64,000 nt of DNA. Source: Pseudolysobacter antarcticus. Lineage in GTDB: Bacteria; Pseudomonadota; Gammaproteobacteria; Xanthomonadales; Rhodanobacteraceae. The stretch covers positions 4,588,001 to 4,652,000 of the forward strand of contig NZ_CP035704.1 of assembly GCF_004168365.1 (NCBI RefSeq). Direction: 5' to 3'. The notes beneath the pieces were generated by a model. It did not search any database and was not told the DNA's origin. It saw nothing but the letters and a program-made list of their open reading frames with translations. Below are positions 1 through 64,000 of this stretch, one piece after another. The position numbers and the translations under genes were made by a program. Each line of letters begins with the position of its first letter. Position 1 is the stretch's first letter.

Positions 1-1387
1 TCGGTGCATTGGCAAAAAAAGTCTTCAGCAAAAATCCCAGCACACTGGCCGCGAGCAGTTGCGGAATCACGATGAAGAAATTGAAGATGCCCATGTACAC
101 GCCCATTTTTTTGGCCGGCACGCTGTCCGACAACAACGCGTACGGCAACGATAGGATCGATGCCCAGGCGATGCCGACACCGACCATCGAGGCCAACAGC
201 CAATGCGGATCGCGAATCCATAGGAACGACAGCAGGCCGATGCCGCCGAGACACAGGTTGATCAGATGCGACGAACGCAAACCGAGGCGTCGTGTCATCC
301 ACGGAATGACGATCGCGGCGAGCGCAGCAAAACCGTTGTACGCGGCAAACAACACGCCGACCCAATTCGCGCCTTCGTTGTAGGCAAGCGACGAAGTATC
401 TTTTGTTGCAAAGTGTACTTCTGTCACCGCGCTGGTGGTGTAGATCCACATCGCGAACAAGGCGAACCACGAAAAAAATTGCACGACCGCGAGCCGACGC
501 ATGGTGATCGGCATCGCCTGCAGATCGGCGACGATCGTTGCGAACATGTTTTGCGAGCGGCTGAAACTCACCGCTATCTGCAGCACGCCGTAAGCAAGGA
601 TGCCGCCAGCGAGCAGGTAGAGCTGTTTGTCGATGCGGCTCAAATACACCGCAAGCAGCGCCGCGCAACCCGCCGTCAACCACAACATGCCGGCAACACG
701 AACCCGCGCATGTTGCAGCGGCGCACTTGGCGTACGCGGAACGGTATCGAATGAAGCCAGTGCCTCGGGTGGATATTCGCGGGTCGAAAGTACAGTCCAC
801 GCGACCGCGCCGAACAGCGCGATCGCGCCAGCATAAAACGCGTACTTGACGGTGTCGGGAATCGCCCCCGGCGCGGCGCTGTTGGCAATACCGAGCTGCG
901 CGAGAAACCATGGCAGCAGACTTGCCACCACTGAACCGATGCCGATAAAAAAACTCTGCATCGCGTAACCGCTCGCGCGTTGTGCTGGCGGCAATTGATC
1001 GCCGACAAACGCGCGAAACGGTTCCATGGAAATATTGATCGATGCATCCAGCAGCCACAACACGACGGCGGCAAACCACAGCGTCGGCGAATTCGGCATG
1101 GCGAACAAGGCCAGCGTGGCGAGAATCGCCCCGACCAGAAAATACGGGCGTCGCCGACCCAGCCGGCCCCAAGTGCGATCGGAAAAATAACCGACGATCG
1201 GTTGCACCAGCAACCCGGTCAGTGGTGCGGCGATCCACAAGATCGGGATGTCATCGAGACTCGCGCCGAGGGTCTGAAAAATGCGGCTGACATTCGAGTT
1301 CTGCAATGCAAAACCGAATTGCACGCCCATGAAGCCGAAGCACATGTTCCAGATTTGCCAGAAGGTCAGTTGCGGTCGCGTGGTCAT
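1..1387 (-). CDS. MFS (GPH/SLC45-like) sugar transporter, C-terminus cut by window edge
   Basis: Open minus-strand frame from the ATG at 1387 (MTTRPQLTFWQIWNMC) to the window edge, about 462 residues visible and no stop reached. It encodes a polytopic inner-membrane carrier. The loop after TM2 has the MFS motif GYFSDRTWGRLGRRRPYF, and the start resembles the Xanthomonas MalA-type maltose/maltodextrin carriers. It lies 42 bases after the secreted glycosidase gene, in the same direction as that gene and the GH13 alpha-glucosidase, so it probably imports the di- or oligosaccharide handled by them. The family is clear from motif and hydrophobicity; the substrate is inferred from neighbours. Confidence 0.85.
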   Translation of the reverse strand, partial: MTTRPQLTFWQIWNMCFGFMGVQFGFALQNSNVSRIFQTLGASLDDIPILWIAAPLTGLLVQPIVGYFSDRTWGRLGRRRPYFLVGAILATLALFAMPNSPTLWFAAVVLWLLDASINISMEPFRAFVGDQLPPAQRASGYAMQSFFIGIGSVVASLLPWFLAQLGIANSAAPGAIPDTVKYAFYAGAIALFGAVAWTVLSTREYPPEALASFDTVPRTPSAPLQHARVRVAGMLWLTAGCAALLAVYLSRIDKQLYLLAGGILAYGVLQIAVSFSRSQNMFATIVADLQAMPITMRRLAVVQFFSWFALFAMWIYTTSAVTEVHFATKDTSSLAYNEGANWVGVLFAAYNGFAALAAIVIPWMTRRLGLRSSHLINLCLGGIGLLSFLWIRDPHWLLASMVGVGIAWASILSLPYALLSDSVPAKKMGVYMGIFNFFIVIPQLLAASVLGFLLKTFFANAP

Positions 1388-1429
1388 GGAAACGTTTGCC
1401 TGAAAGTGTGATGGCGGTGGCGCTGTGAC

Positions 1430-3655
1430 TCAGTCCAGCGGCGTGATCTGCAGGTCGCCAGTGTCTGCGGCATGGATCGCACCTGACGCGCCACCTTCGC
1501 CGCCGGTGTAGCGTATGTAGTGCGCCAGCATGCTCATGTTGAAGCCGTTTTCGAGCGCGAATTCGCAGCGCTCTCCGGCCCGCGCGTTGAACGTCATCGC
1601 GGTCGACGCCTGCCAGCCCACACTGTGCGGCATCAGCAGCGGTGCAGATTGCGTATCGACGCGACCGCATTGCACCTGCAGAATTTTTTCGGCCGCCGTG
1701 ATGCCGGTATTGATCGGGCCGTGGTTATTGCGATAGTCCAGCCGCACCACATAATGCCCGCTGCGTGGTGCCGACCAAAGCCGCGGCCACACGCCTGTCA
1801 CCGGCACCGTATCGCCGACGCAGACGCTATCGCTCGGCAGCGACTCGATACCTTTGTCATCGCTGCGAGTCAGGCTGATGCATTGCTGTTCACGACGATG
1901 CGCCAAGGTTGTCGTGCCGCTGAAATTTCGCACCGCGCGATCGTTGATATACAAGTGCAGCGGCCCTGTGGTGGTGCTGCGAATTTGCCAGTGTGCACCG
2001 TCACGAATGACGACTGGCAGCGCCGGCGTGGATGGCGCATACGCGCTGTGCTGCAACGGCAATGGCGAAGACGCGACGTGCCGCGCACGCAGTTGCACGC
2101 GAATGTCGCGGCGATCCGCCACACTCGAATCCGCGACCAGCAGGTTCGCATCATCCGCCATCTGCGCCGGCTTGATCAGCGTGATGTGGCGCTCGGCCAA
2201 ATCGAGCCGGATTTCATTGCGATCACCAAACAGCATCGGCACAAGTTCGCGCGGAATTTTCGGGTCGATCGTATCGTGATCGGTGAGGCCGAATACGCCT
2301 TCGACGACCATGTCGAGATAGGCGGCGACTGACCACAACTGGCGTTTTGAATTGACCACCGGCCCGCTGTTGGCGCCATCGATAAACGTTGTCGCCTGAG
2401 TCGTGAACTCGTAGTTTTCCATATTCGATCCCGCTAGTGCCGCGCCGCGCATGATCGAGCGCAACTCGTGCGCAATGCGCGCGGGCTCGTCGAGTGTGCG
2501 AGCGGCGCGTAACGCATACGCGCTAACAAACGGCCAGATCGCGCGGTTGTGATAGATCGGCACATCGTCGTGTTCGGGCCAGATCACCGCGCTGCCGGCA
2601 TCCCACGTCGGATAATTCGCCAGCGCGCGACGCGCATGCGCTGGCGGCGCGATGCCGGACAAAATCACCAGCGCGGTGCCGAGCAAGTCATACGCTTCGA
2701 TGCGGCGCGGCGCATTCAAACCGCCGCTGTAACTCATGTACAAGCCGCGATCCTCACGCCAGAAATTTTTCTCGATCGCCGCGCCGAGCTGTTCGGCCTG
2801 CTGCCGGTATACCGCGCTGTCGGCATCACCTCGCGTTTGCGCCATTTGCTTCGCCAACTGCAGCGCCTGGTAAAACAAAACGTTGGTCGATAGCGCAAAC
2901 GACTCGGCGATAAAATTGACGTTGCGCGCGGTCCAGCCCGGATAACTTTGTTCGCGCCAATCGAGGAACGACGTCTCGCCGCGATACAAGCCGCGTTGCT
3001 TGTCGAAAACATGGCGGCGATCCTGCGCCAAAGTATCTTTTAGTGCTTTGTATACTTTTTCCGAAAATACCGGGTCGCTGAGCAAATGGCGCGCGCCGAG
3101 AAACCACACGATGCGATCGCTACTCACCGGCCAGCTGCCGCCGCTGCCGGTATCCTGCACGACGTAGCTGGCGGGAATAACCGCTGTTTCAATCGTCGCG
3201 CGCAGTCCGGACAACTTGAATTCGAGCCCGTTGCGCGCGCGCTGCGGATCGAAACGAAAAAGCGCCAAATCAGTGGCGTAGGCCAGATCGCGGGTCCAGA
3301 CATATTTCCATTTTTCGCCGGTTTCCAAGCACTCGCATGGCAGCGCTGCGCCGTGATCGAACGCGGCATCGGTAATCTGGCTTACACGCGCCTGCTCAAG
3401 CTCCTGCTGCGCGAGCGCGAACAGCGCATCGAATAACGGGCTGGCGGTGGTGCTGACCGCCGACTGTCGCGGCAACAAACGTATCACGCCATTGGCGGTG
3501 AGTTGGTAACCATCCGGCGTGACCGCCGCCGTGGTGATGCGGCCGCGATATTGCAGTTCGGTCGACCACGGCTCAGCCGCGCTTGTCGCGGCAATTGGCA
3601 GCGCAATCAACGCAGCAATCAGCAGCGATTTCCACCCATGGCATTGCTCAGTCAT
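1430..3655 (-). CDS. Secreted six-hairpin glycosidase, glycogen-debranching-like
   Basis: 741 residues from ATG 3655. I chose this start because it follows directly on the upstream alpha-glucosidase stop (the two genes share ATGACTGA) and gives a clean signal peptide ending near AATSAA; a longer open frame upstream lies inside the alpha-glucosidase gene. The body resembles (alpha/alpha)6-barrel glycosidases of the amylo-alpha-1,6-glucosidase type, with segments such as KYVWTRDLAYATDLAL, NRAIWPFVSAYALR and KRQLWSVAAYLDMV. The C-terminal 200 residues look like a beta-rich accessory domain. It probably trims branched or modified malto-oligosaccharides in the periplasm for the neighbouring carrier. 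The exact family and bond specificity cannot be settled by reading. Confidence 0.75.
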   Translation of the reverse strand: MTEQCHGWKSLLIAALIALPIAATSAAEPWSTELQYRGRITTAAVTPDGYQLTANGVIRLLPRQSAVSTTASPLFDALFALAQQELEQARVSQITDAAFDHGAALPCECLETGEKWKYVWTRDLAYATDLALFRFDPQRARNGLEFKLSGLRATIETAVIPASYVVQDTGSGGSWPVSSDRIVWFLGARHLLSDPVFSEKVYKALKDTLAQDRRHVFDKQRGLYRGETSFLDWREQSYPGWTARNVNFIAESFALSTNVLFYQALQLAKQMAQTRGDADSAVYRQQAEQLGAAIEKNFWREDRGLYMSYSGGLNAPRRIEAYDLLGTALVILSGIAPPAHARRALANYPTWDAGSAVIWPEHDDVPIYHNRAIWPFVSAYALRAARTLDEPARIAHELRSIMRGAALAGSNMENYEFTTQATTFIDGANSGPVVNSKRQLWSVAAYLDMVVEGVFGLTDHDTIDPKIPRELVPMLFGDRNEIRLDLAERHITLIKPAQMADDANLLVADSSVADRRDIRVQLRARHVASSPLPLQHSAYAPSTPALPVVIRDGAHWQIRSTTTGPLHLYINDRAVRNFSGTTTLAHRREQQCISLTRSDDKGIESLPSDSVCVGDTVPVTGVWPRLWSAPRSGHYVVRLDYRNNHGPINTGITAAEKILQVQCGRVDTQSAPLLMPHSVGWQASTAMTFNARAGERCEFALENGFNMSMLAHYIRYTGGEGGASGAIHAADTGDLQITPLD

Positions 3656-5279
3656 GCGGGTTGGAGACGACGCGCGCATAGATCGCCGCATATCCCGCCA
3701 ACTGCAATTGGTTAGCTTGTATCTCACCAGCCAGCGGGCCGGGACATTCGATTTGCTGCAGTAACAATGACGGCGGCAACGGCGCGGTTAGCGCAGTTTC
3801 GCCGAGGTTGAACGCGACGAACAAAACATCATCGCCAAGCGTGCGGATGAAAAGCAGCAAGGGTTCCGCCGCCTCGATAAAACGAATCGTGCCCCAGCGC
3901 AATGCCGGCTGGTTTTTGCGCCAATGCATGAAGTTGCGCACGCCGTTTAATACCGATGTGCTATCGGCTTGCTGACGCGAAACAGCAAGCGCACGGTGCT
4001 GATCGGGGATCGGCAGCCACGGTGCGGCGGTGCTGAAACCCGCGCTTTTGCTATCGTCCCACGGCATCGGCGTGCGACAACCATCGCGCCCTTTGAAGTT
4101 CGGCCAGAACGCGATGCCATACGGATCCTGCAATTGCGCGAACGGCACATCGGCCTCGGTCAAGCCAAGTTCCTCGCCCTGATAAATGCACATCGAACCA
4201 CGCAATGATGCGACCAACGCCACCAGTAGTTTTGGCAGCGAGGGCAGTGCTGTTTCGCCGCCCCAGCGACTCACCACACGTTTCACATCATGATTGGAAA
4301 TGGCCCAGCACGGCCAGCCATCGGTAAGTTTCTGCTCCAGTGCCTCGACGGTCTGGCGGATATAACGCGCCGAGAAATCATCGCCGAGCAATTCAAAACT
4401 GTAGGCCATGTGCAGGCGATTGCCGTGCGTGTATTCGGCCATCGTCGCCAACGAATCTTCCGACGAAATCTCGCCGAGCATCGCCACCTGCGGATAGCTG
4501 TCGGCAAGGCGTCGCAGGTCTTCGAGGAAGAGCAGATTTTCCGGCTGGGTATTGTTGTAGTAGTGATACTGAAACGCGTACGGGTTGTCGGCACTGAAAC
4601 CGCGGCCAACACGTTGCGCTTTTGGTTTGGCCGGATTGTCGCGCAACTGCGCATCGTGGAAACAGAAGTTGATGGCATCGAGACGAAACGCATCCACACC
4701 TTTTTCCATCCAGAACCGCAGATTCTCCAGGGTTGCTGCACGCACTGCCGGATTGTGGAAATTCAGATCGGCCTGCGCCGACAGAAAGTTGTGCAGATAA
4801 TACTGGCCGCGCCGCGGCTCCCAGCGCCAGGCCACACCACCGAAGATCGATAGCCAGTTGTTGGGCGGCGTGCCGTCAGCTTTTGCATCGGCCCAAACGT
4901 ACCAGTCGGCCTTGGCATTGCTGGCATTTTCGCGGCTCTCGCGAAACCAGTCGTGGGCGATCGAGGTATGACTCAACACCTGATCGATCATGACCTTCAG
5001 CCCGAGCCGATGCGCCTTGTCGAGCAGCTCATCGAAATCCGCCATGTCACCGAACAGCGGATCCACCTGGCGATAGTCGGCGATGTCATAACCGAAATCG
5101 GCCATCGGCGATTTGAAGAACGGCGAGATCCAGATCGCATCGACGCCAAGACTCGCGATGTAGTCCAGCCGCGCGATGATGCCCGGCAGATCGCCCACGC
5201 CATCACCGTTGGTATCGAGAAAGCTGCGCGGGTAAATCTGATAGATGACGGCGCTGCGCCACCAGGTCGAATCGGGCAT
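3648..5279 (-). CDS. GH13 alpha-glucosidase (oligo-1,6/alpha-1,4-glucosidase type)
   Basis: 543 residues, usual length for the GH13 oligosaccharide subfamilies. The start WWRSAVIYQIYPRSF is the classic beta1 signature. Catalytic residues can be placed: nucleophile D201 in GVDAFRLDAINF, acid/base E270 in AMLGEIS, and D331 in ISNHDVKRV. There is no signal peptide, so it acts in the cytoplasm on imported maltose, isomaltose or short maltodextrins, releasing glucose. First gene of a minus-strand operon with the debranching-like enzyme (8-base overlap) and the MFS carrier. No regulator gene is visible in the window. Confidence 0.93.
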   Translation of the reverse strand: MPDSTWWRSAVIYQIYPRSFLDTNGDGVGDLPGIIARLDYIASLGVDAIWISPFFKSPMADFGYDIADYRQVDPLFGDMADFDELLDKAHRLGLKVMIDQVLSHTSIAHDWFRESRENASNAKADWYVWADAKADGTPPNNWLSIFGGVAWRWEPRRGQYYLHNFLSAQADLNFHNPAVRAATLENLRFWMEKGVDAFRLDAINFCFHDAQLRDNPAKPKAQRVGRGFSADNPYAFQYHYYNNTQPENLLFLEDLRRLADSYPQVAMLGEISSEDSLATMAEYTHGNRLHMAYSFELLGDDFSARYIRQTVEALEQKLTDGWPCWAISNHDVKRVVSRWGGETALPSLPKLLVALVASLRGSMCIYQGEELGLTEADVPFAQLQDPYGIAFWPNFKGRDGCRTPMPWDDSKSAGFSTAAPWLPIPDQHRALAVSRQQADSTSVLNGVRNFMHWRKNQPALRWGTIRFIEAAEPLLLFIRTLGDDVLFVAFNLGETALTAPLPPSLLLQQIECPGPLAGEIQANQLQLAGYAAIYARVVSNPHD

Positions 5280-5560
5280 CGATACTGCTCCCCATGCATT
5301 CCGGCCCGTTTACAGACGTGCCCTTGATTGTCCGCGACAGCTTAGCGTTTCGCCTTGCCCGGAACACAAAAGTGCATACGTATTCATTGAAGTGGCCGCG
5401 ATGCTCGAACGTGGACTTACCGAAAGCAATGGCAGATAGTTGCGTCTCGATTCGGAAACGGCCTTTCGTAACAGCTCAGCTTTATTTGTCGGATGCGTGC
5501 GCAGGTATAACTGGCGATCGCTGCACTGGGGGTTTTTACCGATAGACCATCTGCAAAATA

Positions 5561-5701
5561 TTAGGACGTCTAAATCGGAGAGCCTGATCTGTCTTTCCCG
5601 AAAAACAAGCGCGGATATAATTGTTCAATATGCATCACGCTGCCGTCGTTGACTTTAGACCGCGCGACCGGAAGACTCACCCCATTTCTAATTCTAGTTA
5701 G
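5561..5701 (+). other. attI-like element A (integron primary site without an adjacent integrase)
   Basis: This stretch begins with a palindrome (TTAGGACGTCTAAAT, 5561) and ends with a simple site in which an inverted core (TTTCTAAT) faces GTTAGAA at 5697. It matches the element at 40244-40383: same palindrome type at the left, TTGACTTTAGACC 48 bases before the terminal GTTAG in both, and CATTTCTAAT-N-CTAGTTAG at the right end. Total spacing is 136 versus 135 bases. Each copy is followed at once by a small gene and then an attC site, which is how attI sits in an integron. No intI gene lies in the window, so attI identity is inference. Confidence 0.6.
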
Positions 5702-5714
5702 AAGGCCAAGCGAA

Positions 5715-5972
5715 ATGTCTGTCGAGCATTGGATTGTTGGTCCCGAACATGACGACTCGCTTTTCGTGCGCTTGGGTCACGCACTCAGATCTCTAGGTTA
5801 CAAACTCGGCCCAGAGTGGTCAGGTGTCGGGGGCTCGCAAGAAATCTCCAACTGGGAGGTATCGAGTGAGAACGGTACACTTGTCGTCGAGTCCGAGACG
5901 TTTATTGGGCTGTCTGTCTTAGGCGCTGCCAAGTTGGTTCAACAACTGCGGTTACAGTTCGAGGCGGCTTAG
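5715..5972 (+). CDS. Cassette-borne small protein, unknown function
   Basis: 85 residues from the ATG at 5715 (MSVEHWIVGPEHDD); GAAGG 9 bases upstream can serve as ribosome binding site. A longer frame starting at TTG 5649 would run through the attI-like site and is less likely. I do not recognise the family. It is acidic, has no signal peptide or membrane segment, and reads as a small alpha/beta domain. It sits between the attI-like element and an attC, so it is the gene of the first cassette of this array. Confidence 0.6.
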   Translation: MSVEHWIVGPEHDDSLFVRLGHALRSLGYKLGPEWSGVGGSQEISNWEVSSENGTLVVESETFIGLSVLGAAKLVQQLRLQFEAA

Positions 5973-5974
5973 CC

Positions 5975-6030
5975 TTCTAACAATTCATTCAAGCGGACGT
6001 GCCTTTGGCACGCCGCTTAATTCAGGCGTT
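5975..6030 (+). other. attC site 1, interrupted by IS at its right core
   Basis: Left core TTCTAAC (5975), a GCGGACG...CGCCGCT stem with a short GTGCC/GGCAC tip, and right core GCGTT ending at 6030. It begins three bases after the stop of the cassette gene, the standard attC position. The bases after GTT that would complete GTTRRRY are found beyond the IS as GTTAGGG (7781), so the IS entered the right core site. Confidence 0.85.
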
Positions 6031-7780
6031 GAGGCTGTAGAAAAACCCCTTTTCGAGCACGCGCGATGATCTTCGCGGCGATATGAGAACGCTGCATGTC
6101 AGGGTGTTTGTCTGCCGACGCGCTCGTGGTGCGCGTCGGCATCCGGGCCATAGCTGCCTGATGCGTAAAACCCTCGAAGCGCGCGGGCTTTTCCGTTGCC
6201 TTCATGCTGCTTTTCGGTAGTTCGCCCACTTCTCGATGTTGTGCACCAGAGCGAACAGCTTCCATTGACCATCCACCTTTGTCTGGCCACGCAGGGTGAA
6301 GCGGTTGAGCCGTTTGTTGTGGCGCAGGTTACCGAACACCGGCTCGACCGTGGCGAAGCGTCTTCCATACTGTTCGCGGCCTTCGTCACTGTCGATGCGT
6401 TCGCGCATGCGTTGCGTGTGCGTGGCGATGGCTTTGCGCGTGAGCACGGCGACTTGCCGTGCCGGTGTCGTCTCGGGTTTGCGCAGGCATTGCGCTCGTC
6501 GTGTGCAGTGCTCGCACGTCGCTGCCGGCGCGCGGAACTTGATGGCGGCGTAACTACCGATGGTGCAGTCCTTGCCATTGCGATACAGCCGTTGACCGGC
6601 CGGGCAGATGGCGTGCGAATGATCTGCTGCGATGATGAAATCCTCGCTGCCAAACAGGCGCGGTTTCTTTGCTCGACGTGATTTGTCGTAAAGCGGATCG
6701 GGCTTGCTCGTGTGTTTGCCCTGCTCGGCAAACCGTTCGTCGCGACGGCGCATCTGGTTGTCGGCAATCAATGCATCGATACCGCGTTCGGCCAGTGCGG
6801 CGAGGTTGGCTTCGCAGTGATAACCGGCATCGGCGGTGATCAGCGTGGTGGCGTTGCGTTGATAGGCGCAGGCATCCAGCACCGGCAGCAGCAGCTCTTG
6901 TTCCGATCCGGTGCCATGCGCCGAGGCCTCGACAATGACCTGATGTGCAGCATCGACGACAGCGACGCCGCAGTAGCCTTGGATCACCCCTTTGTCGGTA
7001 GCCAGCTTGGCCGAGGCGTTGTCGGTGCGGTTGGATTTACGGATCGATCCGCGCGTACCGGCGCGGTCGGTGGGGTTCTCGATTAGCCACGTGCGCAGCT
7101 TCGCTGCTTCCTTCGTCAGGCGCTCGATGCGTGCGGTCGCCTTCGCATCCATGACGGTCTCGGCGCTGCCGGCATCGTTGGCCTGATGACGGTCGAGCAT
7201 GGTCTTGGCGGCACGCTCCATCTTCTGTGCTTGCGCGAGAAACTCCGCGCGTGTGCCGGAGCGGTGCTTCGAGGCATTCGACGGCAGTTTGACGCCGTCG
7301 ATGGCGAACATGGTTCGCCCGATCAGACCTTCCTTGCCGAGCAGCGTCAGTACCTGACCGAACACCGACGCGATCGCATCCCGCGAGCGGCTGACGAAGT
7401 CCGCGATCGTGGTGAAGTGCGGCTTGGCATCGCCCGTGATCGCGATGAACACAACATTGTCGCGGCACGCGCGCTCGATCGCACGTGAGCTGATCATGCC
7501 TTGCGAGTAGGCCAACAGCACTGCCTTGAGCAACATCGCCGGCGCATGCGCCGACGCACCGACCTCATCGTTGCGGTAGTGCGCATCGAACAGCGATAAG
7601 TCCAGCGCGTCGACGACGTGATGCACGGCGTGGGCGAACGAGCCCGGTAGCAACTGCGCTTCCAGATCCACCGGCAACAGCCGCGGACTCATGTCCACCA
7701 CTTTGTAGCGCGCCATCACCGACTCCCTTGATCATCTCGCTTCTTGCGAGCAAGATCGGGGCCAGTTTTTCTACAGCTTC
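6031..7780 (-). mobile_element. IS1182-type insertion sequence, copy 1 (1750 bp)
   Basis: The ends are GAGGCTGTAGAAAAAC (left) and the complement of GAAGCTGTAGAAAAAC (right): a 16-bp inverted repeat with one mismatch. GTT stands on both outer sides (6028-6030 and 7781-7783), consistent with a 3-bp target duplication. It carries one minus-strand transposase gene. Copy 2 (8205-9954) has the same length and appears identical, including the non-coding ends, so the duplication is recent. Confidence 0.9.
6202..7719 (-). CDS. IS1182 family transposase (copy 1)
   Basis: 505 residues. An N-terminal DUF772-like region (about residues 15-110) is followed by a DDE nuclease domain with FAIDGVKLPS, VVDAAHQVIVEAS and LITADAGYHCEANL as the probable acidic blocks. 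A Cys cluster CEHCTRRAQC and the terminal EPVFGNLRHNKRLNRF are typical of the IS1182 group. The start at the double ATG 7719 lies 61 bases inside the right IS end. It should cut and join this IS; the gene is intact. Confidence 0.92.
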   Translation of the reverse strand: MMARYKVVDMSPRLLPVDLEAQLLPGSFAHAVHHVVDALDLSLFDAHYRNDEVGASAHAPAMLLKAVLLAYSQGMISSRAIERACRDNVVFIAITGDAKPHFTTIADFVSRSRDAIASVFGQVLTLLGKEGLIGRTMFAIDGVKLPSNASKHRSGTRAEFLAQAQKMERAAKTMLDRHQANDAGSAETVMDAKATARIERLTKEAAKLRTWLIENPTDRAGTRGSIRKSNRTDNASAKLATDKGVIQGYCGVAVVDAAHQVIVEASAHGTGSEQELLLPVLDACAYQRNATTLITADAGYHCEANLAALAERGIDALIADNQMRRRDERFAEQGKHTSKPDPLYDKSRRAKKPRLFGSEDFIIAADHSHAICPAGQRLYRNGKDCTIGSYAAIKFRAPAATCEHCTRRAQCLRKPETTPARQVAVLTRKAIATHTQRMRERIDSDEGREQYGRRFATVEPVFGNLRHNKRLNRFTLRGQTKVDGQWKLFALVHNIEKWANYRKAA

Positions 7781-7792
7781 GTTAGGGGTCGC

Positions 7793-8158
7793 ATGAAAGT
7801 ATTCGCTCTACTTGTGGCTTGTGCGGTGGCACTGAGCGGGTGCGCTCGGTCGGTCAACTTCACTCTTCCAAATGGCCCGCTTAGCCTGTCGTTTACGGTA
7901 AACGGTGCTCCCACCAAACAGTGCGCTATCAGCCAAAACTCAGAGCAATACAAGGCTCTTTCCGCTTGGCTCCGCACGCATCAAGATGGCTGGCAGAGCA
8001 GCGTCGTCACTTACATACCCAGCGTCGTAGTCACCGGCGATGGCTTCAATCTCAACTTCCTGCACTCGGCTGCCATACTCAACCATGCAAAAAGCCAATT
8101 CACTCATCAGGTGTCGCCAAACGATTACGTGTTTCTTGTCTGCGCTGGCAACCCCTAA
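7793..8158 (+). CDS. Cassette-borne small lipoprotein, unknown function
   Basis: 121 residues starting 10 bases after the right IS end. The start has a lipoprotein signal with lipobox ALSGC (Cys16), so it is probably exported and lipidated. The remainder is a small soluble beta-rich domain with two further Cys (in KQCAISQ and FLVCAGNP) that could form a disulfide. I do not recognise the family. An attC overlaps its stop codon, so it is the gene of cassette 2, now boxed in by two direct IS copies. Confidence 0.7.
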   Translation: MKVFALLVACAVALSGCARSVNFTLPNGPLSLSFTVNGAPTKQCAISQNSEQYKALSAWLRTHQDGWQSSVVTYIPSVVVTGDGFNLNFLHSAAILNHAKSQFTHQVSPNDYVFLVCAGNP

Positions 8159-8204
8159 CCAGTCATCCAAGCGGACGGCTCCGCCGCCGCTTAATTCCAG
8201 CGTT
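8153..8204 (+). other. attC site 2, interrupted by IS at its right core
   Basis: Left core CCCTAAC overlaps the stop of the lipoprotein gene. The stem is GCGGACGG/CCGCCGC and the right core GCGTT ends at 8204, where IS copy 2 begins. The missing half reappears as GTTACAT at 9955. The inner spacers (ATCCAAGCGGACGG, CTTAATTCCAGCG) are close to attC 1. Confidence 0.82.
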
Positions 8205-9954
8205 GAGGCTGTAGAAAAACCCCTTTTCGAGCACGCGCGATGATCTTCGCGGCGATATGAGAACGCTGCATGTCAGGGTGTTTGTCTGCCGACGCGCTCG
8301 TGGTGCGCGTCGGCATCCGGGCCATAGCTGCCTGATGCGTAAAACCCTCGAAGCGCGCGGGCTTTTCCGTTGCCTTCATGCTGCTTTTCGGTAGTTCGCC
8401 CACTTCTCGATGTTGTGCACCAGAGCGAACAGCTTCCATTGACCATCCACCTTTGTCTGGCCACGCAGGGTGAAGCGGTTGAGCCGTTTGTTGTGGCGCA
8501 GGTTACCGAACACCGGCTCGACCGTGGCGAAGCGTCTTCCATACTGTTCGCGGCCTTCGTCACTGTCGATGCGTTCGCGCATGCGTTGCGTGTGCGTGGC
8601 GATGGCTTTGCGCGTGAGCACGGCGACTTGCCGTGCCGGTGTCGTCTCGGGTTTGCGCAGGCATTGCGCTCGTCGTGTGCAGTGCTCGCACGTCGCTGCC
8701 GGCGCGCGGAACTTGATGGCGGCGTAACTACCGATGGTGCAGTCCTTGCCATTGCGATACAGCCGTTGACCGGCCGGGCAGATGGCGTGCGAATGATCTG
8801 CTGCGATGATGAAATCCTCGCTGCCAAACAGGCGCGGTTTCTTTGCTCGACGTGATTTGTCGTAAAGCGGATCGGGCTTGCTCGTGTGTTTGCCCTGCTC
8901 GGCAAACCGTTCGTCGCGACGGCGCATCTGGTTGTCGGCAATCAATGCATCGATACCGCGTTCGGCCAGTGCGGCGAGGTTGGCTTCGCAGTGATAACCG
9001 GCATCGGCGGTGATCAGCGTGGTGGCGTTGCGTTGATAGGCGCAGGCATCCAGCACCGGCAGCAGCAGCTCTTGTTCCGATCCGGTGCCATGCGCCGAGG
9101 CCTCGACAATGACCTGATGTGCAGCATCGACGACAGCGACGCCGCAGTAGCCTTGGATCACCCCTTTGTCGGTAGCCAGCTTGGCCGAGGCGTTGTCGGT
9201 GCGGTTGGATTTACGGATCGATCCGCGCGTACCGGCGCGGTCGGTGGGGTTCTCGATTAGCCACGTGCGCAGCTTCGCTGCTTCCTTCGTCAGGCGCTCG
9301 ATGCGTGCGGTCGCCTTCGCATCCATGACGGTCTCGGCGCTGCCGGCATCGTTGGCCTGATGACGGTCGAGCATGGTCTTGGCGGCACGCTCCATCTTCT
9401 GTGCTTGCGCGAGAAACTCCGCGCGTGTGCCGGAGCGGTGCTTCGAGGCATTCGACGGCAGTTTGACGCCGTCGATGGCGAACATGGTTCGCCCGATCAG
9501 ACCTTCCTTGCCGAGCAGCGTCAGTACCTGACCGAACACCGACGCGATCGCATCCCGCGAGCGGCTGACGAAGTCCGCGATCGTGGTGAAGTGCGGCTTG
9601 GCATCGCCCGTGATCGCGATGAACACAACATTGTCGCGGCACGCGCGCTCGATCGCACGTGAGCTGATCATGCCTTGCGAGTAGGCCAACAGCACTGCCT
9701 TGAGCAACATCGCCGGCGCATGCGCCGACGCACCGACCTCATCGTTGCGGTAGTGCGCATCGAACAGCGATAAGTCCAGCGCGTCGACGACGTGATGCAC
9801 GGCGTGGGCGAACGAGCCCGGTAGCAACTGCGCTTCCAGATCCACCGGCAACAGCCGCGGACTCATGTCCACCACTTTGTAGCGCGCCATCACCGACTCC
9901 CTTGATCATCTCGCTTCTTGCGAGCAAGATCGGGGCCAGTTTTTCTACAGCTTC
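8205..9954 (-). mobile_element. IS1182-type insertion sequence, copy 2 (1750 bp)
   Basis: Same ends, length and orientation as copy 1, again with GTT on both sides (8202-8204, 9955-9957). Together the two direct copies flank cassette 2 and could act as a composite unit or recombine to delete it. Confidence 0.9.
8376..9893 (-). CDS. IS1182 family transposase (copy 2)
   Basis: 505 residues, identical over its whole length to the transposase at 6202-7719, with the same motifs and the same position inside the element. Intact. Confidence 0.92.
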   Translation of the reverse strand: MMARYKVVDMSPRLLPVDLEAQLLPGSFAHAVHHVVDALDLSLFDAHYRNDEVGASAHAPAMLLKAVLLAYSQGMISSRAIERACRDNVVFIAITGDAKPHFTTIADFVSRSRDAIASVFGQVLTLLGKEGLIGRTMFAIDGVKLPSNASKHRSGTRAEFLAQAQKMERAAKTMLDRHQANDAGSAETVMDAKATARIERLTKEAAKLRTWLIENPTDRAGTRGSIRKSNRTDNASAKLATDKGVIQGYCGVAVVDAAHQVIVEASAHGTGSEQELLLPVLDACAYQRNATTLITADAGYHCEANLAALAERGIDALIADNQMRRRDERFAEQGKHTSKPDPLYDKSRRAKKPRLFGSEDFIIAADHSHAICPAGQRLYRNGKDCTIGSYAAIKFRAPAATCEHCTRRAQCLRKPETTPARQVAVLTRKAIATHTQRMRERIDSDEGREQYGRRFATVEPVFGNLRHNKRLNRFTLRGQTKVDGQWKLFALVHNIEKWANYRKAA

Positions 9955-10257
9955 GTTACATATCGTGACAAATTCATTGTCGGATATGTGACCGATGTCG
10001 CACCCGTGCGTAGTTATTTTCGGTCATCTTAGTCACGCAGTGTCTACATATGTAAGCACGTAGACCGGTGTGTTGCCGTCACCGACGTCAGCGCAAACGT
10101 TACAGGGGGTCGGAATGTTTTTTTTAGATCGCTGCTTCGTAGGCGAATGGATTCGTGCGGCCTGTAATCTGCATAAAACCATTCGTACTGACAAAAATTC
10201 GACGCGCATTTTGCATATTTCAGCGCTGCCGTTCTTGCTGGGCAAGAGGGTAGACCG
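9955..10257 (+). promoter_or_regulatory. Palindrome-rich upstream region of the roadblock/GTPase operon
   Basis: About 300 bases without a gene between IS copy 2 and the operon. They hold an inverted repeat (CATATCGTGACA ... TGTCGGATATG, 9959-9988), a second one centred on TACATATGTA (about 10045) with outer arms GTCTAC/GTAGAC, and an A/T-rich stretch near 10190-10220. AGAGGG at 10244 is a good ribosome binding site for the ATG at 10258. The palindromes may be operators; no specific regulator can be named. Confidence 0.35.
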
Positions 10258-11289
10258 ATGATGCCGCGCGAGCTTACTCTCACCACGATCGGCCTGTCGC
10301 TGCACGACGATTTGTTGATCAAGTCACTGCTGCAGATCGTCAACGCGCGCACTCGCGATCGCTGGCATTTCCGCGACGACATGGAATCCGATGTCGCCCT
10401 GTGCGATCCGGAATCCGCACTCGTGCCGCTGGTACAAAAGCATGCGCAACGTAATGGCAGTCCGCGCTGCATATCGTTGGTGCACGAAGGTCTGGAGCCG
10501 ATCCGCGGCACCTCGGTGCTGGCGGCGCCCGTTCGCGCTGCAGATTTCATCGCCATGCTCGATTCGGTTTCGAGTGGGCTCACCACTTCGGCGCATGCCA
10601 GTAGCGCGTCGCCGCGTGGCGATGCGATCGGCACGAACTCAATCAGTTCTCAGCCGCCGAGCTTCGGTTTGCTCATGCACGATTTGTTCGCGCAGGCCAG
10701 CAACGATGTCTATCGCATCGACAGCGCAAACGTGACCTTGCACGTGATCCCCGCAACGCGGGTCTGGTTGCTCGTGCAACCGCTGGAGGAAGATGACATC
10801 ACGCAGCTGCTGCGCTCGCCACCGGACTTGACGCTCACGCGTTTATCGCGCGACCACGCGCAGCGCCTGCTGGCGGATGATCGTATCAATCCGTATCCGG
10901 TCGAGTCGTTATTGTGGCGCGCGGGGTTGCAAGGCGCGCAGGATCGACTGCTGCCCGGCTTGCCACACGATGCCAGATTTGCGCTGCGGCGCTGGCCGGA
11001 CTTTGGCCGACTCAAACACGAACAAGCGCATTTCCGCATGGCCGCGCTGCTCACGCGCGCGCCGCACGATCTGGACGAGCTCGCAAATACCAGCGCGCAA
11101 ACACACGAGCTTGCGCGCGGTTTCATCAACGCCTGCGCACTGTGCGATCTGATCACCGTGCGGCCGCCGGCATCGCGTGCGACAACCGTGTCCGCCACTG
11201 CGGCATCGTTCGATCGTCCATCCAGCCGTTACGCGGGAATCTTCCGTTCGATCCGCGGCGCGCTCGGCTTTTTGCAGTCGTCCGGCTAA
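10258..11289 (+). CDS. Receiver-like protein of a roadblock/GTPase operon, unknown function
   Basis: 343 residues from the first of two ATGs behind AGAGGG. The N-terminal 100 residues read like a degenerate response-regulator receiver (LTTIGLSLHDDLLIKSLL, then alternating strands and helices). The rest resembles a small helical or winged-helix unit (residues 200-300) with a low-complexity linker near 105-130. No DNA-binding or enzyme motif can be claimed. First gene of a four-gene operon, its TAA overlapping the GTPase ATG (TAATG). It is probably the upstream input or downstream effector of the GTPase switch; this is inferred from position only. Confidence 0.6.
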   Translation: MMPRELTLTTIGLSLHDDLLIKSLLQIVNARTRDRWHFRDDMESDVALCDPESALVPLVQKHAQRNGSPRCISLVHEGLEPIRGTSVLAAPVRAADFIAMLDSVSSGLTTSAHASSASPRGDAIGTNSISSQPPSFGLLMHDLFAQASNDVYRIDSANVTLHVIPATRVWLLVQPLEEDDITQLLRSPPDLTLTRLSRDHAQRLLADDRINPYPVESLLWRAGLQGAQDRLLPGLPHDARFALRRWPDFGRLKHEQAHFRMAALLTRAPHDLDELANTSAQTHELARGFINACALCDLITVRPPASRATTVSATAASFDRPSSRYAGIFRSIRGALGFLQSSG

Positions 11290-11861
11290 TGTCACCACGC
11301 GAATACAAACTCATCTTTACCGGCAGCATGGGCGCCGGCAAGACCACAGCCATCGCTGCGATTAGCGAGATCGAGCCGGTGCGCACCGATGTCGAAAATA
11401 CCGGCCGCGACAATTGTGGCAAAGCGACCACGACCACGGCGCTGGACTACGGCGAAGTCACGCTGCCGGGTGGCGACAAACTGCGTCTGTATGGCACACC
11501 GGGTCAGGCACGATTCGATTTCATGTGGCAGATTCTCGGCCAAGGCGCGCTCGGCGTCGTGATTCTCATCGACAACAGCCGACCCGATCCGATCGCCGAT
11601 TTGCGCGAGTATCTGTCTGCGTTCAAGGCCACCGTGACTGGCGCGCGCGCCGTGATCGGCATTGGACGCAGCGATACACATCCGCACCCGACCCTGGAAA
11701 TGTTTCATGCAGCAACGCTCGCGCTAGGACTCGAAGCACCGGTCATGTCGGTCGATGTGCGTCGACGCGAAGATGTATTGCTATTGCTCGACGTCTTGTT
11801 TCACCAGATCGAAGTCGCCGAGCTGCTCGAAGGCACTCCCCAAACGGCAATGTCGGCATGA
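11289..11861 (+). CDS. MglA-like small GTPase of a roadblock module
   Basis: 190 residues, typical for bacterial Ras/Arf-like GTPases. The P-loop is FTGSMGAGKTTA (about residues 9-20). The switch II region is LYGTPGQARFDFMW, with Gly where Ras-like proteins have the Asp of DxxG. The fourth motif is the unusual IGIGRSD. Such proteins pair with roadblock/LC7 partners in polarity and signalling modules (MglAB, Streptomyces conservons). It is coupled by TAATG to the receiver-like gene and by ATGA to the first roadblock gene. The changed G-motifs may alter nucleotide turnover; that is inference. Confidence 0.85.
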   Translation: MSPREYKLIFTGSMGAGKTTAIAAISEIEPVRTDVENTGRDNCGKATTTTALDYGEVTLPGGDKLRLYGTPGQARFDFMWQILGQGALGVVILIDNSRPDPIADLREYLSAFKATVTGARAVIGIGRSDTHPHPTLEMFHAATLALGLEAPVMSVDVRRREDVLLLLDVLFHQIEVAELLEGTPQTAMSA

Positions 11862-12265
11862 CTGTACCTGCCGATCTGCTAGGACGTACCGAAACCGCGA
11901 TCTGCCAGAAGTTGATCGATGCGCTGCTGCAGACACATACCGACATCAGCGGTGCACTGGTATCGAGCATCGACGGTTTTGAAGTCGCAGCTAACCTGCC
12001 CGGCAAGATTTCCGCCGCCAGATTGGCGGCGATGACCAGCTCGCTGCTCGCGTTGGGCGAGGCGGTCGGCAACGAAAGCGCTGTCGGGGCATGCCGTGAC
12101 ATCGTCATCGATGCGAGTGGCGGTCGGGTACTGCTGATGGACATCCCGCACCCGACGCGAAAGTTGCTGCTCACCGTGCTTTGCAACACCCGCGTCACCC
12201 TCGGGCAAGTGCTCTGGGCCGCGCGCAACTGTCGCCAGGAGATCGGACAGCGTCTCGGCAACTAA
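11858..12265 (+). CDS. Roadblock/LC7 domain protein (first copy)
   Basis: 135 residues, one roadblock/LC7 fold: helix (residues 15-30), strand with VSSIDGFEVAA, a helix rich in Ala/Leu, and GRVLLMDIPH as a later strand. It overlaps the GTPase stop (ATGA), so the two are made together. In characterised systems the roadblock dimer binds the GTPase and acts as a GAP or exchange partner. Confidence 0.8.
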   Translation: MTVPADLLGRTETAICQKLIDALLQTHTDISGALVSSIDGFEVAANLPGKISAARLAAMTSSLLALGEAVGNESAVGACRDIVIDASGGRVLLMDIPHPTRKLLLTVLCNTRVTLGQVLWAARNCRQEIGQRLGN

Positions 12266-12338
12266 TGAATTCTTCCGACCCGGAATGCATCGGCCGGGCC
12301 GGTCTTTAGTTCGATGCAACTACCAATGGAGAATTCCG

Positions 12339-12698
12339 ATGGCAACACTGAATGAGTCCCTCGCAGAAATACTCACGATCGACGGCGCGTCCGCCGTATC
12401 GCTGGTCGATGGCAATAGCGGCATGATCCTCGGTGCGGCCGGCAGCGGCATCGATATGGAAGTTGCGGCCGCGGGCAACACCGAGGTCGTGCGCGCCAAG
12501 ATGAAGACCATGAAAGCGCTCGGGCTGAAGGATGAAATCGAAGACATCCTGATCACGCTCGGCAAGCATTACCACATCATCCGGCCGGTCGCGAACAAGA
12601 CCGGACTATTTTTCTACGTCGTGCTCGATCGGGCGCGGGCCAATTTGGCGATGGCGCGACGCAAGGTTCTGGACGTGGAAAGCACGCTGAAAATCTGA
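12339..12698 (+). CDS. Roadblock/LC7 domain protein (second copy)
   Basis: 119 residues, ATG 12339 behind GGAG. The pattern EILTIDGASAVSLVDGNSGMIL and LITLGKHYHIIRPV fits the roadblock fold and differs clearly from the first copy. It is 73 bases downstream of the first roadblock gene in the same operon. Two distinct roadblock proteins suggest a heteromeric regulator of the GTPase. An attC-like hairpin overlaps its stop. Confidence 0.8.
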   Translation: MATLNESLAEILTIDGASAVSLVDGNSGMILGAAGSGIDMEVAAAGNTEVVRAKMKTMKALGLKDEIEDILITLGKHYHIIRPVANKTGLFFYVVLDRARANLAMARRKVLDVESTLKI

Positions 12699-12756
12699 AC
12701 TGCCGAGGCTGCGGACGGGCGAGCAGAGGCTCGTCGTGTCCGCAGTGCGTGGCGTT
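12696..12756 (+). other. Hairpin with attC-like layout, or operon terminator
   Basis: AAC (12698) is followed by 10 bases, GCGGAC, a GGGCGAGC/GCTCGTC inner stem, GTCCGC, again 10 bases, then GTT (12754). This symmetric AAC-stem-GTT layout is like attC, but the left core is poor (TCTGAAC) and the upstream genes look like a normal operon. It could also be the operon's terminator stem, although there is no T-run. An IS1182-type end starts directly after GTT. Confidence 0.4.
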
Positions 12757-13220
12757 GAGGCTACAGAAAAACCTCTTTTCGCAGACGTGCGATGACTGCC
12801 ACGACGGTAGGCGAACTCATTACGTAAGGACGGTTGTCTGCTGACGCGCTCGTGATGCGCGTTATCTTCTACCGCACTTTCGCTTGATGCCTAAAAGCCT
12901 CGAAGCGCGCAGACTTTTTCCGTTTTCTTCATGCCGCTTCGCGGTAGTTCGCCCACTTCTCGATGTTGTGCACCAGAGCGAACAGCTTCCATTGTCCGTC
13001 GACTTTGCTCTGGCCGTGCAGCGTGAAGCGCTTGAGCCGTTTGTTATGACGCAGATTGCCGTAGTGTGCATCGAACAGGAAATAAGTCCAGCGCATCGAC
13101 CACGTGATGCGCGGCGTGGGTCAAAGAATCCGCAGATCCGTCGCGAGAAATACGTTTCATCGCGCTAACGAAAATCGAAAAAGCCCTTTCTCATCAAGCC
13201 CTGCGAATAGCCAATAGCCA
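12757..13220 (-). pseudogene. Decayed, rearranged IS1182-type remnant
   Basis: It starts with the IS left end (GAGGCTACAGAAAAAC) and carries diverged versions of the non-coding tail and the transposase C-terminus (to about 13066). It then jumps to sequence like the transposase N-terminus (about 13066-13125) and to a short piece like copy-1 positions 7490-7520 (about 13192-13215), which is out of order. So about 1.2 kb is lost and the rest is shuffled. No functional ORF. The remaining 160 bases to 13378 show nothing I can name. Confidence 0.75.
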
Positions 13221-13378
13221 TGCGTCCACGAGCTATTCGCCCCGGCGTGTGGGATCGCTCGTAGTTCTCATCATTGATTGCGCAGCAGCACAGCTCCGCG
13301 CTCCCAAAGCAAGTTTGGGGTATTCTTCATCGCGGTTAGCGTTGTTCATTTGTTAGCTATGGATGGGCGAGGAAGAAT

Positions 13379-13901
13379 ATGATCGGAACGTCGAAATCGA
13401 AAACAATTCATTACAAGAATGTCCAAATAACTGGAGGGATCGTCTTACAAGACGTTCTGAAGGTCGCCATCGGGCAAGCATCAAACGCCAGCAAGCCGAA
13501 GCTTCGCCAGCAGAGTATCAATCCCGATTCTGACGCAGTGATCTTCGTGAACCGCTTCGAGGACTACAGTGGGATTACGTTTGGTCAGTTGGTGACACTA
13601 GAAGCAGGCCGCGTACAAAGATTCATTACCGTTGACGATGATGCCGACTATTACAGCATTGACTCGATGACGTCTGACAAAATTCCGTATCCTGACGGCG
13701 AGACTGCGGGTAACACGGAACACTCCAAGGCAGCGAAGCGACGTGAATTTTTGGAATCCGTTCTGTACTTCGGCGTACTTGGCAACCATATGGTGTTACT
13801 GCAGTCAGCCGGTCTTCGAAGCAATAATTTGGAAGCGCACCTGACTTGGCTACTTGGAACTCATACCTCTGCGATTCCTGAAGGGGCAATGCTTTCGCTT
13901 A
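13379..13901 (+). pseudogene. 5' part of a disrupted gene of unknown function (RexA-like candidate)
   Basis: An ORF starts at ATG 13379 and is cut after 174 codons by the composite IS5-type element; 12 more codons run into the IS to a stop at 13942. Removing 13902-15732 and one TTA copy joins it in frame to 15736-16298, giving a 361-residue protein. Visible segments include DAVIFVNRFEDYSGITFG and an acidic DVDDD-like patch. The GC content is below that of the neighbours, suggesting transfer. By eye, the order of blocks resembles lambda RexA, which is weak evidence. The downstream four-TM gene overlaps its end. Confidence 0.55.
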
Positions 13902-14114
13902 GAGCCTGTTCAAAGTCTCAATCTATGAGACCGGCGTGCTGATACTGGCGGAATGAGATCAACCTATCCGAGTGACATCAGTCGCGCCCAGTTTGAGCAA
14001 ATTCATCCTTTGCTGGAAAGCGCACGCAAGAAGACCAGCCCGCGTCGGGTGGATCTGTACGAGGTATTTTGCGCGGTCCGCTACCTCCTCAAAAGCGGCT
14101 GCCAGTGGCGCATG
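13902..14114 (+). repeat. Truncated IS5-type copy (left arm of the composite)
   Basis: Identical, as far as I can compare, to the transposase-start end of the full IS at 14884-15732 but inverted. It encodes the first 50-odd residues of orfA (ATG 13953) and stops after GGCGCATG, where dipeptidase sequence begins. Confidence 0.85.
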
Positions 14115-14883
14115 TCGACTTACTAGTTGATCATGCCGGCCATGGCCAGCCACTGGATGAAAAGACGCCGTTGATGACGGACATTCCGCGCCTGCGCGCA
14201 GGTGGCATGGGCGCACAGTTCTGGTCGGTCTGGATTCCGCCGACGGTGACTGGCCCGGCGGCCGTGCAGATGACCCTGGAAGAAATCGATATCGTCCGGA
14301 CGATGGTGGCCCGCTATCCCGATGTGTTCGCAATGGCTTACACCGCCGATGACATCGATCGGATCCATCGCGAAGGTCGGATCGCTTCACTGATCGGCAT
14401 CGAAGGTGGTCATCAGATCAACAATTCGATGGCCGTACTGCGTCAGATGTACGTGCTCGGCGCGCGCTATATGACGCTGACACATACCAGGAACATTGAT
14501 TGGGCCGATTCGGCAACCGACGCTCCGGTGCACCATGGCCTGACGCCGTTCGGCAAGGCGATCGTGCACGAGATGAATCGGCTCGGCATGTTGGTCGATC
14601 TCAGCCACGTCTCGCCCGATACGATGCGGCAAGCGATCGCCGTCAGCGCCGCACCCGTGATGTTTTCGCATTCCAGTGCACGCGCATTGGTCGATCATCC
14701 ACGCAACGTGCCCGATGATATGTTGCAGTTGGTCGCCAAAAATCATGGCGTCGTCATGGTGAATTTCTATCCCGGCTTTGATTCAGTGGCGACTGCGCAC
14801 TGGGACGCGGATCGTGCGGCGGAACAGGCTCGCTACAACGCACCACCGGGCGGTCTGTATATCGGTCAGCCCGAGCGCGCTAA
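14115..14883 (+). pseudogene. Membrane (renal-type) dipeptidase fragment, both ends missing
   Basis: About 256 codons of the peptidase M19 family: QFWSVWIPP, then GIEGGHQINNSMAVLRQ (zinc-ligand Glu and His), ARYMTLTHTRN, DLSHVSPDTM (zinc His) and FSHSSARALVDHPRNVPDDM. The N-terminal part with the real start and the last 100 or so residues are absent. The open frame runs from IS sequence at 14069 to a stop in IS sequence at 14905, so any product would be a chimera. It was probably captured from elsewhere in a related genome between two IS copies. Confidence 0.85.
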
Positions 14884-14891
14884 GAACCTGT

Positions 14892-15410
14892 TCAAAGTCT
14901 TTTGAGCAGTAGCGTGAGGAAGGCAAGGTGAATGAACTGGAGGCTGGTATTGAGCTTGCGCTCGCAGTTCTTCCAGAGTCGTCGGCATTTCTCCAACCAG
15001 GCGAAGGAGCGCTCGACCACCCACCGCTTCGGGATAACGGCGAAGGTATGCAATTCATTGCGTTGGGCGATCTGCACGGTGGCACCGATGGCGCCTTGGA
15101 CCGCTTCGGCAAAGGGCTGGCCGACGTAGCCGCCATCCGCTAGGACACTTTGTACCCGATGTAGGTTTGCCTGACATCGATCCATCGCCTGCAAGGCGCC
15201 CTTGCGATCGGTGACTTCCGCTGTAGTCACCGCAATAGCGTGAGGCAGTCCCTGCGTATCCACGGCAATATGCCGCTTGATCCCCGAGACCTTCTTGCCG
15301 GCATCGTAGCCCTTATGCGTCGCCGTGTCGGTGTTCTTTACGCTTTGTGCATCAACGATCAAGAAGCTCGTCATGGCGTTGCGCCCCTGCTTGATACGCG
15401 CCGCGCCCAC
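14892..15410 (-). CDS. IS5-type transposase, orfB (catalytic part)
   Basis: 172 residues as an independent frame, carrying the DDE core: LIVDAQSVKNT, RHIAVDTQGLPHAI (Asp), SVLADGGYVGQPF (Asp) and RWVVERSFAWLEKCRRL (Glu). On its own it lacks the N-terminal domain; a frameshift on the A7 stretch at 15415-15421 would fuse it to orfA. Catalytic residues look complete. Confidence 0.85.
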   Translation of the reverse strand: MGAARIKQGRNAMTSFLIVDAQSVKNTDTATHKGYDAGKKVSGIKRHIAVDTQGLPHAIAVTTAEVTDRKGALQAMDRCQANLHRVQSVLADGGYVGQPFAEAVQGAIGATVQIAQRNELHTFAVIPKRWVVERSFAWLEKCRRLWKNCERKLNTSLQFIHLAFLTLLLKRL

Positions 15411-15681
15411 CTGATTTTTTTAACGCCCGCTCCAGCAGGCTGATGCCGTTCTCGTCAGGCTCGCTCCAGATCGAAAAGTACGAATGCACCGTTCGCCATT
15501 TCGGAAACTCCGTGGGCAGCATGCGCCACTGGCAGCCGCTTTTGAGGAGGTAGCGGACCGCGCAAAATACCTCGTACAGATCCACCCGACGCGGGCTGGT
15601 CTTCTTGCGTGCGCTTTCCAGCAAAGGATGAATTTGCTCAAACTGGGCGCGACTGATGTCACTCGGATAGGTTGATCTCAT
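15352..15681 (-). CDS. IS5-type transposase, orfA (N-terminal part)
   Basis: 109 residues with the DUF4096-type start of IS427-group transposases (PSDISRAQFEQIHPLLE, YLLKSGCQWRMLP, FPKWRTVHSYF). It overlaps orfB by 59 bases in a different frame. The slippery A7 run near its end is the probable shift site. It lies 51 bases inside the outer inverted repeat. Confidence 0.85.
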   Translation of the reverse strand: MRSTYPSDISRAQFEQIHPLLESARKKTSPRRVDLYEVFCAVRYLLKSGCQWRMLPTEFPKWRTVHSYFSIWSEPDENGISLLERALKKSGGRGAYQAGAQRHDELLDR

Positions 15682-15735
15682 TCCGCCAGTATCAGCACGC
15701 CGGTCTCATAGATTGAGACTTTGAACAGGCTCTTA

Positions 15736-16298
15736 TAGACAAGGCAGCTGAGGAAACCTTCCAAAAACTAAAAAAAGCTCCAGTGAAAAAAGTTTTGATC
15801 GGAGCGCCGCTAACTAGTCAACAAGTCATTGACCCTTCGGATATTGCACCACAAGTGTTGCCTTCCACTGCAGTACAGCCCACGGAAACAACCGAAGCCG
15901 CACGGGTAAGATTTGTGCCTAGTGGGGACGGTGCGAACCTATTGATGACCATACTTAAAGAAGGTTTTTTTGATCGTCTAAATCTTGATGAAGCACTGGA
16001 CGATTCCAACATTCAAATAGCGCTTGAGGTTTCTTACCGACGCAAAACCTCGGACATGGGCCACAAGATTCTTGATTCCATTGCGACTAGTCTTCGGCAT
16101 TTACCCGGAACGGACTTGAGAATTGAGTTGGAAGGCGGAGGCGTTATTACAGGTGACCAGCTGAAGCTTTCGGGATCGATCACAGTAGAGTTTCTAAACA
16201 ACGGGTTGGTCAATGAAAGCCTTCTTTTCCACGCGATGCATCATTGGTTACTCTCGAAGATAGCCAGCAATGAGCTAGACCCGTCGGTAGGTGAGTAA
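15736..16298 (+). pseudogene. 3' part of the disrupted gene (RexA-like candidate)
   Basis: This continues the frame interrupted at 13901: after excision the joint reads ...LSLIDKAAEETFQKL and runs to the TAA at 16298. As it stands, translation could restart at GTG 15783, giving 171 residues. It contains IQIALEVSYRRKTSD and TDLRIELEGGGVITGDQ, then HAMHHWLLSKIAS. A strand-rich then helical end is seen in lambda RexA too, but similarity is only by eye. No enzyme motif. It overlaps the membrane gene by 8 bases, so the two were translationally coupled. Confidence 0.55.
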
Positions 16299-16854
16299 GC
16301 AAAACAGCATGAACACGCCAACTAAACGCTGGATGGAAAGCCAAGTGTTTCTTGCCGGGCTGTCGTGTCTGTTTTTTGCGGGAGTGTGCATGCTCGCGTC
16401 TAACGTGCTTGGTGTACCAGATCGTGCGACTCCATTGTGGACGTTTTGCGTGATCCAAATCGCACCGATCACTGCCTTGGGAATCTTGTTCGGCAAACTG
16501 ACCGACATTCGGGACATTGATGGTCTTACGCGCACGGAGCGGCGACGTTTAGAATCGTTGGTTAATTCAAAAATCAGACAACTTATTTTTCTCATTGCTT
16601 TCCATGTCGTGGCTGGATTAATTCTCGCCCTTGCGCTTTATGGGGCATCCTTCGGTCGACCTGCCGTGGCATATGCATTCACATTGGCTGGGGCACTTAT
16701 CGGGCTATCCGTGTATTTCACCGTTTCAGCGTATGTAGATGTCAAGCACATTGCCGCGTTCAAGACGAAAATTGCAGATCGCACTCGCGAAGCAAAGGCC
16801 CGAGCCTCTGTGATGGCCAAACTGATCGGCAAACGAGACGCCCCCAAAGCCTAA
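16291..16854 (+). CDS. Four-TM membrane protein, partner of the disrupted gene
   Basis: 187 residues from GTG 16291 (ATG 16309 is an alternative). Four hydrophobic segments at about residues 19-38, 46-66, 93-113 and 122-146, with a charged loop DGLTRTERRRLESLV between TM2 and TM3 and a basic C-terminal helix. No transporter signature. The soluble-protein plus four-TM-protein arrangement recalls RexA-RexB and other two-gene abortive-infection modules; I can only offer this as a candidate. If the first gene is dead, this protein may have no trigger. Confidence 0.55.
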   Translation: MSKQNSMNTPTKRWMESQVFLAGLSCLFFAGVCMLASNVLGVPDRATPLWTFCVIQIAPITALGILFGKLTDIRDIDGLTRTERRRLESLVNSKIRQLIFLIAFHVVAGLILALALYGASFGRPAVAYAFTLAGALIGLSVYFTVSAYVDVKHIAAFKTKIADRTREAKARASVMAKLIGKRDAPKA

Positions 16855-17027
16855 GAGTGCTGCTTGGCACAAACAAATCGACCTAAAAAGTGATCTCTGT
16901 TGGTGCATCAATTGGATCAACTTCCGCAGGTAATCAGTATGTATTCATAAGCGAAGGATTCCATATGGACGTCTGGACATCCATACGCGGTGATTACAAA
17001 TGAAACTTTTTTCGTCGAAAAAAAGTC

Positions 17028-17057
17028 TTGACAAGGCTTGCGATTGATCGTTACTGT
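17028..17057 (+). promoter_or_regulatory. Promoter of the leu-ilv operon
   Basis: -35 TTGACA at 17028-17033, an 18-base spacer, and a -10-like TACTGT at 17052-17057. The expected start of transcription, near 17063-17065, falls on or just before the ATG of the leader peptide, so the leader message may have almost no 5' untranslated region. An A-rich tract lies just upstream (17015-17025). Confidence 0.6.
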
Positions 17058-17064
17058 CGGCCAC

Positions 17065-17208
17065 ATGTCGCAGCGCAACAACCACCACGGAACCATCAGC
17101 AAGCCTGCCATTCCGCTGGCGAGTGTGCTGGCGCGCGAACACGTCGCGCCGATCGCGACGATCATTCTTGTACTCGTACTTCTTATTACCGGCTCAGGAG
17201 CGGGATAG
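17065..17208 (+). CDS. leu/ilv operon leader peptide (attenuation)
   Basis: 47 codons starting MSQRNNHHG and ending TGSGAG. Residues 33-41 are a run of Ile, Leu and Val codons (IILVLVLLI), the control codons expected for ribosome-mediated attenuation by branched-chain aminoacyl-tRNAs. A strong terminator follows 30 bases after its stop. Stalling at these codons would free the terminator's upstream arm to pair elsewhere: GCGGG at 17200-17204 can pair with CCCGC at 17243-17247 as an antiterminator. The first codon lies at the predicted transcription start and has no Shine-Dalgarno sequence. Confidence 0.85.
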   Translation: MSQRNNHHGTISKPAIPLASVLAREHVAPIATIILVLVLLITGSGAG

Positions 17209-17237
17209 AGGCGCGCGTCAGAACACGACAAACACCG

Positions 17238-17275
17238 AAACCCCCGCCCCGGCAACGAGGCGGGGGTTTTTTTTT
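17238..17275 (+). terminator. Attenuator terminator of the leu-ilv operon
   Basis: Stem ACCCCCGCC/GGCGGGGGT with a 10-base loop, followed by a run of nine T (17267-17275). It lies between the leader peptide and leuA, so it would stop transcription when leucine, valine and isoleucine are plentiful. Confidence 0.92.
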
Positions 17276-17312
17276 GGCCGATAGCATGGCCGGCAAGGCC
17301 ACGAGAACAACG

Positions 17313-18896
17313 ATGACTGCACCAATCGAACCCGGCGAAAGCGCACCACGCGAACGCGTGCTGATTTTCGATACCAGCCTGCGCGATGGCGAGCAGGCAC
17401 CCGGCTACAGCATGAATCTCACGCAGAAACTCGCATTTGCGCATGCGCTTTCCGATCTCGGCGTGGATGTGATCGAAGCTGGATTTCCGGCGGCATCGCC
17501 CGGTGATTTCGAATCGGTGCGACAGATCGCGCAGCGTGTGCGCCGCCCGATCATCTGCGGCCTCGCTCGTTGCCAAAGCGGCGATATCGAATCGGGCGCG
17601 CGTGCACTTGAGGGCGCCGAACATCCACGCATCCATCTGTTTCTTTCGACCAGCCCGATCCATCGCGAACACAAGCTGCGCATGAGTCGCGAGCAGGTGT
17701 TGGAAACCGCGATCGCCAGCGTGCGTCAGGCGCGTACGCTGTGCGACGATGTCGAATTCTCGGCCGAAGATGCGCTGCGTACCGAACCGGAATTCCTAGT
17801 CGAAATTTTTTCTGCCGCGATCGCCGCGGGCGCAAGCACGATCAATATTCCTGATACCGTCGGCTACACCACGCCGAATGAAATCGCCGCCTTGTTCGCG
17901 CGCCTCAAACGCGAAATCGTCGGCATCGAACGTGCCGTGATGAGCGCGCATTGCCATAACGATCTTGGCCTCGCCGTCGCCAACAGCATGGCCGCGATCG
18001 AGAACGGCGCGCGCCAAGTCGAGTGCACCATCAACGGCATCGGCGAGCGCGCTGGCAACGCCGCGCTCGAGGAAATCGTCATGCTGCTGCGCACGCGCCC
18101 GGGGTATTACAACATCGATACCGGCATCGACAGCACGCGCCTGTATCCAACCTCGCGCCTGCTCGCGAGCCTCACCGGCCAGAACGTGCAGCGCAATAAA
18201 GCGGTGGTTGGCGAGAACGCGTTTGCGCACGAATCCGGCATCCACCAGCACGGCATGTTGCGCCATCGTTCGACCTACGAAGTGATGAAACCCGAGGATG
18301 TCGGTTTCGCGCGTACCAACCTCGTGCTCGGCAAACACAGCGGCCGGCATGCGTTGCGCGAGCGCATCGAACATCTCGGTTTGCAGGTGGACGATGTTGC
18401 GCTGAACAGCGTGTTCGAGCGGTTCAAGATTCTCGCCGACAAAAAGAAAGAAGTATTCGACAGCGATGTCGAAGCACTGCTGCTCGGTCTCGATCCTGAT
18501 GCACAAGGCCCGTGGCGTATCGAGAGTTTGCACGCGAGTTCGCAAGTTGGCGGCGCGGCCACGGCGAGTGTGCGCCTGCGGCGCAACGACGGCATTCAGG
18601 CCGCGGCGAACGCAAGCGGCGACGGCCCGGTGCATGCAACCTTGCGCGCTTTGGAAATCGCCACGGGCTGCGCGCTCGAAGTCAGCGATTTCCAGATCCG
18701 CAGCGTCAGCATGGGCGGCGACGCGCAAGGCCAGGCCAGCGTCAGTGTGTTTCACGATGCGCGCGAATATCGCGGCCGCGGTGCCAGCACCGACATCATC
18801 GAAGCCGCCGCGCTGGCGTTCCTCGAAGTGCTGAATCGCATCCATCGTAATCAAGCCGCCGCCGATACCGCGCCACTGCGCGCCATCAACGCCTGA
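17313..18896 (+). CDS. leuA: 2-isopropylmalate synthase
   Basis: 527 residues from ATG 17313; ATG 17286 in the same frame is possible but lies against the attenuator and lacks a ribosome binding site. It joins 2-oxoisovalerate and acetyl-CoA, the first step of leucine synthesis. The start FDTSLRDGEQAPGYSM is the divalent-metal-binding signature of the HMGL-like TIM barrel. SAHCHNDLGLAVANSMAAI supplies the His metal ligands, and the C-terminal 120 residues form the LeuA leucine-binding regulatory domain. First structural gene behind the leader/attenuator. Confidence 0.97.
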   Translation: MTAPIEPGESAPRERVLIFDTSLRDGEQAPGYSMNLTQKLAFAHALSDLGVDVIEAGFPAASPGDFESVRQIAQRVRRPIICGLARCQSGDIESGARALEGAEHPRIHLFLSTSPIHREHKLRMSREQVLETAIASVRQARTLCDDVEFSAEDALRTEPEFLVEIFSAAIAAGASTINIPDTVGYTTPNEIAALFARLKREIVGIERAVMSAHCHNDLGLAVANSMAAIENGARQVECTINGIGERAGNAALEEIVMLLRTRPGYYNIDTGIDSTRLYPTSRLLASLTGQNVQRNKAVVGENAFAHESGIHQHGMLRHRSTYEVMKPEDVGFARTNLVLGKHSGRHALRERIEHLGLQVDDVALNSVFERFKILADKKKEVFDSDVEALLLGLDPDAQGPWRIESLHASSQVGGAATASVRLRRNDGIQAAANASGDGPVHATLRALEIATGCALEVSDFQIRSVSMGGDAQGQASVSVFHDAREYRGRGASTDIIEAAALAFLEVLNRIHRNQAAADTAPLRAINA

Positions 18897-18930
18897 TCCT
18901 CATACACAACGACATAACGAGACCGCCGCG

Positions 18931-19896
18931 ATGTTCAATCCACCACCGAATTTCCTCTGGCACAACGGCCAGATCAAACCCTGGGCCGAAGCCACCGTGC
19001 ATGTGAGCGTGCACGCGCTGCATTACGGCTCGTCGGTTTTCGAAGGCGTGCGCGCCTACGAAACACCGCAGGGCGCGCAGATTTTTCGCCTGCAGGATCA
19101 CACTGATCGACTGTTCCATTCGGCGCGTGTCTATGAAATAGACATGCCCTACAACGAGGAAGAAATCCGCGCCGCGTGCAAGCAGGCGGTGACCGCGAAC
19201 GGATTGCGCTCGGCGTATCTGCGACCGATCGCATTCCGCGGTTACGGCGCGCTCGGCGTGTATGCGGAAGTGCCGACCGAGGTTTCGGTACTCGCGTTTT
19301 CGTGGGGCAGCCTGCTCGGCAAGGACGCGCTCGAACACGGCGTCGATGTCTGTGTTTCATCGTGGCAACGTTGCGCCCCGAACACCTTGCCGGCGATGGC
19401 GAAAGCCGGCGGCAATTATCTGTCGAGTCAGCTCGTGACGCGCGAGGCACATCGACTCGGTTTCCACGAAGGTATTGCGCTCGGCGCCAATGGATTACTT
19501 AGCGAAGGCGCCGGCGAAAATCTGTTCCTCGTGATGAAAGGCAAGCTCTATACGCCGCCATGCAGCGCCGGAGTGCTGGCCGGCATCACACGCGATAGCG
19601 TGATGACTCTCGCCGCCGATCTCGGTATCGAAACCATCGAGCGCGACATGCCGCGCGAATCGCTGTATTTCGCCGACGAGGTTTTCCTGACCGGCACCGC
19701 CGCGGAAATCACGCCGGTGCGTTCGGTCGATCGCAAGCAGGTTGGCCGCGGCGGGCGCGGTCCGATCACGCAGCGTTTGCAGGAAGCGTTTTTTGGATTA
19801 TTCAACGGCCGCACCGAAGATCGCTACGGCTGGCTCACACCGGTCAGCGCGGAGGCAGAAACAACAGCCGCCGAACCAATGCGCGAGGTCGCCTGA
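18931..19896 (+). CDS. ilvE: Branched-chain amino acid aminotransferase
   Basis: 321 residues, class IV PLP aminotransferase. [18 protein letters not shown] is the family start, [14 protein letters not shown] follows, and [12 protein letters not shown] is the cofactor-phosphate region. It performs the last step for leucine, valine and isoleucine. It lies 34 bases after leuA, and its TGA overlaps the leuC ATG. Confidence 0.95.
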
Positions 19897-21314
19897 TGTC
19901 TACGCCACGCACCCTGCTCGACAAGGTTTGGGATACGCATCTGGTGCGTGCCGAAACCGATGCCACACCCGCCGTGTTGTACATCGACCTGCATCTGATT
20001 CACGAAGTGACCTCGCCGCAAGCGTTCACCGAATTGCGCGAACGCGGACTCAAACTACGCCGTCCCGACAAGGTGCTGGCAACGCTGGATCATTCGACGC
20101 CAACCACACACGCCGATAGCGATGGCACGCGCCATTACGTCACACCGCAGGCCGAAGCGCAGGTGCATATGCTCGAAGCCAACTGTCGCGAATTCGGTCT
20201 CGAGCTACGCGGCTGGGACAGTACCGAACGCGGCATCGTGCACGTGATCGGCCCGGAACTCGGCGCCACCCAGCCCGGCATGACCATCGTCTGCGGCGAC
20301 AGCCACACCAGCACACACGGCGCGTTCGGCGCGCTCGCATTCGGCATCGGCACGAGCGAAGTCGCGCACGTCATGGCCAGCCAGTGCCTGCTGCAACGCA
20401 AGCCAAAATCACTCGCCGTGGAAGTGAGCGGCACATTCGCGCCCGGCGTCGGCGCCAAGGATCTGATCCTGCATGTAATCGGCGTCATCGGTATCAACGG
20501 CGGCACCGGCCACGTCATCGAATATCGCGGCGACGCCATCCGTGCGCTGTCGATGGAAGAACGCATGACCGTCTGCAACATGTCGATCGAAGCCGGCGCC
20601 AAAGCCGGATTGATCGCGCCGGACGAAGTCACGTTCGCCTATCTGCACGGCCGCAGTCTCGCACCAAAAAACGCCGAGTGGGATGCCGCCGTGGCACGCT
20701 GGAAAAATCTGCACAGCGATCCCGATGCGAAGTTTGATCGCAGCGTGCACATCGATGCCAAAGACGTGCGCCCGACCGTGAGCTACGGCACGCATCCAGG
20801 CATGGTGGTCAGCATCGATCAAAATGTACCCGAGGCAAACAGCGCGCAGGACGAACGCGCGTTGCGCTACATGCAGATCGAATCGGGTAAGTCGATGCTT
20901 GGTGTACCGGTCGATATCGTGTTCATCGGCAGTTGCACGAATGGCCGCCTGTCCGACCTGCGCGCCGCAGCGTCTGTATTGGCCGGACGCAAGGTCGCGA
21001 GCAGCGTGCGCATGCTCGTGGTGCCGGGTTCGGTCGCGGTGCAACGCGCTGCCGAAAGCGAAGGTCTCGACAAGATTTTCCGTGCCGCCGGTGCCGAATG
21101 GCGCGAGCCGGGCTGCTCGATGTGCATCGCGATGAACGGTGATTTGGTCGCGCCCGGACAACTCGCGGTGAGCACGTCGAATCGCAATTTCGAAGGTCGG
21201 CAAGGGCCCGGCGCACGCACCGTGCTGGCGAGTCCGCAAACCGCCGCCGCGAGCGCTATCGCCGGACATATCGCCGATCCGCGCGATTATATTGCCGCAG
21301 GAGTCGCCGCATGA
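19896..21314 (+). CDS. leuC: 3-isopropylmalate dehydratase large subunit
   Basis: 472 residues, aconitase superfamily. It carries [20 protein letters not shown] and the [4Fe-4S] ligands in [14 protein letters not shown] and [10 protein letters not shown]. With LeuD it isomerises 2- to 3-isopropylmalate. Overlaps ilvE (TGATG) and leuD (4 bases). Confidence 0.97.
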
Positions 21315-21886
21315 AACCGTTACGCCTATTACGTTCGCGCACGATCGTGCTGCCGTTCGAGAACATCGATACCGACCGGATTATCCCGGCGCGTTTTCTC
21401 ACCACCACCGAACGCAGCGGCCTCGGAAAATTCGCGTTTCAGGATTGGCGTTATCGCGCCGACGGTTCGCCGGATCCTGCGTTCGTGCTTAATCAGCCAC
21501 GCGCACGCGGCGCCGAGATTCTGGTGGCCGGACGCAACTTCGGTTGCGGCTCGTCGCGCGAACACGCGCCGTGGGCATTGCTCGATTGCGGCATTCGCGC
21601 GGTGCTGAGTTCGGAGATCGCCGATATTTTCCGCGGCAATGCGCTGAAGAACGGCTTGCTCGCAATCGTGCTGAGTGAATCGGAACATCGTTATCTGCTC
21701 GATCATCCAGGCATCGAACTGGCGATCGATGTTGTCGCCGGTCATATCGAATTGCCGGACGGCGGACGTTTCAGTTTCGAGATGGATGCGTTCGCGCGGC
21801 ACTGTCTGATCGAAGGTGTCGACCAGCTCGGATTTCTGCTGCGCTGCGAAGACGACATCGCGCGTTTTGAGGCGCGCGCCGCATGA
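21311..21886 (+). CDS. leuD: 3-isopropylmalate dehydratase small subunit
   Basis: 191 residues, swivel domain of the isomerase. [13 protein letters not shown] and [17 protein letters not shown] are the substrate-binding signatures. ATGA-type overlaps with leuC before and leuB after indicate coupled translation and equal amounts of the two subunits. Confidence 0.97.
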
Positions 21887-22929
21887 AGGCCAATATCGTC
21901 ATCCTGCCCGGCGACGGCATCGGCCCGGAAGTCACCGCCGCTGCGGTCGAATGTTTGCGCGCCGTAGCAAAAAATCACGGCCACGATTTTCAATTCGCCG
22001 AACATCTGCTCGGCGGTTGTGCGATCGATACCGAAGGCACGGCGTTGCCGGAATCCACTCGCGCTGCGTGTCTTGCCGCCGACGCGGTTTTGCTCGGTGC
22101 GGTCGGCGGGCCGAAGTGGTCCGATCCGAAAGCGAAAGTGCGACCGGAGCAAGGTCTGCTCGGCTTGCGTGCGACGCTCGGCGTATTCGCCAACCTGCGT
22201 CCGATCAAGGTGCATGCGCGCGCCGCGGCGTTATCGCCACTGAAGCCGGAGCGTCTGGCCGGCGTCGATATTTTATTTGTGCGCGAACTCACCGGCGGTG
22301 TTTATTTCGGAGAGAAAACGCGCACGCCGGAAGCCGCCAGCGATCTGTGCCGTTATAGCGTCATCGAGATCGAACGCGTGTTGCGCCGCGCTTTTGAATT
22401 CGCGCAAGCGCGCCGTCGCAAACTGACCTCGGTGGACAAGGCCAACGTCATGGAAACTTCGCGCTTATGGCGCGAAACCGCCGTGCGCATCGCCGCAGAA
22501 TATCCGGACGTGAAACTCGAACACCAGCTCGTCGATTCGATGGCGATGTTGTTGCTCACGCGCCCGGCCGACTACGACGTGATCGTCACCGAAAACCTTT
22601 TCGGCGACATTCTCACCGACGAAGCTGCGGTGCTGTGCGGCTCGCTCGGATTGCCACCGTCGGCATCGCTCGGCGCGGGCAAGGTCGGGTTGTACGAACC
22701 GATCCACGGCTCGGCGCCGGACATCGTTGGCCAGAACAAGGCGAACCCGCTCGGCACGATTGCGAGCGCCGCGTTGCTGTTGCGTTATTCGCTGAATCTC
22801 GAAGCCGAAGCGCAAGCACTCGAAGCTGCGATTTCGGCCACGCTCGATGCCGGCATCTTCACCCCCGACCTCGGCGGCACATACAGCACGCAGCAGGTAA
22901 CCGCCGCCGTGCTGGAGCAACTGCAATGA
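21883..22929 (+). CDS. leuB: 3-isopropylmalate dehydrogenase
   Basis: 348 residues, beta-decarboxylating dehydrogenase. [11 protein letters not shown] starts the fold, [13 protein letters not shown] and the acidic block [17 protein letters not shown] bind substrate and metal, and [18 protein letters not shown] binds NAD. It oxidises 3-isopropylmalate to 2-oxoisocaproate. Confidence 0.97.
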
Positions 22930-22959
22930 TCTCTTTTTTCCTTTTTCAGAGTTCGCCCC

Positions 22960-24609
22960 ATGCATAGCGATGTGATGAAAACCGGCCCCGATCGTGCGCC
23001 CGCGCGCGCGATGATGCGTGCCACCGGGCTCGATGATGCGGCCATCGCAAAACCGCTGATCGCGGTCGTGCATACGTGGTCGAACGTGTCGCCGTGCAAT
23101 CTGAATTTGCGCGATCTTGCGGTCGCCGCCGCCGATGGCATTCGCGCCGCGGGTGGCACGCCGATCGAGTTCAACACGATCGCGATCACCGACGGCATGG
23201 CGATGGGCACGCCGGGCATGCGCGCGTCGCTGGTTTCGCGCGAAGTCATCACCGATTCGATCGAGCTCGCCGTGACCGGCCACAGCCTCGATGCGGTGGT
23301 CGTGTTGTGTGGCTGCGACAAGACCATTCCGGCCGCGGCGATGGCGCTCGCACGTTTGAATTTGCCCGGTCTGGTGTTGTATGGCGGCAGCATTGCGCAC
23401 GGCAAACATCACGGCAAATCGATCACCGTGCAGGAAGTATTCGAAGCCGTCGGTGCGCACGGCGCGGGCAAACTCGACGATGCCGGACTCAACGAAGTCG
23501 AACGCAATGCGTGCCCCGGTGCGGGCGCGTGCGGCGGCCAATTCACTGCGAATACGATGGCGATGGTGCTGACCGCGCTCGGCCTGTCGCCGCTCGGTCT
23601 GAACGATATTCCGGCCACACATACGGACAAACTCGCCGCGGCAAAACGCTGTGGCGAACTCGCGCTGGAGCTGCTGAAAAACGGTCCGCTGCCGCGCGAA
23701 ATTCTCACGCCCACCGCGTTTCGCAACGCCGCGCGTCTGGTCGCCGCCACCGCCGGCTCGACCAACGGCGTGCTGCATTTGCTGGCGATTGCGCACGAAG
23801 CCGGAGTCGCACTCGATCTCGAAGATTTTGAATCTGCATCACGCGCCACACCGGTCATTGCCGATCTCAAACCGGGCGGCCGTTTCACCGCGGTGGAGCT
23901 CACCGAAGCTGGCGGCACGGCGCTCGTCGCGAATGCGTTGCGCACCGCCGGTTTGCTCGACAATACGATCACCGTGACCGGGCGTTCCTTGTTCGCCGAA
24001 CTCGACGCAGCAGCGGCACCCGCGCCCAACCAGAAAGTGGTCTATCCGGTCAACGCACCGCTCAAACCGCGCGGCGGTTTTGCGATCCTGTACGGCAATA
24101 TCGCACCCGAAGGTTGCATCCTCAAACTCTCGGCGCACGGCACAAAAACTTTCAGCGGCCCGGCGCGCGTGTTCGAGGGTGAGGCCGATGCGTTCGCCGC
24201 GGTGCAAGGCGGCAAGATCAACGCGGGCGACGTGATCGTGATCCGCAACGAAGGCCCGGCTGGCGGCCCCGGCATGCGCGAGATGCTGGCCGTGACCGCA
24301 GCGCTGGTCGGACGCGGCCTGGGCGATGATGTCGCACTGATTACCGACGGCCGATTCTCCGGCGCGACGCACGGATTCATGGTCGGCCATATCGCGCCCG
24401 AAGCCGCGCGCGGCGGCCCGATTGCGCTGCTGCACGAGGGCGACATCGTCGTGATCGATGCCGAAGCACGCCAGCTCCACACCAGCGCCGATCTCGAATC
24501 GCGACGTGCCGATTGGCGCGCACGTCCGCCGGTCGAAACGCGCGGCGCACTTGCCAAGTATGCACGACTGGTCAGCTCCGCCTCGCGCGGCGCAGTGACC
24601 GAAGCATAG
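22960..24609 (+). CDS. ilvD: Dihydroxy-acid dehydratase
   Basis: 549 residues, in the range of the shorter IlvD forms. The Fe-S cluster Cys are visible in [15 protein letters not shown] and [36 protein letters not shown] is the C-terminal signature. It makes 2-oxo acids for valine and isoleucine. In Xanthomonas the ancestral integron sits next to an ilvD gene; here no attC is near this one, so the link is only noted. Confidence 0.96.
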
Positions 24610-24674
24610 CCGTTTATACGTCCATATCTTTATTCACATCTTCATTCCATTCGACCTGAATCCACGGAGTAGTC

Positions 24675-25709
24675 ATGAGCACCAACAGCACCGCAATCCC
24701 GACCATCGCCGCCCTGCAGGGCAAGCGCATCGCCGTTCTCGGCTACGGCAGCCAGGGCCGCGCGCACGCGCTGAACTTGTGTGATTCCGGCCTCGATGTC
24801 GTGGTCGGTTTGCGCCCGAACGGCCCCACCTCGAAGAAAGCCGAAGAAGACGGCTTGCGTGTGCTCACGCCGGCCGACGCGGTGCGTGATGCCGATCTGA
24901 TCGCAGTGCTGACGCCGGACATGGTGCAGCCCGCGCTGTATCGCGATGCGATCGCGCCGAACATCAAACCCGGCGCGGCATTGTTGTTCGCGCATGGTTT
25001 TAATGTGCATTTCAAGCAGATCGATGCACGCAAGGATATCGACGTGATTCTGGTCGCGCCAAAAGGCCCCGGCGCGCTGGTGCGACGCGAATACGAAATC
25101 GGCCGCGGCGTGCCGTGCTTGTTCGCGGTCCATCAGGACGCCACCGGCCATGCCGAGGAAAAAGCCAAGGCCTACGCCGCGGGCATCGGTGGCGCCCGCG
25201 CGATGTTGATCGCAACCGATTTCAAGGAAGAAACCGAAACCGATTTGTTCGGCGAACAGGCCGTACTTTGCGGCGGCGCGAGCGAACTCGTCATCGCCGG
25301 ATTCGAGACGCTGGTCGAAGCCGGTTATCAGCCCGAGATCGCGTATTACGAAGTGATGCACGAGCTGAAATTGATCGTCGATCTGTTCTACGAAGGCGGC
25401 ATCACGCGCATGCTCGAATTCGTTTCCGAGACCGCGCAATACGGCGATTACGTGAGCGGCCCGCGCATCGTTGATGCGGCGACCAAGGCACGCATGAAAG
25501 CCGTGCTCACCGATATTCAGGACGGCACGTTCGCGAAAAACTGGACTGCCGAATACCAGGCCGGCCTGCCGAATTACAAGAAGTTCAAGCAGGCCGATCT
25601 CGATCATCCGATCGAAGTGGTCGGCAAGGCGTTGCGCGCACGCATGCCGTGGTTGAACGCCGCCGCCAAGCCCAGCGACGCTGCCGCGCCGTTGCAGAAA
25701 GCGAGCTGA
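24675..25709 (+). CDS. ilvC: Ketol-acid reductoisomerase (class I)
   Basis: 344 residues, short class I form. The Rossmann motif is [16 protein letters not shown]; the magnesium and substrate block contains [40 protein letters not shown] is typical. It rearranges and reduces acetolactate with NADPH. 65 bases after ilvD with a weak GGAG. Confidence 0.97.
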
Positions 25710-25749
25710 TTCTCGCGTTTCTACTCGTCTGAAAACTGGAATCGATATC

Positions 25750-27615
25750 GTGAATGCACAACTCGAAAGTCTCGCCGAGGCAACCGCACATCCGCTCGCA
25801 GGCACAGCAATGAGCGGCGCGGACATCGTCGTGCAAGTGCTCGCCGACGAAGGCGTGGATGTGCTGTTCGGTTATTCCGGCGGCGCGATCTTGCCGGTGT
25901 ACGACGCGATCTTCCGCTACAACCACGAGCATGTGGATGCGCGCGGAAAAGATCCGATGCCGTTGATCGTGCCGGCCAACGAACAAGGCGCAGGATTCAT
26001 GGCGGCGGGTTATGCACGGGCGTCGGGCAAGGTCGGTGTGGCCGTGGTCACGTCAGGTCCAGGCGCGACCAACACGGTGACACCCGTGCGCGATTCGATG
26101 GCCGATTCAATCCCGCTGGTGGTGATTTGCGGCCAGGTGCCGACGCCCGCGATCGGCACTGATGCATTTCAGGAAGCGCCGATCAGCAACATCATGGGCG
26201 CCTGCGCAAAACACGTGTTTCTCGTGACGCAGGCGGCACTGCTTGAAGCCACCGTGCGCACGGCGTTCGAGCTCGCGCGCACCGGTCGTCCCGGCCCGAT
26301 CGTGATCGATATTCCGAAGGATGTGCAGAACGCCAACCTGATTTTTAAGGGTCACGGCAAGTTGCCGATTCCAGGTTATCGCGCACGCTTGCGCACGATC
26401 GAAAATGCGAGCCTCGATACCAACGCCTGCGCCGAATTTTTCGCCGCATTGCAACTCGCGAAACGTCCGCTGATCTATGCTGGCGGCGGCGTGATTGCCG
26501 CGGATGCGACGCGCGCGTTACGCGATTTTGCACAGGAGTTTGCGATTCCGATCACAACCACCCTGATGGGTCTCGGCGCATGCGATACGACCGAGCCGCT
26601 GGCATTGCACATGCTCGGCATGCACGGCACCGCCTACGCCAATTACAGCGTTGATGATTGCGATTTTGTATTCGCGCTCGGCGCGCGTTTCGATGATCGT
26701 GTTGCCGGCGTGCCGGAAAAATTTGCTGCCGGTGCAAAATTCATCGCCCAGATCGATATCGATCCGGCCGAGATCGGCAAAGTGAAAAGAGTGCACTGGC
26801 ATCATCTCGGTGATCTTGCCAATGCCCTGGATCGATTGCGCGAATACGCGTCGGCGCGCGGATTTGCGCCGCACGCCGATGGCCGTTTCAGCGATTGGCA
26901 TGCGCATATCGCTGCACTGAAACGCGATCACGCGATGAACTACGATCGCGACAGCGCGCTGATCCAACCGTATGCAGTCATCGAGGCGATCAATGCGATC
27001 ACGCAGGGCCGCGCGATCATCAGCACCGGCGTCGGCCAGCATCAGATGTGGGCGGCGCAATATTTCGATTTTCGCGAGCCGCGGCATTGGCTTACGTCGG
27101 GCTCGATGGGCACGATGGGTTTTGGATTGCCGGCGGCGATCGGCGCGCAGTTCGCGCGGCGCGATGCGATCGTGATTGACATCGACGGCGACGCCAGCAT
27201 CCGCATGAATCTCGGCGAGCTCGAAACTGTTACCACCTACGATTTGCCGATCAAGGTGGTCGTACTCAACAACTGCGGCGACGGCATGGTGCGGCAGTGG
27301 CAGAAACTTTTTTTCAAGGGCCGTTTCGCCGGTTCCGACAAAAGTCTGCACAAGAAGGATTTCGTCAAGGCGGCGCAGGCCGACGGATTTATCTGGGCGC
27401 AGCGTCTGGACAAACCCGACGACATCGCGCGCGTGATCGCCGATTTCATTGCATTCGAAGGGCCGGCGTTTCTCGAAGTGATGATCGATCCGGATGCCGG
27501 CGTGTATCCGATGATCGGCCCGGGCGCGGCTTATGCGCAGATGATTACCGGTGATTTCATCGCCTCGCGCAAGCCGCCGGAACTCGCCGCGACCAATGTC
27601 TCCGGCATGTTCTGA
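25750..27615 (+). CDS. ilvB: Acetolactate synthase large (catalytic) subunit
   Basis: 621 residues from GTG 25750; ATG 25810 is an alternative that removes a poorly conserved 20-residue extension. The ThDP glutamate is in VPANEQGAGFMAAGYARASG and the ThDP/Mg site in DIDGDASIRMNLGELET, with VVLNNCGDGMVRQWQ close after. The central FAD domain and RFDDRVAGVPEKFA are typical of the AHAS large chain. It condenses pyruvate or 2-oxobutyrate. The partner gene ilvH follows in the same transcript. Confidence 0.95.
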   Translation: MNAQLESLAEATAHPLAGTAMSGADIVVQVLADEGVDVLFGYSGGAILPVYDAIFRYNHEHVDARGKDPMPLIVPANEQGAGFMAAGYARASGKVGVAVVTSGPGATNTVTPVRDSMADSIPLVVICGQVPTPAIGTDAFQEAPISNIMGACAKHVFLVTQAALLEATVRTAFELARTGRPGPIVIDIPKDVQNANLIFKGHGKLPIPGYRARLRTIENASLDTNACAEFFAALQLAKRPLIYAGGGVIAADATRALRDFAQEFAIPITTTLMGLGACDTTEPLALHMLGMHGTAYANYSVDDCDFVFALGARFDDRVAGVPEKFAAGAKFIAQIDIDPAEIGKVKRVHWHHLGDLANALDRLREYASARGFAPHADGRFSDWHAHIAALKRDHAMNYDRDSALIQPYAVIEAINAITQGRAIISTGVGQHQMWAAQYFDFREPRHWLTSGSMGTMGFGLPAAIGAQFARRDAIVIDIDGDASIRMNLGELETVTTYDLPIKVVVLNNCGDGMVRQWQKLFFKGRFAGSDKSLHKKDFVKAAQADGFIWAQRLDKPDDIARVIADFIAFEGPAFLEVMIDPDAGVYPMIGPGAAYAQMITGDFIASRKPPELAATNVSGMF

Positions 27616-27754
27616 GCGGCACCGCAAAAATATTTTCCGCCCATAATTCCATCGAGATTCGTCCATGTCCTCCACCCTGCTATCACGTTCCGCCCACCCA
27701 GCCGAAACCGAGCAGCAAGGCTGGTGGCCCCATCGCCAAGGACGTCATCAGACC

Positions 27755-28255
27755 ATGCGCCACATCATTTCCCTGCTGCTGCAAAACGAAGCGGGCGCAC
27801 TTGCACGCGTCGCCGGATTATTCTCGGCGCGCGGCTACAACATCGAATCGCTCAGCGTCGCTGCCACGCACGAACCGCAGGTTTCCAGACTTACCTTGGT
27901 GATCTACGGCGACGAAGCGGTGATCGATCAAATCATCAAGCAATCACGCAAACTGATCGACGTGCTCGATGTGGTCGACCTCACGTCGCGCGCGCATCTC
28001 GAATCGGAATTGCTGATTGTAAAAGTCGAAGTCATGGTCGGCCGCGAAGACGCGCTCGACGCGTGCCTGTATCGCCACCACAGCTTCACCATCGATGAAA
28101 CCGACCGCGTGCGCACCTTGCAGTTCGCCGGTCGCGGCGAACTCGTGGATGCGTTTCTGCGGGAACTCTCGGGCGTCTCGCGGCTGCTCGAACTCGCGCG
28201 CAGTGGCACCGCGGCGGTGGAATGCGGCAAGGCGATTCTGGCTGGCGCGGGCTGA
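27755..28255 (+). CDS. ilvH: Acetolactate synthase small (regulatory) subunit
   Basis: 166 residues from ATG 27755 (MRHIISLLLQNEAGALARV), the normal start of the family. The frame is open back to ATG 27665, which would add 30 residues without family resemblance. The N-terminal ACT domain binds valine and the C-terminal domain activates the large chain. Last gene of the leu-ilv operon. Confidence 0.93.
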   Translation: MRHIISLLLQNEAGALARVAGLFSARGYNIESLSVAATHEPQVSRLTLVIYGDEAVIDQIIKQSRKLIDVLDVVDLTSRAHLESELLIVKVEVMVGREDALDACLYRHHSFTIDETDRVRTLQFAGRGELVDAFLRELSGVSRLLELARSGTAAVECGKAILAGAG

Positions 28256-28399
28256 GTCGACGCGGTAGTCGGCGTGGTCTTTCACTGGCGAGGCATAACG
28301 CGACAGCTACTGTTTAAATGAGCTTGTCCGCGCATCATCCAAGCGCGATACTCGATCCCATCTCGCGTCACTCCGATGTCGGGAACTGGCGGGAGTGAC

Positions 28400-28837
28400 G
28401 TGGTGGCATCGAGCAACGGCTGGTTTGTCTGGGCATTACTCTCGGCGATGTTCGCCGCGTTCACCGCGATCTTCGCCAAGATCGGACTCGAAGGCATCGA
28501 CTCCGATTACGCCACACTGATCCGCACGTTCGTGATCATCGCCGTGCTCGGCGGCTTTGTATATTTCACCGGCAAATGGAGCAACCCGCTCGCGCTGCCA
28601 CCGCGAACATGGTTATTCCTGACCTTGTCGGGGCTCGCCACCGGCGCGTCGTGGGTGTGTTATTTCCGCGCGCTTAAAATCGGTGAAGCCTCGAAAGTTG
28701 CACCCGTCGATAAACTGAGTCTAGTGCTGGTCGCGATTTTTGCATTCGCCTTTCTCGGCGAGCGCCCGAGCCTGCGCGAATGGTTCGGCATTGCCATGGT
28801 CGGCGCTGGCGTGATCGTGCTCGGTTTCAAGCGCTGA
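28400..28837 (+). CDS. Half-size EamA-domain membrane transporter
   Basis: 145 residues from GTG 28400, which has GGGAG five bases upstream; ATG 28376 is an in-frame alternative. One EamA/DMT unit with five hydrophobic segments: SAMFAAFTAIFAKIGLEGI near the start and SLREWFGIAMVGAGVIVLG at the end. Such half-size members are thought to work as dimers and export or import small metabolites; the substrate is unknown. About 145 bases after ilvH, possibly read from the same transcript, which would fit an amino-acid-related carrier. Confidence 0.85.
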   Translation: MVASSNGWFVWALLSAMFAAFTAIFAKIGLEGIDSDYATLIRTFVIIAVLGGFVYFTGKWSNPLALPPRTWLFLTLSGLATGASWVCYFRALKIGEASKVAPVDKLSLVLVAIFAFAFLGERPSLREWFGIAMVGAGVIVLGFKR

Positions 28838-28846
28838 TCGGCGCGC

Positions 28847-29617
28847 ATGAAAATCGTCATCGCCGGGCAGGCCAAATCCGGCACAACCGCACTTTATTAC
28901 GCTGTGAAAAATGCGCTAGCGCGCGACTACATTTGCCTGTTCGAGCCATGCGAATTCACGCAGCAAAACGAAACCGATGTGCTGGTCAAGATCCTGATCA
29001 ATCCCTCGTTGCGCGCCGCCGATTTCGATGACTTCGAGAAAAAAATCCTGCTCGTGCGCGATCCGCGTGACAACCTCGTCAGCCGCATGCTGTATTGCAT
29101 CTTCGATCAGTCGTTCGCAACCGATCAAGATAAAGTCGCGGAATTCCTGCAGTGCCTCGAACGCAAGCGCCAGTCACCATCAACGGTTGCGTTGCTCGAA
29201 TTGCTGACGTTATTGGGACAATTATCGGGCGAAGACCTGCTCGAACGTTTCCTCAAACGTCACCATCTCGGACTGCAGTTCGCTGCGCAGCGTCCCGCCT
29301 ATTTCGTGTATCGATATGAGGATTTCCTCGCCGGAAAAACTACTGCCATCGAAGCCCATCTGGGCGTCGTATTTTCGGCCGGACGCCAAGTGGATCCGAT
29401 CCACGCGCGCGTCCTGCGCACGGGCGCCGCCGCCGACTGGCGCAACTGGTTTACGCCGACCGATGTCGATTTCTTCAAACCCCATTTCCAGCAATATCTA
29501 GCCGAATACGGATACGAAACCGATTGGAATCTCGCAGCCGATCCGTTGATTTCAGCAGCCCATTCCACCGACTACGTGCGGCGGCTGGTTTCCGAACGCG
29601 TTGCTACGCCTCGATAA
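28847..29617 (+). CDS. Sulfotransferase-fold protein
   Basis: 256 residues. AGQAKSGTTALYYAV at the start is the 5'-phosphosulfate (PSB) loop and LLVRDPRDNLVSRML is the 3'-phosphate motif of PAPS-dependent sulfotransferases. Ten bases after the EamA gene, so probably co-transcribed. Acceptor unknown. P-loop proteins of this group are not always active sulfotransferases. Confidence 0.75.
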   Translation: MKIVIAGQAKSGTTALYYAVKNALARDYICLFEPCEFTQQNETDVLVKILINPSLRAADFDDFEKKILLVRDPRDNLVSRMLYCIFDQSFATDQDKVAEFLQCLERKRQSPSTVALLELLTLLGQLSGEDLLERFLKRHHLGLQFAAQRPAYFVYRYEDFLAGKTTAIEAHLGVVFSAGRQVDPIHARVLRTGAAADWRNWFTPTDVDFFKPHFQQYLAEYGYETDWNLAADPLISAAHSTDYVRRLVSERVATPR

Positions 29618-29671
29618 TCGAATACCTTTTGAAAATCTGCCCGATGTCATCTATTTCAGGAAACCCACGTC

Positions 29672-30103
29672 ATGACCGCTCAGCAACCAGAAACCGTCCG
29701 GAACGCACTCATCGAATGGCACCGCATGATCGCAAGCAGCGACTTGAGTGCGCTGCCAGCATTGCTGCATCCCGATGCGTTGTTCCGCTCGCCGATGGCG
29801 TTCAAGCCGTATCGCAGCGCGCAGGCAGTGGCGATGATCCTCGGCACCGTGATCACGATCTTCAAGAACTTCGTCTACGAGCGTCAATTCATCAGCGGCG
29901 ATGGCATGAGCGTGACCTTGGAATTCAGCGCGATGGTCGGCGACAAACAACTCAAGGGTGTCGACCTGATCCGTTTCGACGAGCACGGCAAGATCGTCGA
30001 GTTCGAAGTGATGATCCGCCCGATCAATGCCACCGCGGCGCTCGGTGAGGAAATGGGCAAACGCCTTGGCGCATTGCTACCTGCGTTCAAGACTGCGCCT
30101 TGA
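29672..30103 (+). CDS. NTF2/SnoaL-like protein
   Basis: 143 residues of the cone-shaped NTF2-like fold (IEWHRMIASSDLSALPALLHPDALFRSPM; FDEHGKIVEFEVMIRP). Such small proteins can be isomerases, hydrolases or ligand binders; nothing in the sequence tells which. Stand-alone, 54 bases after the sulfotransferase gene. Confidence 0.75.
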   Translation: MTAQQPETVRNALIEWHRMIASSDLSALPALLHPDALFRSPMAFKPYRSAQAVAMILGTVITIFKNFVYERQFISGDGMSVTLEFSAMVGDKQLKGVDLIRFDEHGKIVEFEVMIRPINATAALGEEMGKRLGALLPAFKTAP

Positions 30104-30225
30104 AAGCAAAGACCGATCTGAAGTCACGTAGCAGCGCTTTTCGCGTCCAGGGACTTGCCCGCGTTCTCGCCAATGCACGCCTTCGACAGGGAAGGCATGC
30201 GCGGTTTTGAATCATCAGCCAAGGC

Positions 30226-30498
30226 TCACTCAGCCGTGGTCGGGTCGATCGTCGAGCGCACCTGCGAAACCCGGTTCGCCGGAAATCCTCCTTGACGAGC
30301 GTGCTCACGCACCGCCTCCTCATTCGGCGCAATATAGACGCAATACAGCTTGTCGTCGGTCACGTAACTCTGCAGCCACTGGATCTGCTGGCCCATGCCC
30401 TGCAGCACGCTGCATGATTTTTGCGAGACGGCATTCAGTTCCTGCGCGGAAAGTTTTCCGGCGCCGGGAATTTCTCTTTCGATGACGAACTTGGGCAT
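30226..30498 (-). CDS. DUF4242 family small protein
   Basis: 90 residues with MPKFVIEREIPGAGKLS and SYVTDDKLYCVYIAPNEEAVREHA, the ferredoxin-like DUF4242 pattern (SCO4226-type, one member of which binds nickel). Transcribed away from the peptidase gene. Function here unknown. Confidence 0.75.
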   Translation of the reverse strand: MPKFVIEREIPGAGKLSAQELNAVSQKSCSVLQGMGQQIQWLQSYVTDDKLYCVYIAPNEEAVREHARQGGFPANRVSQVRSTIDPTTAE

Positions 30499-30788
30499 GA
30501 CGATGATTTCCTCTGATTTTGCGAATGGATCCTCCCGCTCGACAAACCGTGGAATCGTTGACGTTATTGTTCGTCACAACAATTAAATTCCGGCATGTCG
30601 AGTCGGTCTGTATCGATAACGCCATCTTGCGAATATTTGCGACATTCTTGACCGTGGCGTCCATGATCCGCGATCAGGTGCACCACCAAGCAACTCCGCA
30701 CACCACAGTTGTCACTCCGTGTGATGGGCGCTATCGTCGCGCGACTTCGATTCGTTTGCCGCCAACCGCGCCGCCACAAGGGTGGCCC

Positions 30789-32282
30789 ATGGACAGAAAC
30801 TGCATGTTGATTCCGCTGTTTATCGCTTCCGCGCTCGCGAGCGCCACGGGTACTGCCGATCTCACCATCGGCCAACTCACCTTTTCCGCGTGCGAGCTGT
30901 CGCGGCCGAAGAGCAGCGCGACCACGGCGGCGTTGTGCGCGCCGTTCGAGGTCCCGGAAAATCGTGATGCTCCGAACGGCCGCAAGATCGCGTTGCGCCT
31001 CGCGCTGATCCGCGCCGAATCCGGTTCGCCGAAATCCGACATCGTCGTGTATCTGGCCGGCGGGCCGGGCCAGGCCGCGACCGAAACGTATTCAGGCATG
31101 GCCGGCGCGCTGGCGCCGCTGAATCGTACGCATCACATTCTGTTGCTCGACCAACGCGGCACTGGCGGTTCGCATGCATTGAAGTGTGCGCATGCCGATG
31201 AAGAGAAAGACTATGATGACGAGGATGAAAACAATGCTGGCGTCGATCACGAGATCGAACAGATGCAGAGCGAACTCACGGATTGCCTGAGCAAGCTCGA
31301 TGCTGATCCGCGTTTTTACACTACCAGCGATGCAGTGCGCGATCTCGAAGACGTGCGCGAAAAACTCGGCAAACCGCAGTTCGATCTGGTCGGTGTGTCG
31401 TACGGCACACGCATGGCGCAAGCGTATTTGCGCGCGCATGCTGATGGCGTGCGCAGCGTGATTCTGGATGGCGTGGTGCCGAACGAGATGATTGTCGGCG
31501 CGAGTTTTGCGGGCGATCTCGAAAGCGCGCTCAAGCTCGATTTCGTCAACTGCAATAAATCACCCGAGTGCGCCAAACGCTTCGGCGATCCGTACAAAAC
31601 CCTGTATGCATTGCGCGGCAAGCTGCGCGATTCACCATCCCGCGTGACGATTGCCGATCCGCAAACCTTCCAGCCGATCCAGCGCAGTGTCAACGAAAGT
31701 ACGCTGGCCGGCCTCGTGCGGCTGTTCGCCTACAGCAGCGAAACGGCAGCGTTGCTGCCGCTGTCGCTGGATCAGGCCATCCACGGCAATTACGCGCCGC
31801 TGCTCGGCCAAAGCAAGCTCATCAGCGGCGATCTGGATGTGAGTATCACCGGCGGCATGGAGCTCAGCGTGATCTGCGCCGAGGATGCCGACCTGCTCAA
31901 GCCGACGCCCGAAGATGCCGATACGATACTCGGCAACAAGGTGCTCGAAGGCATCCAGGCCGAATGCAAGATCTGGCCTCACGGAACACGTCCGGCGGAT
32001 TTCCATACGCCGCTGAAATCCGATAAATCGATACTGTTGTTGTCCGGCGAAAACGATCCGGTCACGCCGCCGGCGAATGCAGAACTGGTGTTGAAAAATC
32101 TGCCGAACGGACGTCATCTGATCGCCAAAGGTCAGGGCCATAACGTGATCTTGCGCGGCTGTCTGCCGCGGCTCGCGGCAAAATTCGTCGACACGCTGGA
32201 TGCAAAAAAACTCGATGCGGCGTGTGTCGATACGCTTGGGCCGGTGCCGGCATTTCTCGATTTCAACGGAGCCGCGCCATGA
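30789..32282 (+). CDS. Secreted alpha/beta hydrolase, S33 tripeptidyl-aminopeptidase-like
   Basis: 497 residues from ATG 30789, which gives a signal peptide (LIPLFIASALASATG); an open frame extends upstream but without export signal. The catalytic triad is visible: Ser in LVGVSYGTRMAQAYL, Asp in LSGENDPVTPPAN, His in KGQGHNVIL. LAGGPGQAATE is the oxyanion region. The C-terminal TAP-like domain is present. It probably removes N-terminal residues from peptides in the periplasm. Its stop overlaps the ABC ATPase start (ATGA). Confidence 0.88.
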   Translation: MDRNCMLIPLFIASALASATGTADLTIGQLTFSACELSRPKSSATTAALCAPFEVPENRDAPNGRKIALRLALIRAESGSPKSDIVVYLAGGPGQAATETYSGMAGALAPLNRTHHILLLDQRGTGGSHALKCAHADEEKDYDDEDENNAGVDHEIEQMQSELTDCLSKLDADPRFYTTSDAVRDLEDVREKLGKPQFDLVGVSYGTRMAQAYLRAHADGVRSVILDGVVPNEMIVGASFAGDLESALKLDFVNCNKSPECAKRFGDPYKTLYALRGKLRDSPSRVTIADPQTFQPIQRSVNESTLAGLVRLFAYSSETAALLPLSLDQAIHGNYAPLLGQSKLISGDLDVSITGGMELSVICAEDADLLKPTPEDADTILGNKVLEGIQAECKIWPHGTRPADFHTPLKSDKSILLLSGENDPVTPPANAELVLKNLPNGRHLIAKGQGHNVILRGCLPRLAAKFVDTLDAKKLDAACVDTLGPVPAFLDFNGAAP

Positions 32283-33013
32283 TCGAAGCCCGCGATCTGC
32301 ACAAGGCATTCGGTGTGGTGAAAGCCGCCGAAGGCGTTTCGTTCATCGCGCGCGATGGCGAAATCACCGGCCTGCTCGGTCCGAACGGCGCCGGCAAAAC
32401 CACCACGCTGCGCATGCTCTACACCTTGATGCGACCCGATCGCGGCGCGGTGCTAATCGATGGTCGCAACGTCGCCGACGAAGCGGAAACCGTGCGCCGC
32501 GCACTGGGCGTGTTGCCGGATGCGCGCGGCCTGTACAAGCGCCTGACCGCGCGCGAAAACATCGAATATTTCGCGCAGCTGCACGGCCTCGATGCGGCCA
32601 CCACGCGTGCACGATGCGATGCGCTGATCGCCGCGCTCGAAATGCAGGATATCGCCGCGCGCCGCACCGAAGGTTTTTCGCAGGGGCAGCGCGTCAAGAC
32701 TGCGATCGCGCGCGCACTCGTACACGATCCGCGCAACGTGATTCTCGATGAACCGACCAACGGCCTCGATGTGATGGCGACCCGCACGATGCGCGGTTTC
32801 CTCAAGCAGTTGCGCAACGAAGGACGCTGCGTTCTGTTTTCGAGTCACATCATGCAGGAGGTCGCCGCGTTGTGTGATCGCATCGTCGTGATCGCGCACG
32901 GCCGCGTGGTCGCCGAAGGCACGCCGGACGAATTGCGCGCGAACACCGGCGAACTCAATCTGGAAGATGCGTTCGTCAAGATCATCGGCTCGGAAGAAGG
33001 TCTGCACGCATGA
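32279..33013 (+). CDS. natA: ABC transporter ATP-binding protein, NatA-like
   Basis: 244 residues with Walker A GPNGAGKTT, signature FSQGQRVKTAIARAL (SQGQ instead of SGGQ, as in the NatA branch), Walker B VILDEPTNGLD and the H-loop SSHIM. It drives the membrane protein encoded next. Overlaps the peptidase stop and the permease start. Confidence 0.9.
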   Translation: MIEARDLHKAFGVVKAAEGVSFIARDGEITGLLGPNGAGKTTTLRMLYTLMRPDRGAVLIDGRNVADEAETVRRALGVLPDARGLYKRLTARENIEYFAQLHGLDAATTRARCDALIAALEMQDIAARRTEGFSQGQRVKTAIARALVHDPRNVILDEPTNGLDVMATRTMRGFLKQLRNEGRCVLFSSHIMQEVAALCDRIVVIAHGRVVAEGTPDELRANTGELNLEDAFVKIIGSEEGLHA

Positions 33014-34203
33014 AATTCATCCATCTGAAATCGCCGATGCTCGTGGTGTTTTTCAAGGAAGTGCTGGAGAACATCCGCGACCGCCGCACCATGATCAACG
33101 CGCTGCTGATCGGCCCGTTGCTCGGCCCGCTGCTGTTCATCGTGCTGATCTCCGCGCTGACCGATCGCGAGGTGCAGAAGTCCGAAGCACCGCTGGAAGT
33201 TTCGGTGATCGGAGCGCAATACGCGCCGAACCTGATCGAATCGCTGCGCCAGCAGGGGCTGAAAATCAAACCCGCGGTAGATGATCCCGAGAAAAAAATT
33301 CACGACCAGGATGAAGAAGTGATCCTGCGTATTCCGCCGGATTTTGCGCAATCGTGGAACAAGGGCGAGACCAGCCAGGTCGAGCTGTTGCACGACAGTT
33401 CGCATCGCGATTCCGGCACGCCGGTGGAACGCCTGCGGCGCATGCTCGAAGGTTATGCGCAACGCAACGCCACCATGCGCGCGCTGGCGCGCGGCTTGAG
33501 CTTGAGCGTATCGACGCCGCTGATCGTGGCGAGCCGCGATCTGTCGACACCGCAGAGTCGCGGCGGTGTGATTTTTGCGATGCTGCCGTATTTCCTGATC
33601 ATGACCCTGTTCTACGGCGGCATGTATCTGGCGATAGATACCACCGCCGGCGAACGCGAGCGCCAGTCGCTCGAACCTCTGCTGGTGAACCCGGTCGCGC
33701 GCTGGAAAATCATGGCCGGCAAACTTAGCGCCACGTTCGTATTTGCGATGGCCGCGTTGTGCCTGAGCTTGCTCACGTTCGCGTTCAGCGGCAAGCTGAT
33801 TCCGGCCGATACGCTCGGTATTCAATTGCATCTCGGCACGTATTTCATCGTGCTCACGTTGCTCGTGATGGCGCCGCTGGCATTGCTGATCACCGCGCTG
33901 CAAACCACGATCGCCGCGTTCGCGAAAAGCTATCGCGAGGCACAAACGTTTCTCTCACTGTTGATGATGATCCCGCTGATCCCGACCATGATGCTGGCGG
34001 TGCTGCCCGTGAAACCGCAGCTATGGATGATGAGCGTACCGCTGCTCGGCCAGCATCTGCTGATCATGAAACTCGTGCGCGGCGACATCGTGACCAGCAA
34101 CGAACTCGGCCTATGTCTCGGCTGCGGATTGATCGTCGCGTTGCTGGCGTGTCTGGTTGCCGCGCTGGTCTATCGCAGCGAGCGGCTGGCGATTTCGGCG
34201 TGA
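33010..34203 (+). CDS. natB: ABC-2 type permease, NatB-like
   Basis: 397 residues. One N-terminal TM (about 32-52), a large extracytoplasmic domain (about 55-190) and five or six C-terminal TMs, the NatB/ABC-2 layout. DTTAGERERQSLEPLLVNP is the characteristic coupling segment before the membrane block. NatAB of Bacillus exports sodium; here the substrate is unproven. The peptidase gene coupled in front suggests the three act together, perhaps in peptide or envelope stress. Confidence 0.88.
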   Translation: MKFIHLKSPMLVVFFKEVLENIRDRRTMINALLIGPLLGPLLFIVLISALTDREVQKSEAPLEVSVIGAQYAPNLIESLRQQGLKIKPAVDDPEKKIHDQDEEVILRIPPDFAQSWNKGETSQVELLHDSSHRDSGTPVERLRRMLEGYAQRNATMRALARGLSLSVSTPLIVASRDLSTPQSRGGVIFAMLPYFLIMTLFYGGMYLAIDTTAGERERQSLEPLLVNPVARWKIMAGKLSATFVFAMAALCLSLLTFAFSGKLIPADTLGIQLHLGTYFIVLTLLVMAPLALLITALQTTIAAFAKSYREAQTFLSLLMMIPLIPTMMLAVLPVKPQLWMMSVPLLGQHLLIMKLVRGDIVTSNELGLCLGCGLIVALLACLVAALVYRSERLAISA

Positions 34204-34241
34204 GAGCTGGCTTGGCAACCTTCTGCGGTTGCTGAAGAACG

Positions 34242-34271
34242 CCGTCATCCCAGCGCAGGCTGAGATGACGG
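34242..34271. terminator. Hairpin between convergent natB and hemF
   Basis: Stem CCGTCATC-CCAGC/GCTG-GATGACGG with a four-base loop in the 87-base gap between two convergent genes. No T-run on either side, so it may be a transcript-end stabiliser rather than an intrinsic terminator. Confidence 0.5.
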
Positions 34272-34290
34272 ATAGGATTGACGCAAGACG

Positions 34291-35346
<1,056 letters not shown>

Positions 35347-35532
35347 CTACCGGATCATTCGCTCAAGAAAAGCGTTTCGCATTTCCGAATGCCGCCGATC
35401 CGAGCGTGCCGCTTGCAGGATTCTGTCATCGACAGTCCCTATTTTTGTCCGCGTATCTGGCCGCGAATGCGAAATGTCACCTTCGCGATTAAATCTCGTA
35501 TAGATCGATAGCCACCTAACGAAAGCGTATTC

Positions 35533-36258
35533 ATGAATTCTTTCGGTCGTCTTTGCGAAGAGTTTCCTCCGGCGAAAATGTCCGGCTCGGCACCCCTGTC
35601 GCCGCCGCGAACATCGCGTTCGAATATCGTGCGCCTCTCCGCCGTTATGCCGTCGCCAAGCAATGAGCCGACGCAGATGCTGATCGTGAAAGTTCGCCAA
35701 GGCGATGCCCGCGCACGCGAGACGCTGGTGAGTCGCTTTCTGGATCCGCTGCGTAAATGGGCGCATGGCCGCTTGCCCGCACAAGCGCGCGGCCTCGGCG
35801 ATACGGAAGATCTGGTGCAAATCACCGTGATGCGCGCGCTTACCCGCATCGAGCAGTTTCGCAATGAAGGCAAGGGCAGTTTTCTGGCGTATCTGCGACA
35901 AATCCTCATGAACGAATTGCGCGATGAAATCCGGCGCGGAAATCGCCACCCGCAATCCGTAGATATCGATGAGGATCTGGTCGACAAGAACCTGACCTCG
36001 CCGGTCGAACTGGTACTCGGACAGGATTGTCTGCGCCGCTACGAAAGCACGCTGGCAACCTTGAACCGGCGCCAGCAAAGTGTCGTCGTGATGCGCATCG
36101 AATTTTGCATGAGTTACGCCGAAATCGCTGCTGCCGTGGGCGAAACCGCCGATGGCGTACGCATGATGATCGCGCGGGCGATGGTCAAGCTCGCTGCGGG
36201 CCTCGAAGAATTCGACGACAACCGAAGTGTCGTACCGTGTGCCAGAAAACACGGTTGA
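35533..36258 (+). CDS. ECF-type sigma factor paired with a protein kinase
   Basis: 241 residues from ATG 35533; ATG 35647 (MPSPSNEPTQM) gives the normal ECF length and may be the true start. Region 2 includes LGDTEDLVQITVMRALTRIEQF and region 4 has the HTH MSYAEIAAAVGETADGVRMMIARAM. No anti-sigma gene is adjacent; instead a Ser/Thr kinase follows within 20 bases. ECF43-type sigma factors of Xanthomonas and Vibrio are activated by a neighbouring kinase through a Thr in region 2, and a Thr stands in GDTEDL here. The pairing suggests the same logic but the kinase is different (soluble). Confidence 0.8.
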   Translation: MNSFGRLCEEFPPAKMSGSAPLSPPRTSRSNIVRLSAVMPSPSNEPTQMLIVKVRQGDARARETLVSRFLDPLRKWAHGRLPAQARGLGDTEDLVQITVMRALTRIEQFRNEGKGSFLAYLRQILMNELRDEIRRGNRHPQSVDIDEDLVDKNLTSPVELVLGQDCLRRYESTLATLNRRQQSVVVMRIEFCMSYAEIAAAVGETADGVRMMIARAMVKLAAGLEEFDDNRSVVPCARKHG

Positions 36259-36277
36259 GCGCAGCCACCACGACACG

Positions 36278-37306
36278 ATGCTGCCGCTCATGAGCGCCTC
36301 ACAGCACGATCTCGAATCGATCGCCGCGACTGTCGCGGATGGCCACGCCGTCGACTGGGCAGAGCTGGTTGGCAGCGATGCCGCAGCGCACGCCGGCTTG
36401 CGTCAGCTCGCCAAAATTACCGAGGCATTTCGATCGGCAAAATCGAAATCGGATAGCGCTCCACCGCATGCGACCGCGTTTCGATTTGCCGGCCTCGATG
36501 TGATCGAAAAAATCGGCGAGGGCGCGCAGGGCGAGATCTGGCGTGCCCATGATCGGCTGCTCGATCAATACGTCGCGCTGAAGCTGCAGAAAAAACACGC
36601 CGGTGTTTTGTCCAGCGAGTTCATGCAGGAAGCGCGCAAGCTGGCGAAAGTGAATCACCCGAACGTGGTGAGGATTTTCGGCGCCGCTGTCGAAGACACG
36701 CGCGCTGGTATCTGGATGGAGTGGGTGCAAGGCAGATCGCTGAAGACGCTGCTCGACAACAACGGCCCGTTTTGCGCGAGAGATGTAATCGTGATCGCGC
36801 TGCAATTATGCGAAGCCTTGGCGGCAATTCATCGGCAAGGTTTTGCCCATGCCGACCTCAAGCCCGAGAACGTTCTACGCGAAGACAGCGGGCGTATCGT
36901 GCTACTGGATTTCGGCGCGGCTCGGGATTTTCAGCACGTCGCAAAATCGACCGTCGCGGGCACGCCGATCTATGTCGCACCCGAAATTCTCGATGGCGGC
37001 GACACCACGCCGGCCAGCGATATTTACGCTTTGTCGATGCTGATGTTTCATCTGTTGAGCGGGCGTTTTCCTGACCGCGAATATGGGATCGACAACAACA
37101 CGCGCACCACCGAACGCCTCGACACAGATGCCGAAACGCAGCAGCGACCACTGCGCTCTAGCAGCGGTTTGTGCTTGCGCAAAATCGCACCGCAGGTTTC
37201 AAAACCCTTGGCCGCACTGGTAGCGCGCGGCCTATCGGTAAATGCCACGCTTCGCCCACAAAACGCAGAATATTTCGCCACCTTGTTGCGTCCTTTGCGA
37301 CGTTAA
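36278..37306 (+). CDS. Soluble Ser/Thr protein kinase (non-RD)
   Basis: 342 residues from ATG 36278 (ATG 36290 is also possible). The kinase domain starts near residue 75: G-loop GEGAQG (80-85), catalytic loop HADLKPEN with Asp193 but Ala in place of the usual Arg (non-RD), DFG at 211-213 and VAPEIL. The N-terminal 70 residues may be a regulatory helix bundle. No membrane segment or sensor domain. Directly behind the ECF sigma gene, its likely substrate. Confidence 0.85.
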   Translation: MLPLMSASQHDLESIAATVADGHAVDWAELVGSDAAAHAGLRQLAKITEAFRSAKSKSDSAPPHATAFRFAGLDVIEKIGEGAQGEIWRAHDRLLDQYVALKLQKKHAGVLSSEFMQEARKLAKVNHPNVVRIFGAAVEDTRAGIWMEWVQGRSLKTLLDNNGPFCARDVIVIALQLCEALAAIHRQGFAHADLKPENVLREDSGRIVLLDFGAARDFQHVAKSTVAGTPIYVAPEILDGGDTTPASDIYALSMLMFHLLSGRFPDREYGIDNNTRTTERLDTDAETQQRPLRSSSGLCLRKIAPQVSKPLAALVARGLSVNATLRPQNAEYFATLLRPLRR

Positions 37307-37378
37307 TTTGTCCCCAGTAGATAGCTGACAATCCCGGGTAGATCGCTGGCACCTGGGCTGGCCAATCCCGAGTACACA

Positions 37379-37408
37379 TTGCGATGGCTTTGTACCGCAA
37401 CCTATACT
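37379..37408 (+). promoter_or_regulatory. Candidate promoter of the ketosynthase operon
   Basis: TTGCGA (37379) and TATACT (37403) with an 18-base spacer. Transcription would start near 37415, shortly before the TTG/GTG start codons at 37431 and 37443. Confidence 0.4.
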
Positions 37409-37430
37409 GCGGATTGTATTTTTTCGTGAA

Positions 37431-38636
37431 TTGACCATCCGCGTGCCTGCTCGCATCAACCCTCTAGGCATTCATGCCTACACCGCCACCAGCGCCGCCG
37501 GCGAAGGTGTGGCTGCGCATACGCATGCCTTGCGCGAGCGCATCGGCGGACTGCGCCCGAACGATTTTACGCGCGCGCCGATGCAATGCTGGATCGGTCG
37601 CGTCAGCGGCGTCGATACGTTGCAGTTGCCCGAGTCGCTGGCCGCGTTCGATTGCCGCAATAATCGGCTGGCCTGGCTCGGGCTGAATCAGGACAGTTTT
37701 ATCGATCACGCGCGAGCTGCCATCGAACGCTTCGGCGCGACTAGAGTGGCGCTGATTCTCGGCACGTCGACCGCCAGCATCGGCGCCACCGAGCAGGGTT
37801 ATCGCGAACTGGATGCGGCGGGAAATTTTCCGCCCGTGCTGCGTGAGCCGAGCTTGCACAATCCGAATTCACTCGTGCATTTTGTGCAGCGCGCGCTCGG
37901 GTTGCGCGGCCCGTGCGTGACGGTATCGACGGCGTGTTCGTCTAGTGCCAAGGTGTTTGCGCAGGCAGAACGAATGTTGCGCGCCGGCATTGTCGATGCG
38001 GCGATCGTTGGCGGCGTCGACAGCTTGTGCGACAGCGTGTTGTACGGCTTCGGTTCGCTGGAATTGGTATCGCCCGAACCATGCCGCCCATTCGATGCCG
38101 CGCGCCGCGGCATTTCGATCGGCGAGGCCGCCGGGTTTGCTTTATTGCAGCTCGCACACGATGGTGACGAGCTGCCGCGTCTGCTCGGTTATGGCGAATC
38201 GAGCGATGCGTTCCATATGTCATCGCCGCATCCGGAAGGTTTGGGCGCACGCCTTGCGATCGATGCCGCACTCGCGCGGGCCGGCCTCGCGGCGGGCGAT
38301 ATCGACTACATCAATCTGCACGGCACCGCGAGCCAGAAAAACGATGAGGTCGAAGCCGCCTTGATCGCCAGCATGTTTCCCGCGCACACCACCGCAAGTT
38401 CGACCAAGGGCTGGACCGGGCATACGCTCGGCGCGGCCGGCATCGTCGAGGCGGTGATTTCGTTGCTCGCGCTGGAGCACCGATTTGTGCCGGGCATCTT
38501 GAACAGCACCGAGCTCGATAGTTTGTGCGGGCCGCAGATCCATCTCGAAAATCGCATGCAGCCGTTGCGGCATGTGCTGAGCAATTCGTTCGGCTTCGGC
38601 GGCAATAATTGCGTGCTGGCGTTCGGTCGCGCATGA
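37431..38636 (+). CDS. Beta-ketoacyl-ACP synthase of an aryl-polyene pathway
   Basis: 401 residues from TTG 37431; GTG 37443 is an equally plausible start and no ATG is near. FabB/F-type thiolase fold with the complete triad: Cys169 in VSTACSSSAKVF, His in LHGTASQKND and His in KGWTGHTLGAAG. It would condense malonyl-ACP units onto the growing polyene. Directly followed (ATGA) by a chain-length-factor-like partner and a GT2 gene. Together with the genes at 49-57 kb this matches the aryl-polyene/xanthomonadin toolkit. Confidence 0.88.
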   Translation: MTIRVPARINPLGIHAYTATSAAGEGVAAHTHALRERIGGLRPNDFTRAPMQCWIGRVSGVDTLQLPESLAAFDCRNNRLAWLGLNQDSFIDHARAAIERFGATRVALILGTSTASIGATEQGYRELDAAGNFPPVLREPSLHNPNSLVHFVQRALGLRGPCVTVSTACSSSAKVFAQAERMLRAGIVDAAIVGGVDSLCDSVLYGFGSLELVSPEPCRPFDAARRGISIGEAAGFALLQLAHDGDELPRLLGYGESSDAFHMSSPHPEGLGARLAIDAALARAGLAAGDIDYINLHGTASQKNDEVEAALIASMFPAHTTASSTKGWTGHTLGAAGIVEAVISLLALEHRFVPGILNSTELDSLCGPQIHLENRMQPLRHVLSNSFGFGGNNCVLAFGRA

Positions 38637-39451
38637 ACACACCGCGACGTTGGTTGATGTATGTCGATGGCATCGGCTTCTGGGCCGCGGGTTTGCCAAA
38701 CCTGGCGGCATTGCGTGGCTGTTTGCGCGGTGATCCCGCACTGACCGATGCGCCCGTTAAACCCGCGCCGAGCATGCTCGCCGCCGCGGAAAAAAGACGT
38801 GCGCCGGATTCGGTTCTGCTCGCGCTCGAAGTCGCCACGCAGGCGTGCAGCGCCGCGGCGCGCGATCCGCGCGAACTGCCGAGCGTGTTCACTTGCACCT
38901 ACGGCGATCTCGCGATTACCGATCACATGTGCAGCACACTCGCGAGCGCGCCGACGCAACTCTCGCCGACCAAATTCCACAACTCGGTGCACAACGCCGC
39001 CGCGGGTTATTGGGGCATCGCCAGCGGCAGCACCACGCCCACCACCGCGCTGAGCGCGGGGCCGCACAGTTTTGGCGCGGGCCTGTGTGAGGCCGCCATG
39101 CAATTGCAAGCCGACAACGATAGCGTGCTGCTTGTGGCGTACGACATCGCCAGCCCGCCGGTATTGAATCAGGTGGCCAGCAGCACCGCGTTGTTTGGCG
39201 CGGCGCTCGTACTGAGCAACCACCGCAGCGCGCAATCCGTGGCCTGCATCGAGCTGGTTATCGAACACGGCGCGCCGCCATCCTCCGCCATATTCAGCAG
39301 TTCGCTGCTGCAACAGTTGTACACTTCCAACCCGATGGCGTCGTGCCTGCCGCTGTTTGTGGCGCTAGCTGGCGCGCCGCAAACTGGCGTGATCCTGAGC
39401 GCAGGCGCCGAGCTGTTATTACGCATGGAGATTTCAGAATGCCCGACCTAA
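38633..39451 (+). CDS. Ketosynthase chain-length-factor-like protein
   Basis: 272 residues starting MNTPRRWLMYVDG. Short ketosynthase-like protein (Ketoacyl-synt_2 type) without an active-site Cys; the equivalent region reads TYGDLAITDHMC. FHNSVHNAAAGYWGIA is typical of this group. In aryl-polyene systems it pairs with the active ketosynthase and sets chain length. Overlaps the ketosynthase stop by four bases. Confidence 0.85.
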   Translation: MNTPRRWLMYVDGIGFWAAGLPNLAALRGCLRGDPALTDAPVKPAPSMLAAAEKRRAPDSVLLALEVATQACSAAARDPRELPSVFTCTYGDLAITDHMCSTLASAPTQLSPTKFHNSVHNAAAGYWGIASGSTTPTTALSAGPHSFGAGLCEAAMQLQADNDSVLLVAYDIASPPVLNQVASSTALFGAALVLSNHRSAQSVACIELVIEHGAPPSSAIFSSSLLQQLYTSNPMASCLPLFVALAGAPQTGVILSAGAELLLRMEISECPT

Positions 39452-40197
39452 GCGCCCAACCCGCCGGCCAACAAGCCGTGGTGATTCCGGCGCTGAACGA
39501 GGAAATCGCGATCCGCGCCGTCGTCAGCGCTGCGCTGACACATTGCGCCACCGTGATCGTGATCGACGATGGATCAAGCGACAACACGCTCGCGCAGATC
39601 GCCGATTTGCCGGTCACACTGATCAAGCACGCCACGCCGCAAGGCAAGGCGCAAGCGCTGCTCGAAGGTTTTGGCGCCGCGCTCAATCTGGGCTGCAGCG
39701 GCGTGGTGACGATGGATGGCGATGGCCAACATTCCGCCGATGACATTCCGCGATTGCTCGCCGTCGCCGCGCAATATCCGCGTCATGTCGTCATCGGCGC
39801 ACGCCTGCGTGGCCGCGACAACGCCCCGGGCGGACGCCGTTTCGGCAACGATGTCGCCGACTGGTTTGTCTCGTGGACCGCCGGCCAGGCGATTGTCGAT
39901 TCGCAAAGCGGCCAACGTTATTATCCGCGTGAAGTGCTCGAACTCGCAAAAAATCTGCCGCACTCGGGTTTTGTATTCGAGAGCGAAATCCTCATCGAAG
40001 CCGCGGAACATGGTATCCGCACGGTATCGGTCGCGATCGAATCACGTTATCAGGACGGACGCCGCGCGAGTCACTTCCGCCCGTTCGCCGATGTGATGCG
40101 TATTACGCGAATGATTTCTTGGCGTTTGGCGACGGGCGGGTTTCGGCCCGGGAATTACCTGCGCGCGCGGCGGGAGCCACCGATTGTTGTGGAATGA
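39439..40197 (+). CDS. GT2 family glycosyltransferase
   Basis: 252 residues. VVIPALNEE, VIDDGSSDNT and the metal-binding TMDGDGQH identify a GT-A, family 2 enzyme of the polyprenyl-phosphate/ceramide-like branch; no membrane anchor is obvious. GT2 genes are common in xanthomonadin clusters, where they may attach sugar to the pigment or its lipid. It overlaps the previous gene by 13 bases. Confidence 0.85.
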   Translation: MPDLSAQPAGQQAVVIPALNEEIAIRAVVSAALTHCATVIVIDDGSSDNTLAQIADLPVTLIKHATPQGKAQALLEGFGAALNLGCSGVVTMDGDGQHSADDIPRLLAVAAQYPRHVVIGARLRGRDNAPGGRRFGNDVADWFVSWTAGQAIVDSQSGQRYYPREVLELAKNLPHSGFVFESEILIEAAEHGIRTVSVAIESRYQDGRRASHFRPFADVMRITRMISWRLATGGFRPGNYLRARREPPIVVE

Positions 40198-40243
40198 TCT
40201 TATCTTCGTCGTGTAATAGTTACGGAGAAGCGTCATCGAAAAT

Positions 40244-40383
40244 TTAGGCGTCCTAAATTTTTCAAAAAATGAAAAATAACCCAAGATACGAGCTCTTAAC
40301 TTGCATATTTGATTTTCGCGCGCCAGCCTTTTGACTTTAGACCAATTGGGCACGAAACTCGGCGCATTTCTAATACTAGTTAG
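40244..40383 (+). other. attI-like element B
   Basis: Second copy of the element at 5561-5701. It has a palindrome at the left (ATTTAGGCGTCCTAAAT), TTGACTTTAGACC at 40331, and the simple site CTAATACTAGTTAGGC at the right (GTTAGGC at 40379, a perfect core). Between the conserved blocks the copies differ, so constraint acts on the blocks. It stands 46 bases after the GT2 gene and opens the cassette island. Confidence 0.62.
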
Positions 40384-40450
40384 GCGCTCGTCCGTCTGAA
40401 TCGAGAATGTTAGATTTTATCCACATAAGCCAACTGTAGTCTTGAACAAT

Positions 40451-40951
40451 ATGGACATGAACATTCGCGCTAAAAAGTACTTGGAGGCCTTCTTCTCTAA
40501 TGAAGAGATTCCCGGTGGTCTTTCATACCGAACCGCGCTCAACCAAATAGATTTAGATGGTTCCTGGGAAAGTCTCGATAGAGTCGATTATTTGCTCGAT
40601 CAACTTCGTATCAAGACAAACCCAATATTTGAGGTCTTTCTTAACGAATCTGCTAAACAGCAGTTTCTATATTTGTTGTGCTTTTATGTTGGACACGTAA
40701 TTTCAAATTTCTCTGACAAGCCCGTTCGGTGGTTGTCATATCAGGACATGATTCGTGAGATTCCTGACAATGGAAAGATGTTTCCTGATTGCTTCCAGAC
40801 CTCGGTGACATGCATCACTTCTGTGAGCTTCTTTGCTCCACTGCGGTCAATAACTTGCAGACTATTCGAAGAGTTGGGTGAACACACAACAAAAAGCGTT
40901 AGAGCCAGTGCTGAGGGCAATTGCAAAAGGCCCATTCGATCTAACAAATAG
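40451..40951 (+). CDS. Cassette-borne protein, unknown function
   Basis: 166 residues from ATG 40451 (TTG 40442 and ATG 40457 are alternatives). AT-richer than the pigment genes. It has an amphipathic helical start, one weakly hydrophobic stretch (QFLYLLCFYVGHVISNF) and several Cys. No family recognised. Between attI-like B and an attC, so it is the first cassette of this array. Confidence 0.65.
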   Translation: MDMNIRAKKYLEAFFSNEEIPGGLSYRTALNQIDLDGSWESLDRVDYLLDQLRIKTNPIFEVFLNESAKQQFLYLLCFYVGHVISNFSDKPVRWLSYQDMIREIPDNGKMFPDCFQTSVTCITSVSFFAPLRSITCRLFEELGEHTTKSVRASAEGNCKRPIRSNK

Positions 40952-40980
40952 ATGGACGTCTGCTGTAATCCCGTAACCGC

Positions 40981-41046
40981 GCCTAACCAGCGGTTCAAGC
41001 CGACCGGCCATAGAAGCCGGCCGGCGGCTTAACCTAGGCGTTAGCC
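40981..41046 (+). other. attC site 3
   Basis: Left core GCCTAAC and right core GTTAGCC, with TTCAAGCCGACCGGC / GCCGGCCGGCGGCTTAA as stem and a TAGAA-type loop. 66 bp, complete. Confidence 0.92.
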
Positions 41047-41054
41047 CTTAAGAC

Positions 41055-41810
41055 ATGCTTACAAGCGAAGAACTACAACACGGATATTGGGGTTCGAGGC
41101 GGCGGGCCGTGCGCCTTCCTGTCCCATCAGTCACTCATCCGGATGAGTTTACGGGTGCAGACGCACTGACTCTTTCGTGCACCCAAACCAACCTGCCTGC
41201 CGGTGAGCAACGCAAACTAGTCAAAGCCTGGTGCGCTTTGCTTCCGACGCTGCAGCTAAAATCCTTGGTCTTTTCATCAAAGGTGAGCCAAGATCTCTTT
41301 GATGCTGCCACGCAGATCAAAGGTCTCGAAGCACTCAATGTTAAATGGAGTTCCATCAAATCCATTGCTTCTGTGACGGGCTGCAGGTCTCTTGCTGTAC
41401 TGGATATAGGCAGTAGTCCGTCACTGACTGGCTTGAAGTACCTTGAGCAACTTCCGAAGCTCAGAGTTTTACGAGTCGAGAATGTAAAAGAAGCTCAAGA
41501 TCTAACGTTCGCAAACAGCCTCACTGGCCTTGAGGAGTTCGGCGTATGCGGCAGCATGGGGGCTAACCAAAAAATAGACAGCCTCTGGCCACTGAAGGAT
41601 CTGCAGAGGCTTGAGCTTTTGTGGCTAACCAGCGCAAAGGTTCTTAACGGCGGCCTTCTCCCGTTGCACGGACTCCGTCGGTTAACAACCCTCAGATGTG
41701 CATTCAATTTTTCCGCCTCGGAGTTTGCTGCCATACGCGATGCGGTTCCGTCGCTCAAATTCGGCAGTCCTTTTGAGCCTGATCTCATCAGGCAGTACTG
41801 TAAGGGCTAA
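41055..41810 (+). CDS. Cassette-borne leucine-rich-repeat-like protein
   Basis: 251 residues without signal peptide. From residue 70 on, units of about 22-24 residues repeat (LKSLVFSS, LEALNVKW, LAVLDIGSS, LRVLRVEN, LEEFGVCG, LERLELLWL-like, LTTLRCAF), a solenoid of LRR type. Such proteins bind other proteins. The gene begins eight bases after attC 3 and ends inside attC 4, so it is a clean cassette. LRR proteins are an unusual cassette load; a role in recognition or in toxin immunity is possible but unproven. Confidence 0.75.
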   Translation: MLTSEELQHGYWGSRRRAVRLPVPSVTHPDEFTGADALTLSCTQTNLPAGEQRKLVKAWCALLPTLQLKSLVFSSKVSQDLFDAATQIKGLEALNVKWSSIKSIASVTGCRSLAVLDIGSSPSLTGLKYLEQLPKLRVLRVENVKEAQDLTFANSLTGLEEFGVCGSMGANQKIDSLWPLKDLQRLELLWLTSAKVLNGGLLPLHGLRRLTTLRCAFNFSASEFAAIRDAVPSLKFGSPFEPDLIRQYCKG

Positions 41811-41916
41811 CAATTCGTTCAAGGCGGACGGGCATCAGGGCCGCGCAGACCCTGGCGTTTTACTGTAAGGCCTGCGCGGCCCCGATGTAAGCCGCCGCTC
41901 AACTCCAGCGTTGGGC
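41805..41916 (+). other. attC site 4 (long form)
   Basis: Left core GGCTAAC, right core GTTGGGC (perfect GTTRRRY), 112 bp. Outer stem TTCAAGGCGGACGGG / CCGCCGCTCAA; inner long stem GGGCCGCGCAG / CTGCGCGGCCC around a GCGTTTTACTGTAA loop. Larger than its neighbours in this array. Confidence 0.9.
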
Positions 41917-41938
41917 GAAAAATATTTGAGGTTCATTA

Positions 41939-42556
41939 ATGCTTAAAACGCTAGTTGCGATCACGATGATGTTTTCCGCTTCGATATGCTTAGCCGATCA
42001 AGCTTGTGAAAATCTTGCAAAGAAGGCTTTGGAATCTAAAGGAGATCAATCAGACTCGTGGATAGGATCGATTTGCAAATCGAAACCAAATGAGACCAGA
42101 AAATCCTTCCTGGTGATGGATCACCAGATATATCTGATCGATATAAACAGTGGACATATTTTAAGCCAAGGAGAACTAGGAGATACTTCTTTCAATATCG
42201 AGTCGATTGATACAGGGCGATATTGGTTGACCCCAAAAGTAAGGGCCTTTGGCATACGCTCTTCTGAATACAGGCCTCACTATCATGCAGGAGAGACTCT
42301 TTATTCATTAAATTTGTATGTTACTGAAGGAAACAGAATTCGACCCATCTTGGAAAAACTTGCCATTGGTTATAGTGCAAGCAGCGAAGAGTGTAATGAA
42401 AAAAATGAATGCGAACAAAATCAGACTAATCAACTAATAACAGTTGATATTGCAAAAACACGTCACAAAGGTTTTGCAGATTTAATTGTAGATGGAAAAA
42501 TTCTGAGTTATGACGGTAGTCGGTATGTTGTTCCTGATGATTTATTGCAGCAGTGA
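41939..42556 (+). CDS. Cassette-borne exported protein, unknown function
   Basis: 205 residues with a signal peptide (MLKTLVAITMMFSASICLA). AT-rich compared with the chromosome. The mature part is soluble with paired Cys (ACENLA, SICKSK, EECNEKNECEQ) that may form disulfides. Family not recognised. Third cassette of array B; its attC is missing or collapsed into the IS remnant behind it. Confidence 0.65.
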   Translation: MLKTLVAITMMFSASICLADQACENLAKKALESKGDQSDSWIGSICKSKPNETRKSFLVMDHQIYLIDINSGHILSQGELGDTSFNIESIDTGRYWLTPKVRAFGIRSSEYRPHYHAGETLYSLNLYVTEGNRIRPILEKLAIGYSASSEECNEKNECEQNQTNQLITVDIAKTRHKGFADLIVDGKILSYDGSRYVVPDDLLQQ

Positions 42557-42594
42557 TGTAACGAACAATTGCCCAACTCATCATTCGAGAAGGA

Positions 42595-42870
42595 TAGTTA
42601 GCCCATTTCTCGATGTTGTGCACGAGGGCGAACAGCTTCGATTGACAGTCGACTTTGCTCTGGCCGCGCAGCGTGAAGCGGTTGAGGCGTTTATTGTGAC
42701 GTAGGTTGCCGAACACGGGTCGACGGTGGCGAAGCGCCGTGCGTAATTCGCTCGGCCTTCGGCGCTGTCGACGCGTTCGCACATGCGGTGCGTGTGCGTG
42801 TGCGTGTGTGTGTGCGTGTGCGTGACGATCGCCTTGTGCGTGCGCCATCGCCAACGCCCTTGATCCTTTC
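42595..42870 (-). pseudogene. IS1182-type remnant (transposase C-terminus)
   Basis: CCCATTTCTCGATGTTGTGC and the following 150 bases match the end of the transposase genes at 6.2 and 8.4 kb with many changes, then decay. It follows the third cassette gene where an attC would stand. A short palindrome GCCCAAC...GTTAGCC (42571-42603) at the joint may be what is left of that attC. From here to 43056 there is no gene except the repeats listed. Confidence 0.75.
42788..42825. repeat. GTGTGC/GT microsatellite inside the IS remnant
   Basis: About 38 bases of alternating GTGTGC and GT units. The intact IS copies have only one GCGTGTGCGTG at this place, so the tract grew after the element died. Confidence 0.85.
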
Positions 42871-42987
42871 GATTCTTGCGAGCAAGCGCGTAGGTCGGAA
42901 AAGCACAGCGCCTTCCGACGATTGACAGCGAGCGGAGCCCCGTATGCGACGATCGTAATTCTCGTGACGCGGATTTATCCTGCAATT

Positions 42988-43020
42988 GTCGGATAACGCG
43001 GCTGCGCCGCTCATCCGACC
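42988..43020. repeat. REP-like palindrome, copy 1
   Basis: 33 bases with arms GTCGGATAACGCGGC / GCCGCTCATCCGACC, identical to the copy at 47715-47747. A related short palindrome (GTCGGAAAAG ... CTTCCGAC) lies at about 42893-42920. Confidence 0.85.
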
Positions 43021-43056
43021 TACGAACTCTACCCATTCCTCACCAAAGACACCCTG

Positions 43057-43458
43057 ATGAACGAAACCACGGGTCTCAGCTACTTGCAGCTCGCGCTGCG
43101 TGTTCTTGGTCTTGTTCTGGTTTTTGGCGTCTATCCACTCACCATCCTTTGGCCCAGTGGCTGGGCGTGGAGCGCGGCGCAATCGCACTATCTGCAGATG
43201 ATCATCGGGATCTACGCGACGCTGGGCGTGTTCCTCTTTATCGCGGCGAAAGACCCGGCGCGGCACCTGAGCCTCATCTCTTTCACGATCTGGTCGAGCG
43301 TGGTGCATGGCCTCATCATGGCGGTGCAGGCGCTGAGCAACCCGGAACATATCGGCCACTTGTACGGCGATGTGCTGGCTCTTTTCCTCATCGCGGTGGT
43401 GCTTGCCGTTCTCTGTCCCGCCGCGGCTCGTTTCGATCTCGGCAATCGTTCGGCCTGA
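43057..43458 (+). CDS. Small four-TM membrane protein (possibly DUF6632)
   Basis: 133 residues with four hydrophobic segments (about 9-31, 45-65, 75-93, 104-123) and short charged loops (AAKDPARHLS). The pattern fits the DUF6632-type group, but I am not certain. Function unknown. GC-rich like the chromosome, so it is probably not a recent cassette. Preceded by a REP-like palindrome. Confidence 0.65.
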   Translation: MNETTGLSYLQLALRVLGLVLVFGVYPLTILWPSGWAWSAAQSHYLQMIIGIYATLGVFLFIAAKDPARHLSLISFTIWSSVVHGLIMAVQALSNPEHIGHLYGDVLALFLIAVVLAVLCPAAARFDLGNRSA

Positions 43459-43547
43459 TTCTGCGTAGAAGCGGACGCGTTAGCGCGATCCGTTAAAATC
43501 AAATGTCAGCTTGCTCCGTCCACGGTCACTCACGCAGATCTCAACCC

Positions 43548-43919
43548 ATGTCGAAAATACTTCGCTACGCTCTGTTCGCCATCAGCATCGCAGCTAGCGT
43601 GGTGGCAAGCGCCAATCCGGATCGGTTTCCTGCGCTTGAAAAACTTCCCGCGGAGCCGCGCGCGGCTGTTGCCACCTTGATGGATTGGCAGCGAACGCTG
43701 GTCGATCTCACCGTTGCCGAAATTGAAGCCAGATTCGGCAAGCCGGACAAGACCAAGAACGTCGGCACCAACGCCGCAAGCGGCAAACCGATGCAGATGA
43801 TCTCCTATCGTCTTTCTCGCCGGAGCGAACTGCAGATCACGATTCACGAGGGCGAGGTGATAGCGGTCGCCACGATTTTGCTGCCGAGCGGCAACGAGAG
43901 CGGCCCGATCGAAGACTAG
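43548..43919 (+). CDS. Small exported protein, unknown function
   Basis: 123 residues from ATG 43548, which gives a signal peptide (ILRYALFAISIAASVVASA); a 15-codon extension to 43503 lacks sense. The mature 100 residues have EIEARFGKPDKTKNVG and ELQITIHEGEVIAVATI, like small periplasmic SmpA/BamE-type folds (the FGKP turn), but this is only suggestive. Confidence 0.6.
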   Translation: MSKILRYALFAISIAASVVASANPDRFPALEKLPAEPRAAVATLMDWQRTLVDLTVAEIEARFGKPDKTKNVGTNAASGKPMQMISYRLSRRSELQITIHEGEVIAVATILLPSGNESGPIED

Positions 43920-43994
43920 GCTGGGTCCAAACGTCAACAAACTTTTTTTTAACCTCGTTAGCCGCCGCCAGGCATTCCTGTTTTTGGAAATTAG

Positions 43995-44702
43995 ATGATT
44001 AAAAAAGCCCATAAAAAAATTGGGATCATTGGCGGATTAAGTCCAGAATCGACCGTCAGCTATTACTCACATATCACCCGATCCTATGTAGCCAGATTCG
44101 GCGACTGTGGCTATCCGGAGATCATTATTTATAGCGTCAACCTTGAGCAATACCATGCTTGGCGCGCTCAAGGCCGTTGGGATTTGATCGCGAAAGATCT
44201 CGCAAATATCGCCAATAAGCTTAAAGATGCGGGTGCTGATTTAGGGGTGATCGCCACAAACACCATGCATAAAGTATTTGACCAAGTGCAGGATGGGACA
44301 GATCTGCCGCTTTTGCATATTCTGGAACCAACAATAGCCGAGATACGCAAAGCGGGCCTGTTGCGGGTTGGTCTGCTCGGGACACAATTCACAATGGCCG
44401 AACAGTTTTACAAAAACCATCTGTCTTCCGCAGGAATTTCAACAGTCGTACCAACACTAGCTAATCAAGCGATAGTCCATGACATTATTGTGAAAGAACT
44501 GGTGAGAGGAATTTTTACCGAGCAGTCTAGGCAGTCCTATTTGGAGATCATCAACCAGCTCGTGGCTGATGGCGCCGATGGCGTCATTCTCGGTTGTACG
44601 GAAATACCGCTGTTGATTGATCAGAAGAGTTGCGAAGTGCCGCTATTTGATACCGCGACACTGCACGCTGAGGCCGCTCTCCAAGCAGCGATCAGCGTCT
44701 GA
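43995..44702 (+). CDS. Aspartate/glutamate racemase family protein (YgeA-like)
   Basis: 235 residues. IGIIGGLSPESTVSYY and VIATNTMHKVFD, then LGCTEIPLLI. Most relatives use two Cys; here the first block has Thr88 and the second Cys201, the Thr/Cys pair reported for E. coli YgeA (L-Asp/Glu racemase). It probably interconverts amino-acid enantiomers in the cytoplasm. An attC overlaps its stop and GTTAGCC stands before it (43959), so it is a cassette gene, AT-richer than the flanks. Confidence 0.85.
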   Translation: MIKKAHKKIGIIGGLSPESTVSYYSHITRSYVARFGDCGYPEIIIYSVNLEQYHAWRAQGRWDLIAKDLANIANKLKDAGADLGVIATNTMHKVFDQVQDGTDLPLLHILEPTIAEIRKAGLLRVGLLGTQFTMAEQFYKNHLSSAGISTVVPTLANQAIVHDIIVKELVRGIFTEQSRQSYLEIINQLVADGADGVILGCTEIPLLIDQKSCEVPLFDTATLHAEAALQAAISV

Positions 44703-44795
44703 CAATTCATTCAAGCCGAAGCGATGGATCCTTCGATTGTGCGTCGTCACGACTCGCGTGTAAGCTTTGGCTGACTATTCGCTCAAGCGTTCGCC
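44697..44795 (+). other. attC site 5
   Basis: Left core GTCTGAC overlapping the racemase stop, CAATTCATTCAAGCCGAAGC paired with GCTTTGGCTGACTATTCGC, right core GTTCGCC at 44789. 99 bp. Both cores deviate by a base from consensus, but the inner spacer matches attC 1 and 4 closely. Confidence 0.75.
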
Positions 44796-44820
44796 CCCTC
44801 AGTCACAACCCTGAAATTCC

Positions 44821-45471
44821 ATGTACGTACCCAAGCATCACGAAGAAACAGACGCTGCTGTCCTGCATTCGCTGATCAAGTCCCATCCGCTGGGTGCGTG
44901 GGTGACCCAAGCTGATGGAGAACTTCTCGCCAACCACATCCCATTTCTCCTCGATTCTTCTCGCGGGGAACATGGCACGCTAATCGGGCATGTCGCCCGC
45001 AGCAATCGTGTCTGGCAGTCCTTCTCGACCACGGTCAATTCCGTAGTCATCTTCCAAGGTTCCGAGGCTTACATCACGCCATCCTGGTATCCAAGCAAGC
45101 ACGAGCATGGCAAGGCCGTCCCTACATGGAACTATGTCGTCGTTCATGCACACGGGGTGCCGCGCACCATCGAAGACCGTGACTGGTTGCTCCAACACGT
45201 CACCCAGCTCAGTAACACGCATGAAGCCGGCCGAGCGCTTCCGTGGAAGGTATCCGACGCCCCGCAAGACTTCATCGAACAACTGCTGAACGCGATCGTT
45301 GGCATTGAAATCCCGATCGCAAAGCTGGTCGGAAAGTGGAAGGTCAGTCAGAACCGGCCAGAACCCGACAAGCTCGGTGTCGTCGCCGGATTGCTCGCCC
45401 GCGACGATGCGCAGTCAGTGGGAATGGCGTCCTTGGTGAACGAGCATGTCTCGCGCGTCGCAGGCACCTGA
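44821..45471 (+). CDS. PaiB-like FMN-binding protein
   Basis: 216 residues, full length for the PaiB/FMN-binding negative regulator family: MYVPKHHEETD, PLGAWVTQADGELLANHIPFLL, GSEAYITPSWYPSKHEHGKAVPTWNY and LVGKWKVSQNRP. Flavin-split-barrel protein; PaiB of Bacillus affects protease genes and sporulation, other members are simply flavin binders. It starts 26 bases after attC 5, so it may be a cassette too, though no attC follows. The next 139 bases hold nothing I can name. Confidence 0.88.
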   Translation: MYVPKHHEETDAAVLHSLIKSHPLGAWVTQADGELLANHIPFLLDSSRGEHGTLIGHVARSNRVWQSFSTTVNSVVIFQGSEAYITPSWYPSKHEHGKAVPTWNYVVVHAHGVPRTIEDRDWLLQHVTQLSNTHEAGRALPWKVSDAPQDFIEQLLNAIVGIEIPIAKLVGKWKVSQNRPEPDKLGVVAGLLARDDAQSVGMASLVNEHVSRVAGT

Positions 45472-45610
45472 CCCCTCCATCGAACGGATGCCTTTCAGGA
45501 AGCATCACTTGCGTCGAGCCGCGGCTCAACTCGAACTTTAAGACCACACTGGGCTTGAACGCCAAGCAATCATTCAATATGCCGATACGCAGATCGCACT
45601 GGAGCAGTTT

Positions 45611-46771
45611 GTGATTTCACAATGCAATTTGGTTGCACGTTTTGCTTGTATTTTTACTCAGTGCCTTGTCGCGTTGCCATTGATCTTGCTACCTATCGTT
45701 GGGCATACGTCGGAAACGCAATATGCCGTTCCAGCGATCATTGATGATGGGTGGGAAAGAGAAGAATTGGCAAAATCGGGTTTTGATGCCGCACGACTTG
45801 ATGCGTTGCTTGGACGCATGATGAGTGGGGAAACCAACATACACAGCGTTATTGTTGAACGGCATGGGCGCTTGGTTGCAGAGCTATATCGGCGGGGCAA
45901 GGACAAATCACAGTACAGTCTCTTCGCACGCGAAAAAGATTTTGGCCCCACGGTCATGCATGACACGCGCTCCGTGGGCAAGAGCGTCATCAGTCTACTG
46001 TTAGGTATTGCCAAGCAGCAGGGCAAGATCAAGAGCCTGGCAACGCCGGTACTGGACTTCTATCCGGTGTACACAGATTTAGCGACACCCGAACTCAAGG
46101 CCATCACCCTGGAACATCTGCTCACGATGAGCAGCGGGCTTGAGTGGAGTGAGGGGGGAGGTTTTCCAAACGACGAGGATCGCCTTGCGTGGAAACGGTC
46201 GCCCTACCGTTTTGTGTTGAGTCGCCCTGTAGTGGTCGCGCCAGGCAGCACATTCAACTACAACAGTGGCGGCACGGTCGTTCTTGCGGAGATTCTCACG
46301 AGGGTCACTCAAACACCCTGGAAGGACTTCGCGCGAAAGGCGCTGTTTGAGCCCTTGGGCATCACTGATTGGGAGTGGGTCGCCGATTTGCATGGTCGGC
46401 CCATGGCCAATAGCGGGTTGCGCATGCGCCCCCGAGACATGGCCAAGATCGGCCGCATGGTGCTGAACCATGGCCAGTGGCAGGGTCAACAAATTGTTCC
46501 GGCGGATTGGATCACAGCCGCTCTGCAGCCACGTATCAGCACCGGCTTTGATGGAATGCAGTATGGCTATCAATGGTGGACGGGCACCGTGGAATGGAAA
46601 GGCCAACAACTCGCGTGGAGTGCGGCGTTTGGGAATGGCGGCCAACGACTTTTTGTCGCGCCTGATTTGGATATGGCGGTAGTGATCACGGCTGGCGCCT
46701 ATGGCGATTTACAAGTTGCACGTCGCGTCAATGCGTTCTTCAAGGACATCGTCTCCACGGTGCAAGAGTGA
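45611..46771 (+). CDS. Serine hydrolase, class C beta-lactamase-like
   Basis: 386 residues from GTG 45611. N-terminal signal peptide or anchor (CIFTQCLVALPLILLPIVGHT). The SxxK motif is in DTRSVGKSVISLL and the Tyr motif in FNYNSGGTVVLAE; GNGGQRLFV takes the place of the KTG box. The fold is that of penicillin-binding protein/esterase-type hydrolases. Acts in the periplasm on an unknown ester or peptide; antibiotic resistance is not implied. Confidence 0.88.
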   Translation: MISQCNLVARFACIFTQCLVALPLILLPIVGHTSETQYAVPAIIDDGWEREELAKSGFDAARLDALLGRMMSGETNIHSVIVERHGRLVAELYRRGKDKSQYSLFAREKDFGPTVMHDTRSVGKSVISLLLGIAKQQGKIKSLATPVLDFYPVYTDLATPELKAITLEHLLTMSSGLEWSEGGGFPNDEDRLAWKRSPYRFVLSRPVVVAPGSTFNYNSGGTVVLAEILTRVTQTPWKDFARKALFEPLGITDWEWVADLHGRPMANSGLRMRPRDMAKIGRMVLNHGQWQGQQIVPADWITAALQPRISTGFDGMQYGYQWWTGTVEWKGQQLAWSAAFGNGGQRLFVAPDLDMAVVITAGAYGDLQVARRVNAFFKDIVSTVQE

Positions 46772-46958
46772 GCACTTCTTGCAGTGGAACGAACCATTCC
46801 GAATTTTCTCGCCAGCGAAACCTTCCCGTGCCGCAATTCTCTGAAAAGTCACCCTGCCCGGTCACCGTTCGATTGGTTTTTGCCGATGAACTGACTGCTG
46901 ATTGATTTCAACGTGGCGCCAGTGGAAAGTAGCGGCGCCTAATCAACGGAACACGCTC

Positions 46959-47597
46959 ATGAAAATCTACTGGATCAAGGCGCAGGCGCCACGACGTGTG
47001 CTGGCGCTGGTCAAGCATCTTGGCATCGCCGCCGAGCTCGTCGAAATGGATCTGATGGCCGGCGGATTGCGTGCGCAGGAATACGTCGCGCTGAATCCAA
47101 ACAAAAAAGTGCCGACGCTTGTGGATGGCGATCTGGTGTTGTGGGAGGCGTCGGCAATCATGGCCTATCTGTGCATCAAGGCGGGTTCCGACATGTGGCC
47201 GGCGCACAATCCGAGCGAACAGGTGGAAGTGCTGCGCTGGTTGTCGTGGAACGATGGTCACTGGTCGCCGGCAGTGGCGCCGTTTTATTTCGAGCACGTG
47301 GTGAAGTCGACGTTCGGCATAGGCGCGCCGGATCATGAGTTGCTGAAGTCATCCATCGCCGACTTCAACAAGTTTGCCAAGGTGCTGAACAGTCATCTGC
47401 AAGACCGCAACTACGTCGCGTTCGAGCGGCTCACCATCGCCGATTTCCAGCTCGCGTCGATGGCGCACTACTGGCGCGAATCGGAGATGCCGATGCAGGC
47501 ATTCCCGCATATCGTGCGCTGGCTCGATACGCTGAAACTGATTCCGGCCTGGGCCGATCCGTGGCCTGCGCCGAATCATACGACGGCCAGCGCGTAA
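46959..47597 (+). CDS. Glutathione S-transferase family protein
   Basis: 212 residues from ATG 46959. Thioredoxin-like half with MKIYWIKAQAPRRVLALVKH, ALNPNKKVPTLVDGD and LWEASAIMAYL (glutathione gamma-Glu site), then an all-helical half. Cytoplasmic. Probably detoxification; substrate unknown. Confidence 0.9.
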   Translation: MKIYWIKAQAPRRVLALVKHLGIAAELVEMDLMAGGLRAQEYVALNPNKKVPTLVDGDLVLWEASAIMAYLCIKAGSDMWPAHNPSEQVEVLRWLSWNDGHWSPAVAPFYFEHVVKSTFGIGAPDHELLKSSIADFNKFAKVLNSHLQDRNYVAFERLTIADFQLASMAHYWRESEMPMQAFPHIVRWLDTLKLIPAWADPWPAPNHTTASA

Positions 47598-47714
47598 GCT
47601 GCACCGCGTAGATGCCGGCAAATCGCCACCTCAAAAGGTGGTTATGCGCTAAGCCTTGCGGCGATAGAACGACGAACAGCCGAGACGCGATGGTGGCAAT
47701 TAACCTTAGTGAAT

Positions 47715-47747
47715 GTCGGATAACGCGGCTGCGCCGCTCATCCGACC
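47715..47747. repeat. REP-like palindrome, copy 2
   Basis: 33-base palindrome identical to 42988-43020. It stands in the 332-base gap between the GST and nucleotidyltransferase genes, which otherwise shows no gene. Confidence 0.85.
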
Positions 47748-47929
47748 CACTGATCTGGATAAAATGGTCGCCCTGTGCGAAATCCAGGGCCGGAAGCTAT
47801 ATCTTGATCGAACCAAATCTCCTTCAAATCAGATTACCGACTAGCAGGGTGATCTGGCATGCGTATAAGCAAATAACATGCAAGACGATGGCCGTTAAAT
47901 AGCTCCGCACCATAATTCAGGCATGCTCA

Positions 47930-48721
47930 ATGATTCCAGCCGATATCCATCAAGAAATCATGCGCCGCCTCGCGGCTACCGAGAAAGACCAAGGTGTGCG
48001 GATCGTTCTGGCCATCGAGTCGGGCAGTCGTGCCTGGGGATTTGCGTCGCCGAACAGCGACTTTGATGTTCGTTTTATCTACGCCCGCCCTGCCGACTGG
48101 TATCTGGCCGTGGATCTCGAAGAACGTCGCGACGTGATCGAGTACGACATCACCGACGACATCGATCTCAACGGCTGGGACTTGCGCAAGGCGCTACGCC
48201 TGTTCTGGAAATCGAATCCGGCATTTGTCGAATGGATACAGTCGCCGATCAAATACATTGAATCCGGTGGCTTTGCCGTTGGCGCCCGCGCGCTGTTGCC
48301 GGCGGTCTACTCGAATGAGCGCGGCATCCATCACTACCGCAGCATGGCGAAAACCAACTACCGCGGTTATCTGCGAGCGGATTCGGTGCCGTTGAAGAAA
48401 TATTTTTATGCGCTGCGCCCGTTGCTGTCGGTGCGCTGGATCGAACGTTACGGTTCGGCCGCGCCGATCGAGTTCGAGAAACTGCTGCATCTGATCGAAG
48501 GTCACGACGATCTGTTGCGCGACATCGCGCTGCTGCTAGAAAAAAAACGTGCGGCGCCGGAATTGGGCCTCTCCGAACCGATAACCCGCATCAACACCTT
48601 CATCGAAGCCGAGTTGCAACGCCTCGAAACCTACAGCTCCGAACACCCGCATCCGCCCAATGCAATCTCCAGCCTCAATGCGCTATTTCATTCCACACTG
48701 CGCGAGTCGCCGCAGGGCTGA
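47930..48721 (+). CDS. Nucleotidyltransferase, RlaP/YcgL-like
   Basis: 263 residues. IESGSRAWGFASPNSDFDVRFIY carries the Pol-beta type GS...D-x-D motif; the remainder, including SNPAFVEWIQSP and MAKTNYRGYL, matches the predicted nucleotidyltransferases of PF10127 (RlaP, linked in some genomes to RNA ligase and RNA repair). Stand-alone here. Substrate unknown. Confidence 0.85.
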   Translation: MIPADIHQEIMRRLAATEKDQGVRIVLAIESGSRAWGFASPNSDFDVRFIYARPADWYLAVDLEERRDVIEYDITDDIDLNGWDLRKALRLFWKSNPAFVEWIQSPIKYIESGGFAVGARALLPAVYSNERGIHHYRSMAKTNYRGYLRADSVPLKKYFYALRPLLSVRWIERYGSAAPIEFEKLLHLIEGHDDLLRDIALLLEKKRAAPELGLSEPITRINTFIEAELQRLETYSSEHPHPPNAISSLNALFHSTLRESPQG

Positions 48722-48752
48722 TTCAACATTTATGCCTGCCTGCAAGCGGCAA

Positions 48753-49262
48753 TCAATGCCCGCCGCTATCCGGACTCACCGCCGGCACACGCTGATATTC
48801 AACCTTCCACATCGTCTTCCAGGTAGCACCGTCTTTCTGCTCCTCGATCGCTTCGTAGCGATCGGCATCGAGCTTGCGCCAGCGTGCGCGCATGGTGATT
48901 TCCTTGGGTTCGGTCAGGTGATGCTCGGGGAAATCGAATCCGTCAGCTACGGGTGTAGCCACGCCGTTTTCGACATCGCCATCGCTGCTCCAGTAGCTGA
49001 ACTGGATCTGCTTTTGTTTCGACGACCACGAATAAATGGTCTCGCCGGAATAGTCGGGATGCTTGCCGCGCACGACGTGTCGATCACGCACAAACTTGCC
49101 GCCGAACATCGGCTCGAAACAATGCGTATCGCGACCGCCATCCTTCGGGAAATCGCCAGCCCAACATGCACCGACCAGAAATGCGAGCGGCTGCAATGGA
49201 TCGGTGGCAACGGCCGGTTCGGCGCCAGCAAGCGCGGCGAACATCAGCAACGTGTTAAGCAT
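48753..49262 (-). CDS. Exported DUF1579-like protein
   Basis: 169 residues from ATG 49262, with GGAG nine bases upstream and a signal peptide (LLMFAALAGAEPAVA). LAFLVGACWAGDFPKDGG and GGKFVRDRHVVRG give a calycin-like beta-barrel impression (DUF1579 type). It lies 80 bases after the ketoreductase gene in the same direction and could be the last gene of the pigment operon. Confidence 0.65.
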   Translation of the reverse strand: MLNTLLMFAALAGAEPAVATDPLQPLAFLVGACWAGDFPKDGGRDTHCFEPMFGGKFVRDRHVVRGKHPDYSGETIYSWSSKQKQIQFSYWSSDGDVENGVATPVADGFDFPEHHLTEPKEITMRARWRKLDADRYEAIEEQKDGATWKTMWKVEYQRVPAVSPDSGGH

Positions 49263-49342
49263 GGCGGCAACTCCGTTCGAGGAGCGCAAAGTCTACGACG
49301 ATCATTTCGCCGTGTGAATTTTCACCGACGACAGCGCGGCGA

Positions 49343-50089
49343 TCAGCCCATACCGCCATTCACGCCGATCACCTGGCCGTTGATGTAACCGGCGTCTTCG
49401 CTGCTGAGAAAACGCACGAGTGCGGCGACTTCTTGTGGCGTGCCGGCGCGCGCGGCGGGCACGAGTTGCTTGATCTGTTCGGCAGTGAATGTGTCGGCAG
49501 TCATGCGTCCGGCAATCACGCCCGGCGCGACCACATTCACCGTGATGCCGCGCGACGCCATCTCGCGCGCGAGCGAACGCGAGGCACCGTGCAATCCGGA
49601 TTTCGCAGCGGCGTAGTTGGCCTGACCGCGATTGCCGAGCACCGCCGCGACCGACGACAGACTCACGATGCGGCCCCAGCGCAAACGCGCCATCGGCAGC
49701 AGCAGCGGTTGCGTGACGTGGAAAAATCCATGCAGTGAAATATCGATCACGCGCCGCCATTGTTCATCGCTCATGCCCGCCAGCGGTGCGTCGTCGTGGA
49801 TGCCGGCGTTGTGCACGAGGATCGCAATCGGGCCGTCGGCCAGCAACGTGTTGAGTGCCGCGCGCGTGGCCGTGGCATCGGTCAGATCGAAACTCACGGT
49901 TTCGGCGGAACCGCCATTGTCGCGAATCGCCGCGACCACCGCGTCAGCACGTTCGCTGCCTTGATGCGCGTGGACGATAACGTGGCGTCCATCGGCGGCG
50001 AGTGCCTGACAAATCGCGCTGCCGATATCGCCACTGCCGCCAGTGACTAACGCGCGACGCACGGGATTATTCTGCGCGGGATTATTCAT
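49343..50089 (-). CDS. 3-ketoacyl-ACP reductase (FabG-like) of the aryl-polyene set
   Basis: 248 residues from ATG 50089 (GGAG upstream; it shares ATGAATAA with the preceding gene). SDR fold: TGGSGDIG (16-23), NAG at 94-96, catalytic Ser146, Tyr159, Lys163 (NYAAAKSGL). It reduces the keto group after each condensation. In the operon ACP - COG4648 - hotdog - acyltransferase - LolA-like - exporter - hotdog - FabG. Confidence 0.92.
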   Translation of the reverse strand: MNNPAQNNPVRRALVTGGSGDIGSAICQALAADGRHVIVHAHQGSERADAVVAAIRDNGGSAETVSFDLTDATATRAALNTLLADGPIAILVHNAGIHDDAPLAGMSDEQWRRVIDISLHGFFHVTQPLLLPMARLRWGRIVSLSSVAAVLGNRGQANYAAAKSGLHGASRSLAREMASRGITVNVVAPGVIAGRMTADTFTAEQIKQLVPAARAGTPQEVAALVRFLSSEDAGYINGQVIGVNGGMG

Positions 50090-50543
50090 GAGCTGCTCCA
50101 GCATCGTTGGCGGTATCGTCGCGCAACATCACGGTGGCGCGTCCTTCTGCCAGCAATATTTCGCGATGGGTGATACGGAATTTATATTGCCAGCTCGACG
50201 CACTGTGCATGAGTTTTTCGGCGACGATATCGAGCGCATCCGGCAAGTCGTCGATTCGGATCGCATGCAAATGCACGTCGCGCAACGCGACCAATAAACC
50301 GGGTTGTGCCGCGCCACCTTTTTCGCGCGCCTGCAACGCGCCGTGCACAGCCATCGCCTGCGCGCCGTATTCGCACAAATGCACCGCGCGCAGTAAACCA
50401 TCGCTGCGTAGCGGATTATCCAAACGCGTATGCGAATCGCTGAGTGCGTGGATACGTTCGCCATCCCAACTCTGCACGCGATCCAGCAAACACATCGCGC
50501 CCTGATGCGGAATCAGTTGACTCCATTCCGATTTAGGCAACAT
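50082..50543 (-). CDS. Hotdog-fold 3-hydroxyacyl-ACP dehydratase, ApeP-like
   Basis: 153 residues beginning LIPHQGAMCLLDRVQSW, the signature of the ApeP group of aryl-polyene clusters. The catalytic His is probably that of IPHQG. Overlaps the exporter gene by 11 and the reductase gene by 8 bases. Confidence 0.85.
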   Translation of the reverse strand: MLPKSEWSQLIPHQGAMCLLDRVQSWDGERIHALSDSHTRLDNPLRSDGLLRAVHLCEYGAQAMAVHGALQAREKGGAAQPGLLVALRDVHLHAIRIDDLPDALDIVAEKLMHSASSWQYKFRITHREILLAEGRATVMLRDDTANDAGAAHE

Positions 50544-52893
50544 CGCGCGGCTCCGATGCGGGGGTCTGGCGTTCGTACGCCATGAGGATCGACAAACAAA
50601 AATGGAACGCGACGCCGAGGCTCACGGTTAGGCCGATCGCGCGCAGCACCGGCAAGGTCGAGCATGCCAGCAGCGCAAAAACCAGCAGCGCCGAAACCAC
50701 ACACACGAGCGTCGCGTGCAAGGTGCGACGCGCTTCGGCCGCATCACGCACGGGCCGCTCGAAGAACAACGCGTAGTGCAGGCCAAGCCCCGCGGCGAGC
50801 GTCAGCGCGACCAGATGAAACAACGACAACGACACGCCATTCGCGCGCAACACCGCCAGCACCAGCACGGTCGCGAGAGTCATCGGCGCGAGCACATGCC
50901 AGACCCGACGCGCGCTGCGCAGGGCAATCGTCACAGTCAGCGCGAGCAGCAAAATCGCGACGCCAAGCGCCCACAAGATGCGCGTGCGATAGGCGATCAG
51001 CAGTGATTCCGACGCGCCCTTCAGATCGAGCAAACGCACGCTGCCGTGGGTTTCACTTTCCAGCGCCGCAAGTTTTGCCGGATCGTGCACGCCGATCAAG
51101 GTGGCGAGGCCGAGCCAGTGATCGTTATGCTCGCTGAGCATCGCATCGACCCTCGCACCAAGCGGCGACGTGCGGAATTGTTGCGGCGTGAGCGGCGCAA
51201 GTTTGCGTGCGGTTTCGACATCATCGACGAACGGCGCAAACAGGCCAGCGCGAAACGGCAGATCGTGTTGCGCATCGAGCAACGCGGCTTCCAATGTTGG
51301 GCGATCCGGCAAGTTGGCTTGTCGCGTTTTTTGCACCGCGATGCTCGGCAAATATCGACTCGGCAACTCGATCCCATCGAGCGCGCCCGCCGCGATCAAT
51401 GCATCCAGACGCGGCGTCATGCGCTCGGATAATTGCAATACGTCGTCAGCGCTCGGCGCTTGCAGGATCAGCAGATAACGTATGTCGGGCGCACCGAGCG
51501 CGGTACGCAACTCGCCTTCGCGCACGAGCTGTTGTTGCGGAATCGGTGTGAGTGCAGCGAGATCGTCCTGCCAAAATGGCGCGGGCGCGAACCACAACAG
51601 CGCCGCGGCAATCACACTGACGACGATCGGCAACCATCGCGGGCGCGGCAGGTTCTCCAGCCAGCGCCAGATGCGCGCGAGGCCCGGCGTATCGGCGGCG
51701 TCGCGAAAGCGCTCCGGCAACACGCGCGGCAGCAGATAGCGCGTGCTGAATCCCGCCACGAGCAGGCCGCTGATCGTAAACACCGCAAGCTGCTGCAAAC
51801 CGGTCACGCCTGACGCAAAAAATGCGAGGTAGGCGATGCACGCCGACGCGATCGCAGTGAGCAACAATGGCCACAAGCCGCGCGCACTCGCAAGCGCAGT
51901 TTCGCCGGCGCGGCGATGACTGAGCAGACGAATCGGATATTCCTGCGCGACGCCGAGCAAGGTAAACCCAAACGCCAGAGTGATGCCGTGGGCGCCGCCA
52001 AACGTCAGTGCGAGCATCGCGATGCCCGCCAGCGCCGCGCTCGCGATCGGCAGCGCCGCGAGCGCGAGCACACTGAAGCTGCGGTACGCGAACAACATCA
52101 GCAGGACAAAGCCGACGCTGCTGATGCGGCCGATCCATTCGGCCTCGTCATGTGTGCGGGCATTCACACCAACCGCGAAATAACCCGGGCCGCTCATGCC
52201 GAGTTTTGCGCTGCCGATATTGGGCAATGCGTGAAACGCTTTTTCGATCGCGGTAATGGCAACGGCTTGCGCGGCGGGATCAAAACCGGCGGCCTTGGTT
52301 TGCGCCAGCAGCAAGGCTTCGCCCTTCGCTGAAAACCACACGCCTTCGCGCACAGTCGGCGCTTTTGGTGGCGTCCAGCGTTCCGCCAATTTGAGTATTT
52401 CCAAGGTCGGATCGCGCGCGAGCAACGGCTTCAAAAGCGTTGCGGCTGGCGAGCCGAGGTCCTCGACTCGCTGCTCCAATTCGGCACGCAAAAACGTGGC
52501 ATCGAAGTGGTTTTGATCAAGCGTCGGCGACAATAAAAATCGATAGGGCAACAGCGATTCATCCAGCGCAGCGGTATCGAATGCACCGTTGATCACCTGC
52601 ACGAAATTCGCATCGTGTTGCAGCGCCTGCACAAGGCCACGGCTAAGTTCGGCGAGCTGCGGTTCCGGCGCGCCGTCGAGCGCGAGCATGAGCAAACGCG
52701 AACCGGGACCTTCACCGATTTCATCGAGCAACAATTTCTGATCCGCGGTTTGTGCCGGCGGCATGAAACCACGCAGATCGGTGCTCACGATGAGGTTGCG
52801 CTGCACATACCAGCCGAGCGCGGCGAGCGCCAGCAACCAGACCATCAACAACGGTACGCGCTGGGCGAATTTCAATTCGCCGCTCCGCTGCAC
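50533..52893 (-). CDS. MMPL/RND-type exporter of the aryl-polyene set
   Basis: 786 residues. About 12 TMs in two halves: TM1 near residue 15-30, a periplasmic loop of about 200 residues, a first membrane block (GFTLLGVAQEYPIRLLSHRR), a second loop and a second block (LGLHYALFFERPVRDA). COG4258-type predicted exporter, always found in aryl-polyene clusters, thought to move the polyene lipid across the inner membrane. Overlaps the LolA-like gene by 22 bases. Confidence 0.9.
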   Translation of the reverse strand: MQRSGELKFAQRVPLLMVWLLALAALGWYVQRNLIVSTDLRGFMPPAQTADQKLLLDEIGEGPGSRLLMLALDGAPEPQLAELSRGLVQALQHDANFVQVINGAFDTAALDESLLPYRFLLSPTLDQNHFDATFLRAELEQRVEDLGSPAATLLKPLLARDPTLEILKLAERWTPPKAPTVREGVWFSAKGEALLLAQTKAAGFDPAAQAVAITAIEKAFHALPNIGSAKLGMSGPGYFAVGVNARTHDEAEWIGRISSVGFVLLMLFAYRSFSVLALAALPIASAALAGIAMLALTFGGAHGITLAFGFTLLGVAQEYPIRLLSHRRAGETALASARGLWPLLLTAIASACIAYLAFFASGVTGLQQLAVFTISGLLVAGFSTRYLLPRVLPERFRDAADTPGLARIWRWLENLPRPRWLPIVVSVIAAALLWFAPAPFWQDDLAALTPIPQQQLVREGELRTALGAPDIRYLLILQAPSADDVLQLSERMTPRLDALIAAGALDGIELPSRYLPSIAVQKTRQANLPDRPTLEAALLDAQHDLPFRAGLFAPFVDDVETARKLAPLTPQQFRTSPLGARVDAMLSEHNDHWLGLATLIGVHDPAKLAALESETHGSVRLLDLKGASESLLIAYRTRILWALGVAILLLALTVTIALRSARRVWHVLAPMTLATVLVLAVLRANGVSLSLFHLVALTLAAGLGLHYALFFERPVRDAAEARRTLHATLVCVVSALLVFALLACSTLPVLRAIGLTVSLGVAFHFCLSILMAYERQTPASEPRDVA

Positions 52894-53516
52894 AGCGCAT
52901 TCATATGCGGCAAGGTCAACGCCGCCGGCAGCTTGGCGCTGGCGAGTTGTTCGACCAGCAGCACGTTGTTGTCGCCATCGGTTTGCTGCACATTGAAACA
53001 GCGCAGCGCGGTCTCGCTGCCATACACATCGATGCTGCGAATGCGTTTGCCGAGCGCCGCATCGCGTGGCGTCAGGGTGATGCGCCAGGCATGTTCATCA
53101 CCGCTCAAGGCAAGCGTGTGATATTGCTGTAGCAATACCGCATTGCCAGATAGCAGGGCAGTGAAGCTGGCGAGGAAACCGCGCAGTTCCGGCGCGCGAT
53201 CGAGCGTGAACTGGCGCGGGCTTTTTTTATCGCGCCGCACTTCGACATTTTCGCCGTTGATGATCGTGGTTTCGCGATACGGCGAATCGATACGTTTTTC
53301 CAGCTGCGCATCGCCGCGCCAGGTCAGCTCACCGCGCAACAGCAACGGTTGATCGAGCATGCTGACAAAACCGACCTCGACAAATCGCGTGGTCGCCGGC
53401 GGCGAGTGCGCGAGCGCAGCGATCAGCGTCGGCGCATCAAGCGCGCTCGCCGGGCTGCACGCCAGTATCGCCAGCGGCAGCAGCAGGCGCTTCGAGCTTC
53501 TCGTTCCAGAAATCAT
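52872..53516 (-). CDS. LolA-like periplasmic carrier
   Basis: 214 residues from ATG 53516, which gives a signal peptide (LLLPLAILACSPASA) and overlaps the acyltransferase gene by 80 bases; no later ATG keeps the signal. LolA-type half-barrel (RFVEVGFVSMLDQPLLLRGELTWRG). It probably carries the polyene lipid to the outer membrane. Confidence 0.85.
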   Translation of the reverse strand: MISGTRSSKRLLLPLAILACSPASALDAPTLIAALAHSPPATTRFVEVGFVSMLDQPLLLRGELTWRGDAQLEKRIDSPYRETTIINGENVEVRRDKKSPRQFTLDRAPELRGFLASFTALLSGNAVLLQQYHTLALSGDEHAWRITLTPRDAALGKRIRSIDVYGSETALRCFNVQQTDGDNNVLLVEQLASAKLPAALTLPHMNALCSGAAN

Positions 53517-54390
53517 AAAAGTTGAACCAGTTGTAGGGATCGATGCGCAGATAATGCTCCAATCGCGCGGCAAACTGCGCGGCACACGCTTGCAGTTGTA
53601 CATCGCGCTGGCGACGTTCGATGCGCAGCGATTCGTGCAGCACTTCAAAATGCAGATCGTAGCGATTACCGCCGCGATACAGCCCGATCGCCAGCACCAG
53701 CGGCAGCTTCAGCACCGCCGCAATCTGGTACGGCGCGACCGGAAATTCCGCTTCGCCACCGAACAAGGTCGCCCGCTGCGTCGCCTCCTGTCCGCGCGCC
53801 CGATCACCGAGTATGCCGACCAGCGCGCCCTGTTCGGCGGCCTCGCGCATCGCCAGCACGACGGCGGTGCTGTCTTGTCCGGCGTGGATCACGCTGGCGG
53901 CCATTTCCGGATTCAACGCATGCAGCAATTCGGTCATCGCCGGGGTTTGCTGCTTGTCGAGCAACACTCGCAGACGGATTTCCGGGCGTTGCTGGCTGAG
54001 CACACGCAACGCCTCGAAACTACCGATATGCGCACCAAGCAGCAACACGCCACAACCACGATCGACCTGGCTATCGAGCTCTTCTAGCCCGTGCACGCGC
54101 AGATCGAAATGCTGCATTTTCCCGCTCAGCAGATATACGCGATCAAGGATGGTGCTGGCGAAATAGTGCACGTGCACGAGCAATTGCCAGAAGTTCGGTC
54201 GCCGCCCGAAAACACGCGTGAGATACGCTCGCGAAGCGCGACGCTCGGGACCGCGACGCAGCACAAAATACAGCGTGATCGGAAACAGGATCAGACGCGC
54301 GACACGACGCCCCGCATGCAGGCCGATGCTGCGGATCAGCCACAACGCAAAGTGACCGCCACCTTCGGGACGTCCGCGCCACTGCGTCAT
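53437..54390 (-). CDS. LpxL-like acyltransferase of the aryl-polyene set
   Basis: 317 residues. The HX4E motif is H121-E126 in LLLGAHIGSFEAL; WFNFYDFWNE near the end is typical. Membrane-associated by an N-terminal hydrophobic stretch (FALWLIRSIGLH...LILFPITLYFVL). It likely transfers the finished polyene or a fatty acid to the lipid anchor. Confidence 0.9.
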   Translation of the reverse strand: MTQWRGRPEGGGHFALWLIRSIGLHAGRRVARLILFPITLYFVLRRGPERRASRAYLTRVFGRRPNFWQLLVHVHYFASTILDRVYLLSGKMQHFDLRVHGLEELDSQVDRGCGVLLLGAHIGSFEALRVLSQQRPEIRLRVLLDKQQTPAMTELLHALNPEMAASVIHAGQDSTAVVLAMREAAEQGALVGILGDRARGQEATQRATLFGGEAEFPVAPYQIAAVLKLPLVLAIGLYRGGNRYDLHFEVLHESLRIERRQRDVQLQACAAQFAARLEHYLRIDPYNWFNFYDFWNEKLEAPAAAAGDTGVQPGERA

Positions 54391-54728
54391 GTGGCGGATT
54401 CCAAGTCAGGCAAACTCGCCATGATCAATCCGCTCGCAATCAATTGCGTATCGCGGCGGATTTCAAATACAAAACGCTCAGCACGCGACTCCAGCAGCAA
54501 GTCGGCGGATTGATCCGGCAACAACGGTTGCACGAATTTCACCTGCACCAGCTGTTCGATCTGCAGACCACGCCAGCGCTGCAGCGCGGCGGCGACTTGA
54601 TCGAGCAGTACCACGCCGGGCACCACAGGTTGCTGCGGAAAATGTCCGGGCAAACTCGGGTGGTCGGCGGCGATTTTGATCGTGTCGCGAAAAACGCTAG
54701 CTGGATTCAACGCGGTATCAATCGGCAT
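54387..54728 (-). CDS. Hotdog-fold dehydratase, ApeI/FabZ-like
   Basis: 113 residues from ATG 54728. HPSLPGHFPQQPVVPGVVLLDQV is split over the active-site His and loop of the FabZ/ApeI group. With the ApeP-like enzyme it would remove water to give the conjugated double bonds. Overlaps both neighbours. Confidence 0.87.
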   Translation of the reverse strand: MPIDTALNPASVFRDTIKIAADHPSLPGHFPQQPVVPGVVLLDQVAAALQRWRGLQIEQLVQVKFVQPLLPDQSADLLLESRAERFVFEIRRDTQLIASGLIMASLPDLESAT

Positions 54729-55434
54729 GGTGTCGTCCGCTCGAATCAACCGCGCCACCACGAAGCAATTGCGGCCACAGCATGGCGATGCGCAGGCCGA
54801 ATTCGCGCAGGCTGCGGCGCGGCGCCTGCGGCAGCGCAATCCGGCGCCAGAATAATTCAAGCGCAAAAAAGACACCGACCAAGACGTAATTGATGACGTT
54901 GGCGAACCAGCTCCACTGCGCCGCGCTGACCGGCAACGGCGCGGCGATACCGAACAATGCGAGCAGTCCATCCGGCTGCAACAACAGCGCGAGAGTCAGC
55001 GCAGTCAGCGCCAGCGCGCTCATCAACAGCGTCCACAACAAAGTCAGTCGTCGTGCGTAATTGCGCACTGCAGGATCCTGCAGCATTGCTTCGCCATCGA
55101 CGATGCGGATGATGCCGGCGATCAACGGTTCACGGCCGTGCCACAAGGTGTGCCCGAACAGCCACGCCACAAAACCATCGATCAGCACCGGCACGGCGTA
55201 TTGCGGCAGACGCGCGTGACCGTGCAGGCTCAAGCCGATCGTCGCCGCACATAGCACGATCCAGCCGAGCCACGCAGCAATGCGCCCGTGCCAGAGCCCG
55301 GCAGAAAAAAGTACGGTGAGCAAAACGAGCACCGCGCCACTGGTAAGAACCGCGCTGTGCAATAGCGCGCCGAGATGCGCGAGCAACGGATAAGCCACGG
55401 CCAGCAGCACGGTCAGGCCTGCGCGCAGGCGCAT
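54718..55434 (-). CDS. COG4648-type membrane protein of the aryl-polyene set
   Basis: 238 residues with six or so TMs (LTVLLAVAYPLLAHLGALL; VLVLLTVLFSAGLWHGRIAAWLG; others). A conserved but uncharacterised partner in aryl-polyene clusters. Five bases after the ACP gene. Confidence 0.82.
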   Translation of the reverse strand: MRLRAGLTVLLAVAYPLLAHLGALLHSAVLTSGAVLVLLTVLFSAGLWHGRIAAWLGWIVLCAATIGLSLHGHARLPQYAVPVLIDGFVAWLFGHTLWHGREPLIAGIIRIVDGEAMLQDPAVRNYARRLTLLWTLLMSALALTALTLALLLQPDGLLALFGIAAPLPVSAAQWSWFANVINYVLVGVFFALELFWRRIALPQAPRRSLREFGLRIAMLWPQLLRGGAVDSSGRHHAD

Positions 55435-55439
55435 GCCGC

Positions 55440-55709
55440 TCAGGCCGCGCGTTGCTGCTGGATGTGCGCGGACAACGCCCGCAGAGACGAAAAAATCTTC
55501 TTGTTGTCGCTATTGTCCGAACGCAATTGCACGCCGTAACGTTGCGAAACGGCGAGGGACAATTCCAGCGCATCGATCGAATCGAGACCGAGATCGGCAC
55601 CGAATAGCGCTGCATCGGGATCGATATCGGCGGCTTTCACCTCATCGAGATTCAGACTGGTGACCAGCAATTCGGCCAGTTCGTGTTCGGCGGGAGTTTG
55701 TAGTGGCAT
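55440..55709 (-). CDS. Acyl carrier protein of the aryl-polyene set
   Basis: 89 residues, acidic. The phosphopantetheine Ser is S44 in LGLDSIDALELSL. It carries the growing polyene. First gene of the minus-strand pigment operon; only one ACP is seen here, whereas E. coli and Vibrio aryl-polyene clusters have two. Confidence 0.93.
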   Translation of the reverse strand: MPLQTPAEHELAELLVTSLNLDEVKAADIDPDAALFGADLGLDSIDALELSLAVSQRYGVQLRSDNSDNKKIFSSLRALSAHIQQQRAA

Positions 55710-55772
55710 CGATAAACATCCGGTAATTCGAGGCCAGCCCGCAACGGGCGCCTTAGAGTCTTGTAATGTATC

Positions 55773-56888
55773 ATGTGCGACCTTTTATTAGCCCGCGGCA
55801 CAGGTTTTACGCGACGTGACTTACCGCAGACTTACTCCTTCGCTGATCGTCAACGCGCAATTGCGTGCGGCCACGGCGCGCCTGCGGCAGTCCAGTTCGT
55901 GAGTGCAACCGTGCGCGCGCAGCTCGCGGCGCTGACTGTAAGTTACGAGGAAGTCGCGCCGGCCACGCTGTTGGCCGAACCGAATGTGCTGGCGGTGCTC
56001 GGATTTGGTTCTGCTGCGCCGCGTGGCGATATCGATCCGCGTTATCTGCAGGTGCCGCTGGAGTCGCCCGGACAAAATCTGTTCGAGGTCTGGCGTGTGT
56101 CGGGCAACGTCAGCAGCGGTCGCCGCGGTGCGATCCGCTACGCCAGCGATGGCGAATATCTGTTCGGTGTGATCGAAATGAACGAGGCCGAACACGGCGG
56201 AATTCATGCGGCCAGCTTGGCGGCGTATCGCGCCCTTGGCGATTTTTGTGCGGGCAGCGCGACGCCACACGTGTTGCGGATATGGAATTATCTCGCCGCG
56301 ATTACCGAAGGCGATGGCGACGATGAACGCTACAAGCAGTTCTGCGCCGGACGCGCGGCGGGCATGGAAGGTTTCTTCGGCGACGACTATCCGGCCGCGA
56401 CCGCAATTGGCCGTCTGGATGGCCAGAAGATTCTGCAGGTGTATTGGCTCGCAGCGCGCTGCTCCGGTGTTGCGTTGGAAAATCCGCGCCAACTCAGCGC
56501 GTATCGTTATCCGCGCCAGTACGGGCCACGGCCGCCGCGATTCGCGCGCGCCTTGCTCGCGCCAACGCAGCCGGCGCAATTGCATTTGTCGGGCACAGCG
56601 GCCGTGGTCGGCCACGTCTCGCAACACGCCGGCGATTGCGCCGCGCAGCTCGATGAAATATTCACCAATCTCGACGTGCTGTTCCGCAGCGCGGCGCAGC
56701 ACGGCACCGCAGCCGATTTGAGCCGCGCCGTGCTGAAAATTTATGTGCGCGACTCGGCGGATCGGACGGTGGTCGAAGCCGGCCTGCACGCGCAGCTTCC
56801 CGCCGGTACGCCGTGGCTACTGCTTTATGGCGACGTCTGTCGCGTCGAGTTGCTGGTCGAAATCGATGGTGTGGTCGGCGTACGCTGA
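55773..56888 (+). CDS. xanB2: Chorismatase, XanB2-like (3-/4-hydroxybenzoate supply)
   Basis: 371 residues of the chorismatase family (FkbO/Hyg5/XanB2). VWRVSGNVSSGRRG, GEYLFGVIEMNEAEHGG, LRIWNYLAAITEGDGDDERYKQFC-like block and YRYPRQYGPRPPRFARA are conserved. XanB2 of Xanthomonas makes 3-hydroxybenzoate (the xanthomonadin starter) and 4-hydroxybenzoate (for ubiquinone) from chorismate. Divergent from the ACP gene with a 63-base gap that must hold both promoters. Its 3' end overlaps the opposite gene by 64 bases. Confidence 0.9.
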   Translation: MCDLLLARGTGFTRRDLPQTYSFADRQRAIACGHGAPAAVQFVSATVRAQLAALTVSYEEVAPATLLAEPNVLAVLGFGSAAPRGDIDPRYLQVPLESPGQNLFEVWRVSGNVSSGRRGAIRYASDGEYLFGVIEMNEAEHGGIHAASLAAYRALGDFCAGSATPHVLRIWNYLAAITEGDGDDERYKQFCAGRAAGMEGFFGDDYPAATAIGRLDGQKILQVYWLAARCSGVALENPRQLSAYRYPRQYGPRPPRFARALLAPTQPAQLHLSGTAAVVGHVSQHAGDCAAQLDEIFTNLDVLFRSAAQHGTAADLSRAVLKIYVRDSADRTVVEAGLHAQLPAGTPWLLLYGDVCRVELLVEIDGVVGVR

Positions 56889-58318
56889 GCCGCGATCCGT
56901 GCGATCAACAGGATCGCACTGACCAATAACCAGGCAATGCCTGCGTTGACGGCTAGGCCACCTTGCTTGGCGGTATCGGCCAAGCCATCACCGAGCACCG
57001 TGATCAGCAAGGTCGTCTGCTGCGTCATCGCTATCAACGCGGTGAACAACAGGAATTGCGAGTAGCTGCGCCAACGCCGATACAACAACATCAGCAACGT
57101 TACCGCGCTCGGCAGCAGAAACACTCCGACCAGCAGAATGCGACTAGCGCCCAGCACACGGCTCATGCTGAACCAGTCGGTCGGCAACTTGGCAAACTCG
57201 TCGCCTTCAACATGGCCGATATTGTCGGCCATCCACGGCGACAGATTCTGCGCACCGAGCCACCAGATGCGCAGGAACGTCAGCGGCTGTTGCGCGAGCA
57301 TTGCGAGTTCGCGTCCGCGTGTGAAATTGATCAGGCCCGGACACGCGTGATTCGGTAGATCCGGCAATTGCCACGCGGCCTTGCCGATGTATTGCAGGCA
57401 GCTCGGATCGATCTGCAATTGCGCGGCGGCCGCGACCGGATCGGACGACGCCGGTAGCAGCGCGGTGAGCAAGACATCGGCGCTGTTGTATTGCCGAATC
57501 GTCTGCATCATTTCGCCATCGCGCTGCAATTGCACGAATTGAAAATACAACCCGGCGAACGCGCCGAGCAGCAATGCAACGTTCTGCCAGCGCCACCAAC
57601 GCATGCCGTGCAAGCGACCCACAACCATAACCACCACGGTCAGCGCGAGCGGCAAGAAAATGTGCTGGATCTTGCTCGTCGCGAGCAGCAAAGCCGTCAG
57701 TAGTAGCCACCAAAAACGCTTGCTGCTTCGTTGACTTTCGCAATACATCAAGATCAGGCTGATGCATACATACAGCGCCAGCAGCGCGGTCCATTCGGCA
57801 TAAAACGTATTCAGATAAAGCGTATTGGCCGGATCGGCGAAAAGCAGCGGCAACAGCGCGGCATTGGCGATCGCCAGCCACGGCCGATCACGGCGCAGCC
57901 ACGCGCGACTCAGCAATATGCACGCAACCAGCAACGCCAACAAACGCAGCACACCGATCACCCGCACCGAATGCGCGACATGGCCGTCGCCGAGTTCGAC
58001 CAATCGATAAATGGCGACGCTGGTCGCTTGGAAGATCAGATCGGACGACCAGTAACAGAGCGGATCGTTCGTGCCGATGAACACATAGTTGGAGAACGGC
58101 GCCGCCGGGCTGTTCTGCGTCGGCGCAATAGTCGCGGCGCGTTCGGGATACAGATCGAAGCACGCGGTGTAACGCGTTTGATCGTAACTATTGGCGTAGG
58201 CCAGCAACGGATCATGGAGCAGCAATACACCAGCGCGCACACTGCCTAGCAGGAGCAGCATCGTTATCACGACAATCCGCCAACGCGGCGTTTTTGTATT
58301 CAGCCGCGCGAGGTTCAT
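56825..58318 (-). CDS. GT-C-like polytopic membrane protein (paralogue 2)
   Basis: 497 residues from ATG 58318 (ATGA overlap with the preceding paralogue). About 12 TMs and a first periplasmic loop with SYDQTRYTACFDLYPE, then NTLYLNTFYAEWTALLAL, the hallmark shared with its neighbour. The layout is that of GT-C lipid-sugar-dependent glycosyltransferases, but no such activity is proven. Runs 64 bases into the 3' end of xanB2 on the other strand. Confidence 0.65.
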   Translation of the reverse strand: MNLARLNTKTPRWRIVVITMLLLLGSVRAGVLLLHDPLLAYANSYDQTRYTACFDLYPERAATIAPTQNSPAAPFSNYVFIGTNDPLCYWSSDLIFQATSVAIYRLVELGDGHVAHSVRVIGVLRLLALLVACILLSRAWLRRDRPWLAIANAALLPLLFADPANTLYLNTFYAEWTALLALYVCISLILMYCESQRSSKRFWWLLLTALLLATSKIQHIFLPLALTVVVMVVGRLHGMRWWRWQNVALLLGAFAGLYFQFVQLQRDGEMMQTIRQYNSADVLLTALLPASSDPVAAAAQLQIDPSCLQYIGKAAWQLPDLPNHACPGLINFTRGRELAMLAQQPLTFLRIWWLGAQNLSPWMADNIGHVEGDEFAKLPTDWFSMSRVLGASRILLVGVFLLPSAVTLLMLLYRRWRSYSQFLLFTALIAMTQQTTLLITVLGDGLADTAKQGGLAVNAGIAWLLVSAILLIARIAAQRTPTTPSISTSNSTRQTSP

Positions 58319-59742
58319 GCGCGCGCTCCGCGTAACTGGCGCAGCAACCAGACCAGTGGCACGCACAGCACAAACGCGAACCCGGCAGTAAATGCGAGAT
58401 GGCTGTGTTTGGCGATTTCGACCAGGCCATCACCGAGGATCGCGATCAGCAGACACGACCACGCCGTCGCGCCACACATCACGGCGAACAGCAACACTAC
58501 AGGTGAATCGCCGCGGCGCGCCACGAGTGTCAGCGGCACGACTGCGAGCAGCGGCAGTAATAACAGGATGTAAGGCATCCACGGCGCCTTGAGCAAACGA
58601 TCGAAGCTGAAAAACTCCGCTGGCAACGGCGCCAGTTTTGTATCACCGACCAGGCCGAGATAATCAGGAATCCACGGCAACATCGAACACGGCGCATCGG
58701 CGAACATGCGCGCCAGCGTTCCGGGTTCGCTGGACAACAAACCGAGCACCCGCGACGGGCCGACCGCAGATATTCCGGGGCAGACTTTTTCCGGATCGGC
58801 GTGCAATTGATAGATCGACTTGCCGCGAAAATTGGCGCAGTCGGCGGCCAAGCCGAGGCGTTGCGCGGTCAGCGCGGGATCAGCGGATGCGGGTAATACG
58901 GCGCTCAAGACGGCATCGGTGCGATTGACCAGATTGATGTTGCTGTTGAGGCTATTGTCGCGCTGCGAATTGACGAGTTGAAGACACAGCGCGATCGCAC
59001 CGCCGATACCCAACGCCAGCACCGCACGACGCCAAGGTTGGTGTTTGATCGCAGCCACGGCCCAGGTCAGCATCGCCAGCAGCAGCGGCAACAGCAGATG
59101 CTGAAACTTGCTCATGCCGAGCAGGAATGCCGAGATCGTCAGCCATATCGCCAGCCCACGACGTGGCTGTTGCGCCATGAGCAAAGTGAGGCACACCGTG
59201 CTGTACAAAAACATCAATGCGCTCGCTTCGGCGTAGAACGTGTTGAGATAAATCGTGTTGCCCGGATCCATCGCAATCAGCGCGAGAAAAGCAGCATTGG
59301 CGCAAGCCAACTCCGATTGTTCTGCTCGCCACCACAACCAACTGAATGCCGCACCCGACAACAGCCAGACGACCAGATGCAACGCGCCGGCCCAGCGCAC
59401 CGACACCACCGCGGTATCGCCGGTGGTCGATTTACTGCGCGCGAGCAATGCCACCGGCGCGATGAACAGCAACTCCGAGGTCCAGTAGCAAGCCTGATCC
59501 GGAACAGACTGCGCGCTGAAGTATTCCAGCGGCGTTTCGTAGCTGTTCCGGTCCGGCGCCACGCCCGGGCGGTACGGATAGATATCCAGACACGCGGTAT
59601 AACGCACCTGATCGAAATTATTCGCCAGCGCGACCAGCGGCTGATGCGCCCACATCGCCATACCACGGCCGGCTGCAAGCAAAAGCAGTACCAGCGTCAG
59701 GCCGGCCAGCAGCCGAGAGGTGTTTTTCAGGTTGATCTGCAT
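58315..59742 (-). CDS. GT-C-like polytopic membrane protein (paralogue 1)
   Basis: 475 residues from ATG 59742 (MQINLKNTSRLL). Shares with paralogue 2 the blocks NFDQVRYTACLDIYP, NTIYLNTFYAEASALMFL and a C-terminal ILGDGLVEIAKHSHLAF. About 12 TMs. Tandem duplication of a gene for envelope glycan assembly is the simplest idea. The 288-base gap to the kinase gene holds the divergent promoters. Confidence 0.65.
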   Translation of the reverse strand: MQINLKNTSRLLAGLTLVLLLLAAGRGMAMWAHQPLVALANNFDQVRYTACLDIYPYRPGVAPDRNSYETPLEYFSAQSVPDQACYWTSELLFIAPVALLARSKSTTGDTAVVSVRWAGALHLVVWLLSGAAFSWLWWRAEQSELACANAAFLALIAMDPGNTIYLNTFYAEASALMFLYSTVCLTLLMAQQPRRGLAIWLTISAFLLGMSKFQHLLLPLLLAMLTWAVAAIKHQPWRRAVLALGIGGAIALCLQLVNSQRDNSLNSNINLVNRTDAVLSAVLPASADPALTAQRLGLAADCANFRGKSIYQLHADPEKVCPGISAVGPSRVLGLLSSEPGTLARMFADAPCSMLPWIPDYLGLVGDTKLAPLPAEFFSFDRLLKAPWMPYILLLLPLLAVVPLTLVARRGDSPVVLLFAVMCGATAWSCLLIAILGDGLVEIAKHSHLAFTAGFAFVLCVPLVWLLRQLRGARA

Positions 59743-60030
59743 TGCCGGGATGATCGATTCGGAGAGATAACGACGGAGTTCTGCAGCGCGCAAGCCCGCT
59801 CGACGCCATCAGCATTACGCGCGCGGATGCTGCAACGCCGCAGCTTTTATCTTGCGGTTTTTCTGCCATTTATGCGAGAAAATGCGATTCGGCAGCATAA
59901 TGTGAAACGCATCACATAATAACCGTCGACTTGGACACGCCGCAGTCGCCAAGTACCGCACGAGATGCCGCTGCGGACAGTGCTAGTATTTCACCACGGT
60001 CAACCGGCGCAAAGCGCCTTGGAGCTTGAG

Positions 60031-62241
60031 ATGAAAACGCAACTCGGCCATTACGATCTCGTCGCCGAACTCGGCCGCGGCGGCATGGGCGTGGTCTACA
60101 AGGGCTACGAGAATTCGCTGAATCGATACGTCGCGATCAAGGTGCTGGCAGATTCGCTGGCACACGATCCGGCGGTGAAGGAGCGTTTCCTGCGCGAAGC
60201 ACGCAGCATGGCGGCGCTCAACGACACTCACATCATCCAGATTTATTTCATCGGCGAAGATGCCGGCCAGCCGTACATCGTGATGGAATTCGTGCAGGGC
60301 GAAGCGCTTTCGAGCGTGCTCAAGCGCGAAGGCAAACTCGATGTCGAGCAGGCGGCGAAGGTGATTTATCAGACCGCGCAAGGCTTGGCGACCGCGCATG
60401 ATCGCGGCGTGATTCATCGCGATATCAAGCCGGCCAATCTGATGGTCACGCAGCGCGGCGGCATCAAGATCGCCGACTTCGGTATCGCGCTGGTCAGCCA
60501 CGACATCTCGAAAAAACTCACGACCACCGGCGAGTTCGTCGGCACACCGGGTTATCTGTCGCCGGAAGTTTGCCTGGCAAAACCGGTCGATCAGCGCTCG
60601 GATATTTTCTCGCTTGGCATCGTGTTGTTCGAAATGCTGACCGGGCGTATGCCGTTCACCGATGAATCGCCGCTCGGCCTGATGCTCGAAGTCGTGCGTG
60701 CGGAAATCCCGGACGTGCGTCAGCTCAACGATCAGGTCGACGCCGATCTCGCACGTGTACTGCAGAAAATGATCGCGAAGGATCCTGCCGACCGTTACCA
60801 GAGCTGCCAGGAACTGATTGCCGATCTCGGTCGCAATCCGTTGGTCGCGAATGGCGCTCCGTTGAACTTGCCGATCAAGTTGTCGGATGCGGCGTCGAGC
60901 CTGATCGGTCCGAATACGCCGGCTTCGGGACAACGTCCGCTGCCGAGCACGCAACCCACGCCGTATCCCACCGGCGGTATGCCGACGCAGATCACGCCGG
61001 TGCCGCTGCCGCGTGCCGCTACTCCGGTGCCGGTTTCTTCTGCCGCGGCGACGGTGGTCTCGCCGACACCAGTACCGGCGAGTGCCGCAGCACCGGTGCA
61101 TGCATCGGTGCTCACGCGCAATGCCACACCGCAGCGTAAATCCTCGGCGTTACCGTGGGCGGTTGCGGCGATTCTGATTCTCGGTCTGTGCGGTGCGGCG
61201 TTTGCATTCCGTAATCAGATTCCGGCGTTGAAGACGTTGACCGAAAATATCGCCGCGATGATTCCGGGCGCGGCCAGCAATGCAGCGTCCACATCATCGA
61301 CCACGACCAGCACGCCGGCGGTAACCGTCACTTCCACAATACCGGCGGCGCCGACTCCTCCCGCGCCACCGGTCGCGCCGCCAGCGCCGGTGCCACCCGC
61401 AACCAACGACGTAGCTGCGACCACCACCGCCACCGCGCAGATTGGCGATGGCGATGCCGGACTCACGGCGGCCACTGGCGCGAATAACGCCAATGCACCC
61501 GCACCTGCAGCCGTCGCCGACAGCAGCAGCGCAATTGCTGGCGATGGCGGCAGCAGCGTCATGGTCGGGGCGAATGGCGTTGCGGTGAAGGATGGAACTA
61601 CCAGCGTGGTGATTGGCGCGCAAGGTGTCAGCGTCAAGGACGGTGGTGACAACGTGACGGTCAGCACCAGCGGTGTCGCGGTTATCGCCGACGAACGCCG
61701 TGCCGAACATCGCAACGAGAAAGCCGAAATGCTCGCGCGCAATACGCCGAATGCACCGATCAGCGCGCCACCGAAACCGCACGTGCCGACGATTGCGGTA
61801 ATCTCCGGTGGCGATAGCGCGGTCGCCGAACCCGCCGAGCAGATCGTGATGGCCAGCCTCAAGCGACTTGGTTTTCATGTGATCGATCAAGCCGCATTGC
61901 CGCGCGTCAGCCACATGTTGCGCGGCGAGCGCCCGGAATATGCGCGCATCCTGCAGACGCTGGAACGCGTCGGTAAGGTGGATGCAGTGGTGTTCGTGCA
62001 CGCACGTCCGGTCGGCAGTCAGGAAATGACTTATTACGGACAAAGTTCGACGTTGTATACCGCACAGGTCGCGATTCGCGCTTACCGCGTTTCGGGCAAC
62101 ATGATCGGCAGCGGCTGGAGCGAAAAAGTCATGTTCACCACGTTGAACGCCGACGACAAAGCGCGCGAAGCGATCGAGCCGCTGATGGGTGAAGTGGTCG
62201 AGAGTCTCGGCGAATTTCGCAGTCGTCGCGATCGCGGTTGA
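60031..62241 (+). CDS. Transmembrane Ser/Thr protein kinase with periplasmic domain
   Basis: 736 residues from ATG 60031 behind GGAG. Kinase domain about 8-270: G-loop LGRGGMGVVY, Lys37, HRD 129-131 (VIHRDIKPANL), DFG 149-151. A Pro/Thr-rich linker and one TM (about 372-393, PWAVAAILILGLCGAAFAF) follow. Outside are a Pro/Ala-rich stretch, three short tandem repeats near 507-558 (GVAVKDG, GVSVKDG, GVAVIAD) and a folded domain (587-736) with AVISGGDSAVAEPAEQIV that resembles CsgG/LpoB-type periplasmic domains. PknB-like receptor kinase, probably sensing envelope state; the ligand is unknown. Confidence 0.88.
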   Translation: MKTQLGHYDLVAELGRGGMGVVYKGYENSLNRYVAIKVLADSLAHDPAVKERFLREARSMAALNDTHIIQIYFIGEDAGQPYIVMEFVQGEALSSVLKREGKLDVEQAAKVIYQTAQGLATAHDRGVIHRDIKPANLMVTQRGGIKIADFGIALVSHDISKKLTTTGEFVGTPGYLSPEVCLAKPVDQRSDIFSLGIVLFEMLTGRMPFTDESPLGLMLEVVRAEIPDVRQLNDQVDADLARVLQKMIAKDPADRYQSCQELIADLGRNPLVANGAPLNLPIKLSDAASSLIGPNTPASGQRPLPSTQPTPYPTGGMPTQITPVPLPRAATPVPVSSAAATVVSPTPVPASAAAPVHASVLTRNATPQRKSSALPWAVAAILILGLCGAAFAFRNQIPALKTLTENIAAMIPGAASNAASTSSTTTSTPAVTVTSTIPAAPTPPAPPVAPPAPVPPATNDVAATTTATAQIGDGDAGLTAATGANNANAPAPAAVADSSSAIAGDGGSSVMVGANGVAVKDGTTSVVIGAQGVSVKDGGDNVTVSTSGVAVIADERRAEHRNEKAEMLARNTPNAPISAPPKPHVPTIAVISGGDSAVAEPAEQIVMASLKRLGFHVIDQAALPRVSHMLRGERPEYARILQTLERVGKVDAVVFVHARPVGSQEMTYYGQSSTLYTAQVAIRAYRVSGNMIGSGWSEKVMFTTLNADDKAREAIEPLMGEVVESLGEFRSRRDRG

Positions 62242-62255
62242 GCTGATTTATTGCA

Positions 62256-62287
62256 AACGGCTCGGCCTGCGTGTCGAGCCGTTTTTC
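62256..62287. terminator. Bidirectional terminator between the kinase gene and uvrD
   Basis: Stem AACGGCTCG/CGAGCCGTT with a 10-base loop and TTTTT on the plus side; GCAAA gives a weak A-run for the other strand. It lies between the two convergent genes. Confidence 0.85.
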
Positions 62288-64000
62288 ATGCAACGCTCAA
62301 ATTCGCGTACGCCAGCACCAGCCATTTCGTTCCGGAATTCTCGAAGTTCACCTGCACGCGCGCATGCCCGCCGCTGCCCTCGCAATCCGTGATCACGCCC
62401 GGCCCGAAACTCGCGTGCGTCACGCGCTGACCGAGCCGCAACGTGGCCGATTCTTCCACGCCGAATTGGCGCACATAAGCGGGGCGCGACACCTGCACGC
62501 GCGGTCGAACTTCATACAATAATTCACGCGGCAGCTCGGTCAGAAAGCGTGATGGTCGGTTATAACTTTCCATGCCGTGCAGCCGCCGCGATTCGGCGTA
62601 ACACAGCACCAGTTGTTCGCGCGCACGCGTGATGCCGACGTAAGCGAGGCGGCGCTCTTCTTCGAGCCGGCTGGAATCGTCCAGCGACTTCTGGCTCGGA
62701 AACAAACCGTCTTCCAGGCCGACCAGAAACACCAGCGGAAATTCCAGTCCCTTGGCCGAATGCAGAGTCATCAGCTGCACGCAGTCCTGCCAAGCTTCGC
62801 CCTGGTTTTCTCCGGCTTCGAGTGCCGCGTGCGAGAGGAATGCGCTGAGCTCGGACATGTTCGCTTCGAGGTCTTCCGGCGTGCGCTCGAAACGGCCAGC
62901 GACGTTGACCAGTTCATCGAGATTTTCCACGCGCGATTCGGCGCTGCCGCGCGCGTCTTTTTCGTAGAAATCGCGCAATCCGGTGTGCGCGATCATGTGA
63001 TCGATCTGCTCGGCCAGACTCAACTCGAAGGTCGCGCTCGCGGCTTCGTCGATCAGGGTCAGAAATGCCTTCAGTGCGTTTTTCGCGCGACCGGCCAAGT
63101 CGCCCGAGATGAGCTCGTTCAAGGTCGAATCCCACAATGTGAGGCCGTCGCGACGCGCACGGCCACGCAGCGCGTCGAGGGTGCGATCGCCGATGCCGCG
63201 CGGCGGCGTATTCACCGCACGCTCGAACGCGGTATCGTCGGCACGATTTGCAATCAGACGCGAATACGCCAGCGCGTCCTTGATTTCAGCGCGCTCAAAA
63301 AAGCGCAACCCGCCGTAGACGCGATACGGAATGCCATGCTGGATCAGCTGTTCCTCGAACAGGCGCGACTGCGCATTCGAGCGGTATAAAATGGCGCAAT
63401 CGCTGCGTTTTCCACTTTGTTGCACATAGTTGCGAATGCGTTCGATGACAAACCGCGCTTCGTCCTGCTCGTTGTACGCGGCGTATAGCTCGATCGCCTG
63501 GCCGTCTTCGCCGGCGGTCCAGAGTTGCTTGCCGAGACGTTGCGGATTGTTGGCGATGATCGCGTTCGCGGCCTTGAGGATGGTCGCAGTCGAACGGTAA
63601 TTCTGTTCGAGGCGGATGGTTCTGGCGCTCGGAAAATCGCGCAGAAAATGCTGCACGTTTTCGACGCGCGCGCCGCGCCAACCGTAGATCGCCTGATCAT
63701 CGTCGCCGACCACGAAAACCTTTCCCGTGGTTCCTGCCAGGACGCGAATCCACGCATATTGCAGCGTATTCGTATCTTGAAATTCGTCGATCAGCAGATG
63801 CTGAAAACGCTGCTGGTAATGTTTGAGCAGCGCCTCGTTATTGAGCCAGAGCTCGTGCGAGCGCAACAGCAACTCGGCGAAATCCACGAGTCCGGCACGC
63901 TGGCAGGCTTCCTCGTAGGCGCGATAAATATCCAGCATCACCCGCGTCTGCGGATTGCCGGCGGCATCGATCGCATCGGCGCGCTTGCCTTCGTCCTTGG
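62286..64000 (-). CDS. uvrD: DNA helicase II, N-terminus cut by window edge
   Basis: About 571 residues of a UvrD/PcrA-type SF1A helicase; the frame is open to the window edge and the first ATPase motif lies outside. Visible motifs: LLIDEFQDTN (II), VGDDDQAIYGWRGAR (III), QNYRS (IV), LMTLHSAKGLEFPLVFLVG (V) and RRLAYVGITRAREQLVL (VI). The C-terminal segment HASFGPGVITDCEGSGGHARVQVNF is the UvrD-type tail. It unwinds DNA in mismatch and excision repair. Confidence 0.95.
   Translation of the reverse strand, partial: KDEGKRADAIDAAGNPQTRVMLDIYRAYEEACQRAGLVDFAELLLRSHELWLNNEALLKHYQQRFQHLLIDEFQDTNTLQYAWIRVLAGTTGKVFVVGDDDQAIYGWRGARVENVQHFLRDFPSARTIRLEQNYRSTATILKAANAIIANNPQRLGKQLWTAGEDGQAIELYAAYNEQDEARFVIERIRNYVQQSGKRSDCAILYRSNAQSRLFEEQLIQHGIPYRVYGGLRFFERAEIKDALAYSRLIANRADDTAFERAVNTPPRGIGDRTLDALRGRARRDGLTLWDSTLNELISGDLAGRAKNALKAFLTLIDEAASATFELSLAEQIDHMIAHTGLRDFYEKDARGSAESRVENLDELVNVAGRFERTPEDLEANMSELSAFLSHAALEAGENQGEAWQDCVQLMTLHSAKGLEFPLVFLVGLEDGLFPSQKSLDDSSRLEEERRLAYVGITRAREQLVLCYAESRRLHGMESYNRPSRFLTELPRELLYEVRPRVQVSRPAYVRQFGVEESATLRLGQRVTHASFGPGVITDCEGSGGHARVQVNFENSGTKWLVLAYANLSVA

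Follow-up and report, generated by a model that had tools for sequence, protein, structure and literature searches.

An integron is usually described as a single platform, with one integrase gene (intI), one attI site and one cassette array. The locus studied here raises the question of what an attI-like element does when it heads a cassette array with no integrase gene beside it. It lies in a 64,000-nucleotide stretch of the Pseudolysobacter antarcticus genome (NZ_CP035704.1, positions 4,588,001 to 4,652,000), referred to here as the window. An initial annotation placed two such elements at positions 5561 and 40244, and both are present there. As annotated, 48 nt separate the start of TTGACTTTAGACC from the G of the closing GTTAG in each copy, the right end is a shared CTAAT-N-CTAGTTAG, and the palindrome reported at the left was located in both (ATTAGGACGTCTAAA and TTTAGGCGTCCTAAA; Table 1). 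The pattern TTTAGACCN{25,40}CTAGTTAG has two matches in the 4.73-Mb genome, both of them the window copies, and none in a reversed control.

The annotation further held that the element is present twice and that no integrase gene adjoins it. No intI was detected in the upstream flank of either window copy, but the count did not hold: further full copies were found beyond the window pair, bringing the genome to five full copies and one truncated copy. Copies were found by DNA search, and a sequence-only model was then built from four of them.

Table 1. Coordinates of attI copies, cassettes and insertion sequences. Plain numbers are window positions; C2 marks genome coordinates.
Feature	Position	Strand	Remark
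Orphan attI copy 1 (palindrome, putative cassette promoter, core)	5548..5701	+	Model R1 match; genome C2:4593548-4593702
Palindrome ATTAGGACGTCTAAA, putative distal accessory site	5560..5574	+	Exact pattern only at the five attI copies
TTGACT-N17-AAGACT, putative cassette promoter	5649..5677	+	Overlaps proximal TTTAGAC motif; promoter role inferred
attI simple site CTAATTCTAGTTAG	5688..5701	+	Crossover expected at GTTAG; sequence read
First cassette, array 1	5702..6032	+	ORF 5715-5972 (85 aa, no Pfam match at 0.01); attC 5976-6032
IS copy 1, DDE_Tnp_1_6/DUF772 transposase	6031..7780	-	Inserted in GTT of attC
Second cassette, array 1	7781..8206	+	ORF 7793-8158; attC 8154-8206
IS copy 2	8205..9954	-	Likewise in GTT of an attC
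Orphan attI copy 2	40231..40383	+	Genome C2:4628231-4628385
Palindrome TTTAGGCGTCCTAAA of copy 2	40243..40257	+	Exact-pattern search
TTGACT-N17-GAAACT, putative cassette promoter, with TTTAGACC motif	40331..40359	+	Promoter role inferred
attI simple site CTAATACTAGTTAG	40370..40383	+	Sequence read
First cassette, array 2	40384..41044	+	ORF 40442-40951; attC 40982-41044
Second cassette, array 2	41045..41914	+	ORF 41055-41810 (weak LRR); attC 41806-41914, found by motif, missed by scanner
Further genes, probably cassettes, array 2	41915..45540	+	3' boundary inferred
DUF6632 gene, array 2	43057-43458
Asp/Glu racemase gene, array 2	43995-44702
FMN_bind_2 gene, array 2	44821-45471
Full attI copy	C2:2793252		DNA/model search
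Full attI copy	C2:4107781		DNA/model search
Full attI copy	C2:868615	-	Outside the model's training set; found at E 6.4e-11
Truncated sixth attI copy (L014/L022)	C2:4487796-4487889		Without core; likeness stops just after TTGACTTTAGACCG

Across the five full copies, the element consists of conserved blocks held at fixed distances. All five end in the simple site CTAnTnCTAGTTAG, and the cassettes start after its core. The palindrome begins 87 to 88 nt before TTGACT, 53 nt run from the start of TTGACT to the last base of GTTAG, and TTGACT-N17-xAxACT is kept throughout. In ungapped comparison, mean pairwise identity is 0.77 from TTGACT to the core, 0.54 in the palindrome block, 0.30 over the 71 nt between palindrome and TTGACT, and 0.27 after the core; one-base shifts between copies depress the two upstream values, but the middle is near random. 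A TTTAGAMC block lies at -42 and the palindrome at about -136 from the core. Conserved at fixed positions, the palindrome and the upstream blocks may be accessory repeats for integrase binding; TTGACT-N17-xAxACT is a plausible cassette promoter.

Because TTGACT-N17-xAxACT resembles a promoter and the palindrome an operator, the element could instead have nothing to do with an integrase and serve as a conserved promoter or a binding site for a regulator, or mark one end of a small transposon. The exact palindrome pattern WTTAGGNNNYCTAAA argues against this: it occurs at five places in the genome, all of them copies of the element. Allowing one mismatch added further places, 17 rows in all versus 59 for a reversed control. 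Because the exact pattern is confined to the attI copies, we did not take the palindrome for a LexA/SOS site or a general operator. The exact core pattern had no match in the viral collection and one, in an Arcanobacterium metagenome-assembled genome, in an 84,980-species collection that may omit records of this or very near genomes; we judged that match to be chance, as our own rough estimate was about two expected. Moreover, the right edge of every full copy is the start of a cassette, and the copy linked to intI has the same anatomy as the others. An IS end or MITE would have cassette-less copies in unrelated places; all five full copies head cassettes, so that what the annotation had named as evidence against attI (many cassette-less copies, or an IS end) did not turn up in this genome. 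Overall, we regard an origin unrelated to integrase as very improbable.

The check for a copy next to intI supports the attI reading. One of the five full copies (locus L003) adjoins an intact intI and sits between that gene, on the minus strand, and a cassette array, the position expected of attI; the other four do not lie between an intI and a first cassette. The L003 integrase matches TIGR02249 at 469.7 bits (cut-off 265) over profile positions 1-315 of 315, and its translation includes HVLRHSF and LGHQDVSTTQIYTH, motifs that we assign to the tyrosine-recombinase catalytic region. The stretch that L003 shares with the other copies sets in near position 1406, roughly where intI presumably starts (its start codon reads CAT on the opposite strand). 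An intI search at 1e-60 gave a single match in the genome, and this locus is 0.48 to 0.52 Mb away from the window copies. Upstream of the four orphan copies (1.6 to 4.3 kb each) there was no significant intI match (best E 0.029), and no intI relic was detected beside them at 1e-3. The annotation's assignment to attI is therefore supported by the same element standing between intI and its array, with attC-bearing cassettes after GTTAG, and it is also backed by one class of intI-linked sites in relatives (type A, below), in which a TTAGRC-type motif sits equally far (-41/-42) from the core. Collectively, these data support reading the element as a full-length attI that includes a putative cassette promoter and is apparently placed at several chromosomal positions without intI.

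A different account of cassettes away from an integrase gene is that they landed at chance secondary sites of the attG type, with the likeness to attI coincidental. Insertion at sites that are neither attC nor attI has been reported, according to excerpts of two papers (cited in PMC12444791; named in PMC12901181). The orphan sites, however, have the full attI anatomy, an architecture much longer than a core, with shared blocks more than 100 nt upstream, and in relatives their positions are common to several species. We give the attG account almost no weight. A mobile-element reading was also rejected, in light of the lack of intI relics beside the orphan copies in this genome and of the core pattern in the viral collection.

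The arrays behind the two window copies each contain at least two attC sites (starting at 5976 and 8154, and at 40982 and 41806) with no upstream intI match, and so qualify as CALINs, clusters of attC sites lacking intI. Further attC-like pieces lie near 44695 and 45517 in array 2. Elsewhere in the genome, attC sites occur from 5356 onward in L015 and at 8671 and 9455 in L016; behind the 868-kb copy (L021), the first attC-like hairpin seen by eye is at about 885-985, and the scanner finds another at 199. These arrays differ from CALINs as such in that they begin at a recognizable attI with conserved upstream blocks. With attI as the array head, insertion at the head, beyond mere excision, would be possible in trans. 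The L003 locus has the features of a sedentary chromosomal integron, namely a TIGR02249 integrase, an attI with a GTTAG core and attC cassettes starting after the core; what differs is the presence of extra attI sites far from intI, each heading its own array.

We propose, with a probability of roughly 0.7, that the single intact integrase serves the dispersed attI sites in trans, so that one recombinase would supply several ports for capture and expression. The integrase would be produced from its own distant locus and would bind the orphan sites through the core, the TTTAGAMC block and the distal palindrome. Circular cassettes would then be inserted at GTTAG of an orphan attI, and the putative promoter at each port would express the first cassette. 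The orphan sites themselves would descend from copies of the intI-attI platform in which intI was later lost.

To place the element among relatives, we searched with three models. The model of this genome's own type (R1) matched 1 of 147 genomes under strict filters, namely this one, and none of the 146 others, so that the own sequence type looks lineage-specific. Two broader models were built from intI-linked sites of relatives, R2 for type A and R3 for type B. Type A sites carry TTAGRC-type motifs at about -128, -115, -41 and -28 from GTTAG; the positions shift by a few bases and motif variants occur. The TTTAGAMC block described above fits the -41 position of this type, and the palindrome lies near its distal pair. 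Type B (A5) is marked by TTGACG and TGAACAT and finishes in CCCCG...GGGGTCTACTAAGCGTTAG; orphan sites of this type keep the TTGACG and TGAACAT blocks. Several of the 29 intI-linked loci read in relatives fit neither type. At E ≤ 1e-4, R2 matched 53 of 398 genomes of the order and R3 matched 99 of 398, this one included. R2 had no match in this genome, its own attI copies included. The one R3 match here (E 2.2e-6) lies away from the known copies, with none in the window, L002, L003, L014-L016 or L021.

Of the matches listed (103 R2 places and the first 150 of R3), 70 adjoin an intI among the roughly 150 listed, whereas 183 sites spread over 70 genomes do not; some of these sites may adjoin an unlisted intI. 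We fetched 60 of the 183 sites from 29 genomes, preferring long contigs, together with 20 control loci. Two of the 60 (L134 and L169) have an intI match and are therefore not orphans. Sites resembling attC were found within 3.5 kb downstream in 41 of 60 (24 of 40 type A and 17 of 20 type B; 138 sites in 189,571 bp). Upstream, they were found in 2 of 60 (3 sites in 120,000 bp), and in the controls in 0 of 40 locus-strands. At the threshold used (7), the scanner gave one match in total over both strands of the 20 control loci and none in 3.5-kb control slices; it misses real sites, such as that at 41806. The remaining 19 of 60 loci had no scanner attC downstream, partly through short contigs or degenerate cores, and the core is abnormal in 6 of 60 (five not GTT and one lacking a core).

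Close to the core, orphan type A sites are as conserved as intI-linked ones. In 33 orphan and 10 intI-linked type A sites, the core-proximal columns hold 1.09 versus 1.07 bits, the core 1.22 versus 1.16 and the spacer 0.09 versus 0.13. The distal block is weaker in the orphans, at 0.39 versus 0.63 bits. The type of an orphan site also follows that of the intI-linked attI in the same genome (16 A and 5 B versus 20 A and 45 B; odds ratio 7.2, Fisher p 0.0003), in a test that takes sites as units among the R3 matches listed and in which related genomes are not independent. According to excerpts of PMC8946536, attI sites are proposed to co-evolve with integrases and non-cognate pairs are generally inefficient, which fits this matching of types. 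One genome (G312) runs opposite, with five type A orphans and an intI linked to a type B attI.

The orphan sites could, on the other hand, be relics, the remains of full integrons that lost intI and whose arrays are now frozen. In some genomes the orphan sites are only of another type than the listed intI-linked attI, consistent with such a history. An intI match at 1e-60 is present in 56 of the 70 genomes with orphan sites and absent from 14, where the sites could not now be served by an integrase of the kind searched. Furthermore, matches to the 5' part of intI occur upstream in up to 10 of 58 orphan loci of relatives (controls, 0 of 20), although the queries extended to the upstream stop, so that some of these matches may be translated attI sequence. 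The longest intI-like remnants align over 85 (L158), 47 (L156) and 44 (L154) residues. One genome (G292) has two orphan copies, L158 and L159, about 71 kb apart, which share a 255-bp unit at 96.5% identity and both have a 5'-intI match upstream; by eye, the L159 flank looks like an IS end. These matches indicate that intI loss did occur at some loci and suggest that, in at least some cases, the intI-attI platform was copied and intI then lost. The orphan copies in P. antarcticus may have arisen in the same way. At these copies no remnant of intI was detected, and their blocks and spacing are kept while the middle has been randomized, neither of which favors frozen relics.

Loci shared by species also bear on the relic account. 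Upstream flanks group many orphan sites into loci common to different species. In 35 between-genome pairs from 11 orthologous loci, per-base identity is 0.71 at -40 to -21, 0.76 at -20 to -1 and 0.91 at the five core bases, where GTT is identical by construction as the alignment anchor. Past the core it drops to 0.31 at positions 5 to 14 and 0.28 at 15 to 60. This ungapped profile left out pairs with a non-GTT core and pairs within a genome. Between +5 and +405, every one of 54 pairs falls at 53 to 64% identity; flank identity is 79% or more in 39 of them (the baseline is 70 nt long, with a median of 60).

We then searched 45 genomes of one genus (g18) with a flank sequence and obtained 24 orthologous loci, none of which has an intI match in the 2.9 to 3.6 kb covered at each. 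The core could be placed in 12 of the 24, one of them (L214) degenerate. At this 12-species locus the left flank matches in 66 of 66 pairs, and the sequence right of the core matches in 2 of 66, over 53 and 23 nt. Scanner attC sites lie within about 1.5 kb downstream in 4 of the 12 loci, and 9 of the 12 have their longest early reading frame starting 11 to 29 nt past the core. By eye, the first reading frames right of the core look different in each species (L194-L204, L214 and L217), and some resemble defense genes. Among the other 12 loci, five (L206-L209 and L212) have a different sequence in common that follows immediately on the flank, and their alignment shows no attI. An intI is present elsewhere in at least 7 of the 12 genomes, among the intI matches listed.

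Sequence after the core that differs between species, at a locus with no intI match in 24 species, implies that turnover seems to have continued without a local intI. Had intI been lost here once, long ago, that loss would be older than the differences; insertion by an integrase produced at another locus is therefore the simplest explanation, although the right side may have been replaced in other ways. The same post-core difference is seen at the other shared loci. Taken with the intact blocks of the P. antarcticus copies, these findings make frozen relics a doubtful account of the orphan sites, and we continue to favor dispersed ports served in trans. These signs of turnover come from loci of relatives, as no readable orthologue of the window sites was found in close relatives: for an empty site of copy 2, the contig of a same-genus relative ends inside the flank gene (L226), and a more distant relative (L227) has no TTAGRC motif in the first 400 nt.

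More broadly, we lean towards the view, at somewhat better than even odds, that chromosomes of this order may carry distributed integrons: inherited attI ports with their own promoters and arrays, sharing one integrase and one cassette pool. Many CALINs would then be working outlets, and ports would derive from platform copies that lost a redundant intI. According to excerpts of PMC12444791 and PMC12690207, a functional IntI can act in trans to mobilize CALIN cassettes. About half of Xanthomonas genomes have CALINs away from ilvD, at seven distinct loci in better sampled species, and their fairly conserved positions were taken in 2025 as a sign of ancestral integron activity; the excerpted text of that paper mentions no attI at them (PMC12444791). 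As CALIN calls rest on attC sites and an absent intI, an orphan attI would easily go unnoticed.

The sites also differ in form from attI sites described elsewhere. Class 1 attI1 combines a simple site with upstream integrase-binding repeats, DR1 and DR2, to which the upstream blocks here may correspond, and attIA of Vibrio cholerae is said to lack such repeats, according to the excerpts of PMC8946536. The attI described here is about 150 nt long, with its distal palindrome and proximal block, and in type A relatives the TTAGRC-type motifs form two pairs. Sites off the usual platform, attI or other, are also known from Delta-attI cassettes and attG insertions; in the former, attI lies within cassettes of mobile integrons (PMC12901181, in excerpt), whereas here it heads chromosomal arrays in many species. 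A search of listed titles and abstract openings in the open-license literature found no description of dispersed attI sites sharing one integrase. If the proposal is true, the cell could express more than one first cassette at a time, each from its own chromosomal position, arrays now classed as CALINs would possess their own head site, and the action of IntI on a distant attI in a native chromosome would become a directly testable question. The order has also been put forward as a source of many resistance cassettes (Xanthomonadales, 19 of 108 assigned; PMC8352920, in excerpt).

Several observations concern the surroundings of the sites. In relatives, type A and type B orphans in different species share upstream flanks (L144/L157/L168, L126/L154/L160 and L125/L156), as if sites had been exchanged or the place were a hot spot. 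A gene order with ilvD beside intI, as in Xanthomonas, was sought at nine loci of relatives; the reading frames, picked by length, matched GH94 in two and a TRCF-type helicase in two, with no match at 1e-10 in the other five. The best solved-structure match of the neighboring alpha-glucosidase gene is 6aav, presumably of Xanthomonas origin, and the attC type likewise points to the Xanthomonadales.

The two IS copies in array 1, which we take to be IS1182-like from their DDE_Tnp_1_6/DUF772 transposase, are 99% identical over the 300 nt compared, and GTT flanks both sides of the element. The same IS type lies near L015 positions 5438 and 12236, again in GTT of attC sites. Four such junctions read in the genome suggest attC as the target of this IS. 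Array 2 contains a short GTGCGT-type simple repeat (42785-42829), and a 37-nt hairpin-like repeat with the look of a REP element occurs at 42987-43023 and 47714-47750 of the window (97% identical) and near position 13370 of L016.
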